42,025 nucleotides of DNA, taken from contig JASJDJ010000045.1 in NCBI GenBank assembly GCA_030065635.1, positions 1 to 42,025 of the forward strand, read 5' to 3'. The stretch comes from Xenococcaceae cyanobacterium MO_188.B32. Lineage in GTDB: Bacteria > Cyanobacteriota > Cyanobacteriia > Cyanobacteriales > Xenococcaceae. A program made the translations under genes and the position numbers. A model generated the notes under the pieces. It saw nothing but the letters and a program-made list of their open reading frames with translations. It was not told the DNA's origin and did not search any database. Below are positions 1-42,025 of the stretch, piece after piece; position 1 is the stretch's first letter, and each line of letters starts with the position of its first letter.

Positions 1-1
1 A

Positions 2-2440
2 GCTTTGACCGCTTATCTAAATGGCGTAAAAGTGGGTGAAGGGGAGGGGATGGAGCTGGAGTCTCATCGGGATAATATTGGCATTGGTGGGTTAAACCAA
101 ACCACCAAATTTCATGATGGGGAGGCTCAAAAAAATAGTAAACATAGTTTGGGCGGAAGCATTGATGAGGTTCGGGTGTACAACCGAGCCTTAAGTGCTG
201 AAGAAATCTCGTTGTTATTTAATCCTAACCACGACCCCGTAGCAGTAGATGACGAAGCTCTGACGGTAGAAAATACAGAAGTTATTCTCTTAGGGTCGAG
301 TCTGCTAGCCAACGACACAGATCTAGATGGCAACAGCTTGAGTCTCACGGCGGTGGGAAATGCTACTAACGGTAGTGTAACCAGAGATGAGGGAGGCAAT
401 GCGATTTTTACCCCAGAGTTAAACTTCAGTGGGGATGCTAGCTTTGAATACACTGTCAGCGATGGTGAGGGGGGAACTGCTACTGCTACAGTCACAGTTA
501 CGGTATTGCCACAAACAAGCCCTATTCCTCTTGGTACTAATCTTCATCGCCTGGCAGCTTGGTCGCCTCAATTACCCTTTCTGAATGCTTTTAAATCTGC
601 CCGCCAGTGGATTCCTCAAAATTGGGGGGTCACTAAAAATAACGAAGATAAATATGAGTATGTTTGGGATACGGGGGAATTTACACAATTAGAACTGGAT
701 GAAAATGGCTGGGTTAAATCTTTACCCGCACCAGAAGACGAGCCTGAATATAGCAGTGTCGGTACTCTCCTGTTTCGCAATGTAGGCAGTTATCCTGGAG
801 GAAAATATGTCGTGCTTTATGAAGGAGAAGGAACCATCGAATATGCCTTAGATGCTCAAAAAGATGAATCTGCTTCTACCCCAGGAAGAGATGTGATTGA
901 TGTTAATCCCTCCAATGCTGGTATCTGGTTGAGAATTACTTCTACTGACCCTAACGACACAGGGGATTACCTCCGCAATATTCGAGTGCTTCCAGAAGAA
1001 TACGAATATGCAGACTATCAAGTATTTAACCCAGTTTTTCTCGAAAAAATACAGCCTTTTAATACCATCCGTTTTATGGATTGGATGTTCACCAATAACT
1101 CAAAGCAAAGTGAATGGAGCGAGCGACCTGTTCCAGAAAGCTCGATTTTCTCTGGAGAAATGGCATCTTTAGAAAAAATGGTGGAACTGGCAAATCGTAC
1201 CGCCCATGAAGAATATGGCATTGACGCGATCGCTATTGCACCCTATTTTGGCAGTTATCTCGGCAATCCTACTTATGAAGCTGAAATAGAAAGTTGGATT
1301 GATGACGATGACCCCGATGTGGCACTAAATAACCTTTTTAAGGAACTGACTCAGGGAGGGGTTGTGAGTAATGGATATGATGGTGGAGCCTTACAGCAAG
1401 CCTATGACTGGACAACGGCTTATGTAGACCTCGCCAATCGACAAAATTTAGAAATTATTACTTATGAGAGTGGTCAGCATCTGAATGGAAATACTGGAGT
1501 ACAAGACAATCAAGCCATCGGTGACTTGTTTATTGCAGCCAACAGAGAGCCACGGATGGGGGAAGTCTACCAAGAATACGTGACAACATTGCATTCCTTA
1601 GGTCTTGACTTATCAATGAACTATACTGATGTTAGTAGTTACAATAAGTGGGGCAGTTGGGGCTCTCTAGAGCATATCAATCAGGAAGACTCACCTAAAT
1701 ACAATGTTATCAAGAGTGCGACTACTAAAATTACCCATGACCTTCCTCCTCAACTAGGAACATTAACAGACAATCTTTCTCGTCTGGGTATTCTCGTTGA
1801 AGGTGATTCTCTTAACTTGAATGCTAACTACACTGATGTAGGTATCACGGACTTCCACACTGTAGAATTTGATTGGGGAGATGGTAGTCCCATAGAGGTA
1901 GAAGAAAAAACTCCTTTGCTTGGCGATCTTGGTAAGGTCTCAGGTAGTCACGTCTATAATAGTGAAGGCATATATACCGCCACCTTGACTGTCACTGATG
2001 ATGACAATCTTTTTGACAACAAATCTATATCTATCAACGTTGCTAAGAAAGTCGAGCTAGATTGGAATCCTGGTTCTAAGAACAAAAAAATCAAGTTAAC
2101 AGGGAATGGCAACATTAGTGTGGCTATTCTGGGTACGGCTAATTTCGACGTAGCTGGAATTGACCCGACCTCAGTACGAGCAGATGATGAGAAAGATGTA
2201 CTATTAGATGGTGGAGCTATCAGTGCTAGTGCTAATAACTCTAGTCTGGAAGATACCAACGGTGACGGATTCCAAGATTTAGGACTTTTCTTCGGGAAAT
2301 CCGACTTGAGTGAGGTAGTTTCGCTAAACTCAGAGCCATTTCTCAGTGATAACCAGATTTATCTGTTAGGTACTAATTCGCAACTAGATAGTAGTTATTT
2401 CTTCGGTATGCAGCAAGCGGACGCTCCTCTTCAAATTTGA
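2..2440 (+). CDS. Secreted LamG / cadherin-like / PKD multidomain protein, 5' end outside window
   Basis: The frame is open to the window edge, so the N-terminus and any signal peptide are missing. Counting from the TTG at base 5, residues 1-75 are the end of a LamG-type concanavalin fold (AYLNGVKVG, GSIDEVRVYNRALS). Residues 78-168 are a cadherin/Ig-like repeat with NDTDLDGN. Residues 175-580 carry a module found in large exoproteins, with RFMDW (356-360), TNNS, YESGQHL (487-493), ANREPRMGE and GSWGSLE. A PKD domain follows (FDWGDGSP, 622-629), then a tail with a calcium-loop-like EDTNGDGFQDL. Family relatives, as I remember them, carry about 100 more residues between the ELAN-like and DAIAIAPYFG motifs, including a YSNEIWN-like segment. 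Here ELANRT runs straight into AHEEYGIDAIAIAPYFG near base 1200, so an in-frame internal deletion is likely. A role in binding or trimming polysaccharide is inferred from the modules and the downstream locus. Not assigned to a numbered enzyme family. Confidence 0.8.
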   Translation, partial: ALTAYLNGVKVGEGEGMELESHRDNIGIGGLNQTTKFHDGEAQKNSKHSLGGSIDEVRVYNRALSAEEISLLFNPNHDPVAVDDEALTVENTEVILLGSSLLANDTDLDGNSLSLTAVGNATNGSVTRDEGGNAIFTPELNFSGDASFEYTVSDGEGGTATATVTVTVLPQTSPIPLGTNLHRLAAWSPQLPFLNAFKSARQWIPQNWGVTKNNEDKYEYVWDTGEFTQLELDENGWVKSLPAPEDEPEYSSVGTLLFRNVGSYPGGKYVVLYEGEGTIEYALDAQKDESASTPGRDVIDVNPSNAGIWLRITSTDPNDTGDYLRNIRVLPEEYEYADYQVFNPVFLEKIQPFNTIRFMDWMFTNNSKQSEWSERPVPESSIFSGEMASLEKMVELANRTAHEEYGIDAIAIAPYFGSYLGNPTYEAEIESWIDDDDPDVALNNLFKELTQGGVVSNGYDGGALQQAYDWTTAYVDLANRQNLEIITYESGQHLNGNTGVQDNQAIGDLFIAANREPRMGEVYQEYVTTLHSLGLDLSMNYTDVSSYNKWGSWGSLEHINQEDSPKYNVIKSATTKITHDLPPQLGTLTDNLSRLGILVEGDSLNLNANYTDVGITDFHTVEFDWGDGSPIEVEEKTPLLGDLGKVSGSHVYNSEGIYTATLTVTDDDNLFDNKSISINVAKKVELDWNPGSKNKKIKLTGNGNISVAILGTANFDVAGIDPTSVRADDEKDVLLDGGAISASANNSSLEDTNGDGFQDLGLFFGKSDLSEVVSLNSEPFLSDNQIYLLGTNSQLDSSYFFGMQQADAPLQI

Positions 2441-2464
2441 AGTAAGCTTGAATCGAGGGAAATG

Positions 2465-2503
2465 GGGAGCAACGGGAAAATACAACTTTGTTGGGTTGCT
2501 CCC
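2465..2503 (+). terminator. Stem-loop just after the exoprotein gene
   Basis: GGGAGCAAC (2465-2473) and GTTGCTCCC (2495-2503) form a perfect 9-bp stem with a 21-nt loop, 25 bases after the stop codon. No T-run follows, so it is a candidate terminator or 3'-end stabiliser, not a textbook intrinsic terminator. Confidence 0.4.
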
Positions 2504-2804
2504 AGAGAAATGTTAACTAATGTAAATTTTTCGGCCTGATGTTACTTAGGTATGGTTTTAGGGAAGTCTATAACTGTCATGAGATCACAGACTATTCTGG
2601 AAAGTTGAAATAATGAGATGTTCAAACGATAATTTCTTTTAGTTAGGAATTCCCCTGAATCAGTTATCAAAGCGATCGCCATTCTAGTTATCAAGGCGAT
2701 CGCTATCTGATGAATAAAACCTGACTTTCATCGGCGAAAAATCTCATTCTTTCTAACTTAACGATCTACTGACTGTAACCCTAAAACTTGTCAGGCAATC
2801 AACA
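2504..2804. other. Intergenic region with a tandem HIP1-containing repeat
   Basis: I see no gene here. Two near-identical 18-base copies of AGTTATCAARGCGATCGC lie at 2662-2679 and 2686-2703, each ending in the HIP1 octamer. They differ at one base and repeat with a 24-base period. This looks like a local duplication. The promoter of the following polysaccharide genes may lie here, but no clear -35/-10 pair can be supported. Confidence 0.5.
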
Positions 2805-3461
2805 ATGTTCCTATTCCTTGAAAGTATCCTGTTAATTATTGCCCTGGTACTGCTAGTTCCTAGTGCAGTTCTGTTTATTGAATGTCTAGCTGCCTTTTTA
2901 CCCAGTTTTTCTAAGTAGAGGAGAGATACTTTGAACCATAACCAGGTCACTGTTTTAATACCAGCTCATAATGAGGCTTCTGGCATTGGTCAAACCTTAA
3001 CAACATTATTACCCCAATTGAATCCTCAAGACCGCATTGTTGTCGTTGCCGATAATTGTACTGATGAAACGGCTGAGATCGCTCGGGAATTTGGGGTGAC
3101 TGTCCTGGAAAGACAAGACTCTGAGCAGTTAGGTAAAGGTTATGCCTTGGACCATGGTTTAAGATTTCTGGAGTCAGAGCCACCATCAGTAGTAGTGCTA
3201 GTAGACGCGGACTGTATTGTGCATTCGGGAACTATAGAGCGACTTGCCCAAGTTGCTCTAACTTCGGGAAGACCCGTGCAAGCAACTTATCTTCAAGCCC
3301 AACCTGCCAACCCAACCCCCAAAGATGCTGTTTCAGCCCTAGCGATTCTTGTCAAAAATTTAGTTCGTCAGCAAGGCTTGGCTAGACTGGGTTTACCTTG
3401 CTTGCTTTATGGAACGGGTATGGCTTTTCCCTGGTCGGTAATTCGTATTATGAATGCTTAG
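2805..3461 (+). pseudogene. Broken family 2 glycosyltransferase (nonsense codon and lost 3' half)
   Basis: ATG at 2805 starts a 37-codon stretch encoding one hydrophobic helix ending ECLAAFLPSFSK, then TAG (2916-2918). The same frame continues with NHNQVTVLIPAHNEASG, a GT2 GT-A start, then VVADNCTDETAE, RQDSEQLGKGYALDHG and VVVLVDADCIV (the DxD-like metal site). In cyanobacterial homologues as I recall them, this helix and the GT2 domain form one protein, so the TAG looks like a nonsense mutation. AGGAG at 2919-2923, seven bases before a TTG at 2931, could allow restart without the helix. The protein breaks off at GTGMAFPWSVIR. The usual ED..LG region, the QRxRW-type region and the C-terminal membrane helices are absent, and a stop follows at 3459. 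From about 3435 the DNA codes for a sulfotransferase in another frame. Unlikely to be active. Confidence 0.7.
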
Positions 3462-4903
3462 AAACCGATCGCCTATTTCAGAGTAGTAATTTTGTCATTG
3501 ATGTCAATCTGAGCTATCCACAATTAGTTAATAGTTTTTTAGTCCAAAAACGCGCTCGTGCAGAGAAGTCCTTCGTTGGTGCTACCGTTCACCGCCATTT
3601 CGATCGATTGCTACGGATTTGGCCTGATGCTCGGTTTATCCACATAGTTCGTGATGGAAGAGATGTAGCTCGTTCCTGCATGGGTATGAATTGGGCAGGT
3701 AATGTTTGGACGGGGATCGATCGTTGGATAGAAGTCGAACAGTTGTGGTCACAGTTGAAAGAAACTATTTCTCCAGAGCAGTATACCGAGGTATGTTATG
3801 AAAGTTTAATCACCGAACCAGTAGAAACTCTGACTCATCTATGCAATTTTATCGGCACCTCTTACGATCCTGCCATGCTCGGTTATGCTCAAACAACAAC
3901 CTACGATTTACCAAATTCAAAATTGCTGTGGCAGTGGAAACGCAAATTGTCCGAGCGGGAAATTCAGTTGGTAGAAGCTAGGATTGGCGATATGTTATTA
4001 GAAAGGGGTTATGAACTGACTTCTCTTTTCAGTCAGTTGCCCTCACCGTTAGTGCGACAATCATTTGATGATGTTTTCGGACAACAGTGGAATCAAGCGA
4101 TCGCCTCGGCTGCGTTAAAGATGAGTGGAAGAGATCGCCTCGGTAGTACTGGCAAGTCGCACCTGTACGAGTTGGTACGTCAGTTTGGTGGTGCTTATGT
4201 CCTTAGCAAGAGAAAGTTGCGATTACTATTTTCCCTGGTGATGCCTAGCCTGAGACAACCAGATTGGGTAGTGCCGTGGTGGTTTGCTAACTTACATGCA
4301 CTTGAGCAAGCTTCTACCGTTCTGAAGCTAAATCAAATCCCAGCATGGGCTGAGTGGGTGCTACGCAACAACTCGGCTACTATTGTAATTCATATCGTAC
4401 GACATCCCGCAGGATTCCTTAACTCTTGGCGAAAACGGTATTTGGCAGAACAGGATTCTGTTAAAGTAAGGAGGTCTAACGAAGAACGCCTCACGAAGAT
4501 TGCTGATAGCGATGAGCGGTGGGCTAAACTCTTCGGAAATGTCAGAGCCATGACCCTAGATGAATTGGAGTTATGGTATTGGCGCTACGCCAGCGAAACG
4601 ATTGACGTGGCTGGAGACGGACAAGCCAATTATCTGCGTATTATCTACGAGGACTTGGTTTCTGACACACTCAAGGTATCTAAGCAACTCTATGAGAAAT
4701 GCGATTTGCCGTGGACGCTGGCAATCGAAAAAGCGATATTCAACAGTGCCTCCTGCTCGAATTTAATTGCCACTGCATGGCGTAAAAATTTAATGCCAGA
4801 GCAGATTTCGGTAGTCAAGAAGGTTATGGCTGGTAGCTTTATGTCTCAGTGGTGGGACGATTTTAATTTTAAACCTGACAATGTTAGTTTTACTGAATTT
4901 TAG
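3398..4903 (+). CDS. Sulfotransferase-like protein, 5'-truncated, with two sulfotransferase-type halves
   Basis: The real coding sequence begins near 3435. The open frame reaches back to a TTG at 3398 only because it runs out of frame through the glycosyltransferase remnant. Counting from 3398, the first half has FVGATVHRHFDRLL and then RFIHIVRDGRDVARS (79-93), the 3'-phosphosulfate-binding strand and helix of PAPS-dependent sulfotransferases, followed by YESLITEP and a C-terminal LVEARIGDMLLERGYEL. The second half repeats the theme with IVIHIVRHPAGFLNSW (329-344) and WYWRYASETI. Neither half shows the N-terminal 5'-phosphosulfate P-loop (GxxRSGTT) needed to hold PAPS, so both lack a key part. 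If a full version existed, it would sulfate sugars of the polysaccharide made by the neighbours. The stretch around residues 210-300 matches nothing I recognise and could be a second fusion scar. Probably non-functional as it stands. Confidence 0.6.
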   Translation: MLALWNGYGFSLVGNSYYECLETDRLFQSSNFVIDVNLSYPQLVNSFLVQKRARAEKSFVGATVHRHFDRLLRIWPDARFIHIVRDGRDVARSCMGMNWAGNVWTGIDRWIEVEQLWSQLKETISPEQYTEVCYESLITEPVETLTHLCNFIGTSYDPAMLGYAQTTTYDLPNSKLLWQWKRKLSEREIQLVEARIGDMLLERGYELTSLFSQLPSPLVRQSFDDVFGQQWNQAIASAALKMSGRDRLGSTGKSHLYELVRQFGGAYVLSKRKLRLLFSLVMPSLRQPDWVVPWWFANLHALEQASTVLKLNQIPAWAEWVLRNNSATIVIHIVRHPAGFLNSWRKRYLAEQDSVKVRRSNEERLTKIADSDERWAKLFGNVRAMTLDELELWYWRYASETIDVAGDGQANYLRIIYEDLVSDTLKVSKQLYEKCDLPWTLAIEKAIFNSASCSNLIATAWRKNLMPEQISVVKKVMAGSFMSQWWDDFNFKPDNVSFTEF

Positions 4904-4957
4904 GGAATTCTAGCACTGTAATTTTTCCAGATTTCTCAGTTCACTAGGAGTAAAAAC

Positions 4958-7120
4958 TTGCAGGAATTTCCATCAAATTTACGTCTGTATTTGAAAACTT
5001 TTCAGCGAAAAGCGGTATTAATCGTTAGTCTTACTAGTGTGACTACCTTGGTAGCCATGGTGCTTAGTTTCCGAGACCCGAATACTTACGTATGTAGCTT
5101 TCGATTACTACTAGAACCGATTAGCTCGGCAGCAAAAATAAGTCAAGCCTCTACTCTTGCTCGCACTCAAGGATTACCAGACGAAGATTTATTAAGTCTG
5201 GACTATCCCACTCAGTTAGAAGTCTTAAAAAGTTCGCTAATGTTATCTAATATTGCCGAGCGAGTTAAAGCCAAACATGCTTGGGTCAATGTTGCTGCTA
5301 TTAACCAAGATTTACGAGAAAATTTAATTGTCGAACGTATTACCATTGGACCTAGTCGATATGATTCGACTAAAATTTTTGAAGTAACCTATAAAGGTAT
5401 AAATCCAAAAATCGTTCAGGCAGTAGCAGAAGCAACAGCCGAACAATATTTACAATACAGTTTAGAAGAAAGACAAAATAGTATTAAAGCAGGAGTCAAA
5501 TTCATTGACGAACAATTGCCAGAGTTAAAAAAACGAGTAGAAACTCTCCAGTCTCAACAAAAGAAGTTACAACAGCAGTATCATTTAATCGATCCTAGTG
5601 AAAGAGGCCAGGAATTATTTGCTCAAGTTCATCAACTTACCGAGCAAAAATTGAAAAACCAAACTCAACTGCAAGAACTCAAGACTTTTTCTACTACCCT
5701 GCAAGAACAATTAAATTTAACCCCAAATCAAGCAGTAGCAGCACTGGCTATAAATCAAGACCATAGTCACCGAGAATTACTGAGACAACTTCAAGAAATA
5801 GAAAGTCGCATTGCTACAGAGTCAGTTCGTTTTACCTCTAATAGTCCTAGTATTCGGGCTTTAAAAGAAGAGCGGGAAAATATTCTTACCTTGCTCGCTC
5901 GAAAAACACAGCCGATTTTAGAACAGTATTCAATCTCTGTAGCCGACAATTCTCCAGCCCTAAATTTTCACAATGAGGCCAGTCTAGAACTAATTCAACA
6001 ACTGGTTGATACAAGCAATCAAATTCAGGTTCTAGAAGTTCGCAATCAGTCACTGACCGCCACTAAAAAGACATTTGAAAAACCAGCCAAGCAATTTCCC
6101 GAAATTGTTCGTCAATACAAAGAGTTAGAACAACAATTAGAACTGACTACGAGAATTTTAGACCAACTCTTGACTCAGAGAGAAACACTAAGAGTAGAAG
6201 CAGCGCAAAAAGATGTACCCTGGAAACTACTGAGTAAGCCTCAAATACCTCTCGATGAAGAAGGCAAGCCAGTTGCGTTTCCCCCCAATCGAGCCAAAAA
6301 ACTGCTAGCCGGAGCGATGGGAGGAATGATTTTGGGTATGGGAACAGCACTGCTTCTCGAAAAACGGCGGAATATCTTTTACACAGCCGAAGACATTCAA
6401 GACCTGCTGTTAATACCTCTTTTAGGCGAGATTCCAGTAGATGACCGTTTTAAACCTTTGCCCAATCTCAACCCCGACTCTAACGCTTTGACTTTGGTAG
6501 AAACTCAATGCAGAGATGTGAGAGAATCTTTGTTTCTGAATGCCTTTGATGCCCTTTATGCGGAACTCACTTTTCTCTATGCGGAAAATCCCGTTCGTTC
6601 TCTAATCGTTAGTTCGGTAGAGTCAAAAGATGGTCAATCCACCGTTGCTTTACAACTAGCTAAAACGGCTGCTGCGAAAGATAAGCGAGTTCTTTTGGTC
6701 GATGCTAATTTACGTCAGCCTCAACTTCATGCTCAGTTAAACTTACCCAACAACAGGGGACTAGACAATCTTCTGGGCGATCGATTGGCTCCTGAGGAAC
6801 TAGTCTGGCGAGTACCGGAAATGGAGAATCTGTTTATCTTGACTGCGGGTATTTTTCAGTCCGACTCTCCACAACGACTGTGGTCTACGCAAATGCAGCA
6901 GATTATGGAGGACTTATCAGTAAAATATGACCTAGTTATTTACGACCCTCCTCATTTTCTTGATTCTCCAGATGTCAGTTTTCTTGCTGCCCATACAGAT
7001 GGAATTGTCATGGTAGTGGGTATTAATAAAACTCGTCAATCTCTAGTCAAACAAAGCGTCAAACAAATTAACGCTTTTCGCCTACCTACCTTGGGTATTG
7101 TTGCCAATCACCTAAATTGA
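4958..7120 (+). CDS. Wzc-like polysaccharide co-polymerase / BY-kinase-type protein with degenerate P-loop
   Basis: TTG start at 4958 is chosen because AGGAG lies seven bases upstream (4946-4950). The 720-residue protein has the Wzz/Wzc plan. There is an N-terminal membrane helix (about 18-38) and a Wzz domain with LDYPTQLEVLKS. A long periplasmic coiled coil (about 170-430, rich in Q, E and L) follows, then a second helix (about 447-468) and a cytoplasmic ATPase-like domain from about 530. In that domain Walker A' is intact (VLLVDANLRQPQ, about 578-590), as is Walker B (LVIYDPP, about 659-665). Walker A reads SKDGQST, with Gln at 560 in place of the nucleotide-binding Lys. No tyrosine cluster is seen at the C-terminus, which ends VANHLN. 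It should set chain length and couple synthesis to export. Autokinase activity is doubtful. Confidence 0.85.
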   Translation: MQEFPSNLRLYLKTFQRKAVLIVSLTSVTTLVAMVLSFRDPNTYVCSFRLLLEPISSAAKISQASTLARTQGLPDEDLLSLDYPTQLEVLKSSLMLSNIAERVKAKHAWVNVAAINQDLRENLIVERITIGPSRYDSTKIFEVTYKGINPKIVQAVAEATAEQYLQYSLEERQNSIKAGVKFIDEQLPELKKRVETLQSQQKKLQQQYHLIDPSERGQELFAQVHQLTEQKLKNQTQLQELKTFSTTLQEQLNLTPNQAVAALAINQDHSHRELLRQLQEIESRIATESVRFTSNSPSIRALKEERENILTLLARKTQPILEQYSISVADNSPALNFHNEASLELIQQLVDTSNQIQVLEVRNQSLTATKKTFEKPAKQFPEIVRQYKELEQQLELTTRILDQLLTQRETLRVEAAQKDVPWKLLSKPQIPLDEEGKPVAFPPNRAKKLLAGAMGGMILGMGTALLLEKRRNIFYTAEDIQDLLLIPLLGEIPVDDRFKPLPNLNPDSNALTLVETQCRDVRESLFLNAFDALYAELTFLYAENPVRSLIVSSVESKDGQSTVALQLAKTAAAKDKRVLLVDANLRQPQLHAQLNLPNNRGLDNLLGDRLAPEELVWRVPEMENLFILTAGIFQSDSPQRLWSTQMQQIMEDLSVKYDLVIYDPPHFLDSPDVSFLAAHTDGIVMVVGINKTRQSLVKQSVKQINAFRLPTLGIVANHLN

Positions 7121-7139
7121 CTCCTTCAATCTCAACGTC

Positions 7140-8144
7140 ATGTCTTATCAAAATCAGTCAGAACAATCACCCCCTTTATTAGTAGTTATCGTTAACTACC
7201 GAACAGCCAATTTAACCATTAACTGTTTGCATTCCCTAGTCAGTGAAGTTCAAATATTACCAGGAATGCAGGTAGTTATTGTCGATAATGATTCGGGCGC
7301 TCGATCGCTAGAGCAGATTGGAAACGCAATTGAAACCGAAGGTTGGAGTGATTGGGCTGCCGTTTTGCCTTCAAAACACAATGGAGGTTATGCTTTTGGG
7401 AACAATCTGGCGATTCGTTCTGCTCTAAAATCTAGTAATCCTCCTTCTTACTTCCTCTTACTTAACCCAGACACTTTTGTCCGTCCCCAATCTTTAAAAC
7501 TGTTAGTAGATTTTATGAATCAACATCCTCAAGTAGGAATTGCTGGCAGTCGTCTAGAAGATAGTGATGGCACTCCCCAATGTTCTGCTTTTCGCTTTCA
7601 TACATTGCTGAGTGAGTTAGATTCTGCATTACGTTTGGGAATAGTATCGAAATTATTATCCCATTGGGTTGTTGCGCCTCCAGTCTCCTCGATTCCCTGT
7701 CAAACAGATTGGGTAGCAGGTGCGAGTGCGATCGTCCGTCGCGAGGTCTTCGAGACTGTCGGCTTAATGGATGAAGAATATTTTCTCTATTATGAAGAAG
7801 TTGACTTCTGTTTACAGGCTAACAAGTTAGGCTGGAGTTGCTGGTACGTTCCTGAAAGTCGGGTGGTTCATTTAGTTGGGCAAAGTTCAGGAGTAACTAA
7901 TACTAAAACTCCTCCTAAGCGGATACCTAAATATTGGTTTGATTCTAGGCGAAGATATTTCCTAAAAAACTATGGCTGGCTGTATGCAGCTTTAACTGAT
8001 GTAGTTTGGTTGTTAAGTTTTGCTTTATGGAGATGTCGCCGAGCCATTCAAGGTAAACCAGACAACGATCCCCCACATTTATTAAGTGATTTGTTTAACA
8101 ATAGTGTGCTGAGCAAAAAAAATACATCTATTCGATCGGTCTAA
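7140..8144 (+). CDS. Family 2 glycosyltransferase (rhamnosyltransferase-like)
   Basis: Cytosolic GT-A enzyme of 334 residues transferring a sugar from a nucleotide donor to the lipid-linked repeat unit. It opens with LLVVIVNYRTANLTINCLHSL, has IVDNDSG, then NGGYAFGNNLAI, LLLNPDTFV as the metal-binding acidic motif, WVAGASAIVRREVF, and DEEYFLYYEEVDFCLQANKLGW, the typical catalytic-side segment of WbbL-like enzymes. No membrane helix is evident apart from a weak hydrophobic patch near residues 280-295. It starts 19 bases after the co-polymerase gene, so the two are probably co-transcribed. Donor and acceptor cannot be read from sequence, and 'rhamnosyl' reflects family resemblance only. Confidence 0.85.
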   Translation: MSYQNQSEQSPPLLVVIVNYRTANLTINCLHSLVSEVQILPGMQVVIVDNDSGARSLEQIGNAIETEGWSDWAAVLPSKHNGGYAFGNNLAIRSALKSSNPPSYFLLLNPDTFVRPQSLKLLVDFMNQHPQVGIAGSRLEDSDGTPQCSAFRFHTLLSELDSALRLGIVSKLLSHWVVAPPVSSIPCQTDWVAGASAIVRREVFETVGLMDEEYFLYYEEVDFCLQANKLGWSCWYVPESRVVHLVGQSSGVTNTKTPPKRIPKYWFDSRRRYFLKNYGWLYAALTDVVWLLSFALWRCRRAIQGKPDNDPPHLLSDLFNNSVLSKKNTSIRSV

Positions 8145-8195
8145 TTACTGAAATTAATTGTTGTTCACTTTTTTTATTGAAGATCTTTTCATACT

Positions 8196-8783
8196 ATGAC
8201 AACCCAACTCAACCTAGTAGAAAACATAAATATAGTAGAAAGCTCTGTTCTGGGATTATGGCAACAAATAAAAGAAGACTGGATTGCTCATGGACGTGAT
8301 TGGACTAAACCAGGATTTAGGGCAGTAGCAGTGCAGCGTTTTGGGGTCTGGAGAATGAAGATTAAACCGAAACTATTACGAGCTTCTTTTAGCATTCTCT
8401 ACCGAGCCTTATATCGCAAAATCCGCAATACTTATGGGATCGATCTGCCGTATACTGTTAAACTTGGTCGCCGCGTGATTATCGAACATCAGAGTTGCAT
8501 TATCATTCATGGATATTCTTCCATTGGCGATGACTGTATTATCCGCCAAGGAGTGACTATAGGAAATCGTTACGTAGAGCATCCTTTAGACACTCCTAAA
8601 TTAGGGGCACGAGTTAATATTGGTGCTGGGGCAAAAATTCTTGGTAATGTAACTATCGGAGATGACGTTAATATTGGTGCTAATGCAGTAGTTTTAGTAG
8701 ATCTTCCTGCTGGTAAAACAGCAGTTGGCATTCCTGCTAGAGTTATAACTTCTCAACATTTCGAAGGCGAAAAAAACCGATAG
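8196..8783 (+). CDS. Serine acetyltransferase-like hexapeptide-repeat acyltransferase
   Basis: 195 residues. An N-terminal helical part (AVAVQRFGVWRM) leads into a left-handed beta-helix of hexapeptide repeats: LGRRVIIEHQSCIIIHGYSSIGDDCIIRQGVTIG, then GARVNIGAGAKILGNVTIGDDVNIGANAVVL. It closes with AVGIPARVI, the usual acyl-CoA-binding end of CysE-like proteins. Relatives in polysaccharide loci O-acetylate sugars, while others make O-acetylserine. Placement between two glycosyltransferase genes favours sugar acetylation. It is shorter than true CysE (about 240-270 residues) and lacks most of the CysE N-terminal helical domain, which also argues for a polysaccharide role. Confidence 0.8.
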   Translation: MTTQLNLVENINIVESSVLGLWQQIKEDWIAHGRDWTKPGFRAVAVQRFGVWRMKIKPKLLRASFSILYRALYRKIRNTYGIDLPYTVKLGRRVIIEHQSCIIIHGYSSIGDDCIIRQGVTIGNRYVEHPLDTPKLGARVNIGAGAKILGNVTIGDDVNIGANAVVLVDLPAGKTAVGIPARVITSQHFEGEKNR

Positions 8784-8827
8784 TCTATTCGCCAACAGTC
8801 TTTTAGCTGCTCCAATAATTAACAAAA

Positions 8828-8856
8828 AGCTATTAGCTCTTAGCTATTAGCTTTAG
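8828..8856. repeat. Short tandem AGCTATT-type intergenic repeat
   Basis: Imperfect copies of AGCTATTAGCT(C/T)TT are repeated in tandem between the acetyltransferase and the first GT4 gene. Short heptamer-based repeats like this are common between cyanobacterial genes. No coding potential is seen in the rest of this 170-base gap. Confidence 0.6.
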
Positions 8857-8953
8857 GGTTCAGTAATCGATAATTGATAATTGTCCATCTGATTTCCACA
8901 TTCTGAACTTCTAAACTCCTCTATTCTGAATTCTGTTTTAACTATTCAGTATT

Positions 8954-10375
8954 ATGCATATTAATAACCTTCGTGTACTAATTGTGGCAGAACACGCATC
9001 ACTAAAGTTTGGTGGAGAAGCAGCACTGCCACTGCACTATTTTCGAGTCCTTCGACAACGGGGAATTAATACCTGGCTAGTAGTTCATGAGAGAACTCGC
9101 GAAGAATTACAATCTCTTTTTGAGAGCGAGCGCGATCGCATTTATTTTGTATCTGACACTTTCTGGCATTGTTTTGTCTGGCAGTGCAGCCAAATTTTAC
9201 CAAAAAGGCTTGCTGATTTCACCTTCGGCTTAGTATTGAGGATGATGACCCAAATAGATCAGCACCGCATTGCCAAAAAAATTGTCCAGGAGCAACAAAT
9301 TGACATTATCCATCAACCGATACTAGTTTCTCCTAAAGAGCCATCAATGATTTTCCACATGGGTGTGCCTGTGGTAATTGGCCCGATGAATGGGGGAATG
9401 AAATATCCTCCAGCCTTCCGCCATAGAGAAAGTGGATTTGTCAATCTGAGTGTAGAAATAGGTCGTCTCTTTGCCAACCTATTGAACGCTTTAATTCCTG
9501 GCAAGCTGAAAGCCACAACTTTATTAGTTGCCAATCAACGCACCAAAGAAGCACTACCAAAGGGAATCGGTGGCAAGGTAATTGAAATAGTCGAAAATGG
9601 GGTAGACCTCTCAATTTGGAAGCCAAGTTTGGGGTTAGAAGAATCAGGGGAAAACATCAAAACCCAGCACCCAAAAAAAATAACCAAGCAACCAATTAGA
9701 TTTGTTTTTGTTGGTAGATTAGTTGAATGGAAAGCGGTAGATCTGTTGATACTAGCCTTTAAGCGTGTAAGGGAACAGATACCAGTCGAGTTGGAAATTA
9801 TCGGTGATGGGAAGGAAAGACAAGCCCTAGAAGCTCTGGCAAAAGAACAAGGTCTAATTCAACTCCAGAAACCCGAGTTGGCAACCCCAGACTTAGATAG
9901 TGAATCCCCAAAACGAGCAGCAGTTAATTTTACTGGTTTCCTCTCCCAGATAGATTGTGCCCAACGACTACAACTAGCTGATGTCATGGTGCTTCCGAGT
10001 TTACATGAATGTGGTGGTGCCGTAGTACTTGAAGCCATGACTATGGGTATACCCGTAATTGCTACCAATTGGGGAGGCCCAGCCGACTATCTCGACGAAT
10101 CCTGTGGCATTCTCGTCGAACCAACAACGCGAGATTCATTTATTAATGACCTGGCAACCGCAATGCTAAAAATGGCAAAATCACCCGAATTACGTCAGGC
10201 AATGGGTAAAGCCGGTCGTCAGCGCATTCTTGACCACTTTGATTGGGAAGTTAAGGTAGACACTATGCTAACCATTTACCAGGAAGCGATCGACAGATAT
10301 GCAAAGAAAGCAACTGTTCGGATATCTAATACCAAAGCTAATACTTCTCGTTTAACTAGTGCTGGCGAGTCATAA
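8954..10375 (+). CDS. Family 4 glycosyltransferase
   Basis: GT-B fold enzyme of 473 residues. The N-terminal domain starts LRVLIVAEHASLKFGGEAALPLHYFRVL, with the glycine-rich acceptor-side loop. The C-terminal domain has FVFVGRLVEWKAVDLLILAF, GDGKERQALEALA, VNFTGFL and VMVLPSLHECGGAVVLEAMTMGIPVIATNWGG, the EX7E-type donor site of GT4. A linker at about residues 300-325 between GDGKERQ and VNFTGF is longer than usual. It would add one sugar to the lipid-linked repeat unit at the cytoplasmic face of the inner membrane. ATG at 8954 is kept for lack of a better start. Donor sugar unknown. Confidence 0.88.
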   Translation: MHINNLRVLIVAEHASLKFGGEAALPLHYFRVLRQRGINTWLVVHERTREELQSLFESERDRIYFVSDTFWHCFVWQCSQILPKRLADFTFGLVLRMMTQIDQHRIAKKIVQEQQIDIIHQPILVSPKEPSMIFHMGVPVVIGPMNGGMKYPPAFRHRESGFVNLSVEIGRLFANLLNALIPGKLKATTLLVANQRTKEALPKGIGGKVIEIVENGVDLSIWKPSLGLEESGENIKTQHPKKITKQPIRFVFVGRLVEWKAVDLLILAFKRVREQIPVELEIIGDGKERQALEALAKEQGLIQLQKPELATPDLDSESPKRAAVNFTGFLSQIDCAQRLQLADVMVLPSLHECGGAVVLEAMTMGIPVIATNWGGPADYLDESCGILVEPTTRDSFINDLATAMLKMAKSPELRQAMGKAGRQRILDHFDWEVKVDTMLTIYQEAIDRYAKKATVRISNTKANTSRLTSAGES

Positions 10376-10554
10376 GTTCCATAGCAAATTAGGGATGGTC
10401 GCGGAAACATTTTAGAATTTCTTAAGCTAAGACTGTGATTTAAGCGAAATTGTTGGGAATTCTATGATTGCCACGGAGATTTGTCAGTTAACCAGCAGTT
10501 AACGTTGTCAATTAATATTTCAAGGCATTTAACCAGATTTCTCTACAGTAAAAA

Positions 10555-11832
10555 ATGAAAATTGCTTTTTTAGTTCATTACTATCCCAAGGTCAGCCACA
10601 GTTTCATTCGGCGAGAGATCGCTGCACTCGAAGCAATGGGCATTCCCGTCGCCAGGTTTTCCATTCGCTCCTGCCCTGGGGAACTAGTCGATCCCGCAGA
10701 CCTATTAGAATTAGAAAAAACAAGGACTGTTTTAGACGTTGGGGCAATCCGCTTATTTTTAAGCTTACTTCGCGTTGCTCTCACTAAACCCATTCGTTTT
10801 ATGCAAGCTCTCTGGTTAACTTTCAAAATTGGCTGGGGTTCAGATAGAGGGATTCTCAGAAATTTAGTTTACTTAGCTGAAGCTTGTGTCTTACTTGGGT
10901 GGTTCTCTGATTTAGAAATATCCCATCTTCACGCTCACTTTGGGATTAATCCTACCGCAGTAGCGATGTTGTGCCATGTTTTGGGTGGTCCTTCTTACAG
11001 CTTTACAGTTCATGGTCCCAAAGAATTTGATTCGGCTACATCGCTCGCTTTGCCAGAAAAAATCAACCGATCGGCGTTTGTGGTAGCAATTAGCTCTTTT
11101 GGCAAAAGTCAGCTTTATCGGTGGTGCGATCGCGACCAATGGTCAAAAATCCATGTGGTTCATTGTGGTTTAGATAAAACGTTTTTGAATGCTGTTTATC
11201 AGCCAATTCCAGATAAGCCACAATTAGTTTGTGTTGGTCGGCTTTGCGAACAGAAAGGTCAGTTACTTTTAGTAGAAGCAGCAGGGCAGTTAGCTGCTCA
11301 GGGGTTAGATTTTAAGTTAGTTTTAGTAGGAGATGGACCTCTAAGAAGTCAGATTGAAATTTCGATCGCTCGGTTAGGGCTAGAAGACAAAATTGAGATT
11401 ACTGGCTGGGCGAGTAACTCTGAAGTTCAGCAACATATTTTCGCCTCCAGAGCAATGGTACTGCCTAGCTTTGCTGAAGGGTTGCCAGTAGTTATTATGG
11501 AGGTACTAGCTCTCGGTCGTCCAGTTATTAGCACTTACGTAGCAGGAATTCCTGAGTTAGTAGAGCCTGGAGTTTGTGGCTGGCTTGTGGCACCAGGATC
11601 GGTTGAGGCTTTAACCACAGCGATGCGAATGGCTTTAGAGTCGCCAGTAGCCGAACTAGAACAGATGGGTAAAATAGGGATTGAGCGAGTGGCCAAACAG
11701 CATGATGCTACTCAAGAAGCTCGTAAATTAGCAATGCTATTTAACTCTGGCGATCGACCATTAAGAAGTGAGGAGTTACAAATAAGGAGTCAGGAGTCAA
11801 ATCGATTAGGACTTATCGAAAAAGTCTATTAA
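10555..11832 (+). CDS. Family 4 glycosyltransferase (WcaL-like)
   Basis: 425 residues. MKIAFLVHYYPKVSHSFIRREIAALEAMG is the hallmark opening of colanic-acid WcaL-like GT4 enzymes. HLHAHFG, FTVHGPKEFD, PQLVCVGRLCEQKGQLLLVEA, LVLVGDGPLR, ITGWASNSEV and MVLPSFAEGLPVVIMEVLALGRPVISTYVAGIPELV follow, covering both Rossmann domains and the EX7E-type site. The last 25 or so residues (LRSEELQIRSQESN and on) are encoded by repetitive AGGAGT units (about 11768-11800) that resemble intergenic heptamer repeats, so the C-terminus appears to have been extended by repeat DNA. The 179-base gap upstream shows no other gene. Confidence 0.88.
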   Translation: MKIAFLVHYYPKVSHSFIRREIAALEAMGIPVARFSIRSCPGELVDPADLLELEKTRTVLDVGAIRLFLSLLRVALTKPIRFMQALWLTFKIGWGSDRGILRNLVYLAEACVLLGWFSDLEISHLHAHFGINPTAVAMLCHVLGGPSYSFTVHGPKEFDSATSLALPEKINRSAFVVAISSFGKSQLYRWCDRDQWSKIHVVHCGLDKTFLNAVYQPIPDKPQLVCVGRLCEQKGQLLLVEAAGQLAAQGLDFKLVLVGDGPLRSQIEISIARLGLEDKIEITGWASNSEVQQHIFASRAMVLPSFAEGLPVVIMEVLALGRPVISTYVAGIPELVEPGVCGWLVAPGSVEALTTAMRMALESPVAELEQMGKIGIERVAKQHDATQEARKLAMLFNSGDRPLRSEELQIRSQESNRLGLIEKVY

Positions 11833-11873
11833 TTCTTCCGCGGTCAAAATTTGCCCTACTCGTAAAAGCAATC

Positions 11874-13217
11874 ATGTCATCACTTAAGAAGCTTGCCATC
11901 CGTGGAGCAGTCTGGACTTTTACTGGCTATGGGTTAAGTCAGAGTCTGCGATTGGGTGCCAACCTAATTCTAACCCGCCTACTTGTTCCAGAAATGTTTG
12001 GATTGATGGCGTTAGTCAATGTGTTTATTCTCGGTTTAACCCTATTTTCGGACATTGGTATCGGCCCGAGTATCATTCAGCATAAACGGGGAGACGACCC
12101 AGATTTTCTCAATACTGCCTGGACACTCCAGATAATTAGGGGGTTTGGGCTGTGGTTTATTTGTCTACTTATTGCCTTGCCCATAGCTCGATTTTATGAA
12201 GAACCACAGTTACTTTGGCTCATCCCTATTGTGGGTTTGTCCACTGTCATCAATGGATTTAACTCTACTGCTCTATTCACTCTCAAGCGTAAAATTAGCT
12301 TGGGTAAGCTGACAGTATTCGAGTTAGGAATACAATTTATTGCTCTTTCTGTCATGCTCGTCTGGGCATGGTTCGATCGCACTATCTGGGCTCTGATCGT
12401 CGGTAATCTTGTCTCAGAATTGCTCAGAATGATAATTAGTCATCGATTAGTTCCAGGAACTCATAACCGCTTTGCCTGGGAACAAAAGGCGATCGCGGAT
12501 ATTTTTTCTTTTGGTAGATGGATATTTGCTTCAACCTCTATGACCTTTTTAGCAGCACAAGCTGACCGACTGATTTTGGGTAAATTGCTCTCTTTTCAGC
12601 TTTTAGGTGTTTACAATATTGCTTTCATTTTTGCCGATCTACCCAAGATGGTAATGAATAGAATGGGCAATCAGGTCATTTTTCCGGTAATTTCACGACA
12701 GACCGATCTCCCCAGAGCAAATCTGAGAAAGAAAATTAGACAGAAACGTAGACTAATTCTCATTGCAGCAACTCCTCTTTTAGCAATTTTAGTTAGTTTT
12801 GGAGATGTATTAATCTGGGGACTCTATGATGAAAGATATCAAGATGCAGCTTGGATGTTGCCCATCCTCGCTTTAGGCATTTGGCCAAATTTACTGACCA
12901 TCACCATGTCTCCCTCCCTGTTGGCCATTGGTAAGCCTCTTTATGAAGCTTGCGGTAACTTTTTCAAGTTTTGCTATATGGTTATTGGATTGCCAATAGG
13001 ATTTTCTCTCCTGGGGGTGACAGGGGCTGTGATTGTAGTAGCTCTGAATGATTTTCCCTTTTATGCAGCAGTTAGTTATGGTCTTTGGCGAGAGAAATTA
13101 ACTGTGATTACTCAGGATATCCAGGCAACTGCGCTACTCATTGGCTTAATTACCCTAATTTGTATTGGACGACATCTTTTCGGTTTCGGGCTTACTTTTC
13201 CTGAAAATTTTGGATAA
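11874..13217 (+). CDS. Wzx-type oligosaccharide flippase (MOP superfamily)
   Basis: 447 residues with many hydrophobic helices. The N-terminus, SLKKLAIRGAVWTFTGYGLSQSLRLGANLILTRLLVPEMFGLMALV, is typical of WzxC/RfbX-like flippases, and GRWIFASTSMTFLAAQADRLILGKLLS is the conserved segment after helix 6. It would move undecaprenyl-linked repeat units from the cytoplasmic to the periplasmic face. It follows the GT4 gene by 41 bases and is 13 bases before the Wzy-type gene, matching the order expected of a Wzx/Wzy pathway. The C-terminus (FGFGLTFPENFG) is slightly shorter than that of some relatives, which reach about 480 residues. Confidence 0.88.
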   Translation: MSSLKKLAIRGAVWTFTGYGLSQSLRLGANLILTRLLVPEMFGLMALVNVFILGLTLFSDIGIGPSIIQHKRGDDPDFLNTAWTLQIIRGFGLWFICLLIALPIARFYEEPQLLWLIPIVGLSTVINGFNSTALFTLKRKISLGKLTVFELGIQFIALSVMLVWAWFDRTIWALIVGNLVSELLRMIISHRLVPGTHNRFAWEQKAIADIFSFGRWIFASTSMTFLAAQADRLILGKLLSFQLLGVYNIAFIFADLPKMVMNRMGNQVIFPVISRQTDLPRANLRKKIRQKRRLILIAATPLLAILVSFGDVLIWGLYDERYQDAAWMLPILALGIWPNLLTITMSPSLLAIGKPLYEACGNFFKFCYMVIGLPIGFSLLGVTGAVIVVALNDFPFYAAVSYGLWREKLTVITQDIQATALLIGLITLICIGRHLFGFGLTFPENFG

Positions 13218-13230
13218 ATAGGAGTGCCAA

Positions 13231-14613
13231 ATGAGTTTTCAAGCACAATTAGTAATGATCGCCTGGTTGCCTATTGTCTTCTACCTATTTACAATTTTTC
13301 CACCTCGGAAGGCAGTCATTGTCAGCTTTATTGGGGGATTGCTCTTTTTGCCAGAACGAGCAGGTTTTGCATTGCCTTTAATCCCAGACTACAAGGGAAT
13401 GGTGGCTACCTGCTATGGTATTGTACTAGCCATTATCTTTTACGATTCTCAACGTTTGAGGGATTTTAAACCAGGATGGCTGGACATACCGATGCTAATT
13501 TGGTGTATTTGTCCAGTCTTTTCCTCTATCACTAATGGCTTAGGTGCTTACGATGGGATCAATGAAGCAATCACTCAAACTGTAACCTGGGGATTGCCTT
13601 ATTTCCTGGGTAGACTCTATTTAAATAATCTTGCAGGACTCCGAGAATTGGCAATTAACGTGCTTAAAGGCGGACTGATCTATGTACCCCTCTGTATCTA
13701 TGAAGGTCGTATGAGTCCTCAAATTCACAACATCTTTTATGGTTACTATCCTCACCCGTCTGGTATTTCTCAAGCTTACCGTTTAGGAGGCTATCGACCA
13801 ATGGTTTTCATGCAACATGGTCTAATGGTTGGTATGTGGATGATGATGGTGACATTAGTTGGGGTTTGGCTGTGGAAAGCCAAGACTATCCAGAGACTCT
13901 GGAATATACCCATTAAATGGTTAGTCATTGTCTATATGGGAACTTTTATCTGGTGCAGATCCACTGGAACTTATGGCTATCTTCTTTATGGTTTGGTTAT
14001 TTTGTTTGCAGCCAAATGGCTACGTACTAGTCTACCCTTGTTACTGCTAATTGTAGGAATATCTTACTATTTATACGCTTCAGCTACCGGAACTTTTAAT
14101 ACTGAGGGTATTGTTTCCTTTACTGCTGATACGATCGATCCAGAGCGAGCGCAGTCTTTAGAGTTTAGATTTCATAATGAGGATATTCTGGCAGAACACG
14201 CAAGAGAGAAATTGGTATTTGGTTGGGGAGGATGGGGAAGAAATCGTGTTTATGAAGAGAACTGGCATGGTGTCTTTGAAGACATAGCAATTACAGATAG
14301 TTTATGGATTCTTGCTTTTGGAATTAATGGTCTTGTTGGCTTAGTCAGTTTAACCGCATCCCTCGTGTTACCTGTAATTGGCTTTTGTTTATCAGGTTAT
14401 CCAGCGAAAACCTGGTTCGAGCCCAAAATAGCTCCTGCTGCTGTTTTAGCAGTAGCTCTACTCTTGTTTATGTTAGATTCCCTCTTAAACCATATGTTTA
14501 ACCCAGTGTTTCCTCTCATTAGTGGAGGATTATCGGGATTGGTGCTGAAAAAAATAGGAAAACTAAAAGCAAACAGCAATGGCAAATTTAGGACTCACCG
14601 TTCGCTTAATTGA
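13231..14613 (+). CDS. Wzy / O-antigen ligase-like membrane protein
   Basis: 460 residues, about ten to twelve predicted hydrophobic helices, with a soluble loop around residues 275-345 (FHNEDILAEHAREKLVFGWGGWGRN). The HA..K...G.G.WG pattern is typical of the large periplasmic loop of O-antigen ligase and polymerase proteins. ATG at 13231 has AGGAG six bases upstream (13220-13224). An ATG in another frame at 13224 gives only a short unrelated peptide. It should polymerise or ligate the repeat units flipped by the protein encoded just upstream. The stop codon TGA (14611-14613) coincides with the first bases of a decayed IS200/IS605-type end, so insertion may have fixed the present C-terminus. 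Confidence 0.85.
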   Translation: MSFQAQLVMIAWLPIVFYLFTIFPPRKAVIVSFIGGLLFLPERAGFALPLIPDYKGMVATCYGIVLAIIFYDSQRLRDFKPGWLDIPMLIWCICPVFSSITNGLGAYDGINEAITQTVTWGLPYFLGRLYLNNLAGLRELAINVLKGGLIYVPLCIYEGRMSPQIHNIFYGYYPHPSGISQAYRLGGYRPMVFMQHGLMVGMWMMMVTLVGVWLWKAKTIQRLWNIPIKWLVIVYMGTFIWCRSTGTYGYLLYGLVILFAAKWLRTSLPLLLLIVGISYYLYASATGTFNTEGIVSFTADTIDPERAQSLEFRFHNEDILAEHAREKLVFGWGGWGRNRVYEENWHGVFEDIAITDSLWILAFGINGLVGLVSLTASLVLPVIGFCLSGYPAKTWFEPKIAPAAVLAVALLLFMLDSLLNHMFNPVFPLISGGLSGLVLKKIGKLKANSNGKFRTHRSLN

Positions 14614-14806
14614 CATCCTCCCATCGGCGTAGCCGAGGGATTCCAAAGAATCAAGAGGTTCTTGGTTCGGCGAGTCCACTTAAACTAAATCCCTATTGTA
14701 AAGCTAAGACCGATAAGTTATCGCGCTCGCTCTCTCACCGCAGGTGCGCGGAGCGACCCCTTACTGAAAGTGAGGTTCTTCCCGCTCGCAAGATAACTTA
14801 AGTGCA
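14611..14806 (-). mobile_element. Decayed IS200/IS605-type element or MITE-like remnant
   Basis: Read on the minus strand, the right end carries a hairpin and then GAGGATGTCAA, the arrangement I know from IS200/IS605 (tnpB-type) right ends. In plus coordinates the hairpin is CCCATCGGC (14620-14628), loop GTA, GCCGAGGG (14632-14639), with one bulged A. Next to it lies GGATTCCAAAGAATC, a word that recurs beside such ends in cyanobacteria. At the other side TAAGTTATC (14714-14722) pairs with GATAACTTA (14792-14800), a likely left-end hairpin. On the minus strand TTGAT (complement of 14807-14811) precedes the element, a pentanucleotide used as target by ISDra2-like members. No transposase frame remains. 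The 63-codon plus-strand frame across it is not a gene. Confidence 0.5.
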
Positions 14807-15015
14807 ATCAATTTTGCATACCCTCTGTCCCTTCAGAAATAAAAACATACAAGAGCAATTAATCAATTCTAAACATTGGTATAGGATTTTTAGAAGTACC
14901 CTTCTATAATAGTTATTAATAGAATTGTCTTGAAAATAGAAGTCAGGAGTCAGGAGTTTTTACTCGCTACTTGCTACTTCACTCAAACAGAATTTTTCAG
15001 ACATAGGCAAGAAGT
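14807..15015. other. Gap between IS remnant and coaE
   Basis: AT-rich and without a gene. AGTCAGGAGTCAGGAGT at about 14941-14957 is a tandem heptamer repeat of the same kind that invades the end of the WcaL-like gene. A TATAAT at 14905-14910 lacks a well-placed -35 box, so no promoter is called. Confidence 0.4.
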
Positions 15016-15630
15016 CTAATCTTTGTCCACTTTTCCCTTTATTGCCCGCTCGATCTGAGCAAAAAGACTAGACCGATCCGAGTTATTATCTAAAACTACG
15101 TCAGCTCGAGCGACTTTTTCGGCTAAGGATAATTGATTGGCAATACGAATTCGAGCTTGTTCTAAGGTAAGATTATCTCTCTTTTGTAGACGTTCTAACT
15201 GTGTCTGCTCATCACAATAAACGACCCAAATTTCTGTAACGAAATCCGTCATCTTCACTTCAAAGATTAACGGAATCGCCAAGACTACTATCTTACTATC
15301 TAATTGTTGCAGTTGTTCCACAAAGCGATCGCGCACGTAGGGATGAATTTTACTTTCTAACCACTTTTTTTCCCGCTCATCCTGAAAAATAATTTCCCCT
15401 AAAGCAGAACGATTGAGATTACCATCGGGGAGGATAAGGCGATCGCCATATCTGGCTACAATAGCTTGTAAAATTGGAGAATTTGGCTTAACTGCTTCTC
15501 TTGCATAAATGTCTGCATCTAAGACAGGTAATTGATAAGCTTCGGCTAAATAGTTAGATACCGTGGTTTTCCCCGTACTAATTCCTCCAGTCAAGCCAAT
15601 AAGTCTACGAGCAGTATTTTTATGCTTCAT
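15016..15630 (-). CDS. coaE: Dephospho-CoA kinase
   Basis: Phosphorylates the 3'-hydroxyl of dephospho-CoA, the last step of coenzyme A synthesis, in the cytoplasm. The 204-residue protein has GLTGGISTGKTTVS (P-loop, 12-25), LDADIYAREAV (substrate site Asp), a helical lid region with HPYVRDRF, and VLAIPLIFEVKMTDFV. The C-terminal part has QLERLQKRDNLTLEQARIRIANQ and ADVVLDNNSD. Length and motif order match the family throughout. It lies 26 bases downstream of the metalloprotease gene on the same strand, and the two may share a transcript without any functional link. Start MKHKNTARRLIGLTGG places the P-loop at the usual distance. Confidence 0.95.
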   Translation of the reverse strand: MKHKNTARRLIGLTGGISTGKTTVSNYLAEAYQLPVLDADIYAREAVKPNSPILQAIVARYGDRLILPDGNLNRSALGEIIFQDEREKKWLESKIHPYVRDRFVEQLQQLDSKIVVLAIPLIFEVKMTDFVTEIWVVYCDEQTQLERLQKRDNLTLEQARIRIANQLSLAEKVARADVVLDNNSDRSSLFAQIERAIKGKVDKD

Positions 15631-15656
15631 TAATTACTCTATAAATTCTCAATTAT

Positions 15657-16874
15657 TTAATTGCCCAATAATTTCTCCAGACAATATAGTCCACCAACTA
15701 TAAAAATACCAAGACCGGGAGAAAATTCAAAAGGGACACTGGCAGTCACGGCATTATAGCCAATTATATCTAAAGCACGAACATCCAAATTGGATAACAA
15801 CAACAACTCGCCTGGGCTGATAGTGGGGTTAAATATGCCAATTCCCAGATCGTTTTTCCAGTGACTGGCTTGTCTTCCATCTCCATTAAACACTCCTGTA
15901 GATAGAAGAGCTTGTAGAGTACCATCAGTGAGTATAGTATTACCTCCATCAATAGATAAATAGGGGTTGCCATTATAAATAACTCCATTGTATTCAATTG
16001 GATCGTCACCTACTGATAGATCGAGAATTTTTGCACCTAAATCATTCCCGATAGCTGTACTTACATCAGAATAGCGGAATAGATCGACTAGTTTAAAAAC
16101 AGTAGAATTATCTAGATCGGTTCCATTTTGAGGGGGAGTATTACCAGTGTTAGGATCCACATCGGAAGAACGATCTACTGTATTTATCCCGCTAGTAAAT
16201 CCCATAGCATGACCGATTTCGTGAAGGGCTATACCTACAAAATCAAACTTATCATTATCAATACCATTATTGCGATCGAAGTCAAAGGGAAAGTTGCTGC
16301 TGAATGTAATTGAAGCATCATCACCCACATCATTATTATTAATTAAACCAATAGCTTTGGCATTAGCCCGATTGACAAACAAAACTGTATTATCAGTCGT
16401 AACACCACCATTAGTAATATCGGTTATTTCCAAAGAACCGTCTTCTTCTGTACCGACAAAATCAAAATATTTACTAAGACCTTTATCGGTGCTAATGCTA
16501 CCAAAACCCGGTAAATTAGCTGTAGCAATAGCATCATCTATAGAAGTTTTATCCGTTTTTAAAGCATTTTCTACTTGAGAATAACTATAGACATTATTTC
16601 TAGAACCAGTTGTACCTAAGACATTAGGAGAAAGAGATCTAAAACCAATATTAAGATTAATAGTAATAGGATCTGTGAATTTACTTTCCCAAATAGCTGC
16701 TGCCTCCTGGAAGCCAGATAGAGCTTGTTTATCTATATCTGAATCGTGTATTAATTGAAATTCTATTGCTTCTGCAATGCTAGTACTGGTAATTGTTCCT
16801 AGTACTATAAAAACAGAAGATGTCAAAACAAAATTAAAAATATTTAATAAATTGTTGGATTTATTTATTGCCAT
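15657..16874 (-). CDS. Secreted zinc metalloprotease-like protein with exosortase-type sorting tail
   Basis: 405 residues. The N-terminal hydrophobic stretch (about 12-32) followed by TSIAEA fits a signal peptide. HEIGHAMGF (218-226) is a metzincin-like zinc site, HExxHxxGF, so it should be an extracellular or surface peptidase. Upstream it has AAIWESKFTDPITINLNIGF, a start shared by a family of cyanobacterial and proteobacterial proteins that I recall as the NF038122-type metalloproteases. The C-terminus, VPFEFSPGLGIFIVGGLYCLEKLLGN, is a short motif, a hydrophobic helix and a weakly basic end, resembling cyanobacterial PEP-CTERM variants (PFEFSPG). This implies processing by an exosortase encoded elsewhere. 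Substrate unknown. Confidence 0.8.
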   Translation of the reverse strand: MAINKSNNLLNIFNFVLTSSVFIVLGTITSTSIAEAIEFQLIHDSDIDKQALSGFQEAAAIWESKFTDPITINLNIGFRSLSPNVLGTTGSRNNVYSYSQVENALKTDKTSIDDAIATANLPGFGSISTDKGLSKYFDFVGTEEDGSLEITDITNGGVTTDNTVLFVNRANAKAIGLINNNDVGDDASITFSSNFPFDFDRNNGIDNDKFDFVGIALHEIGHAMGFTSGINTVDRSSDVDPNTGNTPPQNGTDLDNSTVFKLVDLFRYSDVSTAIGNDLGAKILDLSVGDDPIEYNGVIYNGNPYLSIDGGNTILTDGTLQALLSTGVFNGDGRQASHWKNDLGIGIFNPTISPGELLLLSNLDVRALDIIGYNAVTASVPFEFSPGLGIFIVGGLYCLEKLLGN

Positions 16875-17051
16875 AATTAAATTCTCGTTGTCAAAAAAAG
16901 TAGTAAAAGATGATATCCATCGTCTCTTTACATAATTCCCTATGTCGCACTTATATTTTGATTCCGAGAAAAAAACCGTAAATCCTTTGAATTTCTATAA
17001 CAGTACGTATTCATATTAGGACGTGAATTATAGGGTTTGCTAATCGCTAAT

Positions 17052-17301
17052 GGTGAAGCACTTTCGTTGGTGAGGCAGCGCGGTCTTGGGGAGCCAGTCC
17101 GTTGCGGTGAAGCAGTGCGTTGGGCGGGTTTCCCGACTTGAAGCAACTGCTGAACCCGAAGGGAGGTGTCCTCCGTTGTAGGAACTGGCGTAGTCTCCCC
17201 CATAAGCGCTGCCGAAAGGGTTTCCCGACTTGAGAAAAGTGAAGGTCGCGTCTTCCGAGGTCTCCTCGGAAGTTTATGACGACCGTCTGAACCCGAAGGG
17301 C
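17052..17301. repeat. Large nested foldback repeat (element A)
   Basis: A 250-base element built of hairpins inside hairpins. Pairs read directly: CACTTTC (17059-17065) with GAAAAGTG near 17233; GGCAGCGC (17074-17081) with GCGCTGCC (17206-17213); GCCAGTCC (17093-17100) with GGAACTGGC (17181-17189); AGCAG (17111-17115) with CTGCT (17147-17151). A separate 9-bp hairpin is CTTCCGAGG (17252-17260) / CCTCGGAAG (17264-17272). The words GGTGA before left arms and GAACCCGAAGGG or GAAAGGGTTTCCCGACTTGA after right arms recur. It is related to 37753-37875. An 87-codon frame on the minus strand across it is repeat-derived. Confidence 0.75.
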
Positions 17302-17759
17302 TAATTGCTAATTATTACTTTGCCTTGAGATGTCCTAACTTTCGTGGGTATTGCTGTAGGGGCAAAATTTTACTATAACCTAGATCGCCTCGGACAAATC
17401 AATTTTATATGTTTAGATGTAGTATCGGACATCCCGAATCGAATTAACTAGAGCGCAAAAAAGCGATCGCTGAATCCAAAATTAATATATTGATGGCACT
17501 GATATTTAATACTTAAGTAAGATTTTTTATAAGTAACAAACAATCTAAGATGATCTTGTAAATTGACAGAGGAAAATCTAATTATGGGTATTCAAGATAA
17601 AGCAGCAATACTGTTCAGTTAAGAAAAGTTGTTGGTTTGGAGAAGCAGGGGGAGCGGGGGCGGGAAGGTAGGGCTGTAATAATTTGCCAAATATATTCTG
17701 AGTGATTTTATTGACTAATTTACGTTCATCTACATCGAATAGTCTTAGTTCAACTATGG
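17302..17759. other. Gene-poor intergenic stretch with a possible gene stub and a G-rich tract
   Basis: No full gene. At 17584 an ATG with AGAGGAAA upstream opens MGIQDKAA and stops after 12 codons. The start resembles small CsbD-like stress proteins, so this may be the stub of a deleted gene, but the evidence is thin. A G-rich run of GGGGGAGCGGGGGCGGG type (about 17646-17665) resembles the repeat that lies inside lpxC. One HIP1 site lies at about 17463-17470. Confidence 0.35.
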
Positions 17760-18176
17760 CTACTTATTCGTCTCTGAATTGCCTGATTTTACTCCGTTTT
17801 CAATTTCTTCTAAAGTGTTAATAACTAGACGTTTTGCTTGGAGTCGCCAACCCCATTTCTGAAGATTAAAAGCGATGGGAAACGCGATCGCAGGAGCAAG
17901 AAAATCTACTGGTTGTCGTAAAGAAATCCCGAATAGTAATCCCAATCCAGCAATACCCCAAAAAGGTAAAGCAACTGTCTGCCGTTGTTCTTCTACAAGT
18001 TTACCGAGAAAATTATCGGGCATCTCTGCCAATAATTCTTCTTTTACTTGTTTCTGCTGTGCTGGAGGTACAGATATCCCTATTTTGCGCCTTAGTCTTT
18101 CAATTTTACGGGCATCAGTACTATATTGTGTTAATTCATCCTCTGCCATGAGGACTAGTCTTTCAGTTTGTGACAT
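17760..18176 (-). CDS. Small two-helix membrane protein, function unknown
   Basis: 138 residues, not recognised beyond being cyanobacterial in style. The first 75 residues are charged and helical (ERLVLMAEDELTQYSTDARKIERLRRKIG, QQKQVKEELLAEMPDNFLGKLVEEQRQ). Two hydrophobic segments follow at about 70-84 (FWGIAGLGLLFGIS) and 88-104 (VDFLAPAIAFPIAFNL), separated by a tight RQP turn, and then a basic, charged C-terminus. It would sit in a membrane as a hairpin with both ends on the same side. It is divergent from the DUF4230 gene. Continuous codon use, HIP1 inside the frame and regular composition support a real gene. Confidence 0.7.
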   Translation of the reverse strand: MSQTERLVLMAEDELTQYSTDARKIERLRRKIGISVPPAQQKQVKEELLAEMPDNFLGKLVEEQRQTVALPFWGIAGLGLLFGISLRQPVDFLAPAIAFPIAFNLQKWGWRLQAKRLVINTLEEIENGVKSGNSETNK

Positions 18177-18479
18177 TTATATCCGCTTGTATGTATATAA
18201 ATTATATGCTTTTGTGTCGCTCTAAAAAAATCCCCTTAATTACTTGAGAGTTGTAAAATCTTTATGTTGAAATTAATGGCGATCGCGCTTCGGTAAAATG
18301 TCATAGGGAAGCTTTAAGCAGGCAATTACCAAAATTAATTCCCAAGCTATGCCGATTTTTATAAATTAAATAAAGTAAGAGCGATTAGTTCGATCTTTAT
18401 CTAAGATAAAAATAGGTAATTAATTGAATATTTTTTAATTTAATTTTTAAGAATTTTCTATTTTTAATTTATACAGATA
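18177..18479. other. Divergent promoter region
   Basis: 303 very AT-rich bases between two divergently transcribed genes, with a HIP1-like GCGATCGC near 18279. Promoters for both genes should lie here, but no pair of boxes stands out. I see no RNA gene or small frame. Confidence 0.4.
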
Positions 18480-19184
18480 ATGCAGTCATCAAACAAGCCT
18501 TTATTTATCCTAAAACACCTGATTTTTTGGGGAACGGGAAGCATTAGCCTGATCGTGCTGGTGTTGTTCGTAGGTATTTGGCAAACAAGCGATCGACTAC
18601 TAACAAAAGTAGAGAACTTTTTGCAGCCTCAGCCTGTTAAGCCACAAGTAAATATTCCTACTTTAGTAGTCAAGCAAATTAAAGGAGTCGAAGAGTTAAC
18701 TACGACAGTATACACCATGGAAACTACTGTACCTACTTCTGCCGAAAGAAAATTAGGAGATTTTGTGGTAGCTACCACCCAACTACTTTATATCGGTCAT
18801 GGAGAAGTAAGAGCAGGAATAGATTTAAGTCAAATTACCACCGAAGATATCGAAGTTAGTGACAATAAAATAGTAATTAATCTACCGCCACCACAAATTC
18901 TGGATAGTAAAATCGATGTACATCAGTCTCGCGTTTATGACTATAATAGAGGATTTTTAAACTTAGGTCCTGATGTTGCTCCTGACTTACAAACATTAGC
19001 ACAACAACATACTCTAGCCAAAATTGTCAACTCTGCTTGTCAGGAAGGAATATTAGATAAAGCCAATGAAAAAGCCAAAAACGCGATCGCCCAACTATTA
19101 GCCAATACAGGTTACAACAAAATAGAAATTAAGACAGCGTCTCTACCCTCAAGCACTTGTCAAAATTTAGGTACGAATTTGTAG
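18480..19184 (+). CDS. DUF4230 membrane-anchored protein
   Basis: 234 residues. One N-terminal membrane helix (about 18-36, SISLIVLVLFVGIWQ) anchors a periplasmic or extracytoplasmic domain. That domain is recognisable as DUF4230 by KGVEELTTTVYTMETTV, LLYIGHGEVRAGIDLSQI, IVINLPPPQILDSKIDVHQSRVYDYNRGF and the later helix LDKANEKAKNAIAQLL ahead of a final strand. The family is widespread and of unknown function. Members are thought to be envelope-associated because of the helix. It converges with the regulator gene on the other strand (22-base gap). The terminal SSTCQNLG has one cysteine with no evident partner. Confidence 0.85.
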   Translation: MQSSNKPLFILKHLIFWGTGSISLIVLVLFVGIWQTSDRLLTKVENFLQPQPVKPQVNIPTLVVKQIKGVEELTTTVYTMETTVPTSAERKLGDFVVATTQLLYIGHGEVRAGIDLSQITTEDIEVSDNKIVINLPPPQILDSKIDVHQSRVYDYNRGFLNLGPDVAPDLQTLAQQHTLAKIVNSACQEGILDKANEKAKNAIAQLLANTGYNKIEIKTASLPSSTCQNLGTNL

Positions 19185-19205
19185 CTAAGCTGTTAGAAAT
19201 TTAAT

Positions 19206-20972
19206 TTAATTTGGTATTGTTTTAGCTACTTGATGTTTTTGTAGCAACAGTTCAAATTCGCAGACTGATAAAGGAGGACTAAAAAAATAGCCCTGAACCT
19301 CATCACATTTATTTTTTCTTAAGAAACTCAGTTCTTTTTTAGTTTCTACTCCTTCAGCAATTACTTTTAAGTTAAGCTGATGAGCCATTTGGATTAAAGC
19401 TTTAGTAATAGCTGCGTTTTTACAATTTTGGTCGATATTTTTAATAAAGCTGCGGTCTATTTTGAGAATATCAAAAGGGAAATTTTGTAGATAACTAAAA
19501 GACGAATAACCCGTACCAAAATCATCTACACTAATCTTTATCCCTAAAGATTTAAGGGTATTTAATTGACGAATAGTTAAGTCAAGATCGGCAATTAAAG
19601 TACTTTCCGTTAATTCTAATTCAAGACAATGAGAATCTAATTGAGTTCTCTTGAGAATTTTAATTAGAATTTTACCTAGATCGACCTGATTAAATTGGCG
19701 ACCCGAAAGATTAACTGCAATACGATCGACAGCTAAACTTTTTAGCTGCCAAGTTTTCATCTGTTGACAAGCCTTCAATAAAACCCATTCGCCGAGCGCA
19801 TTAATTAAGCCAGTTTGTTCTGCCAAAGGAATAAAAATACTGGGAGATATTATTCCTTTATGGGGATGATGCCAGCGTATAAGTGCTTCTACACCGACTA
19901 TACTACCAGTTTTTAAAGAGATTTGTGGTTGATAATATAGTTGTAATTCTTTTCTTCCAAGAGCATAACGAAGATCGGTTTCTAAAGTTAGAATATCTGA
20001 TTCTTCTTTTTCTACTGTAGGTTGATAAAATTTGTATTGATTACCTCCTTGTTGTTTAGCTTGGCTCATAGCTTGATAAGCTTTTTGTAATAATTGCTCT
20101 ATTTCCGTGCTGTCCCAAGGATAAACGGCAATACCAATACTAGTTGTCAAAAAAATTTCTCTTTTATTGAGCAAAAAAGGTCGCTCGAATTGTTGGGTAA
20201 CTCGGTTAATACTTTGCAATATTTGTTGCCTATTTTCAACAGCGAAAAAAACTATAGCAAATTCATCTGCATTTAAATGAGCAATTAAAACTTCGTCACT
20301 TAGAATAGTTTGTAATCTTTGAGCAATTTGCTGTAATAATAAATTGCCATATTTGTGTCCTAAGTTATTATTAATCCGATAGAAGCGGTCTATATTAAGA
20401 TAAATAATTGTAGCAATTTTAAAATCGTGTAATTCATTGTATTGCAAATTAATATCGGCATTTTGTTGTTCTAAAGTCTGAGAAAATTTTTCTTGTAAAT
20501 ATAATCGATTAGGTAGCTGAGTAATTAAATTGTAGTTAGATTGTTTTAAAGAAATAGATTGAGATTTATTAAAGAGAGATATTTTAGCTTTAGTAAGTTC
20601 TTTATGTTTTTTTAAAACTATTTTAATAGTGGCGTATAGTTCTATTGGTTTACAGGGCTTGAGCATATAACCATAACAGCCTGAATGTTCTGCTCTTTCT
20701 ACTGTTTCTTCATCTACATAACCAGTAAGATACACGATGGGAATATCTTCGATCTGTAAAATTTGAGTAGCTGTTTCGATCCCATCTATTGCTCCTTTGA
20801 GCTTAATATCCATAAAAATCAAATCTAGTTGAGTTTGTTTAACCAGATTAACTGCTAATTCTCCAGTAGAGACTATGTCTATAATTTCATAACCTAGTTT
20901 CCTTAATTTTTTAGCTAAATCGAGAGCCAATACTGGTTCATCTTCCACAATTAAGATTTTGATTTGCTCCAT
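19206..20972 (-). CDS. Response regulator with REC, degenerate GGDEF and EAL domains
   Basis: 588 residues. REC domain 1-120: acidic pair E10/D11, phospho-acceptor D55 (FMDIKLKG), T83 and K105 all present. GGDEF domain about 145-315: the signature reads NADEF (234-238) in place of GGDEF, so diguanylate cyclase activity is unlikely, though GTP or c-di-GMP sensing is possible. EAL domain about 330-580: EAL at 362-364, N421 (NLSGRQF), E453, DDFGTGYSS (483-491), K504 (LKIDRSF), E540 (AEGVET) and Q560 are present, so c-di-GMP phosphodiesterase activity is expected. It should lower c-di-GMP in response to an upstream histidine kinase, which is not encoded in this window. No DNA-binding domain is present. 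Confidence 0.92.
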   Translation of the reverse strand: MEQIKILIVEDEPVLALDLAKKLRKLGYEIIDIVSTGELAVNLVKQTQLDLIFMDIKLKGAIDGIETATQILQIEDIPIVYLTGYVDEETVERAEHSGCYGYMLKPCKPIELYATIKIVLKKHKELTKAKISLFNKSQSISLKQSNYNLITQLPNRLYLQEKFSQTLEQQNADINLQYNELHDFKIATIIYLNIDRFYRINNNLGHKYGNLLLQQIAQRLQTILSDEVLIAHLNADEFAIVFFAVENRQQILQSINRVTQQFERPFLLNKREIFLTTSIGIAVYPWDSTEIEQLLQKAYQAMSQAKQQGGNQYKFYQPTVEKEESDILTLETDLRYALGRKELQLYYQPQISLKTGSIVGVEALIRWHHPHKGIISPSIFIPLAEQTGLINALGEWVLLKACQQMKTWQLKSLAVDRIAVNLSGRQFNQVDLGKILIKILKRTQLDSHCLELELTESTLIADLDLTIRQLNTLKSLGIKISVDDFGTGYSSFSYLQNFPFDILKIDRSFIKNIDQNCKNAAITKALIQMAHQLNLKVIAEGVETKKELSFLRKNKCDEVQGYFFSPPLSVCEFELLLQKHQVAKTIPN

Positions 20973-21170
20973 GGCTCATTGTTAAAACCGATATTTTATC
21001 TAAATTACTAATTTCGGATTAAAATCCTCTAAAAGTCTAATTTTATTTATGCATATAGCAGTATAGTCTTCCCTAACATTACGGATTTCACGACTATAAC
21101 CCTTAAGCTAAAAACGATACATTAAATTTATCAGGTAAAGAAGTGTTAATTATAGGAAATTGTTTCACTT

Positions 21171-23561
21171 ATGTTTGAATATTTTAACGATCGAGCAATC
21201 AAAAGCATAGTCCTCGCTCAAGAAGAAGCAAGAAGAACGGGTCATAATCTGGTGGGCAGTGAGCATGTTTTATTAGGGGTAATGGAGGAGGGCACATCCG
21301 CAGCGACCAAAATACTTGCAGATTGGCAAGTTAAAGTTAGCAATACACGCCAGTTGGTAGAACAAGTTGTCGGTCGTGGTACTGGATTTAGTCCAGCTAA
21401 TATTCCCTTTACACCTAAGGTCAAAAATATTTTTGAGCAAGCTTTCCAAGAAGCTCATCAACTCGGTAATAAGAATATTAGCCCAGAACACATCATCCTC
21501 GCAATTGCTAAAAATGTAGACACCTTAGCTGCCAAAATTTTAGTTCGACAGGGTGTCGATTTAGAAAAACTGAGAACCGAAATTATTAAAAAGCTCGGTG
21601 AAAAAGAAACCGTAGCAGCTATTCCCCGAACAAATCAGTCCCGCTTTGGCGATCGATCGCCACAAAAATCGAGTTTAGAGGACTTTAGTACCAATTTAAC
21701 CAAACTTGCTAGAGAAGGAAAGCTCGATCCCGTAGTGGGTAGACAAACCGAAGTTGAAAGAACTATTCAAATTTTGGGTCGTCGGACTAAAAACAACCCC
21801 GTTTTAGTAGGCGAACCTGGAGTTGGTAAAACTGCCATCGCCGAAGGCTTAGCCCAAAGAATAGTTGCAGGAGAAGTACCCGAATTACTTCAAGACAAAC
21901 AAGTAATCAGTCTCGATATGGGCTTACTGTTAGCAGGGACTAAATTTAGAGGCGAATTTGAAGAAAGACTCAAAGCGGTCGTCGATGAAGTTCGGCAAGC
22001 AGGTAATATTATTTTATTTATCGATGAAATTCATAATATGGTCGGTGCTGGAGCAATGGGTGGAGCAATGGATGCAGCCAATCTGCTCAAACCAGCTTTG
22101 GCTAGAGGAGAATTACAATGTCTTGGTAGTACTACTCTCGATGAATATCGTCAGTATATAGAAAAAGATGCAGCCTTAGAACGTCGTTTCCAAAAAGTAA
22201 TGGTAGGTGAACCCTCTGTAGAAGATACTATCAATATTCTTAGAGGCTTACGCAAAACCTACGAAGACTACCATAAAGTTAAATTTACTGACAAAGCCCT
22301 AGAAGCAGCAGCCAAATTGAGCGATCGCTATATTAATGATAGATTCTTACCCGACAAAGCGATCGATCTGATTGATGAGGCTGGTTCGCGCACTCGTTTG
22401 AGACATTCTCTTCAGACGAAAATAGATAATGAAGAAGTAATTATAGGCGAGGGTACAGAATCAACTCAAGTCCCTCTAATCGATCCCCAAGCTTTAACTC
22501 CTGTAGTAGATGCAGAAGAAATTGCTCAAATTGTTACTGCTTGGACAAATATACCAGTAGATAAAGTCGAAAAAACAGAATCGGAAACTTTACTCAATCT
22601 CGAAGCCAATCTTCACGAAAGAGTAATCGGACAAAATGAAGCAGTAAAAGCAGTCGCTCGCGCTTTACGTCGGACTAGGTCTGGTTTAGCCGATCCCAAT
22701 CGTCCTATTGCCAGCTTTATCTTCTCTGGCCCTACTGGAGTAGGGAAAACCGAATTGACCAAAGTTTTAGCAAGTCAAATCTTTGGTTCGGAAGATGCCA
22801 TGATTCGCCTCGATATGTCTGAATTTATGGAATCTCATACTGCTTCTAAGTTAATTGGTTCTCCTCCTGGATTTGTTGGTTATGATGAAGGTGGACAATT
22901 AACTGAAGCCGTGCGCCGTCAGCCTTACAGTGTCATTCTCTTTGACGAAATTGAAAAAGCTCATCCCGATATCTTTAACTTACTCTTACAGATGTTGGAT
23001 GATGGTCGTCTTACCGATGCTCAAGGTCGTACTGTAGACTTTAAAAATACGATTATTATCATGACCTCTAATATTGGTTCTAAAGTAATCGAAAAAGGCG
23101 GTACGGGACTTGGTTTTGCTTTCGCTGACGATCGAGAAGAAGCAGAATACAATCGCATCCGTAACTTAGTCAATGAAGAATTAAAACAATACTTCCGTCC
23201 TGAGTTTCTCAACCGACTCGATGAAATTATTGTCTTCCGTCAACTGACTCAACCAGAAATTCAACAAATTGCCGATATTCTCTTGAACGAAATTGCTGCT
23301 AGGATAGCAGAACAAAGAGATATGACTCTAGAATTTACTCCAGCTTTTAAAGATAAAGTTGTGAGGGAAGGCTACGATCCTAGTTATGGTGCTAGACCCT
23401 TACGTAGAGCGATCGTGAGACTTCTGGAAGATAGTTTAGCTGAAGCAATTCTTGCAGGTCAAATTCAAGATGGCGATCGAGTTTTGGTGGATATTGACGA
23501 ACAACAAACAGTAAAAATTGATTCAATAGAACAACCAATGCTGGTAGAAAGTCTTTGGTAA
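21171..23561 (+). CDS. ClpC-type AAA+ unfoldase lacking the middle coiled coil
   Basis: 796-residue Hsp100 that unfolds substrates for ClpP. The N-domain (1-145) has two Clp repeats ([21 protein letters not shown]). AAA-1: GEPGVGKT (214-221), FIDEIH (283-288), RRF (338-340). AAA-2: GPTGVGKT (520-527), [11 protein letters not shown] (590-600). LGF (647-649) in GGTGLGF is the ClpP-docking loop. Between AGSRTRL (404-410) and the EEIAQIV segment (449-455) there are only about 40 residues. Standard ClpC has a leucine-rich M-domain with a UVR motif (EKAGELRD-like) here, which I do not find. This is therefore a short ClpC paralogue that probably cannot use M-domain-binding adaptors. A second, standard ClpC probably lies elsewhere. 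Monocistronic, with its own terminator. Confidence 0.9.
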
Positions 23562-23599
23562 AAATACCGACTTAATTTTCTAGATTAGTCAGATTTCAG

Positions 23600-23639
23600 A
23601 ATAGGGAGAGCATAAATATAGATGTTCTCTCTATTTTTT
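23600..23639 (+). terminator. Intrinsic terminator of the clpC-type gene
   Basis: AATAGGGAGAGCAT (23600-23613) pairs with ATGTTCTCTCTATT (23622-23635) over 14 bp including two G-U pairs, with an 8-nt loop. TTTTTT (23634-23639) overlaps the end of the stem. It lies 38 bases after the stop codon. Confidence 0.85.
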
Positions 23640-23682
23640 ATGTTTTATATCAATCTAGATAACACCCAAGACCCATCAATCT

Positions 23683-23801
23683 TAAGCTTAGACGCACTAA
23701 AGTTACCTATTCTGTTCCTTCTCCATAAGGGGTTTGAGAATTTTAAAGTGCAATGTAAATGCGTCTAAGCTTAGTAGAGGCGTTTCGCGAAACGCCCCTA
23801 C
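23683..23801. repeat. MITE-like 14-bp inverted repeat pair joined to a GTAG...CTAC palindrome
   Basis: TAAGCTTAGACGCA (23683-23696) and TGCGTCTAAGCTTA (23760-23773) are exact inverted copies bounding a 91-base AT-rich segment with no frame. Directly attached is a 28-base near-perfect palindrome (23774-23801) centred on TTTCGCGAAA with GTAG/CTAC ends and one mismatch. The palindrome is of a type dispersed in cyanobacterial genomes. Confidence 0.65.
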
Positions 23802-23843
23802 CTATATAATTACCCATAATAATTATGTCCTCTTTCAACATTT

Positions 23844-25376
23844 ATGATTGCTACCTCAAAAAGGATATTTAATTCTTTTGCTTCCAAACCCTGGCTAATC
23901 TTGTTAACTTTTTCTGTTTTGGGTTTAATTGGCATTCTCAATCATGCTATGTGGCGCGATGAAGTTAATACCTGGCTAATAGTGAGAGATAGTCAATCTT
24001 TATCAGAAGTCATCAGCAATATAAATTATCAAGGTCATCCTCTACTCTGGGGTTTATTGGTAACGTTATTAAAAAATATAGTTAACGACCCGATCGTAAT
24101 GCAACTATTTCACCTTGTTGTGGGAGTTGCTGCCGTAGCAATTTTTTTATGGTTTAGTCCGTTTAGTAAAACCCAAAAATTATTATTTACCTTTGGATAT
24201 CTTCCTTTTTACGAATATCTCTCGATCGCTCGCAACTATTCCTTGGGAATGCTATTTCTTTTTGGTTTTTGTGCATTTTTTAAATCTAGGTATCATTCTT
24301 ATATTTTATTGGCTATTCTGATGAGCCTAATGGCAAATAGCAATGCCTATGCGCTCTTTATTTCTTTTGCCCTAGCAATAATGTTAGTAGCAGAATTTAT
24401 TTTCGCTCGAGAATTTAGAGTTCATTACCTGAAAAATGCCAAAAACTACGATCTAGCGATTAGTTTAGCAATTTTGATAGGGGGATTTCTGCTCTCGATT
24501 TACATCATTTCACCACCACCAGACAGTACAAACCACGGGGGCGTTGATGCCTGGCTCTTCGATTTCGATCTACTTAGACTCCTTCGGAGTATCGGTCGCC
24601 TGTTTGCAGGCTATATCCTAATTGTTCCCCATGGGGCGCGATGGCTAGACTTATCCGTATGTGCGGTAATTGCTATTTTAGTTTTTCTGCTCAACTCAGC
24701 CAGCTTCTTGAAAAAGCCGTTTGCTCTTTTGTTCTATGTATTGGGGACGATGGAAATTCTTGCCTTTACTTATTTTCGATTTTTGGGGCTCGGACAACGC
24801 CATTACGGTCAGTTTTTCCTAATCCTGATTGCTTCTATCTGGTTAGCTAACCAGTTTCCTACTCGACAAATTTTTGTTGGTATAACAAGAATCCCTAAAC
24901 AAAAATGGCAGCAGATTTATAAAAGTCGGAATATAGCCTTAATGATTATTCTGTGGGTGCAGTTTCTAGCAGGAATTCTTTATGCTTATCCCAGAGATTT
25001 AATTATTCCTTTTTCTGCTGGTCGAGATACATCTCACTACATCAAGGAAAATAACTTAGAGCGAGAATTTATTGTAGCTAGTCGAGACGCCAATATGGCA
25101 CCTATATCAGCTTATTTGCAACGAAAGCTTTATTATCCAGAGTTAAAACGCATGGCTAGTTTCACTTTATTTCGAGCAGAAAGACAGGAATTAGAACACT
25201 CAGAAATTTTAGCTCACATCGAATCAGAACTCTTGTCAGATAGAGAGCGTATATTACTTATTTTGCATAGAAAGCTAAAGGCAGAAAATAACAATTTAAA
25301 AATTGAAGAAATTGCTCGATTTGAAAATTCTTGGACTGATACAGAAAGATATTACTTGTACTGGGTCAGACGGTAA
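23844..25376 (+). CDS. GT-C membrane glycosyltransferase-like protein (GT39-like)
   Basis: 510 residues with about ten hydrophobic helices. After helix 1 comes MWRDEVNTWLI, an acidic first periplasmic loop in the position used for catalysis by GT-C enzymes (compare HDEALY in the next gene). YQGHPLLWGLLV and YLSIARNYSLG follow. A soluble C-terminal part of about 110 residues has REFIVASRDANMAPISAYL and ends with a charged helix and FENSWTDTERYYLYWVRR. Members transfer a sugar from a polyprenyl-phosphate donor on the periplasmic side. The acceptor is unknown. Its stop codon is almost adjacent to the next gene, so the two are co-transcribed. Confidence 0.75.
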   Translation: MIATSKRIFNSFASKPWLILLTFSVLGLIGILNHAMWRDEVNTWLIVRDSQSLSEVISNINYQGHPLLWGLLVTLLKNIVNDPIVMQLFHLVVGVAAVAIFLWFSPFSKTQKLLFTFGYLPFYEYLSIARNYSLGMLFLFGFCAFFKSRYHSYILLAILMSLMANSNAYALFISFALAIMLVAEFIFAREFRVHYLKNAKNYDLAISLAILIGGFLLSIYIISPPPDSTNHGGVDAWLFDFDLLRLLRSIGRLFAGYILIVPHGARWLDLSVCAVIAILVFLLNSASFLKKPFALLFYVLGTMEILAFTYFRFLGLGQRHYGQFFLILIASIWLANQFPTRQIFVGITRIPKQKWQQIYKSRNIALMIILWVQFLAGILYAYPRDLIIPFSAGRDTSHYIKENNLEREFIVASRDANMAPISAYLQRKLYYPELKRMASFTLFRAERQELEHSEILAHIESELLSDRERILLILHRKLKAENNNLKIEEIARFENSWTDTERYYLYWVRR

Positions 25377-25400
25377 TTGTTCAGCAGAATTCCTTTGATT

Positions 25401-26996
25401 ATGAGAATTAAGTCTAGCGGACCCTACATTTTGCTTTTATTTTGTCTACTTCCCCTTCTCTTTTTCCACAATGGAGAGCAAAGTTTAATCACTCACGATG
25501 AAGCCTTATATGCTACTCGCGCTCGGCTAATGCTAGATACGGGAAACTGGTTACATCCCTGGGCAACTCCCCATCATAAAACTCCAGGACATTACTGGAT
25601 TACAGCGATTTCTATGGCAATATTTGGGGTGAATGAGACAGCAGTTCGGTTGCCCAGTCAACTCTTTAGTCTTGCCAGTCTTTTGTTATTATTTTCTCTC
25701 GGTCAAAAACTGCTAACTCAACAAGCTGCATTTTTAGCTACTATCATTTTAAGTTGCAGCTTTCTTTGGTTTCAATACAGCCATCTAGGGGGGCCAGATT
25801 TACCTTTTATTACTCTTGGTCTGTTTTCTTTTTTTGCTTTACTCCAGGCAGAAGACTACCCTAAACACAAGAGTTATTGGCAATTTGCAGCAGGGCTGAG
25901 TTTAAGTCTTACCTTTTTAGTGCGTAGCTTTATGGCGATTTTACCCATGCTTGCCCTGTCACCCTATCTAATTGGACGCAATCATCATCATCGTCATCTT
26001 TTTAGTAAAAGCTTCTATGGAGGTATCTTTTTAGGGTTAGTTCCTATAGTAATTTGGCTATTAATAGTTAAACAACATTTTGGTCTGGCAGCATGGACGA
26101 GCTTGGTAGATTTTGTCCTGCAACTTGGCTCGGAAGAAAGACACAGTAATGGTATTACTTTTTATTTCTGGAATATACTACTTAATATGTTTCCCTGGTC
26201 GCTATTTAGCTTACAGGGAGCTTGGTTAGTTTGGCGGAAATACAAAACAGCTTCTCACCGTTTAGTTTTGCTCGGTGTTCCCGCAATCTTGCTTATAGTA
26301 ATTAGTCTGTTTTCTACTCGTATTCCCCATTACTCTCTTATTATTTATCCCTACTTGGCACTTCTGGCAGGGGTAGCTTTAGATTATATCAGTCAAGCTT
26401 CTACTCGTTTGGTCGATCGACACATGATTAGAACTATTCACATTGTTATGATAGGGCTAGGGATTCTACTGTTGCTAGCAGCTTTAGTAATATTATTTAA
26501 CCTATCTCCTTGGGGAGAAGATACTTCTAGTAAGCTGTATGGTATTATGGCAATTTCTCTAGGATTGCCTTGGCTGATAGGAGGATGGGATGGGTTGCGA
26601 TCGAGTCCAAAAATAGTTGTTAAATCTCTAAATCTCAACTTATCAAGATGGATTATAGGATTATTGTTAGGCTGTTGGCTCACGCTCCTTTTATCAACGC
26701 AAGGCTTAATCGGTAATGCTAACCCAGATGTCAAATTATTTATATCCCGACCTGAAATCCAGAAAGTATTACAAACTCAAACCGTCTATTTGGTTTCCCT
26801 TCCAGGAAAAATGGATACCTTGTTGCGATTTTACACTCCTCACTTTGTCAAACTAAAGCTAGAAGAATTCACTTTAGTGACAGTCCCAGTACCGAGTTAT
26901 GCCTGGGTTGCTACAGCTAATTTGGCTCAGGTCAAACAACCCTACCAAGTGCTCGGAACATTGCGAAACTTAAGCTTTATTGAGTTACAGGAATAA
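25401..26996 (+). CDS. ArnT/GT39-type polyprenyl-phosphate glycosyltransferase
   Basis: About 531 residues from the ATG at 25401. A TTG at 25377, touching the previous stop, would add eight residues, and neither start has a clear ribosome site. Key motif: LITHDEALYATRARLML (first periplasmic loop, catalytic Asp-Glu). Then come ATPHHKTPGHYWI, with the conserved KTP of the ArnT/PMT class, AVRLPSQLFSLASLLLLF, HLGGPDLPFI and TRIPHYSLIIYPYLALLAG. Around twelve helices are followed by a short soluble end. Expected to move a sugar from an undecaprenyl-phosphate donor onto a lipid or protein at the outer face of the inner membrane. Lipid A modification is tempting given the convergent lpx genes but is not shown. 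Confidence 0.85.
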   Translation: MRIKSSGPYILLLFCLLPLLFFHNGEQSLITHDEALYATRARLMLDTGNWLHPWATPHHKTPGHYWITAISMAIFGVNETAVRLPSQLFSLASLLLLFSLGQKLLTQQAAFLATIILSCSFLWFQYSHLGGPDLPFITLGLFSFFALLQAEDYPKHKSYWQFAAGLSLSLTFLVRSFMAILPMLALSPYLIGRNHHHRHLFSKSFYGGIFLGLVPIVIWLLIVKQHFGLAAWTSLVDFVLQLGSEERHSNGITFYFWNILLNMFPWSLFSLQGAWLVWRKYKTASHRLVLLGVPAILLIVISLFSTRIPHYSLIIYPYLALLAGVALDYISQASTRLVDRHMIRTIHIVMIGLGILLLLAALVILFNLSPWGEDTSSKLYGIMAISLGLPWLIGGWDGLRSSPKIVVKSLNLNLSRWIIGLLLGCWLTLLLSTQGLIGNANPDVKLFISRPEIQKVLQTQTVYLVSLPGKMDTLLRFYTPHFVKLKLEEFTLVTVPVPSYAWVATANLAQVKQPYQVLGTLRNLSFIELQE

Positions 26997-27023
26997 GAAT
27001 AAACCTATTGCATAATTCCTAAC

Positions 27024-27815
27024 CTATTTACCAGGAATTAATCCTCGTCTACCTTCTAGGATAGATAGTTTAAGGAAATTATGTAAGTGTCTTATGTGTT
27101 CGTTATCAGACAATACTTCCAGTTGTTCGATCGCTTCAGTAAGAGGAATGTAGTCGTTATACATGAGACGAAACGCTTTTTTTAGTTGTTTAAAATCTGC
27201 GGGTGTAAAACCTCTTCTTTTCAGTCCAATTAAATTGAGCGATCGCACTTTAGCAGGATTTCCTTCTACTAACATATAAGGTGGTACATCTCTATTGATC
27301 CGACTCATTCCTCCCACCATTGCCATACGTCCAATATGGACGAATTGGTGAATACCAAGAACACCACTAATTACCGCCATGGATTCTATGTGGACATGAC
27401 CTGCCATAGCCACATTATTAGCAATGATTACTTCGTCTTCGATTACACAGTTATGAGCAACATGGACATATGCCATCAACAAATTATCGTTGCCGATAAC
27501 TGTTGCTTCCCCTTCTCCTGTCGAGCGATTAATAGTCACGTATTCTCTTAAGCGGTTGCGATCGCCAATTTTGACCTTACTAGCTGCTCCTTTATACTTC
27601 AGGTCTTGAGGTGCTAAGCCAATAGCTGCCCCAGGGAAAATAGAGTTATTTTCCCCAATTTCTGTTATTCCTTCGATAACAACATGAGAACCAATAGTAG
27701 TATGTGCCCCTATTTTTACTCCTGCTCCAATAACGGCATAGGGGTCTACTCGAACTGTAGGATGGAGTTCGGCATCTGGGTGAATGACAGCAGTAGGATG
27801 AATTAAAACACTCAA
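27024..27815 (-). CDS. lpxA: UDP-N-acetylglucosamine O-acyltransferase
   Basis: First enzyme of lipid A synthesis: it puts a 3-hydroxyacyl chain from ACP onto UDP-GlcNAc in the cytoplasm. 263 residues. The N-terminal left-handed beta-helix is seen as repeated [IV]G-x(4) hexapeptides (VDPYAVIGAGVKIGAHTTIG). YVHVAHNCVIEDEV contains the catalytic His, and NVAMAGHVHIESMAVISG and VGGMSRINRDVPPYMLVEGNPAKVRSLN follow. The helical C-terminal domain begins at GLKRRGFTPADF. Length and motif order are those of active LpxA. It is the last gene of the minus-strand envelope cluster. lpxB, which commonly follows in cyanobacteria, is absent, and the next gene converges from the other strand. Confidence 0.95.
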   Translation of the reverse strand: MSVLIHPTAVIHPDAELHPTVRVDPYAVIGAGVKIGAHTTIGSHVVIEGITEIGENNSIFPGAAIGLAPQDLKYKGAASKVKIGDRNRLREYVTINRSTGEGEATVIGNDNLLMAYVHVAHNCVIEDEVIIANNVAMAGHVHIESMAVISGVLGIHQFVHIGRMAMVGGMSRINRDVPPYMLVEGNPAKVRSLNLIGLKRRGFTPADFKQLKKAFRLMYNDYIPLTEAIEQLEVLSDNEHIRHLHNFLKLSILEGRRGLIPGK

Positions 27816-28007
27816 AAGGATATCTCCAAGAGGCTGCGGTTTTAATAAAGTTTTTAGTTTTTAGTTTTAGATTTTCTCCTAAAAACCTAATTCAGTTTAG
27901 GACTCCACCATCTTGTGGTGTATTTAATTAGATAGATTTTCAAACTCCATACTCCTAGGAACTAATAACTAATTACTACCAACTCATAACTAGTTTATGA
28001 AGAAAAA

Positions 28008-28027
28008 TTACAGCTTACAGCTTACAG
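28008..28027. repeat. TTACAGC heptamer tandem repeat
   Basis: Almost three copies of TTACAGC in the 221-base gap between lpxA and fabZ, ending beside the fabZ stop codon. The rest of that gap holds T-rich imperfect repeats (TTTTTAGTTTTTAG) and no gene. Confidence 0.6.
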
Positions 28028-28036
28028 GAGACTATG

Positions 28037-28534
28037 CTAATCAAGCAAGGAAAACATCATTTCTCCCTGTACGGCTATTTGACCATCGACTTCTCCTAGC
28101 CCTCGCATTTTAGCGATACGATTGCGTTTTAAAGATAAAAGTTCGACAGTCATAATTAACTGATCGCCAGGAACTACAGGACGACGAAAGCGAACTTTAT
28201 CAATCCCTGCAAAAGCAAAAAATTTACCTTTCATTCCGGGTATTTGCATTAAAATCACACCGCCAACTTGTGCCATCGCTTCTACCATCAAGACTCCGGG
28301 CATTAGAGGACGGTTAGGAATATGTCCTGGAAAATAGGGTTCGTTAAAAGTAACATTTTTGAGTCCTACGGCTTTTTCTCCTGGGACTAATTCTAAAATT
28401 CTATCTACTAAAGCGAAAGGATAGCGGTGAGGCAATAGTTGATGAATTTCTTGGATGGTCAAAACTTGTTTGATAGAAGCTTGTTCTTTGTTTTCGTTAT
28501 TAGTTGTGTCAGTAGAATCAGTAACAATTGACAT
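28037..28534 (-). CDS. fabZ: 3-hydroxyacyl-ACP dehydratase FabZ
   Basis: Dehydrates 3-hydroxyacyl-ACP in fatty-acid elongation and thereby competes with LpxA/LpxD for hydroxyacyl chains. 165 residues, hot-dog fold. After a 25-residue polar N-terminal extension come [20 protein letters not shown] (catalytic His) and [22 protein letters not shown] (catalytic Glu), then [19 protein letters not shown]. It lies between lpxC (70-base gap) and lpxA, the usual order in many bacteria, which links fatty-acid and lipid A supply. Start ATG gives [12 protein letters not shown], a variable end typical of the family. Confidence 0.95.
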
Positions 28535-28603
28535 TTTGAAATGTTAGGTTTTGGGTAATAGGGTTCATGTCGGTAGGGGCAAGACAGTGCTTTGCCCCTA
28601 TAT

Positions 28604-29434
28604 TTAATTTTGAGTAAGCCTGGCTAATTGTTGAGCCAGTTGGATATGCAGTTTATGGCTGGCTTTATAAGCTACAAAATGAGCTTGCGGTAATTTGCCC
28701 AGTAAACTAATATCCCCTACTAAATCTAATAGTTTATGACGGGCTGGTTCGTTAGTAAATCTCAAGGGTGGATTTAACCAACCGTCTTGACTACAAATTA
28801 AAGCATTATCTAAGCTACCGCCTTTGATTAAACCTGCTTTCTGTAACTGTTCTATCTGTTCGGCAAAACCAAAAGTACGGGCAGGGGCGATCTCTTCGGC
28901 AAAATTTCCTTCTGCCATACTCCAACTATGCCATTGATTGCCTATAGCTTCGTAAGGAAAGTCAATACCATAAGTAAAACGAGTTTCTGAAGCAGGTAGG
29001 GCAGCGACAAAGGCATCTTCGTGTCTTATCCAGATAGGGGCAGGGGGGCGGAGGGGCGGAGGGGCGGAAGGGCAGGGGGGCGGAGGGGCAGAAGCGATCG
29101 CGTCTATCCACATTTTAGCGGAGCCGTCTAAAAGTGGTACTTCTGCACCATCAATTTCGATACGGGCATTATCGATACCACTAGCAGCTAAAGCAGCGAG
29201 TAAATGTTCTACGGTTCTTACTTTAGCTTCTCCTCGTGCCAACTCGGTAGATAGAGTTGTTTGATTTACTGCGGCAACGGAAGCGGGAATTACAGGTTTA
29301 TCTGGCAAATCTACCCGCACAAAATATCTACCTTGATTTGGTCGGGCTGGTAGCACTCTAACTGTAGTAGTCACACCAGAATGTAAACCAATCCCCGACA
29401 ATTCAAAAGCTTTGTTTATAGTATTGTTCATCAA
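28604..29434 (-). CDS. lpxC: UDP-3-O-acyl-N-acetylglucosamine deacetylase, with a Pro-rich insertion
   Basis: Zinc amidase for the committed step of lipid A synthesis. 276 residues. [22 protein letters not shown] (zinc His at 77), [13 protein letters not shown], then [30 protein letters not shown] and [18 protein letters not shown] with the second zinc His and Asp. Residues about 115-132 ([18 protein letters not shown]) are low-complexity and are encoded by a G-rich repeat (plus strand 29037-29091). They fall between the two domains, before [12 protein letters not shown], where a short loop is normal. Frame and all catalytic residues are kept, so the enzyme is probably active. Confidence 0.93.
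29037..29091. repeat. GGGGCGGAG-type low-complexity repeat inside lpxC
   Basis: On the plus strand five to six imperfect copies of GGGGCGGA/GGGGCAG run together, followed directly by a HIP1 site. Read in the lpxC frame this gives a proline-rich linker. A similar G-rich tract lies between genes near 17650. Confidence 0.8.
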
Positions 29435-29453
29435 AAATTAACAATCGACAAAT

Positions 29454-31592
29454 TTAAAACCTTTCTCCAATACCAAAATGAATGCGACTATCTCCCTCAT
29501 CATTAATGGCATAATCTACTCGAATAGGACCGAGAGGAGACTGAACTCTAACCCCAGCACCGTAGCCAAAGCCGTTTCCTGGTAATTCTCTCACTATTGA
29601 AGGATTTCCTGGCACATTATCATCAGAACCCAGGGTAGTACCATAGTCAAAGAATAGTGCGCCCCCAACTACAGAAAAAATAGGAAAGCGATATTCTGCC
29701 GTAGCTTGCAAAAAACTCCGTCCACTACCAACTTCTCCTTCAGGATAACCGCGGACTGAGTTACTACCACCCAAAACAAAGGCTTCGTAGGGGGGTAAAT
29801 CTCCAATAACCGTACCTGCCTGAACATTAAACGCTAGTGCTTGAGGACCATCGCTAAAGTTGATAAAACTAGCAGGAATGTAGTAGCTATAACTACCTCG
29901 TAGGCGATTGAAAAGAATACTACCCGAACCGATAGGAACAGTTTGGTCTACCCCCAATCTCAATAAAGAGCCTTGAGTTGGTTGTAGAGGGCTATTGCGT
30001 CGATCGCGGGTTGCCCCAAAACGGAAGATAAACAGGTCATCTTCTCCACTATCGCTAAAGGCAAGATTTTCTCCATCGGTGGAAATAGGAGAGACATCTC
30101 CATCACTATTCTTAATGACAACATGTTGATACTGAAATCCTGTTGATAAAGTCCACTTTCGTCTAGAAAAGGGGTCATCTGCTATGGGGCGAGAAAAGTT
30201 GATTCCTCCTCCTGTCCTGACTACACGAGGACTATCTTCTCCATCTTCTGTTTCAATATCGATATCATCCCCATCAAAGACTAAAGAGATAGAACGACGA
30301 CGAAAAGCATTAACAGTATAAGAAGTACGATAGGGATCGCCAGCAATCCAAGGATCGCTAAAGCTGATATCGAATAATAATTCTCTTTCCCCTACTTGAA
30401 ATTCTGCTCCTAGAGTTTGGTTATTTCCCCCCAAATTCTGTTGTTGATAACTAATCGTCCCAAACAAGCCACTAGAAGAACTGATACCAGCCCCCGCAGC
30501 GATCGAACCAGTACTACCTTCTACTAAATCTACGTTGACTATTACCTTACTAGGATCGGTGCCTGGACTAAAAGAAAAGCGAGCATCTTCAAAAATACCC
30601 AAACCAAAAACTCGCTGTAAATCTCTCTGTGCCGTATCTCGTTTAAAAACATCTCCTGGTTCTAACTCTATTTCTCGTGTGACGATAAAATCGCGGGTTT
30701 TTCCTTCTTTAGGTTCGTTTTCTTCATCAAAAAACCTAACATTGATATCTTCAATCACTCCTTCTGCTACCACTAGAGTCACAGTCCCATTAGGAGATAC
30801 TTTAGGAGAACCGACAACTTGTGCCAGTTCATAACCATTGTCAGAGTACCATTGATTTAGTTGTTTGATCCCATCTTGTAACTCTCGTAGATTGAGAATT
30901 TGTCCATAGCTATCGCTAAAAGTTTCTTCTACTACTTCTGGTGGTAAAACTCTAGTTTCGGCATCGGCAGGTACTGTTTCTAAAGTTACTTGGTTCAGAA
31001 TGGGATTGGGTTGAACTAAAAAAGTAATCCGCACCCCTAAAGGTGTATCTGCTGGTGTAACCTGAACGTCTTGAAAAAATCCCGTAGCGTAGACAGCATT
31101 AACGTCTTCTTGTAGTTGAGAACGAGTAGTAGTTCTGCCTGGTTCAGTCTCGAGCGCATTGTAGACAATATTGGTTATTTCTTCATTGGCACCTACTACA
31201 TCTACTTCTGCTACTAATACGCGAGGTTCTTCTGATGTGGGTGGTTCGGATGGGGTGGGTTGTGGATTTTCAGGTTCTCGATCGTCTTCGGATGGTTCTT
31301 CAGGAGGTTCGGGAAGGGAATTTTCTGGTAATTCAGCTTGAGCCGTTAGGTTTTTCTCACTCACAATTGTTTCTAGGGAGAAGTTTGATTTTTCTGGCTT
31401 TGACTGCTTTAATTTTGGCTGTTTGTTTAAATGAGGAATCCGCTTTAGCACTTTAGAACCCGTAGCATCGGGAGGTAAGTTAACACTCTGGGCTCGAGCT
31501 AAAAGTGGCATTCCTATAATAGGTACAGTTATCAGAAGACTCAGTAAGACAGGAGATAGACTAAGTTTTTTTCGTTTCTCTAACACTTCCAC
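29454..31592 (-). CDS. bamA: Omp85/BamA outer-membrane assembly protein
   Basis: 712 residues. GTG start; signal peptide about 1-35 (LSPVLLSLLITVPIIGMPLLARAQ ends it). A Pro/Glu/Ser-rich linker (about 90-120) leads into POTRA-type repeats from about 125 to 370: VLVAEVDVVGANEEIT, FFQDVQVTPADTPLGVRITFLV, YSDNGYELAQVVGSPKV and RDLQRVFGLGIFEDARFSF. A 16-strand-type barrel follows. The loop-6 motif is NSVRGYPEGEVG, and the protein ends in Phe (HFGIGERF), the usual outer-membrane beta signal. It folds beta-barrel proteins into the outer membrane and is the cyanobacterial relative of chloroplast Toc75. It lies 19 bases upstream of lpxC, so membrane protein and lipid assembly genes are together. Confidence 0.93.
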   Translation of the reverse strand: MEVLEKRKKLSLSPVLLSLLITVPIIGMPLLARAQSVNLPPDATGSKVLKRIPHLNKQPKLKQSKPEKSNFSLETIVSEKNLTAQAELPENSLPEPPEEPSEDDREPENPQPTPSEPPTSEEPRVLVAEVDVVGANEEITNIVYNALETEPGRTTTRSQLQEDVNAVYATGFFQDVQVTPADTPLGVRITFLVQPNPILNQVTLETVPADAETRVLPPEVVEETFSDSYGQILNLRELQDGIKQLNQWYSDNGYELAQVVGSPKVSPNGTVTLVVAEGVIEDINVRFFDEENEPKEGKTRDFIVTREIELEPGDVFKRDTAQRDLQRVFGLGIFEDARFSFSPGTDPSKVIVNVDLVEGSTGSIAAGAGISSSSGLFGTISYQQQNLGGNNQTLGAEFQVGERELLFDISFSDPWIAGDPYRTSYTVNAFRRRSISLVFDGDDIDIETEDGEDSPRVVRTGGGINFSRPIADDPFSRRKWTLSTGFQYQHVVIKNSDGDVSPISTDGENLAFSDSGEDDLFIFRFGATRDRRNSPLQPTQGSLLRLGVDQTVPIGSGSILFNRLRGSYSYYIPASFINFSDGPQALAFNVQAGTVIGDLPPYEAFVLGGSNSVRGYPEGEVGSGRSFLQATAEYRFPIFSVVGGALFFDYGTTLGSDDNVPGNPSIVRELPGNGFGYGAGVRVQSPLGPIRVDYAINDEGDSRIHFGIGERF

Positions 31593-31744
31593 ACACCCAA
31601 TAATGAAATAACAGTTTTCTCGCGATCGATTTTAACTCTAGAACTACTCCAAAGGTAGAAACCAGGAAATACTGACCATTTTTTCTAGTAGATGTTCCCT
31701 CTAGGCTGTCTGGACCTTTTTGACTAAAGATTAATCATTTTTCT

Positions 31745-32491
31745 CTAACCCGATTTTTGCCATTGTTCTATTTGCGCTAAAACTCTAGCTTGAACTTTTT
31801 GATAGGCTGATTCTACTTCTCCTAAATCTTTACGGAAACGGTCTTTATCCATTACTCTGGCTTGGGGGTCTGTTTCGGTTCGATCCCACAAACGGCAAGT
31901 ATCGGGGCTAATTTCATCGGCCAATAAAATTTGCTGTTGAGAGTCTAGCCCGAATTCTAATTTGAAATCGACTAAAGTAATCTGACAACTAGCAAAAAAG
32001 TCTTGGAGGTGCCGATTGATTTTTAGGGCCATCTCTTTAATTGCTACCAACTGTGCTTGGCTGATGATATCTAGTAAAAAAAGGCGATCGAGTGTTAAGA
32101 GAGGGTCTCCCAAGTCATCATTTTTGAGATAATATTCTACTAAAGGGGAGGGTAATACTTTTCCTTCTGGTAAACCAGTTTGGCGACACAAACTTCCTGC
32201 TGCTATATTTCTAACTACTACCTCGATGGGGATAATCTTAACTGCTTTTACTCGCATTTGATTGGGAGTAGGACAGTCTATATAATGAGTCGGGATTCCC
32301 AAAGATTCCAGCCATTTAAATAATGCTGCCGAGACAGTACAGTTTATTTCTCCTTTCCCTTGTATCTGTCCTCGTTTCTGAGCATTGAAAGCAGTAGCAT
32401 CATCTTTGTAACAAGTAAGTAAAACTTCTGGATTATTTGTTGTATAAAGAATTTTAGCTTTTCCTTCGTAAAGTTTTTCGGTATTTAGCAT
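31745..32491 (-). CDS. purC: SAICAR synthetase (purine synthesis)
   Basis: Joins CAIR and aspartate with ATP to give SAICAR, in the cytoplasm. 248 residues. LYEGKAKILYTTNNPEVLLTCYKDDATAFN (ATP-site Gly-Lys-Ala-Lys), QIQGKGEINCTVSAALF, PIEVVVRNIAAGSLCRQTG, LVDFKLEFG and LLADEISPDTCRLWD are all standard signature segments. Full length. It is the first gene of the minus-strand run and lies 152 bases before bamA. The neighbourhood is recurrent in cyanobacteria, but I see no pathway link between purine synthesis and the envelope genes. Confidence 0.96.
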   Translation of the reverse strand: MLNTEKLYEGKAKILYTTNNPEVLLTCYKDDATAFNAQKRGQIQGKGEINCTVSAALFKWLESLGIPTHYIDCPTPNQMRVKAVKIIPIEVVVRNIAAGSLCRQTGLPEGKVLPSPLVEYYLKNDDLGDPLLTLDRLFLLDIISQAQLVAIKEMALKINRHLQDFFASCQITLVDFKLEFGLDSQQQILLADEISPDTCRLWDRTETDPQARVMDKDRFRKDLGEVESAYQKVQARVLAQIEQWQKSG

Positions 32492-32864
32492 GATTAGGTG
32501 AGAATAAAAATCTGGGGAAGAGGAGAGAAATCTCCATCTCTCACAGCGTCAATTGTTAAGTTATGTGTAACTCAATCAAAATCATACAATTATTCAGCCA
32601 TGCTGAATAACTTGATTGTCCGTCACATCATTTGGCATTTATTATTAATCTAGAAGTAGGCCTAAACTTCTTCCAAAACAATTCATCCCTGAGAGATGGG
32701 GCTTGAATTTTAGGAAGCTTGTAATGAAGAGTCAGTAAATACTCTAAGTGAAAAAGTATGTATAAGCATTAGAATAAGGACATTTTATTGACCCTAAATG
32801 ATTGTTATTGTCTAGCCATAGGTAAAAAAGCTTTATGCAGTAATTTTTAAACTAGGAAGTAAAA
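32492..32864. other. Divergent region upstream of purC, with a 21-base palindrome
   Basis: No gene found in 373 bases. TTATTCAGC (32590-32598), CAT, GCTGAATAA (32602-32610) is a perfect 9-bp inverted repeat between the divergent starts. It has no T-run, so a protein-binding operator or a cruciform is as likely as a hairpin. Promoters for purC and for the 86-residue protein should lie here. Confidence 0.45.
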
Positions 32865-33125
32865 ATGGAATCTAACCAAGATAAATATAATTTTCTGTAT
32901 CCTCATAATTCTTATCGGGGTGAAGTAAAACCAGAAAATCTCGTCTTTAATGCTAATTTACAAGAATTTGCCCAAAAAGTAAGCTATATTTGCAATTTAG
33001 AGACAGGTGGTAAAATACCCCCTGAAGATGCTTATAAGCAGATTAAATCTTTATGGAAAAAAATCAAACGGAGCAAAAAAGAACTAGGCATTGGCAAAGA
33101 ACCTTTGGATAACAATAATGATTAG
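32865..33125 (+). CDS. Conserved small cyanobacterial protein
   Basis: 86 residues with AGGAAG six bases before the ATG (32854-32859). The sequence is soluble and charged: YNFLYPHNSYRGEVKPENLVFNANLQEF, then VSYICNLETGGKIPPEDAYKQIKSLWKKIKRSKKELGIG. The pattern FLYP-x(3)-Y-x-G and the paired helices with a basic end are shared by small proteins I remember from many cyanobacteria, possibly catalogued as DUF7219. No function is known to me. Two helices and no membrane segment suggest a small adaptor or binding protein, which is inference only. Confidence 0.7.
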   Translation: MESNQDKYNFLYPHNSYRGEVKPENLVFNANLQEFAQKVSYICNLETGGKIPPEDAYKQIKSLWKKIKRSKKELGIGKEPLDNNND

Positions 33126-33180
33126 GGAATAGTCAGCCTTAGGGTATAAAGTACGAGTAATTAGATAACTAATAACTGAA

Positions 33181-34206
33181 ATGTCTCGTTCTAAAGCCTT
33201 ACAGTATTATATTTTTGTTCGTTTGTTATTAGCCCCTTTAATGTTGTGGACAATCACGACAGTAGTATTTTTACTATTAAGAGCTACGCCGGGAGACCCC
33301 GCCGATGCTATTTTAGGAACTCGCGCTCCTGAAGCTGCCAAAGCAGCACTCAGAGAACAGTTGGGTTTGAACGATTCTCTTTGGTTACAGTATTTGCATT
33401 ATCTAGGAGATTTACTACACTTCGATTTGGGTAGCTCTCTTACCAGTCGTGGTTTACCAGTGTGGGATGTAGTTCAGCAGTATTTCCCTGCCACGGTAGA
33501 ATTGTCTTTCTTTAGTATGGCAGTGGCAGTAATTATTGGTGTCAGCATCGGTATGCTTTCTGCTTCTTCACCTGGCACTTGGTTTGATGTAGGAGGAAGA
33601 TTATTTGGCATTATTACTTATTCCCTACCCCTATTTTGGGTAGGTATGGTTTTGCAATTAATTTTTTCGGTGCAGTTAGGTTGGTTTCCCTTAGGTACTC
33701 GTTTTCCGATTAGTTCTTCTCCACCTCCTAGTTTGACGGGCTTATACACTCTTGATAGTCTACTAACGGGTAATTTAAGTTTATTTTTTACAGCTTTGTA
33801 TTATCTGGCTCTACCTAGTATTACTTTGGGTATTCTTTTGAGTGGTATTTTTGAGCGAATTGTTAGGGTAAATTTAAAGCAAACTTTACAAGCAGATTAT
33901 GTAGAAGCAGCTAGAGCGAGGGGAATTCCTGAAAAAACGATTATTTTCTCTCATGCCCTCAAAAATGCTCTAATACCAGTAATTACTGTTTTGGGATTGA
34001 CTTTTGCTGCCTTGCTAGGCGGTGCAGTATTGACAGAAGTAACTTTTTCTTGGCCTGGATTGGGTAATCGTTTGTATGAAGCTATTTCTCTGCGAGATTA
34101 CCCAACGGTACAGGGAATCATGGTCTTTTTTGGCATAATTGTAACGATCGCGAGTATCCTCATCGATTTGATTAATGCCTATATCGACCCACGTATCCGG
34201 TATTAA
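33181..34206 (+). CDS. DppB/OppB-type ABC transporter permease
   Basis: 341 residues, six membrane helices. LWTITTVVFLLLRATPGDPADAILG near the N-terminus is the typical start of peptide/nickel permeases, and YVEAARARGIPEKTIIFSHALKNALIPVI is the EAA loop that contacts the ATPase. TEVTFSWPGLGNRLYEAISLRDYPTVQG and the C-terminal LINAYIDPRIRY are standard. It should import oligopeptides or a similar solute with a DppC-like partner, a periplasmic binding protein and ATPases, none of which is in the window. In cyanobacteria such subunits are often scattered, so an orphan location is not odd. Substrate unknown. Confidence 0.92.
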   Translation: MSRSKALQYYIFVRLLLAPLMLWTITTVVFLLLRATPGDPADAILGTRAPEAAKAALREQLGLNDSLWLQYLHYLGDLLHFDLGSSLTSRGLPVWDVVQQYFPATVELSFFSMAVAVIIGVSIGMLSASSPGTWFDVGGRLFGIITYSLPLFWVGMVLQLIFSVQLGWFPLGTRFPISSSPPPSLTGLYTLDSLLTGNLSLFFTALYYLALPSITLGILLSGIFERIVRVNLKQTLQADYVEAARARGIPEKTIIFSHALKNALIPVITVLGLTFAALLGGAVLTEVTFSWPGLGNRLYEAISLRDYPTVQGIMVFFGIIVTIASILIDLINAYIDPRIRY

Positions 34207-34304
34207 AAAACCCAATTCAATTCTCAACAATCTTTTCCAGGTTTAATTTTTCCCAGTCGCTTTACAATTTACACAGTGGCTAAAAAACATTTTATTTACC
34301 GACC

Positions 34305-35048
34305 ATGGCAAAACTAGCAATTTCTACGGAAAAGGTTCGAGTTCAAAACGGAGACTTGAGTATAGATGCTTATTTAGCTATGCCAGACTCGCCAGATAAG
34401 TTCCCTGGTGTAATAGTCGTTCAAGAAATTTTTGGTGTAAATTCCCATATTAGAGATATTACCGAAAGATTAGCCAAAGAAGGATACGTGGCGATCGCGC
34501 CAGCTATTTATCAACGTCAAGCACCGAAGTTTGAAACTGGTTATACAGAAAAAGATTTAGAAATTGGCAGAAAATACAAAAATCAAACCAAAGCGGAAGA
34601 GTTAATTAGTGATATCCAGGCTACCATTAAATATCTTTATAACTTACCTCAAGTCAAACAAGGAGGAGTAGGCACTATCGGTTTTTGTTTTGGCGGTCAT
34701 GTTGTTTATCTAGTTGCTACCCTTGAAGATATCAATGCCACGGCTTCTTTTTATGGTGCGGGTATTGTTAATTCTTGTCCTGGTGGTGGTGAACCAACGA
34801 TCGCTCGTACTAAAGATATTACAGGGACTCTCTATGGTTTCTTTGGTACGGAAGATCCCCTTATTCCCAACGAACAAGTAGACGAAATTGAAACCGAACT
34901 AAAAAAACAAAATATTCTCTATCAAATTTTTCGCTACGAAGGAGCAACTCACGGTTTTATGTGCGATCGAAGAGACAGTTATAATCCTCAAGCAGCCCAA
35001 GATGCTTGGACAAAAGTGTTAGACTTGTTTAGTCAAAAATTGCCATAA
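34305..35048 (+). CDS. Dienelactone hydrolase family protein
   Basis: 247-residue alpha/beta hydrolase. GVIVVQEIFGVNSHIRDITERLAKEGYVAIAPAIY is the family start, with the Glu that partners the nucleophile. GFCFGGH holds nucleophile Cys128, FFGTEDPLIP holds Asp184, and ATHGF holds His216, a complete Cys-Asp-His triad. Members cleave dienelactone or related esters in the cytoplasm. The natural substrate in cyanobacteria is not known to me. It stands alone, about 100 bases after the permease gene and 120 before the S1 gene, with no sign of an aromatic catabolic operon. Confidence 0.92.
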   Translation: MAKLAISTEKVRVQNGDLSIDAYLAMPDSPDKFPGVIVVQEIFGVNSHIRDITERLAKEGYVAIAPAIYQRQAPKFETGYTEKDLEIGRKYKNQTKAEELISDIQATIKYLYNLPQVKQGGVGTIGFCFGGHVVYLVATLEDINATASFYGAGIVNSCPGGGEPTIARTKDITGTLYGFFGTEDPLIPNEQVDEIETELKKQNILYQIFRYEGATHGFMCDRRDSYNPQAAQDAWTKVLDLFSQKLP

Positions 35049-35168
35049 TTTGAGAATCAAGAAATCTCCCCAAATAATCTGTAAGGTGAGCATTTCCTGC
35101 CCTAGTCATTATGTTTATAACTAAATTCTCTAGTCAAATAACTTTTTCGCTTTTTACTTATCAATTTT

Positions 35169-36062
35169 ATGAATCCTAATTCTACCTCTTCTCAATCTTT
35201 CTCCATGGAAGATTTTGCTCAAGCCCTAGATGAATATGATTATGAGTTTGCTAAAGGGCAAATTATCCGAGGCACGGTAATTCAGCATGAGTCTGAAGGA
35301 GCTTATGTCGATATTGGGGGTAAATCTCCTGGTTTTGTACCTACCAGAGAAGCTGCCCTAGAAGAAGTAGACAACTTAGCTGAAGTTTTGCCTCTCGATG
35401 AAGAATTTGAATTTTTGATTATTCGCGAACAAAATGCAGATGGACAAGTTACTCTTTCTCGTCGTCAACTAGAAGTTAAACAAGCCTGGGATAAGGTAGC
35501 AGAAATTGCTGATAGTGGTAAATCAGTCCAAATGCGGGTAACGGGAGTTAACAAAGGAGGAGTAACGGGAGCAGTAGAAGGATTAAGGGGATTTATTCCG
35601 CGATCGCACTTACAACAAAGAGATGGACTAGAATCTTTAGTCGGGCAACTTTTAACTGCTACTTTTTTAGAAGTTAATCCCGAAGCCAGAAAATTAGTCC
35701 TCTCTCAACGAGATGCCATGCGAGCTACCGCGATCGCTAAACTGGAACAAGGCACACTCATGTCAGGGAAAATAGTCAGTATGAAGCCCTACGGTGTTTT
35801 TGTCGATCTTAATGGTGCTACTGGTCTACTGCATATCAAAGAAGTAAGTGGCACTCATATCGATTCTTTAAACAACTTGTTTAAAGTCGGACAAGAAATT
35901 CAAGTAGTTATCCTTGATATTGACGAATACAAAAACCGCCTATCCCTCTCTACCAAAATTCTCGAAGAATATCCAGGAGAAATAGTAGAAAAATTCGACG
36001 AAGTGATGTCAACAGCCGAAACCAGAATGGTACAAGTAAAAGAAAAATTAGCAGCTAATTAG
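35169..36062 (+). CDS. Short ribosomal protein S1 homologue (Rps1B type)
   Basis: 297 residues with three S1 RNA-binding folds: about 30-100 (GQIIRGTVIQHESEGAYVDIGGKSPGFVP), 115-180 (VQMRVTGVNKGGVTGAVEGLRGFIPRSHL) and 195-265 (LMSGKIVSMKPYGVFVDLNGATGLLHIKEVS). Cyanobacteria and plastids carry short S1 proteins of this size in place of the six-domain E. coli form. The acidic N-terminal MEDFAQALDEYDYEF resembles that of the cyanobacterial type. It would bind mRNA at the 30S subunit. The lack of the longer C-terminal tail of the main cyanobacterial S1 suggests a second copy, but I cannot tell which paralogue it is. Confidence 0.9.
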   Translation: MNPNSTSSQSFSMEDFAQALDEYDYEFAKGQIIRGTVIQHESEGAYVDIGGKSPGFVPTREAALEEVDNLAEVLPLDEEFEFLIIREQNADGQVTLSRRQLEVKQAWDKVAEIADSGKSVQMRVTGVNKGGVTGAVEGLRGFIPRSHLQQRDGLESLVGQLLTATFLEVNPEARKLVLSQRDAMRATAIAKLEQGTLMSGKIVSMKPYGVFVDLNGATGLLHIKEVSGTHIDSLNNLFKVGQEIQVVILDIDEYKNRLSLSTKILEEYPGEIVEKFDEVMSTAETRMVQVKEKLAAN

Positions 36063-36133
36063 TTTTGCTATAAATAACCGAACTGGCGGTCGAGAACTGG
36101 CTGTGGAAAAACGATCGGGTTTTTCAGTAATAA

Positions 36134-36685
36134 CTATTGATTAATAACTACTGGTTCTTGTTCTTGCCAGAATTTTTGTATTTTAAATAAATCCCCTGTA
36201 TTAATTTGCACATTATCAGTCGGGAATTTATGAATCACATCGATAATCGTCCATCCTGTCTGATTAGCTGAAGCTTGAACTAAAGCAGCACGAAGGGCAT
36301 AAAAACCATTGCGTTCCGAGTGAGTTTTTAAGACTGTTCCTAATTCTTGTAATAATTCTTCCCCTTCAGGAGTACGGGTATAACGATGAAGCTCGACATG
36401 GTTACTATCAAAGCGTTTTTGTAACCAATGACGTAATTGAGCTAATGTTTTTTTATCGAGAAATTTAGTATAGAAACGGAATTCGGGAGTAATTTCGCCT
36501 GTTTTGGCATAAGTTTCTAAAGATTCAACAGACAGAGAACAATTAAAAGGGCCATAAATAAAGCGAATATTATCAGCACTCAAACTAGGTTTAGGCGCGA
36601 GCATTTCTGGCACTAATCCTAAACTTAATAAAAAAAAAGGGTAGATTACGGCAAATAATTTTTGTCGGAAAATATTCTTACACAT
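36134..36685 (-). CDS. Stand-alone DUF1400 secreted protein
   Basis: 183 residues. A hydrophobic N-terminus (about 10-27) before a Leu/Ala-Ser-Ala stretch fits a signal peptide. The mature part, NIRFIYGPFNCSLSVESLETYAKTGEI, FYTKFLDKKTLAQLRHWLQKRF, RTPEGEELLQELGTVL, NGFYALRAALVQAS and IDVIHKFPTDNVQI, is the DUF1400 domain. In cyanobacteria DUF1400 usually sits in front of an alpha/beta hydrolase (lipase-like) domain. Here the protein stops after the domain, so it is either a genuine single-domain version or the remaining front of a truncated hydrolase. No hydrolase motif follows in any frame of the 71 bases before the S1 gene end. Confidence 0.8.
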   Translation of the reverse strand: MCKNIFRQKLFAVIYPFFLLSLGLVPEMLAPKPSLSADNIRFIYGPFNCSLSVESLETYAKTGEITPEFRFYTKFLDKKTLAQLRHWLQKRFDSNHVELHRYTRTPEGEELLQELGTVLKTHSERNGFYALRAALVQASANQTGWTIIDVIHKFPTDNVQINTGDLFKIQKFWQEQEPVVINQ

Positions 36686-37044
36686 TATTGTACTCTACTT
36701 TGTGTGTGTGAGGAACTAATCTGGGTCAATCTCGGAAAAATACCGTTAACAAAAAATAACAATCTAGTAGATCTACTATTAGTAAAAATAACTAATAAAG
36801 TTCCATTATTAAAGCTAATGCAAATAATCGACTAAGTAAAGATACTTTTGAATTGTTTTACAAAAAAAGTTCAGTTATGTAAAGATTATCAACTGTCGTT
36901 ATTGAATCATATTATCTCCCTCTAAAATAGATTTGTGTTACCGTAAATTACGGATATTTTTCATTTCTTAATAAGAACTTTATAACCTAAATTTTGCCTA
37001 GTTGAATTCAAAAATTTGTAAATATTTGATAAATAAAATATAGA
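36686..37044. other. AT-rich divergent region with a small palindrome
   Basis: No gene in 359 bases. CCGTAA-A-TTACGG at 36941-36953 is a perfect short palindrome about 90 bases before the kinase gene and could be an operator. A T-rich stretch follows it. No ribosome-binding core is seen directly before the ATG at 37045. Confidence 0.4.
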
Positions 37045-37752
37045 ATGAACAAAGAAAATCAATTAATTCAAACTTTAGCTGTAGATATTGGTGGTAGCGG
37101 AGTTAAAATAATGATTTTGGATGCTCGAGGAAATCCTTTAACCGAACGAAGTCGCCTCAAAACCCCTCAACCGCCAAAACCAGAAGCAATTATTGAAGCA
37201 ATTGTAAATTTAGCAGAAAAACAACCAGATTACCAAAGAGTAGCCGTAGGATTTCCTGGGGTAGTCCAGCAAGGCATCACTAAAACCGCAGTCAACCTAG
37301 ATCGAGATTGGATTGGCTTTGATTTAGCTAAGACTCTTTCTCAACGCTTGGGCAAGCCAGTTCAAGTAGCTAATGATGCAGATATACAAGGATTTGGCGC
37401 GATCGAAGGTCGAGGAGTAGAATTAGTAATTACTTTGGGGACTGGATTTGGTTCTGCTTTGTTTATCAACGGCAAATTAGTCCCCAATCTAGAAATGGGA
37501 CACCACCCCTTTCGTAAAGGAGAAACCTACGAAGAACAATTGGGTAGGGCTGCTTTAGAGAAAGAAGGAAAAAAGAAATGGAATAATCGTTTAGAAAAAG
37601 CGATCGCCAATCTAGAACATTTGTTTAACTACGATACTCTTTATATAGGCGGTGGAGAAGCCAAAAATATTGAGTTTAAATTACCCGATAATGCCAAAAT
37701 CGTTCCCAATGTGGCTGGTTTATTGGGGGGAATTGCCTTGTGGAATCAGTAG
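37045..37752 (+). CDS. ROK-family / polyphosphate glucokinase-like kinase
   Basis: 235 residues. LAVDIGGSGVKIMILD is the phosphate-binding start, VAVGFPGVV and DRDWIGFDLAKTLSQRLGKPVQVANDADIQGFG include the catalytic Asp region, VITLGTGFGSALFINGKLVPNLEMGHHPF is the second glycine-rich segment, and LYIGGGEAKNI is the adenosine region. It resembles PpgK, which phosphorylates glucose with polyphosphate or ATP, and the EMGHHP signature with a lysine-rich stretch after it fits that class. The CxCGxxGC zinc site of classical ROK kinases is missing, as in PpgK. Its stop codon abuts a nested foldback repeat. Confidence 0.85.
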   Translation: MNKENQLIQTLAVDIGGSGVKIMILDARGNPLTERSRLKTPQPPKPEAIIEAIVNLAEKQPDYQRVAVGFPGVVQQGITKTAVNLDRDWIGFDLAKTLSQRLGKPVQVANDADIQGFGAIEGRGVELVITLGTGFGSALFINGKLVPNLEMGHHPFRKGETYEEQLGRAALEKEGKKKWNNRLEKAIANLEHLFNYDTLYIGGGEAKNIEFKLPDNAKIVPNVAGLLGGIALWNQ

Positions 37753-37875
37753 GGGCGAATGGTGAAGCACTTGCGGGGGTGAAGCATTGCCGCCAAAGGG
37801 GGTCTCCCCCATGAGCAAATGCTGAAAGGGTTCCCCGACATAAGCAAAGTGCTGAACCCAAAGGGCCATTCGCCC
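37753..37875. repeat. Nested foldback repeat (element B)
   Basis: A 123-base element starting just after the kinase stop codon. Outer stem GGGCGAATGG (37753-37762) / CCATTCGCCC (37866-37875) is perfect. Next layer AGCACTTGC (37766-37774) / GCAAAGTGCT (37844-37853). Next AGCATTGC (37783-37790) / GCAAATGCT (37815-37823). Innermost GGGGG (37798-37802), TCT, CCCCC (37806-37810). GGTGA precedes the left arms and GAACCC or GAAAGGG follows the right arms, as in element A. Confidence 0.8.
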
Positions 37876-37965
37876 GTACAGGAGTTCGGAGTTTGTTTGG
37901 CTTACTTAAAGATCGAAGTGACCAAAAGGGATTATCATAGCATTTGTTGCACCAGGTGGGAGTAA

Positions 37966-39381
37966 ATGCAAAAACAACGCGCATATATTGTCCTAATATT
38001 AGTATTAGTAGCAGCAGCGATCGCTACCCTAGTCAGTCTTCCTCTAGAGTTAGGTCTAGACCTCAGAGGCGGAGCGCAATTAACTATTCAGGTTAAACCT
38101 ACAGAAGAGGTTCAGCAAATAACACCAGACGACCTGCAAGCAGTTAAAGAAGTAATCGCTAATCGTATTAATGAGTTTGGTGTCTCAGAAACAACAGTAC
38201 AAACAGTGGGTGAAGATAAAATACTGGTGCAACTACCAGGAGAAAGTGACCCACAAACAGCAGAAAGAAGATTAAAAGGAACAGCTAAATTAGAATTCCG
38301 CGAACAAAAACAGGGTACTGAAGGAGATTTAGCAGCAGAATCGCAAGTTAGACAGCAGCTAGCATTACAATTAGCTTTATTGCAAGCAAATAACGAAGCC
38401 AATAAAAATACGGAAGAAATTGCTAAGTTACAAGAATCTTTGCAAGCCTCAGAACAAGCGATCCTCGATTTGTTTAAGTCAGTTGGTTTAACTGGAAAAA
38501 ATCTTAAAGATGCTCTCCCCCAACCAACTCAAGCAGGTAATCTCTGGGAAGTAGCTATTCGTTTTGATGATGAAGGCGGGAAAAAGTTTGCCGAATTAAC
38601 CAAAAATCTCGCAGGTACTGGCCGGAGTCTGGGTATATTTCTAGACAATCAACTTATTAGTGCCCCTGTGGTAGGAGCGGAATTTGCCGATACGGGTATT
38701 GCTGGCGGTAGAGCAGTAATTACGGGTAATTTCAATATAGAAAGTGCTAGAGACTTAGCTATTCAAATTAAAGGTGGTTCTTTACCTTTTCCCGTAGAAG
38801 TAGTGGAAAATCGCACTGTTGGTGCAACTTTAGGACAAGATAGTATTCGGCGGAGTATCTATGCCGGCATAGCTGGTTTGGTATTAGTGCTGATATTTAT
38901 GGCAGTTTATTACCGTTTACCTGGCATAATTGCTGATGCTGCCCTAGCTGTGTACACTTTACTTACTTTAGCTTGTTACTCTTTGGTTGGGGTTACTCTT
39001 ACTCTGCCAGGAATTGCTGGTTTTATCTTAAGTATAGGTATGGCAGTAGATGCTAATGTACTGATTTTTGAGCGGACAAGAGAAGAATTGAGAGCAGGTA
39101 AAACTTTGTATCGTTCTGTAGAATCGGGTTTTTATCGAGCTTTCTCTAGTATTTTGGATAGTAATGTTACTACTCTCATCGCTTGTGGTGCTTTACTGTG
39201 GAAAGGTTCGGGATTGGTGAGAGGATTTGCCTTAACTTTAGCCATTGGGGTAGTAGTAAGTATGTTTACTGCTGTAACTTGCAGTCGTACTCTCATGTTA
39301 TTGACAGTCTTAGGTTCACCAAAAATCAGACAAAAACCAGAATTATTTTGTCCTAACTTATCAACATCTGTTAAATCTTAA
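37966..39381 (+). CDS. secD: Protein translocase subunit SecD
   Basis: 471 residues. Membrane helix 1 at about 7-26, then [15 protein letters not shown] (29-43). The large P1 periplasmic region has [44 protein letters not shown] and a Gln/Glu-rich helical insert (about 125-165). [19 protein letters not shown] precedes five further helices from about 290, with [20 protein letters not shown] and [21 protein letters not shown], the proton-path segment. With SecF it uses the proton gradient to pull exported proteins out of SecYEG. Cyanobacteria have it in plasma and possibly thylakoid membranes. secF follows after 35 bases. Confidence 0.96.
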
Positions 39382-39416
39382 TAAATCAAAATATATTCAC
39401 AATTGAAAAAACAACA

Positions 39417-40379
39417 ATGATTCAATTTAGTGTCAGTAAAACACGTAGTTGGTGGTGGACAATTTCTTTAATAGCGATCGCGATTAGTATTGCTGCGATG
39501 GCATTTTCTTTTGCTAATTTTAATGCACCTCTACGTCCGGGATTAGATTTTGTTGGTGGTACTCGTTTACAGATCGAAAAAGATTGTTCTGTGGAAGGAA
39601 ACTGTACAAAACCTATTGATGTTGCTGAAGTAAGACAAGTTCTAGAGACAGAGAATTTAGGCAACAGTACCATTCAATTACTAGGAGAGAACAAACAAAT
39701 TCTGGCAGTACGTACCCAAAATTTGAATGTTGAGGAACGGACTAAACTGCAAACGGCTTTAAGTGAAAAAATTGGTCAATTTGACCCTAAAACAATTCAA
39801 ATTGATTCAGTTGGCCCCACTATTGGGCAAGAATTATTTGCTTCTGGTTTGCTAGCTTTAATTATCTCCTTTTTTGGCATCATTGTTTATCTAAGTGTTC
39901 GCTTTCAGTTTGACTATGCCTTATTCGCTATCTTGGCATTGTTTCATGATGTATTTATTACAGCAGGAGTCTTTGCTATCTTGGGTTTAACGGCTCAAGT
40001 AGAAGTAGATAGTTTATTTTTAGTATCTTTACTCACTATTATTGGTTTTTCGGTTAACGATACAGTAGTAATTTACGATCGCATCCGTGAAACAATTAAA
40101 CTAGATCCTAATCGTTCAATTGACGAAATAGTAGATGAGGCAGTAAATCAAAGTTTAACTCGATCGATCAATACTACTTTAACTACTTTGTTACCTTTAA
40201 TTGGTATTTTCTTCTTTGGCGGACAAACCCTAAAATTCTTCGCTTTAGCTTTAATTATTGGCTTTATTTTGGGGGCATATTCTAGTATTTGTATTGCTAG
40301 CACTCTGTTATCTTGGTGGAGAATGAACAAAAGTAAAGAGCGGACTATGGCGATTGCCGATACACCAACTTCTGAGTAG
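39417..40379 (+). CDS. secF: Protein translocase subunit SecF
   Basis: 320 residues, six helices. Helix 1 (about 12-34) leads to [15 protein letters not shown] (41-55). The periplasmic domain carries [19 protein letters not shown] and the conserved [36 protein letters not shown] and [21 protein letters not shown] are the conserved membrane segments, and [24 protein letters not shown] the later one. The loop CSVEGNCTK (residues about 57-65) holds two cysteines that could form a disulfide in the periplasm. It partners SecD from the preceding gene. Confidence 0.96.
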
Positions 40380-40395
40380 CTATTAGTAATTAGGA

Positions 40396-40770
40396 ATGAC
40401 AGAATTAGACCCGAATCTGAACAGACAAATTAAAAAACTCCACCAAATAACTGTTTACATGAGATGGTTAACCGTTGTACTGTGCTGGTTAACTTTAGGT
40501 ATTTTTGGTATTTGGGGTTTACGCAACGAAATTAGCCTTTGGTTCGATTATTTTACCTGGTCAGCAGTCCGTTACGCTATTCATTTCAATCCATTGCCTA
40601 GTTTTTGTCTGGCTTTTTGCGTCGGCATAACTGTTTCTGTTTTAGTTTGGCAAAGTAGGAATATTATTTGGGGATTGCCCGACAAAGAAAAGTATCTTTT
40701 ACAACAAAAAGTTAAACGTATACTTGCTACTGGCTCTTCTCATCCTCTCTGGAAATTTATTGTCGAGTAG
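40396..40770 (+). CDS. Small membrane protein downstream of secF
   Basis: 124 residues, starting 16 bases after secF and so probably in the same transcript. Two hydrophobic helices at about 20-43 (MRWLTVVLCWLTLGIFGIWGL) and 71-91 (LPSFCLAFCVGITVSVLVW) are joined by an amphipathic, aromatic stretch (ISLWFDYFTWSAVRYAIHF). The C-terminus is basic. I do not recognise a named family. The position suggests, without proving, a link to the SecDF complex or simply co-expression. Confidence 0.7.
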   Translation: MTELDPNLNRQIKKLHQITVYMRWLTVVLCWLTLGIFGIWGLRNEISLWFDYFTWSAVRYAIHFNPLPSFCLAFCVGITVSVLVWQSRNIIWGLPDKEKYLLQQKVKRILATGSSHPLWKFIVE

Positions 40771-40816
40771 TAGGCTGCTACTGCTCTCGCGTTTTCTTGC
40801 TAGTTTAGCAGCCTAC
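40770..40816. terminator. Stem-loop between convergent genes
   Basis: GTAGGCTGCTA (40770-40780) and TAGCAGCCTAC (40806-40816) form a perfect 11-bp stem with a 25-nt loop, beginning at the last base of the stop codon of the secF-linked gene and facing the rhomboid gene. No T-run on either side, so a shared terminator is likely but not textbook. Confidence 0.5.
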
Positions 40817-40833
40817 CCTCTGCCTTCTCAAGT

Positions 40834-41559
40834 TTAAGTCCTCGATTCTATCTCATTGTAATTTTCTTTGTCATTGAATAAACCAAATAGAGGACCGAGA
40901 ATTGCTCCAAAAACAAAGCCTCCAGCGTGTGCCCAGTAAGCGACACCACCACCTTGCATCCCTACATGAGCAGAAGCTTCTAGCATACTTATACCATTGA
41001 AGGCTTGTTGAATAAACCAAAAACCTAAAAACCAAAGGGCAGAAATACGGAAAACAGGAAAAAAGAAGCCCAAAGGCACGAGAGTCACGATTTTAGCTTG
41101 AGGAAATTTTATTATATAGGCACCCATCACTCCCGCGATCGCGCCACTAGCACCAAGAGAAGGAACAGGAGAAGTAGCAGCAAAGAAGCTTTGAGTTAAT
41201 CCAGCTAAAGCACCGCAGCATAAATAGAATACTAGATATTTAACCCTACCCAATCTTTCTTCAATATTGTTACCAAAAATCCAAAGAAATAACATATTGA
41301 AACCCACGTGAATAAATCCAGCATGGAGAAATTGGGACGTGAATAAGGTTAGAGGTTCTGGAATAGGTTGGTAAATAGTAGTGCCATGAAGACTCGCGTT
41401 TAATTCTAGAGGGACGATAGCAAACAAATGAAAAAAGCGATTTAGCTCGGGAGGAGTCAGAAGTAGCTCATAGATAAAGACTACAATATTAACAGCAATC
41501 AGACCATAGGTTACATAGGGAGTAATTTGAACTGGATTTTCATCCTTTAAAGGAACCAT
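40834..41559 (-). CDS. Rhomboid-family intramembrane serine protease
   Basis: 241 residues, six to seven helices. TSQFLHAGFIHVGFNMLFLWIFGNNIEERLG contains His84 and Asn88 of the oxyanion site, SLGASGAIAGVMGAY has catalytic Ser138, and AYWAHAGGFVFGAILG has catalytic His211, so the Ser-His dyad is complete. It cleaves membrane proteins within or near their transmembrane helices. N-terminal MVPLKDENPVQITPYVTYGLIAVNIVVFIYEL is typical of bacterial family members. It ends convergently with the small membrane protein gene, and the 180 bases upstream hold nothing else I can support. Confidence 0.94.
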   Translation of the reverse strand: MVPLKDENPVQITPYVTYGLIAVNIVVFIYELLLTPPELNRFFHLFAIVPLELNASLHGTTIYQPIPEPLTLFTSQFLHAGFIHVGFNMLFLWIFGNNIEERLGRVKYLVFYLCCGALAGLTQSFFAATSPVPSLGASGAIAGVMGAYIIKFPQAKIVTLVPLGFFFPVFRISALWFLGFWFIQQAFNGISMLEASAHVGMQGGGVAYWAHAGGFVFGAILGPLFGLFNDKENYNEIESRT

Positions 41560-41740
41560 AAACTTATTTACTAGTTAAATAAAAATATTAATTAATGTAT
41601 ACCCTATATGCTGATGGGGGTAGATACTATCTATCTTTAGGTATATATAATTTGCTTCTACATTCCATCGAGCGCATATCGTAGTATCTTCAGCACGACT
41701 ACCAACACTTAAAGAATAATTCCAGCAGTAAATACTTAAA

Positions 41741-41947
41741 CTACAATAAATCCATAAATTCATCAATAGTCAAACTGGCTTTGTTAATCAAACTTCGGAG
41801 CAAACCAGGTGCAAGAATTGATTTATTCGGAATAGATAAAGTATAAATAGAATTTTCTTTAGTCAGAATAATATGGCTTCCTCTTTGGCGAGAAACTGAT
41901 ACTGTTGGCGAATGTGTTACAGTTAATCTTACAAAAAGTAGTACCAA
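41741..41947 (-). pseudogene. HicA-like toxin fragment with an abnormal N-terminus
   Basis: 68 codons from a TTG. The C-terminal two thirds, SRQRGSHIILTKENS then SIPNKSILAPGLLRSLINKASLTIDEFMDLL, match the HicA/YcfA mRNA-interferase fold: catalytic His in RGSH, strand VPxHKEL-like, then GTLRxIxxxAGLTxEEF-like. The usual first helix (xGKEVIxxLxxxGF) is replaced by LLFVRLTVTHSPTVSV, and an in-frame TAG lies just upstream. Bases coding SPTVSV belong to one arm of a 19-bp inverted repeat, so a rearrangement probably destroyed the start. No intact hicB antitoxin is visible in the window. A partner might lie past the right edge. Confidence 0.5.
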
Positions 41948-42023
41948 AGGCTAAAGTTAGAATTTTTCGTTACTGTAGTACTACTGAATTCAGTCAAGAT
42001 TGCTTTCGCCAACAGTATCAGTT
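41894..42023. repeat. 19-bp perfect inverted repeat at the right edge
   Basis: AACTGATACTGTTGGCGAA (41894-41912) and TTCGCCAACAGTATCAGTT (42005-42023) are exact reverse complements, 92 bases apart. Inside, AGTAGTAC and GTAGTACT form a smaller pair. The left arm lies within the HicA-like fragment. It may be a short inversion or duplication scar or a MITE-like unit, and the window ends two bases after it. Confidence 0.6.
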
Positions 42024-42025
42024 GC

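Follow-up and report, generated by a model that had tools for sequence, protein, structure and literature searches.

Nested hairpin units in a Xenococcaceae cyanobacterium genome, very probably small non-autonomous mobile elements inserted into one another

The window, by which we mean the whole 42,025-nucleotide stretch of DNA analysed here, is contig C260 of the draft genome of Xenococcaceae cyanobacterium MO_188.B32 (6.39 Mb, 281 contigs). It holds two stacks of hairpins, and their features are collected in Table 1. The first stack lies in a minitransposon, and all of its layers are enclosed by the GCTAATN heptamers of that minitransposon. The initial annotation had described repeated words and complementary arms in this region, and both were located as claimed: words of the GGTGA type begin at 17052, 17069 and 17106, copies of GAACCCGAAGGG end at 17163 and 17300, and GAAAGGG lies at 17214-17220. 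A second element, which had been placed at 37753-37875, is present at 37762-37864. The stretch 17030-17320 folds as DNA at -57.9 kcal/mol, versus -40.4 +/- 3.9 kcal/mol for dinucleotide shuffles (z -4.5), and as RNA with a z of -3.8; the stretch 37740-37885 folds as DNA with a z of -3.7. In each of these three cases, none of 200 shuffles was as good. An 87-aa open frame on the minus strand (16940-17203) crosses the nested hairpins and is very likely spurious.

Table 1. Features of the two hairpin stacks in the window.
Feature	Position	Strand	Basis or remark
Minitransposon with inverted ends (CTATAACAG... / ...CTGTAG)	16995..17359	+	Host of the whole stack; ends read by eye
Left heptamers GCTAATC GCTAATG	17039..17052	+	Sequence; like arrays in unit-free minitransposon copies
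Outer unit A1, split by A2 and D	17053..17299	+	Uninterrupted copies at C136, C203
Unit A2, in the A1 loop, short tail GAAAGG	17070..17219	+	Compared with uninterrupted A1 copies
Unit B (45 nt without A3), in the A2 loop at CTTGGGG^GTCTCCCC	17092..17192	+	A3-free B elsewhere
Unit A3, complete, in the B loop	17107..17162	+	Tag pattern and covariance model
Hairpin D (45 nt), in the A1 3' arm	17242..17286	+	Missing from uninterrupted A1 copies
Right heptamers GCTAATT GCTAATT	17300..17313	+	Sequence
GTAGGGGCGAATG / GCCATTCGCCCGTAC palindrome, opened mid-way by the second stack	37749..37879	+	Sequence; 96% identical composite at C41
Outer unit of the second stack	37762..37864	+	Sequence and C41 composite
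Inner unit of the second stack, short tail GAAAGG	37779..37829	+	Sequence, copies, covariance model

The sequence and the simpler copies found elsewhere indicate that the hairpin layers within 17052-17301 are separate small units, inserted successively. The right end of the minitransposon has 22 matching places in its own genome, the window included, and 12 of the 20 loci that were read are copies without any unit. Unit A1 is uninterrupted at C136 and C203, where it reads GTGAAGCACTTTCGTTGGGCGGGTTTCCCGACTTGAGAAAAGTGCTGAACCCGAAGGG; at the A2/A1 junction of the window, 5 nt (GGCGG) of this uninterrupted loop are absent, so the insertion was not clean. The same A2-in-A1 form was also found in C41, C107, C184 and C240, in genome G024, on a plasmid and in the second element of the window, and units nested in this fashion carry the tail GAAAGG instead of GAACCCGAAGG. 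Because it is repeated at so many places, the nested form may be spreading as a single piece, as an old composite. At six loci (L013-L016, L020 and L022), unit B without A3 occupies the identical place in other units, and the B+A3 composite recurs at C158 with 96% identity over the matched stretch, in an own-genome search that scored 40 of 80 candidates. When the relatives of the layers were compared, no second copy of hairpin D was identified; a different hairpin lies near its place in the A1 3' arm at L027. Simpler or empty versions are thus known for most layers, which counts for nested insertion, and we regard it as nearly certain that the locus consists of nested insertions of small non-autonomous mobile hairpins. 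The initial annotation had taken the stacked layers for one selected shape, a reading that we abandon because the simpler copies and the empty sites show unit-in-unit insertion.

The palindrome of the second stack, which is GTAG-ended and opened by nested units, was found in the window and at L050, in different places and with 96% identity. It looks as if the palindrome had moved together with its load.

The main unit consists of GTGA, an arm, a loop, the opposite arm and GAACCCGAAGG. It begins with GTGA and ends with AAGG, its stem has a bulged A, and its tag is flush with the foot of the hairpin. The lengths are commonly 55-59 nt when the final G is counted, that is, usually 54-58 nt inserted. 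Across 113 distinct hairpins, the eight lower pairs were formed in 92.0% of cells, compared with 67.7 +/- 1.0% in 2000 shuffles (maximum 70.8%), and the 41 hairpins that were found without an arm constraint gave 82.3% versus 56.1 +/- 2.0%. The second stem pair shows all four Watson-Crick types (GC 41, CG 40, TA 12, AT 8). The bulged A is present in 103 of the 113 hairpins, and in 32 of those 41; the inner three pairs are formed in 89% of cases with the bulge and in 32% without it.

Covariation was measured on alignment A1, which holds 70 of the 87 sequences that were left from 111 after the removal of near-duplicates; it omits L091, L094, L097 and L121 as off-type hairpins or likely chance, and 13 more only for brevity. 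Double changes occur in all eight pairs, with 108 double-change cells versus 36.4 in shuffles and paired cells at 91.3% versus 74.3%, and the covariation score of 0.482 stands against 0.183, with none of 500 shuffles as high and slid versions at 0.014-0.091, though kinship among the copies inflates such tests. Three things argue that the signal is real, namely how varied the pair types are, the slide control and the register of the bulge. The number of further pair types was unremarkable (17 versus 15.2 shuffled, a value that 77 of the 500 shuffles reached). A pattern that demanded CAG/CTG supplied most rows from L169 on, so three of the pairs are constrained by the search. RNAalifold alone recovers the outer five pairs of the stem, the pairing of the GT/AC tags and two tail pairs, and misses those above the bulge. 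The 70 units were also made into a covariance model, which found 4 places in the window, one of them at E 0.69, and at least 75 places in its own genome at E up to 1, some of them weak; with 150 of 1138 candidates scored here, and 40 of 80 in the search mentioned above, such genome counts are lower bounds.

The initial annotation had named copies that lose their pairing and arms that mutate independently as results that would speak against it, and neither was what was seen. The idea that the shape is kept and not the sequence holds within the unit, where the arms covary and all eight lower stem pairs tested have changed on both sides. Some sequence is fixed too, namely the end tags, CAG/CTG in the lower stem and the bulged A, of which the end tags are imposed by the search pattern and CAG/CTG is partly imposed by one search pattern. 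Paired arms could also arise by hairpin-templated repair without selection. The pairing of GGT with ACC across facing GA steps is present as described, but the inserted unit does not include the first G of GGTGA.

Each unit sits directly before a target G, and the target bases show no net gain or loss; one base, the shared G, is ambiguous at every junction. The hairpin units have no inverted ends and no target duplication beyond this one G. The clearest empty site was found in the IS630 transposase gene of L365, whose flanks are nearly identical to those of L219, again with no net gain or loss. In the IS630 transposase genes of L219, L360, L205 and L227, the unit lies within the Ser-Trp-Leu-Asn codons, in all four at one and the same conserved codon. 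As the transposases of L205 and L227 are clearly different from those of L219 and L360, either the site is preferred or broken copies have spread. In another IS transposase gene (L043, L044, L047), a 54-nt GTGA...AAGG insert splits a conserved stretch, and the homologue at L156, which is 70% identical over 198 aligned positions, has no such insert; by our reading, taking out the 54 nt would restore both the frame and the length.

Tandem heptamers, scored as period-7 identity of at least 14 of 21, were found at 45 of 144 distinct sites compared with 8 of 720 random positions, with targets such as GTCATTG^GTCATTG and GCTAATT^GCTAATA. The flanking base at -1 is G at 106 of the 144 sites and that at -2 is T or C at 122; the flank is otherwise variable, the G at +1 being fixed by construction and one of 145 flank pairs having been dropped. 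Palindrome centres were not clearly enriched at 8 of 10 pairs (3 of 144 sites versus 10 of 720 random positions), and at 9 of 10 pairs the counts were 3 of 144 versus 2 of 720. The orientation relative to neighbouring ORFs is mixed, with 19 same and 31 opposite among tandem neighbours and 12 and 11 inside ORFs, and no clear strand preference was seen among the 98 units classified; this comparison used mechanical ORFs and started from 142 units, of which 17 had no neighbour on one side and 27 were too near a locus end. On a plasmid of Aphanizomenonaceae TIOX110 (L359), the frame of a DEAD/DEAH helicase gene runs on through a 252-nt composite that includes a nested unit. The composite is missing at the aligned place of the Anabaena cylindrica homologue; a Dolichospermum homologue has equal query coverage (81%), with 90.3% identity.

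The end tags of closely similar hairpin cores come in three or more pairs: GTGA/GAACCCGAAGG, CG/AAGAAG (L158, L159 and L160) and AG/CGTG (unit B and a TnpB gene on a Stanieria plasmid). Similar cores with other ends suggest that tag and core are modules, a suggestion drawn by reading from a few examples. In an own-genome reverse-transcriptase ORF (L160:400-600, G000:C202), there is an apparent 51-nt in-frame hairpin insert with CG...AAGAAG ends, which represents a second class of tag. The AG...CGTG hairpin of the TnpB gene (L361:1500-1545) is also apparently in frame, and a 98% identical copy lies on a second Stanieria plasmid (H25).

The pattern GTGA-N(20-80)-GAACCCGAAGGG gave 38 matches in the own genome, a few of them overlapping, versus 0 for the reversed control. 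Of 386 genomes sampled from the phylum, 51 carry the pattern, the own genome included; single hits are near the chance level and several look like chance (for example L116, L119-L123 and L138). At least three matches were found in 19 of the 386 genomes, whereas the reversed control reached that number in a single genome (G002); every one of the 19 belongs to the order of the window, and 17 belong to one family. An exact scan of named genomes gave at least 109 stretches, and among the 80 matches listed, almost all are from Nostocales, together with Hyellaceae, Pleurocapsa, Xenococcaceae and Hydrococcus. The units are common in Nostocales and present in Pleurocapsales. Two of the 80 listed matches come from records not named as cyanobacteria. 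One, of 44 nt in Streptomyces, looks like a chance hit; the other is a full unit on a contig deposited as a Gracilibacteria MAG (L175), which is probably cyanobacterial and mis-binned. Eight plasmid records had matches. The exact pattern had no match in viral contigs, and one unit used as a query had none in phage records.

The exact ends, the lack of net duplication, the tag flush with the foot, the bulge and the preference for repeats and for hairpins are compatible with an enzyme that acts on folded single strands by cutting and joining. In the explanation that we favour, a unit would move as a single strand in its folded form; an enzyme supplied in trans would cut and join it at the tags, and would read the stem, the bulge and the tags. 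The likeliest candidate would be an HUH/Y1 transposase of the RAYT or IS200/IS605 kind, and the arms would be free to drift while pairing persists. As units favour tandem heptamers and are also seen within other hairpins, they nest. No reverse-transcriptase match was found in 3 of 14 unit-bearing genomes and no dedicated transposase was found, so the mover is one that we infer, and we hold a Y1-type single-strand route quite possible, with a chance somewhat below even.

A RAYT-like match, at least a weak one, was found in 13 of the 14 unit-bearing genomes examined. The RAYT-like genes are of different types; the protein of G024 matches nothing in G000 or G005, and one RAYT subtype as the cognate enzyme is unsupported. 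An autonomous parent, that is, a Y1 or RAYT gene between two tagged units, was not seen among 21 Y1 places of the own genome (flanks of 15 read), nor in 13 regions of eight other genomes, which cover part of their Y1 genes. The full tail word GAACCC.AAGGG lies near one of the 21 places (L085) and in one of the 13 regions (L311), on one side only in each. Words of the GTAGGGTGGGC type lie around a RAYT-like gene of the own genome (L083, G000:C255), as GTAG REPs would. IS608 needs a fixed tetranucleotide at its left flank, and the lack of one at the 144 sites counts against an IS608-like route. REPINs are paired inverted REPs in one element, and the models for REPINs and IS608 use a double-hairpin substrate; the single hairpin per unit counts against the Y1 route. 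The unclean A2-in-A1 junction also counts against single-strand cutting and joining. In G024, 17 pattern matches stand beside a single Y1 gene and no RVT_1 match, which speaks against movement by IS200-type enzymes or reverse transcriptases in that genome today, though not in the past.

The live rival is movement through an RNA copy that is reverse-transcribed or reverse-spliced, a route that Elhai and colleagues are said to have proposed for small dispersed repeats and that we consider rather unlikely here. The strong covariation is compatible with RNA, precise insertion without duplication would suit reverse splicing, and RVT_1 matches were found in 11 of the 14 unit-bearing genomes, with 9 in the own genome. 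However, there is none in G024, G199 (5 pattern matches) or G005 (4), so that a requirement for a reverse transcriptase is unsupported in these 3 of 14 genomes, although old copies could outlive their enzyme; the mixed orientation relative to ORFs also speaks against this route. Slightly less probable is that no dedicated enzyme is involved, and that template switching in replication and recombination between hairpins copy and nest the units while hairpin-templated repair keeps the arms paired. Closely similar cores with differing end tags, the missing bases at the A2-in-A1 junction, composites such as B+A3 in two host units and the many sites that are tandem repeats would all agree with this. 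On the other hand, ends that stay constant across 144 unlike sites, and an empty site with no net change, resemble a specific cut-and-join reaction. That the whole stretch is one structured regulatory RNA or terminator selected for its shape is largely refuted and very improbable, since, although it folds as RNA better than shuffles, the Rfam 15 scan gave no family match at the gathering score or at E up to 1, nearly every layer has relatives elsewhere, the orientation is mixed and there are minitransposon copies free of units. Integron attC sites and group II introns do not fit in ends and size.

A bolder form of the cut-and-join reading is that the units are a separate class of modular mobile hairpins, each of which would insert precisely, as a single folded unit, by means of an undescribed enzyme that reads structure and needs neither a resident reverse transcriptase nor a linked transposase; we are doubtful of this, and rate it a shade below template switching.

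The small dispersed repeats (SDR) of cyanobacteria are what we take to be the closest described kind. Elhai et al. 2008 (Genome Res 18:1484) reportedly described them as tiny hairpins of 21-27 nt in Nostoc and relatives that sit in tandem heptamers and minitransposons and are nested within their own copies, with a shared secondary structure and compensatory changes for SDR4-6. By this description, the units resemble SDR in their nesting, heptamer arrays and minitransposon settings, and in paired arms with compensatory changes, a likeness of description and not of compared sequences. They differ in length, 54-58 nt against 21-27 nt, and their two-tag anatomy is not known to us as a feature of SDR. 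A literature search by topic, not by unit sequence, found no description of the unit; one may exist.

The SDR work (Elhai et al. 2008) is cited in PMC3733652, PMC3116915, PMC4390886 and PMC6513891. In PMC3733652, GTAG/CGTC-tagged REPs are short dispersed hairpins of 20-40 bp with a four-base tag at the foot, REP dimers inside palindromes are reported, and a RAYT cuts single-stranded REP at the tag. Compared with REPs as described there, the units too are dispersed hairpins with a four-base tag at the foot, but the tag is GTGA, the 3' tail is fixed, the length is 54-58 nt, the units are single, and no unit-flanked RAYT was seen in the regions read. REPINs, which PMC3116915 describes as miniature mobile DNA with hairpins, share that character with the units; unlike the paired REPs of a REPIN, the units are single hairpins with exact ends. 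Non-autonomous elements of the IS200/IS605 type would have a fixed left target, as in IS608, whereas the left flank of the units is variable. Minitransposons or MITEs (PMC10969869 and others) resemble the outer shell of the first stack, which is short, has inverted ends and occurs in many dispersed copies, while the hairpin units have no such inverted ends.

We would file the units as a further member of the small-dispersed-repeat-like kind already described in cyanobacteria. With exact ends, a near-identical empty site, a conserved bulge and unit-bearing genomes in which no reverse transcriptase was detected, movement by RNA and movement by single-strand DNA can be tested apart from each other. 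Annotation is affected as well, because units break genes or lengthen them in frame.
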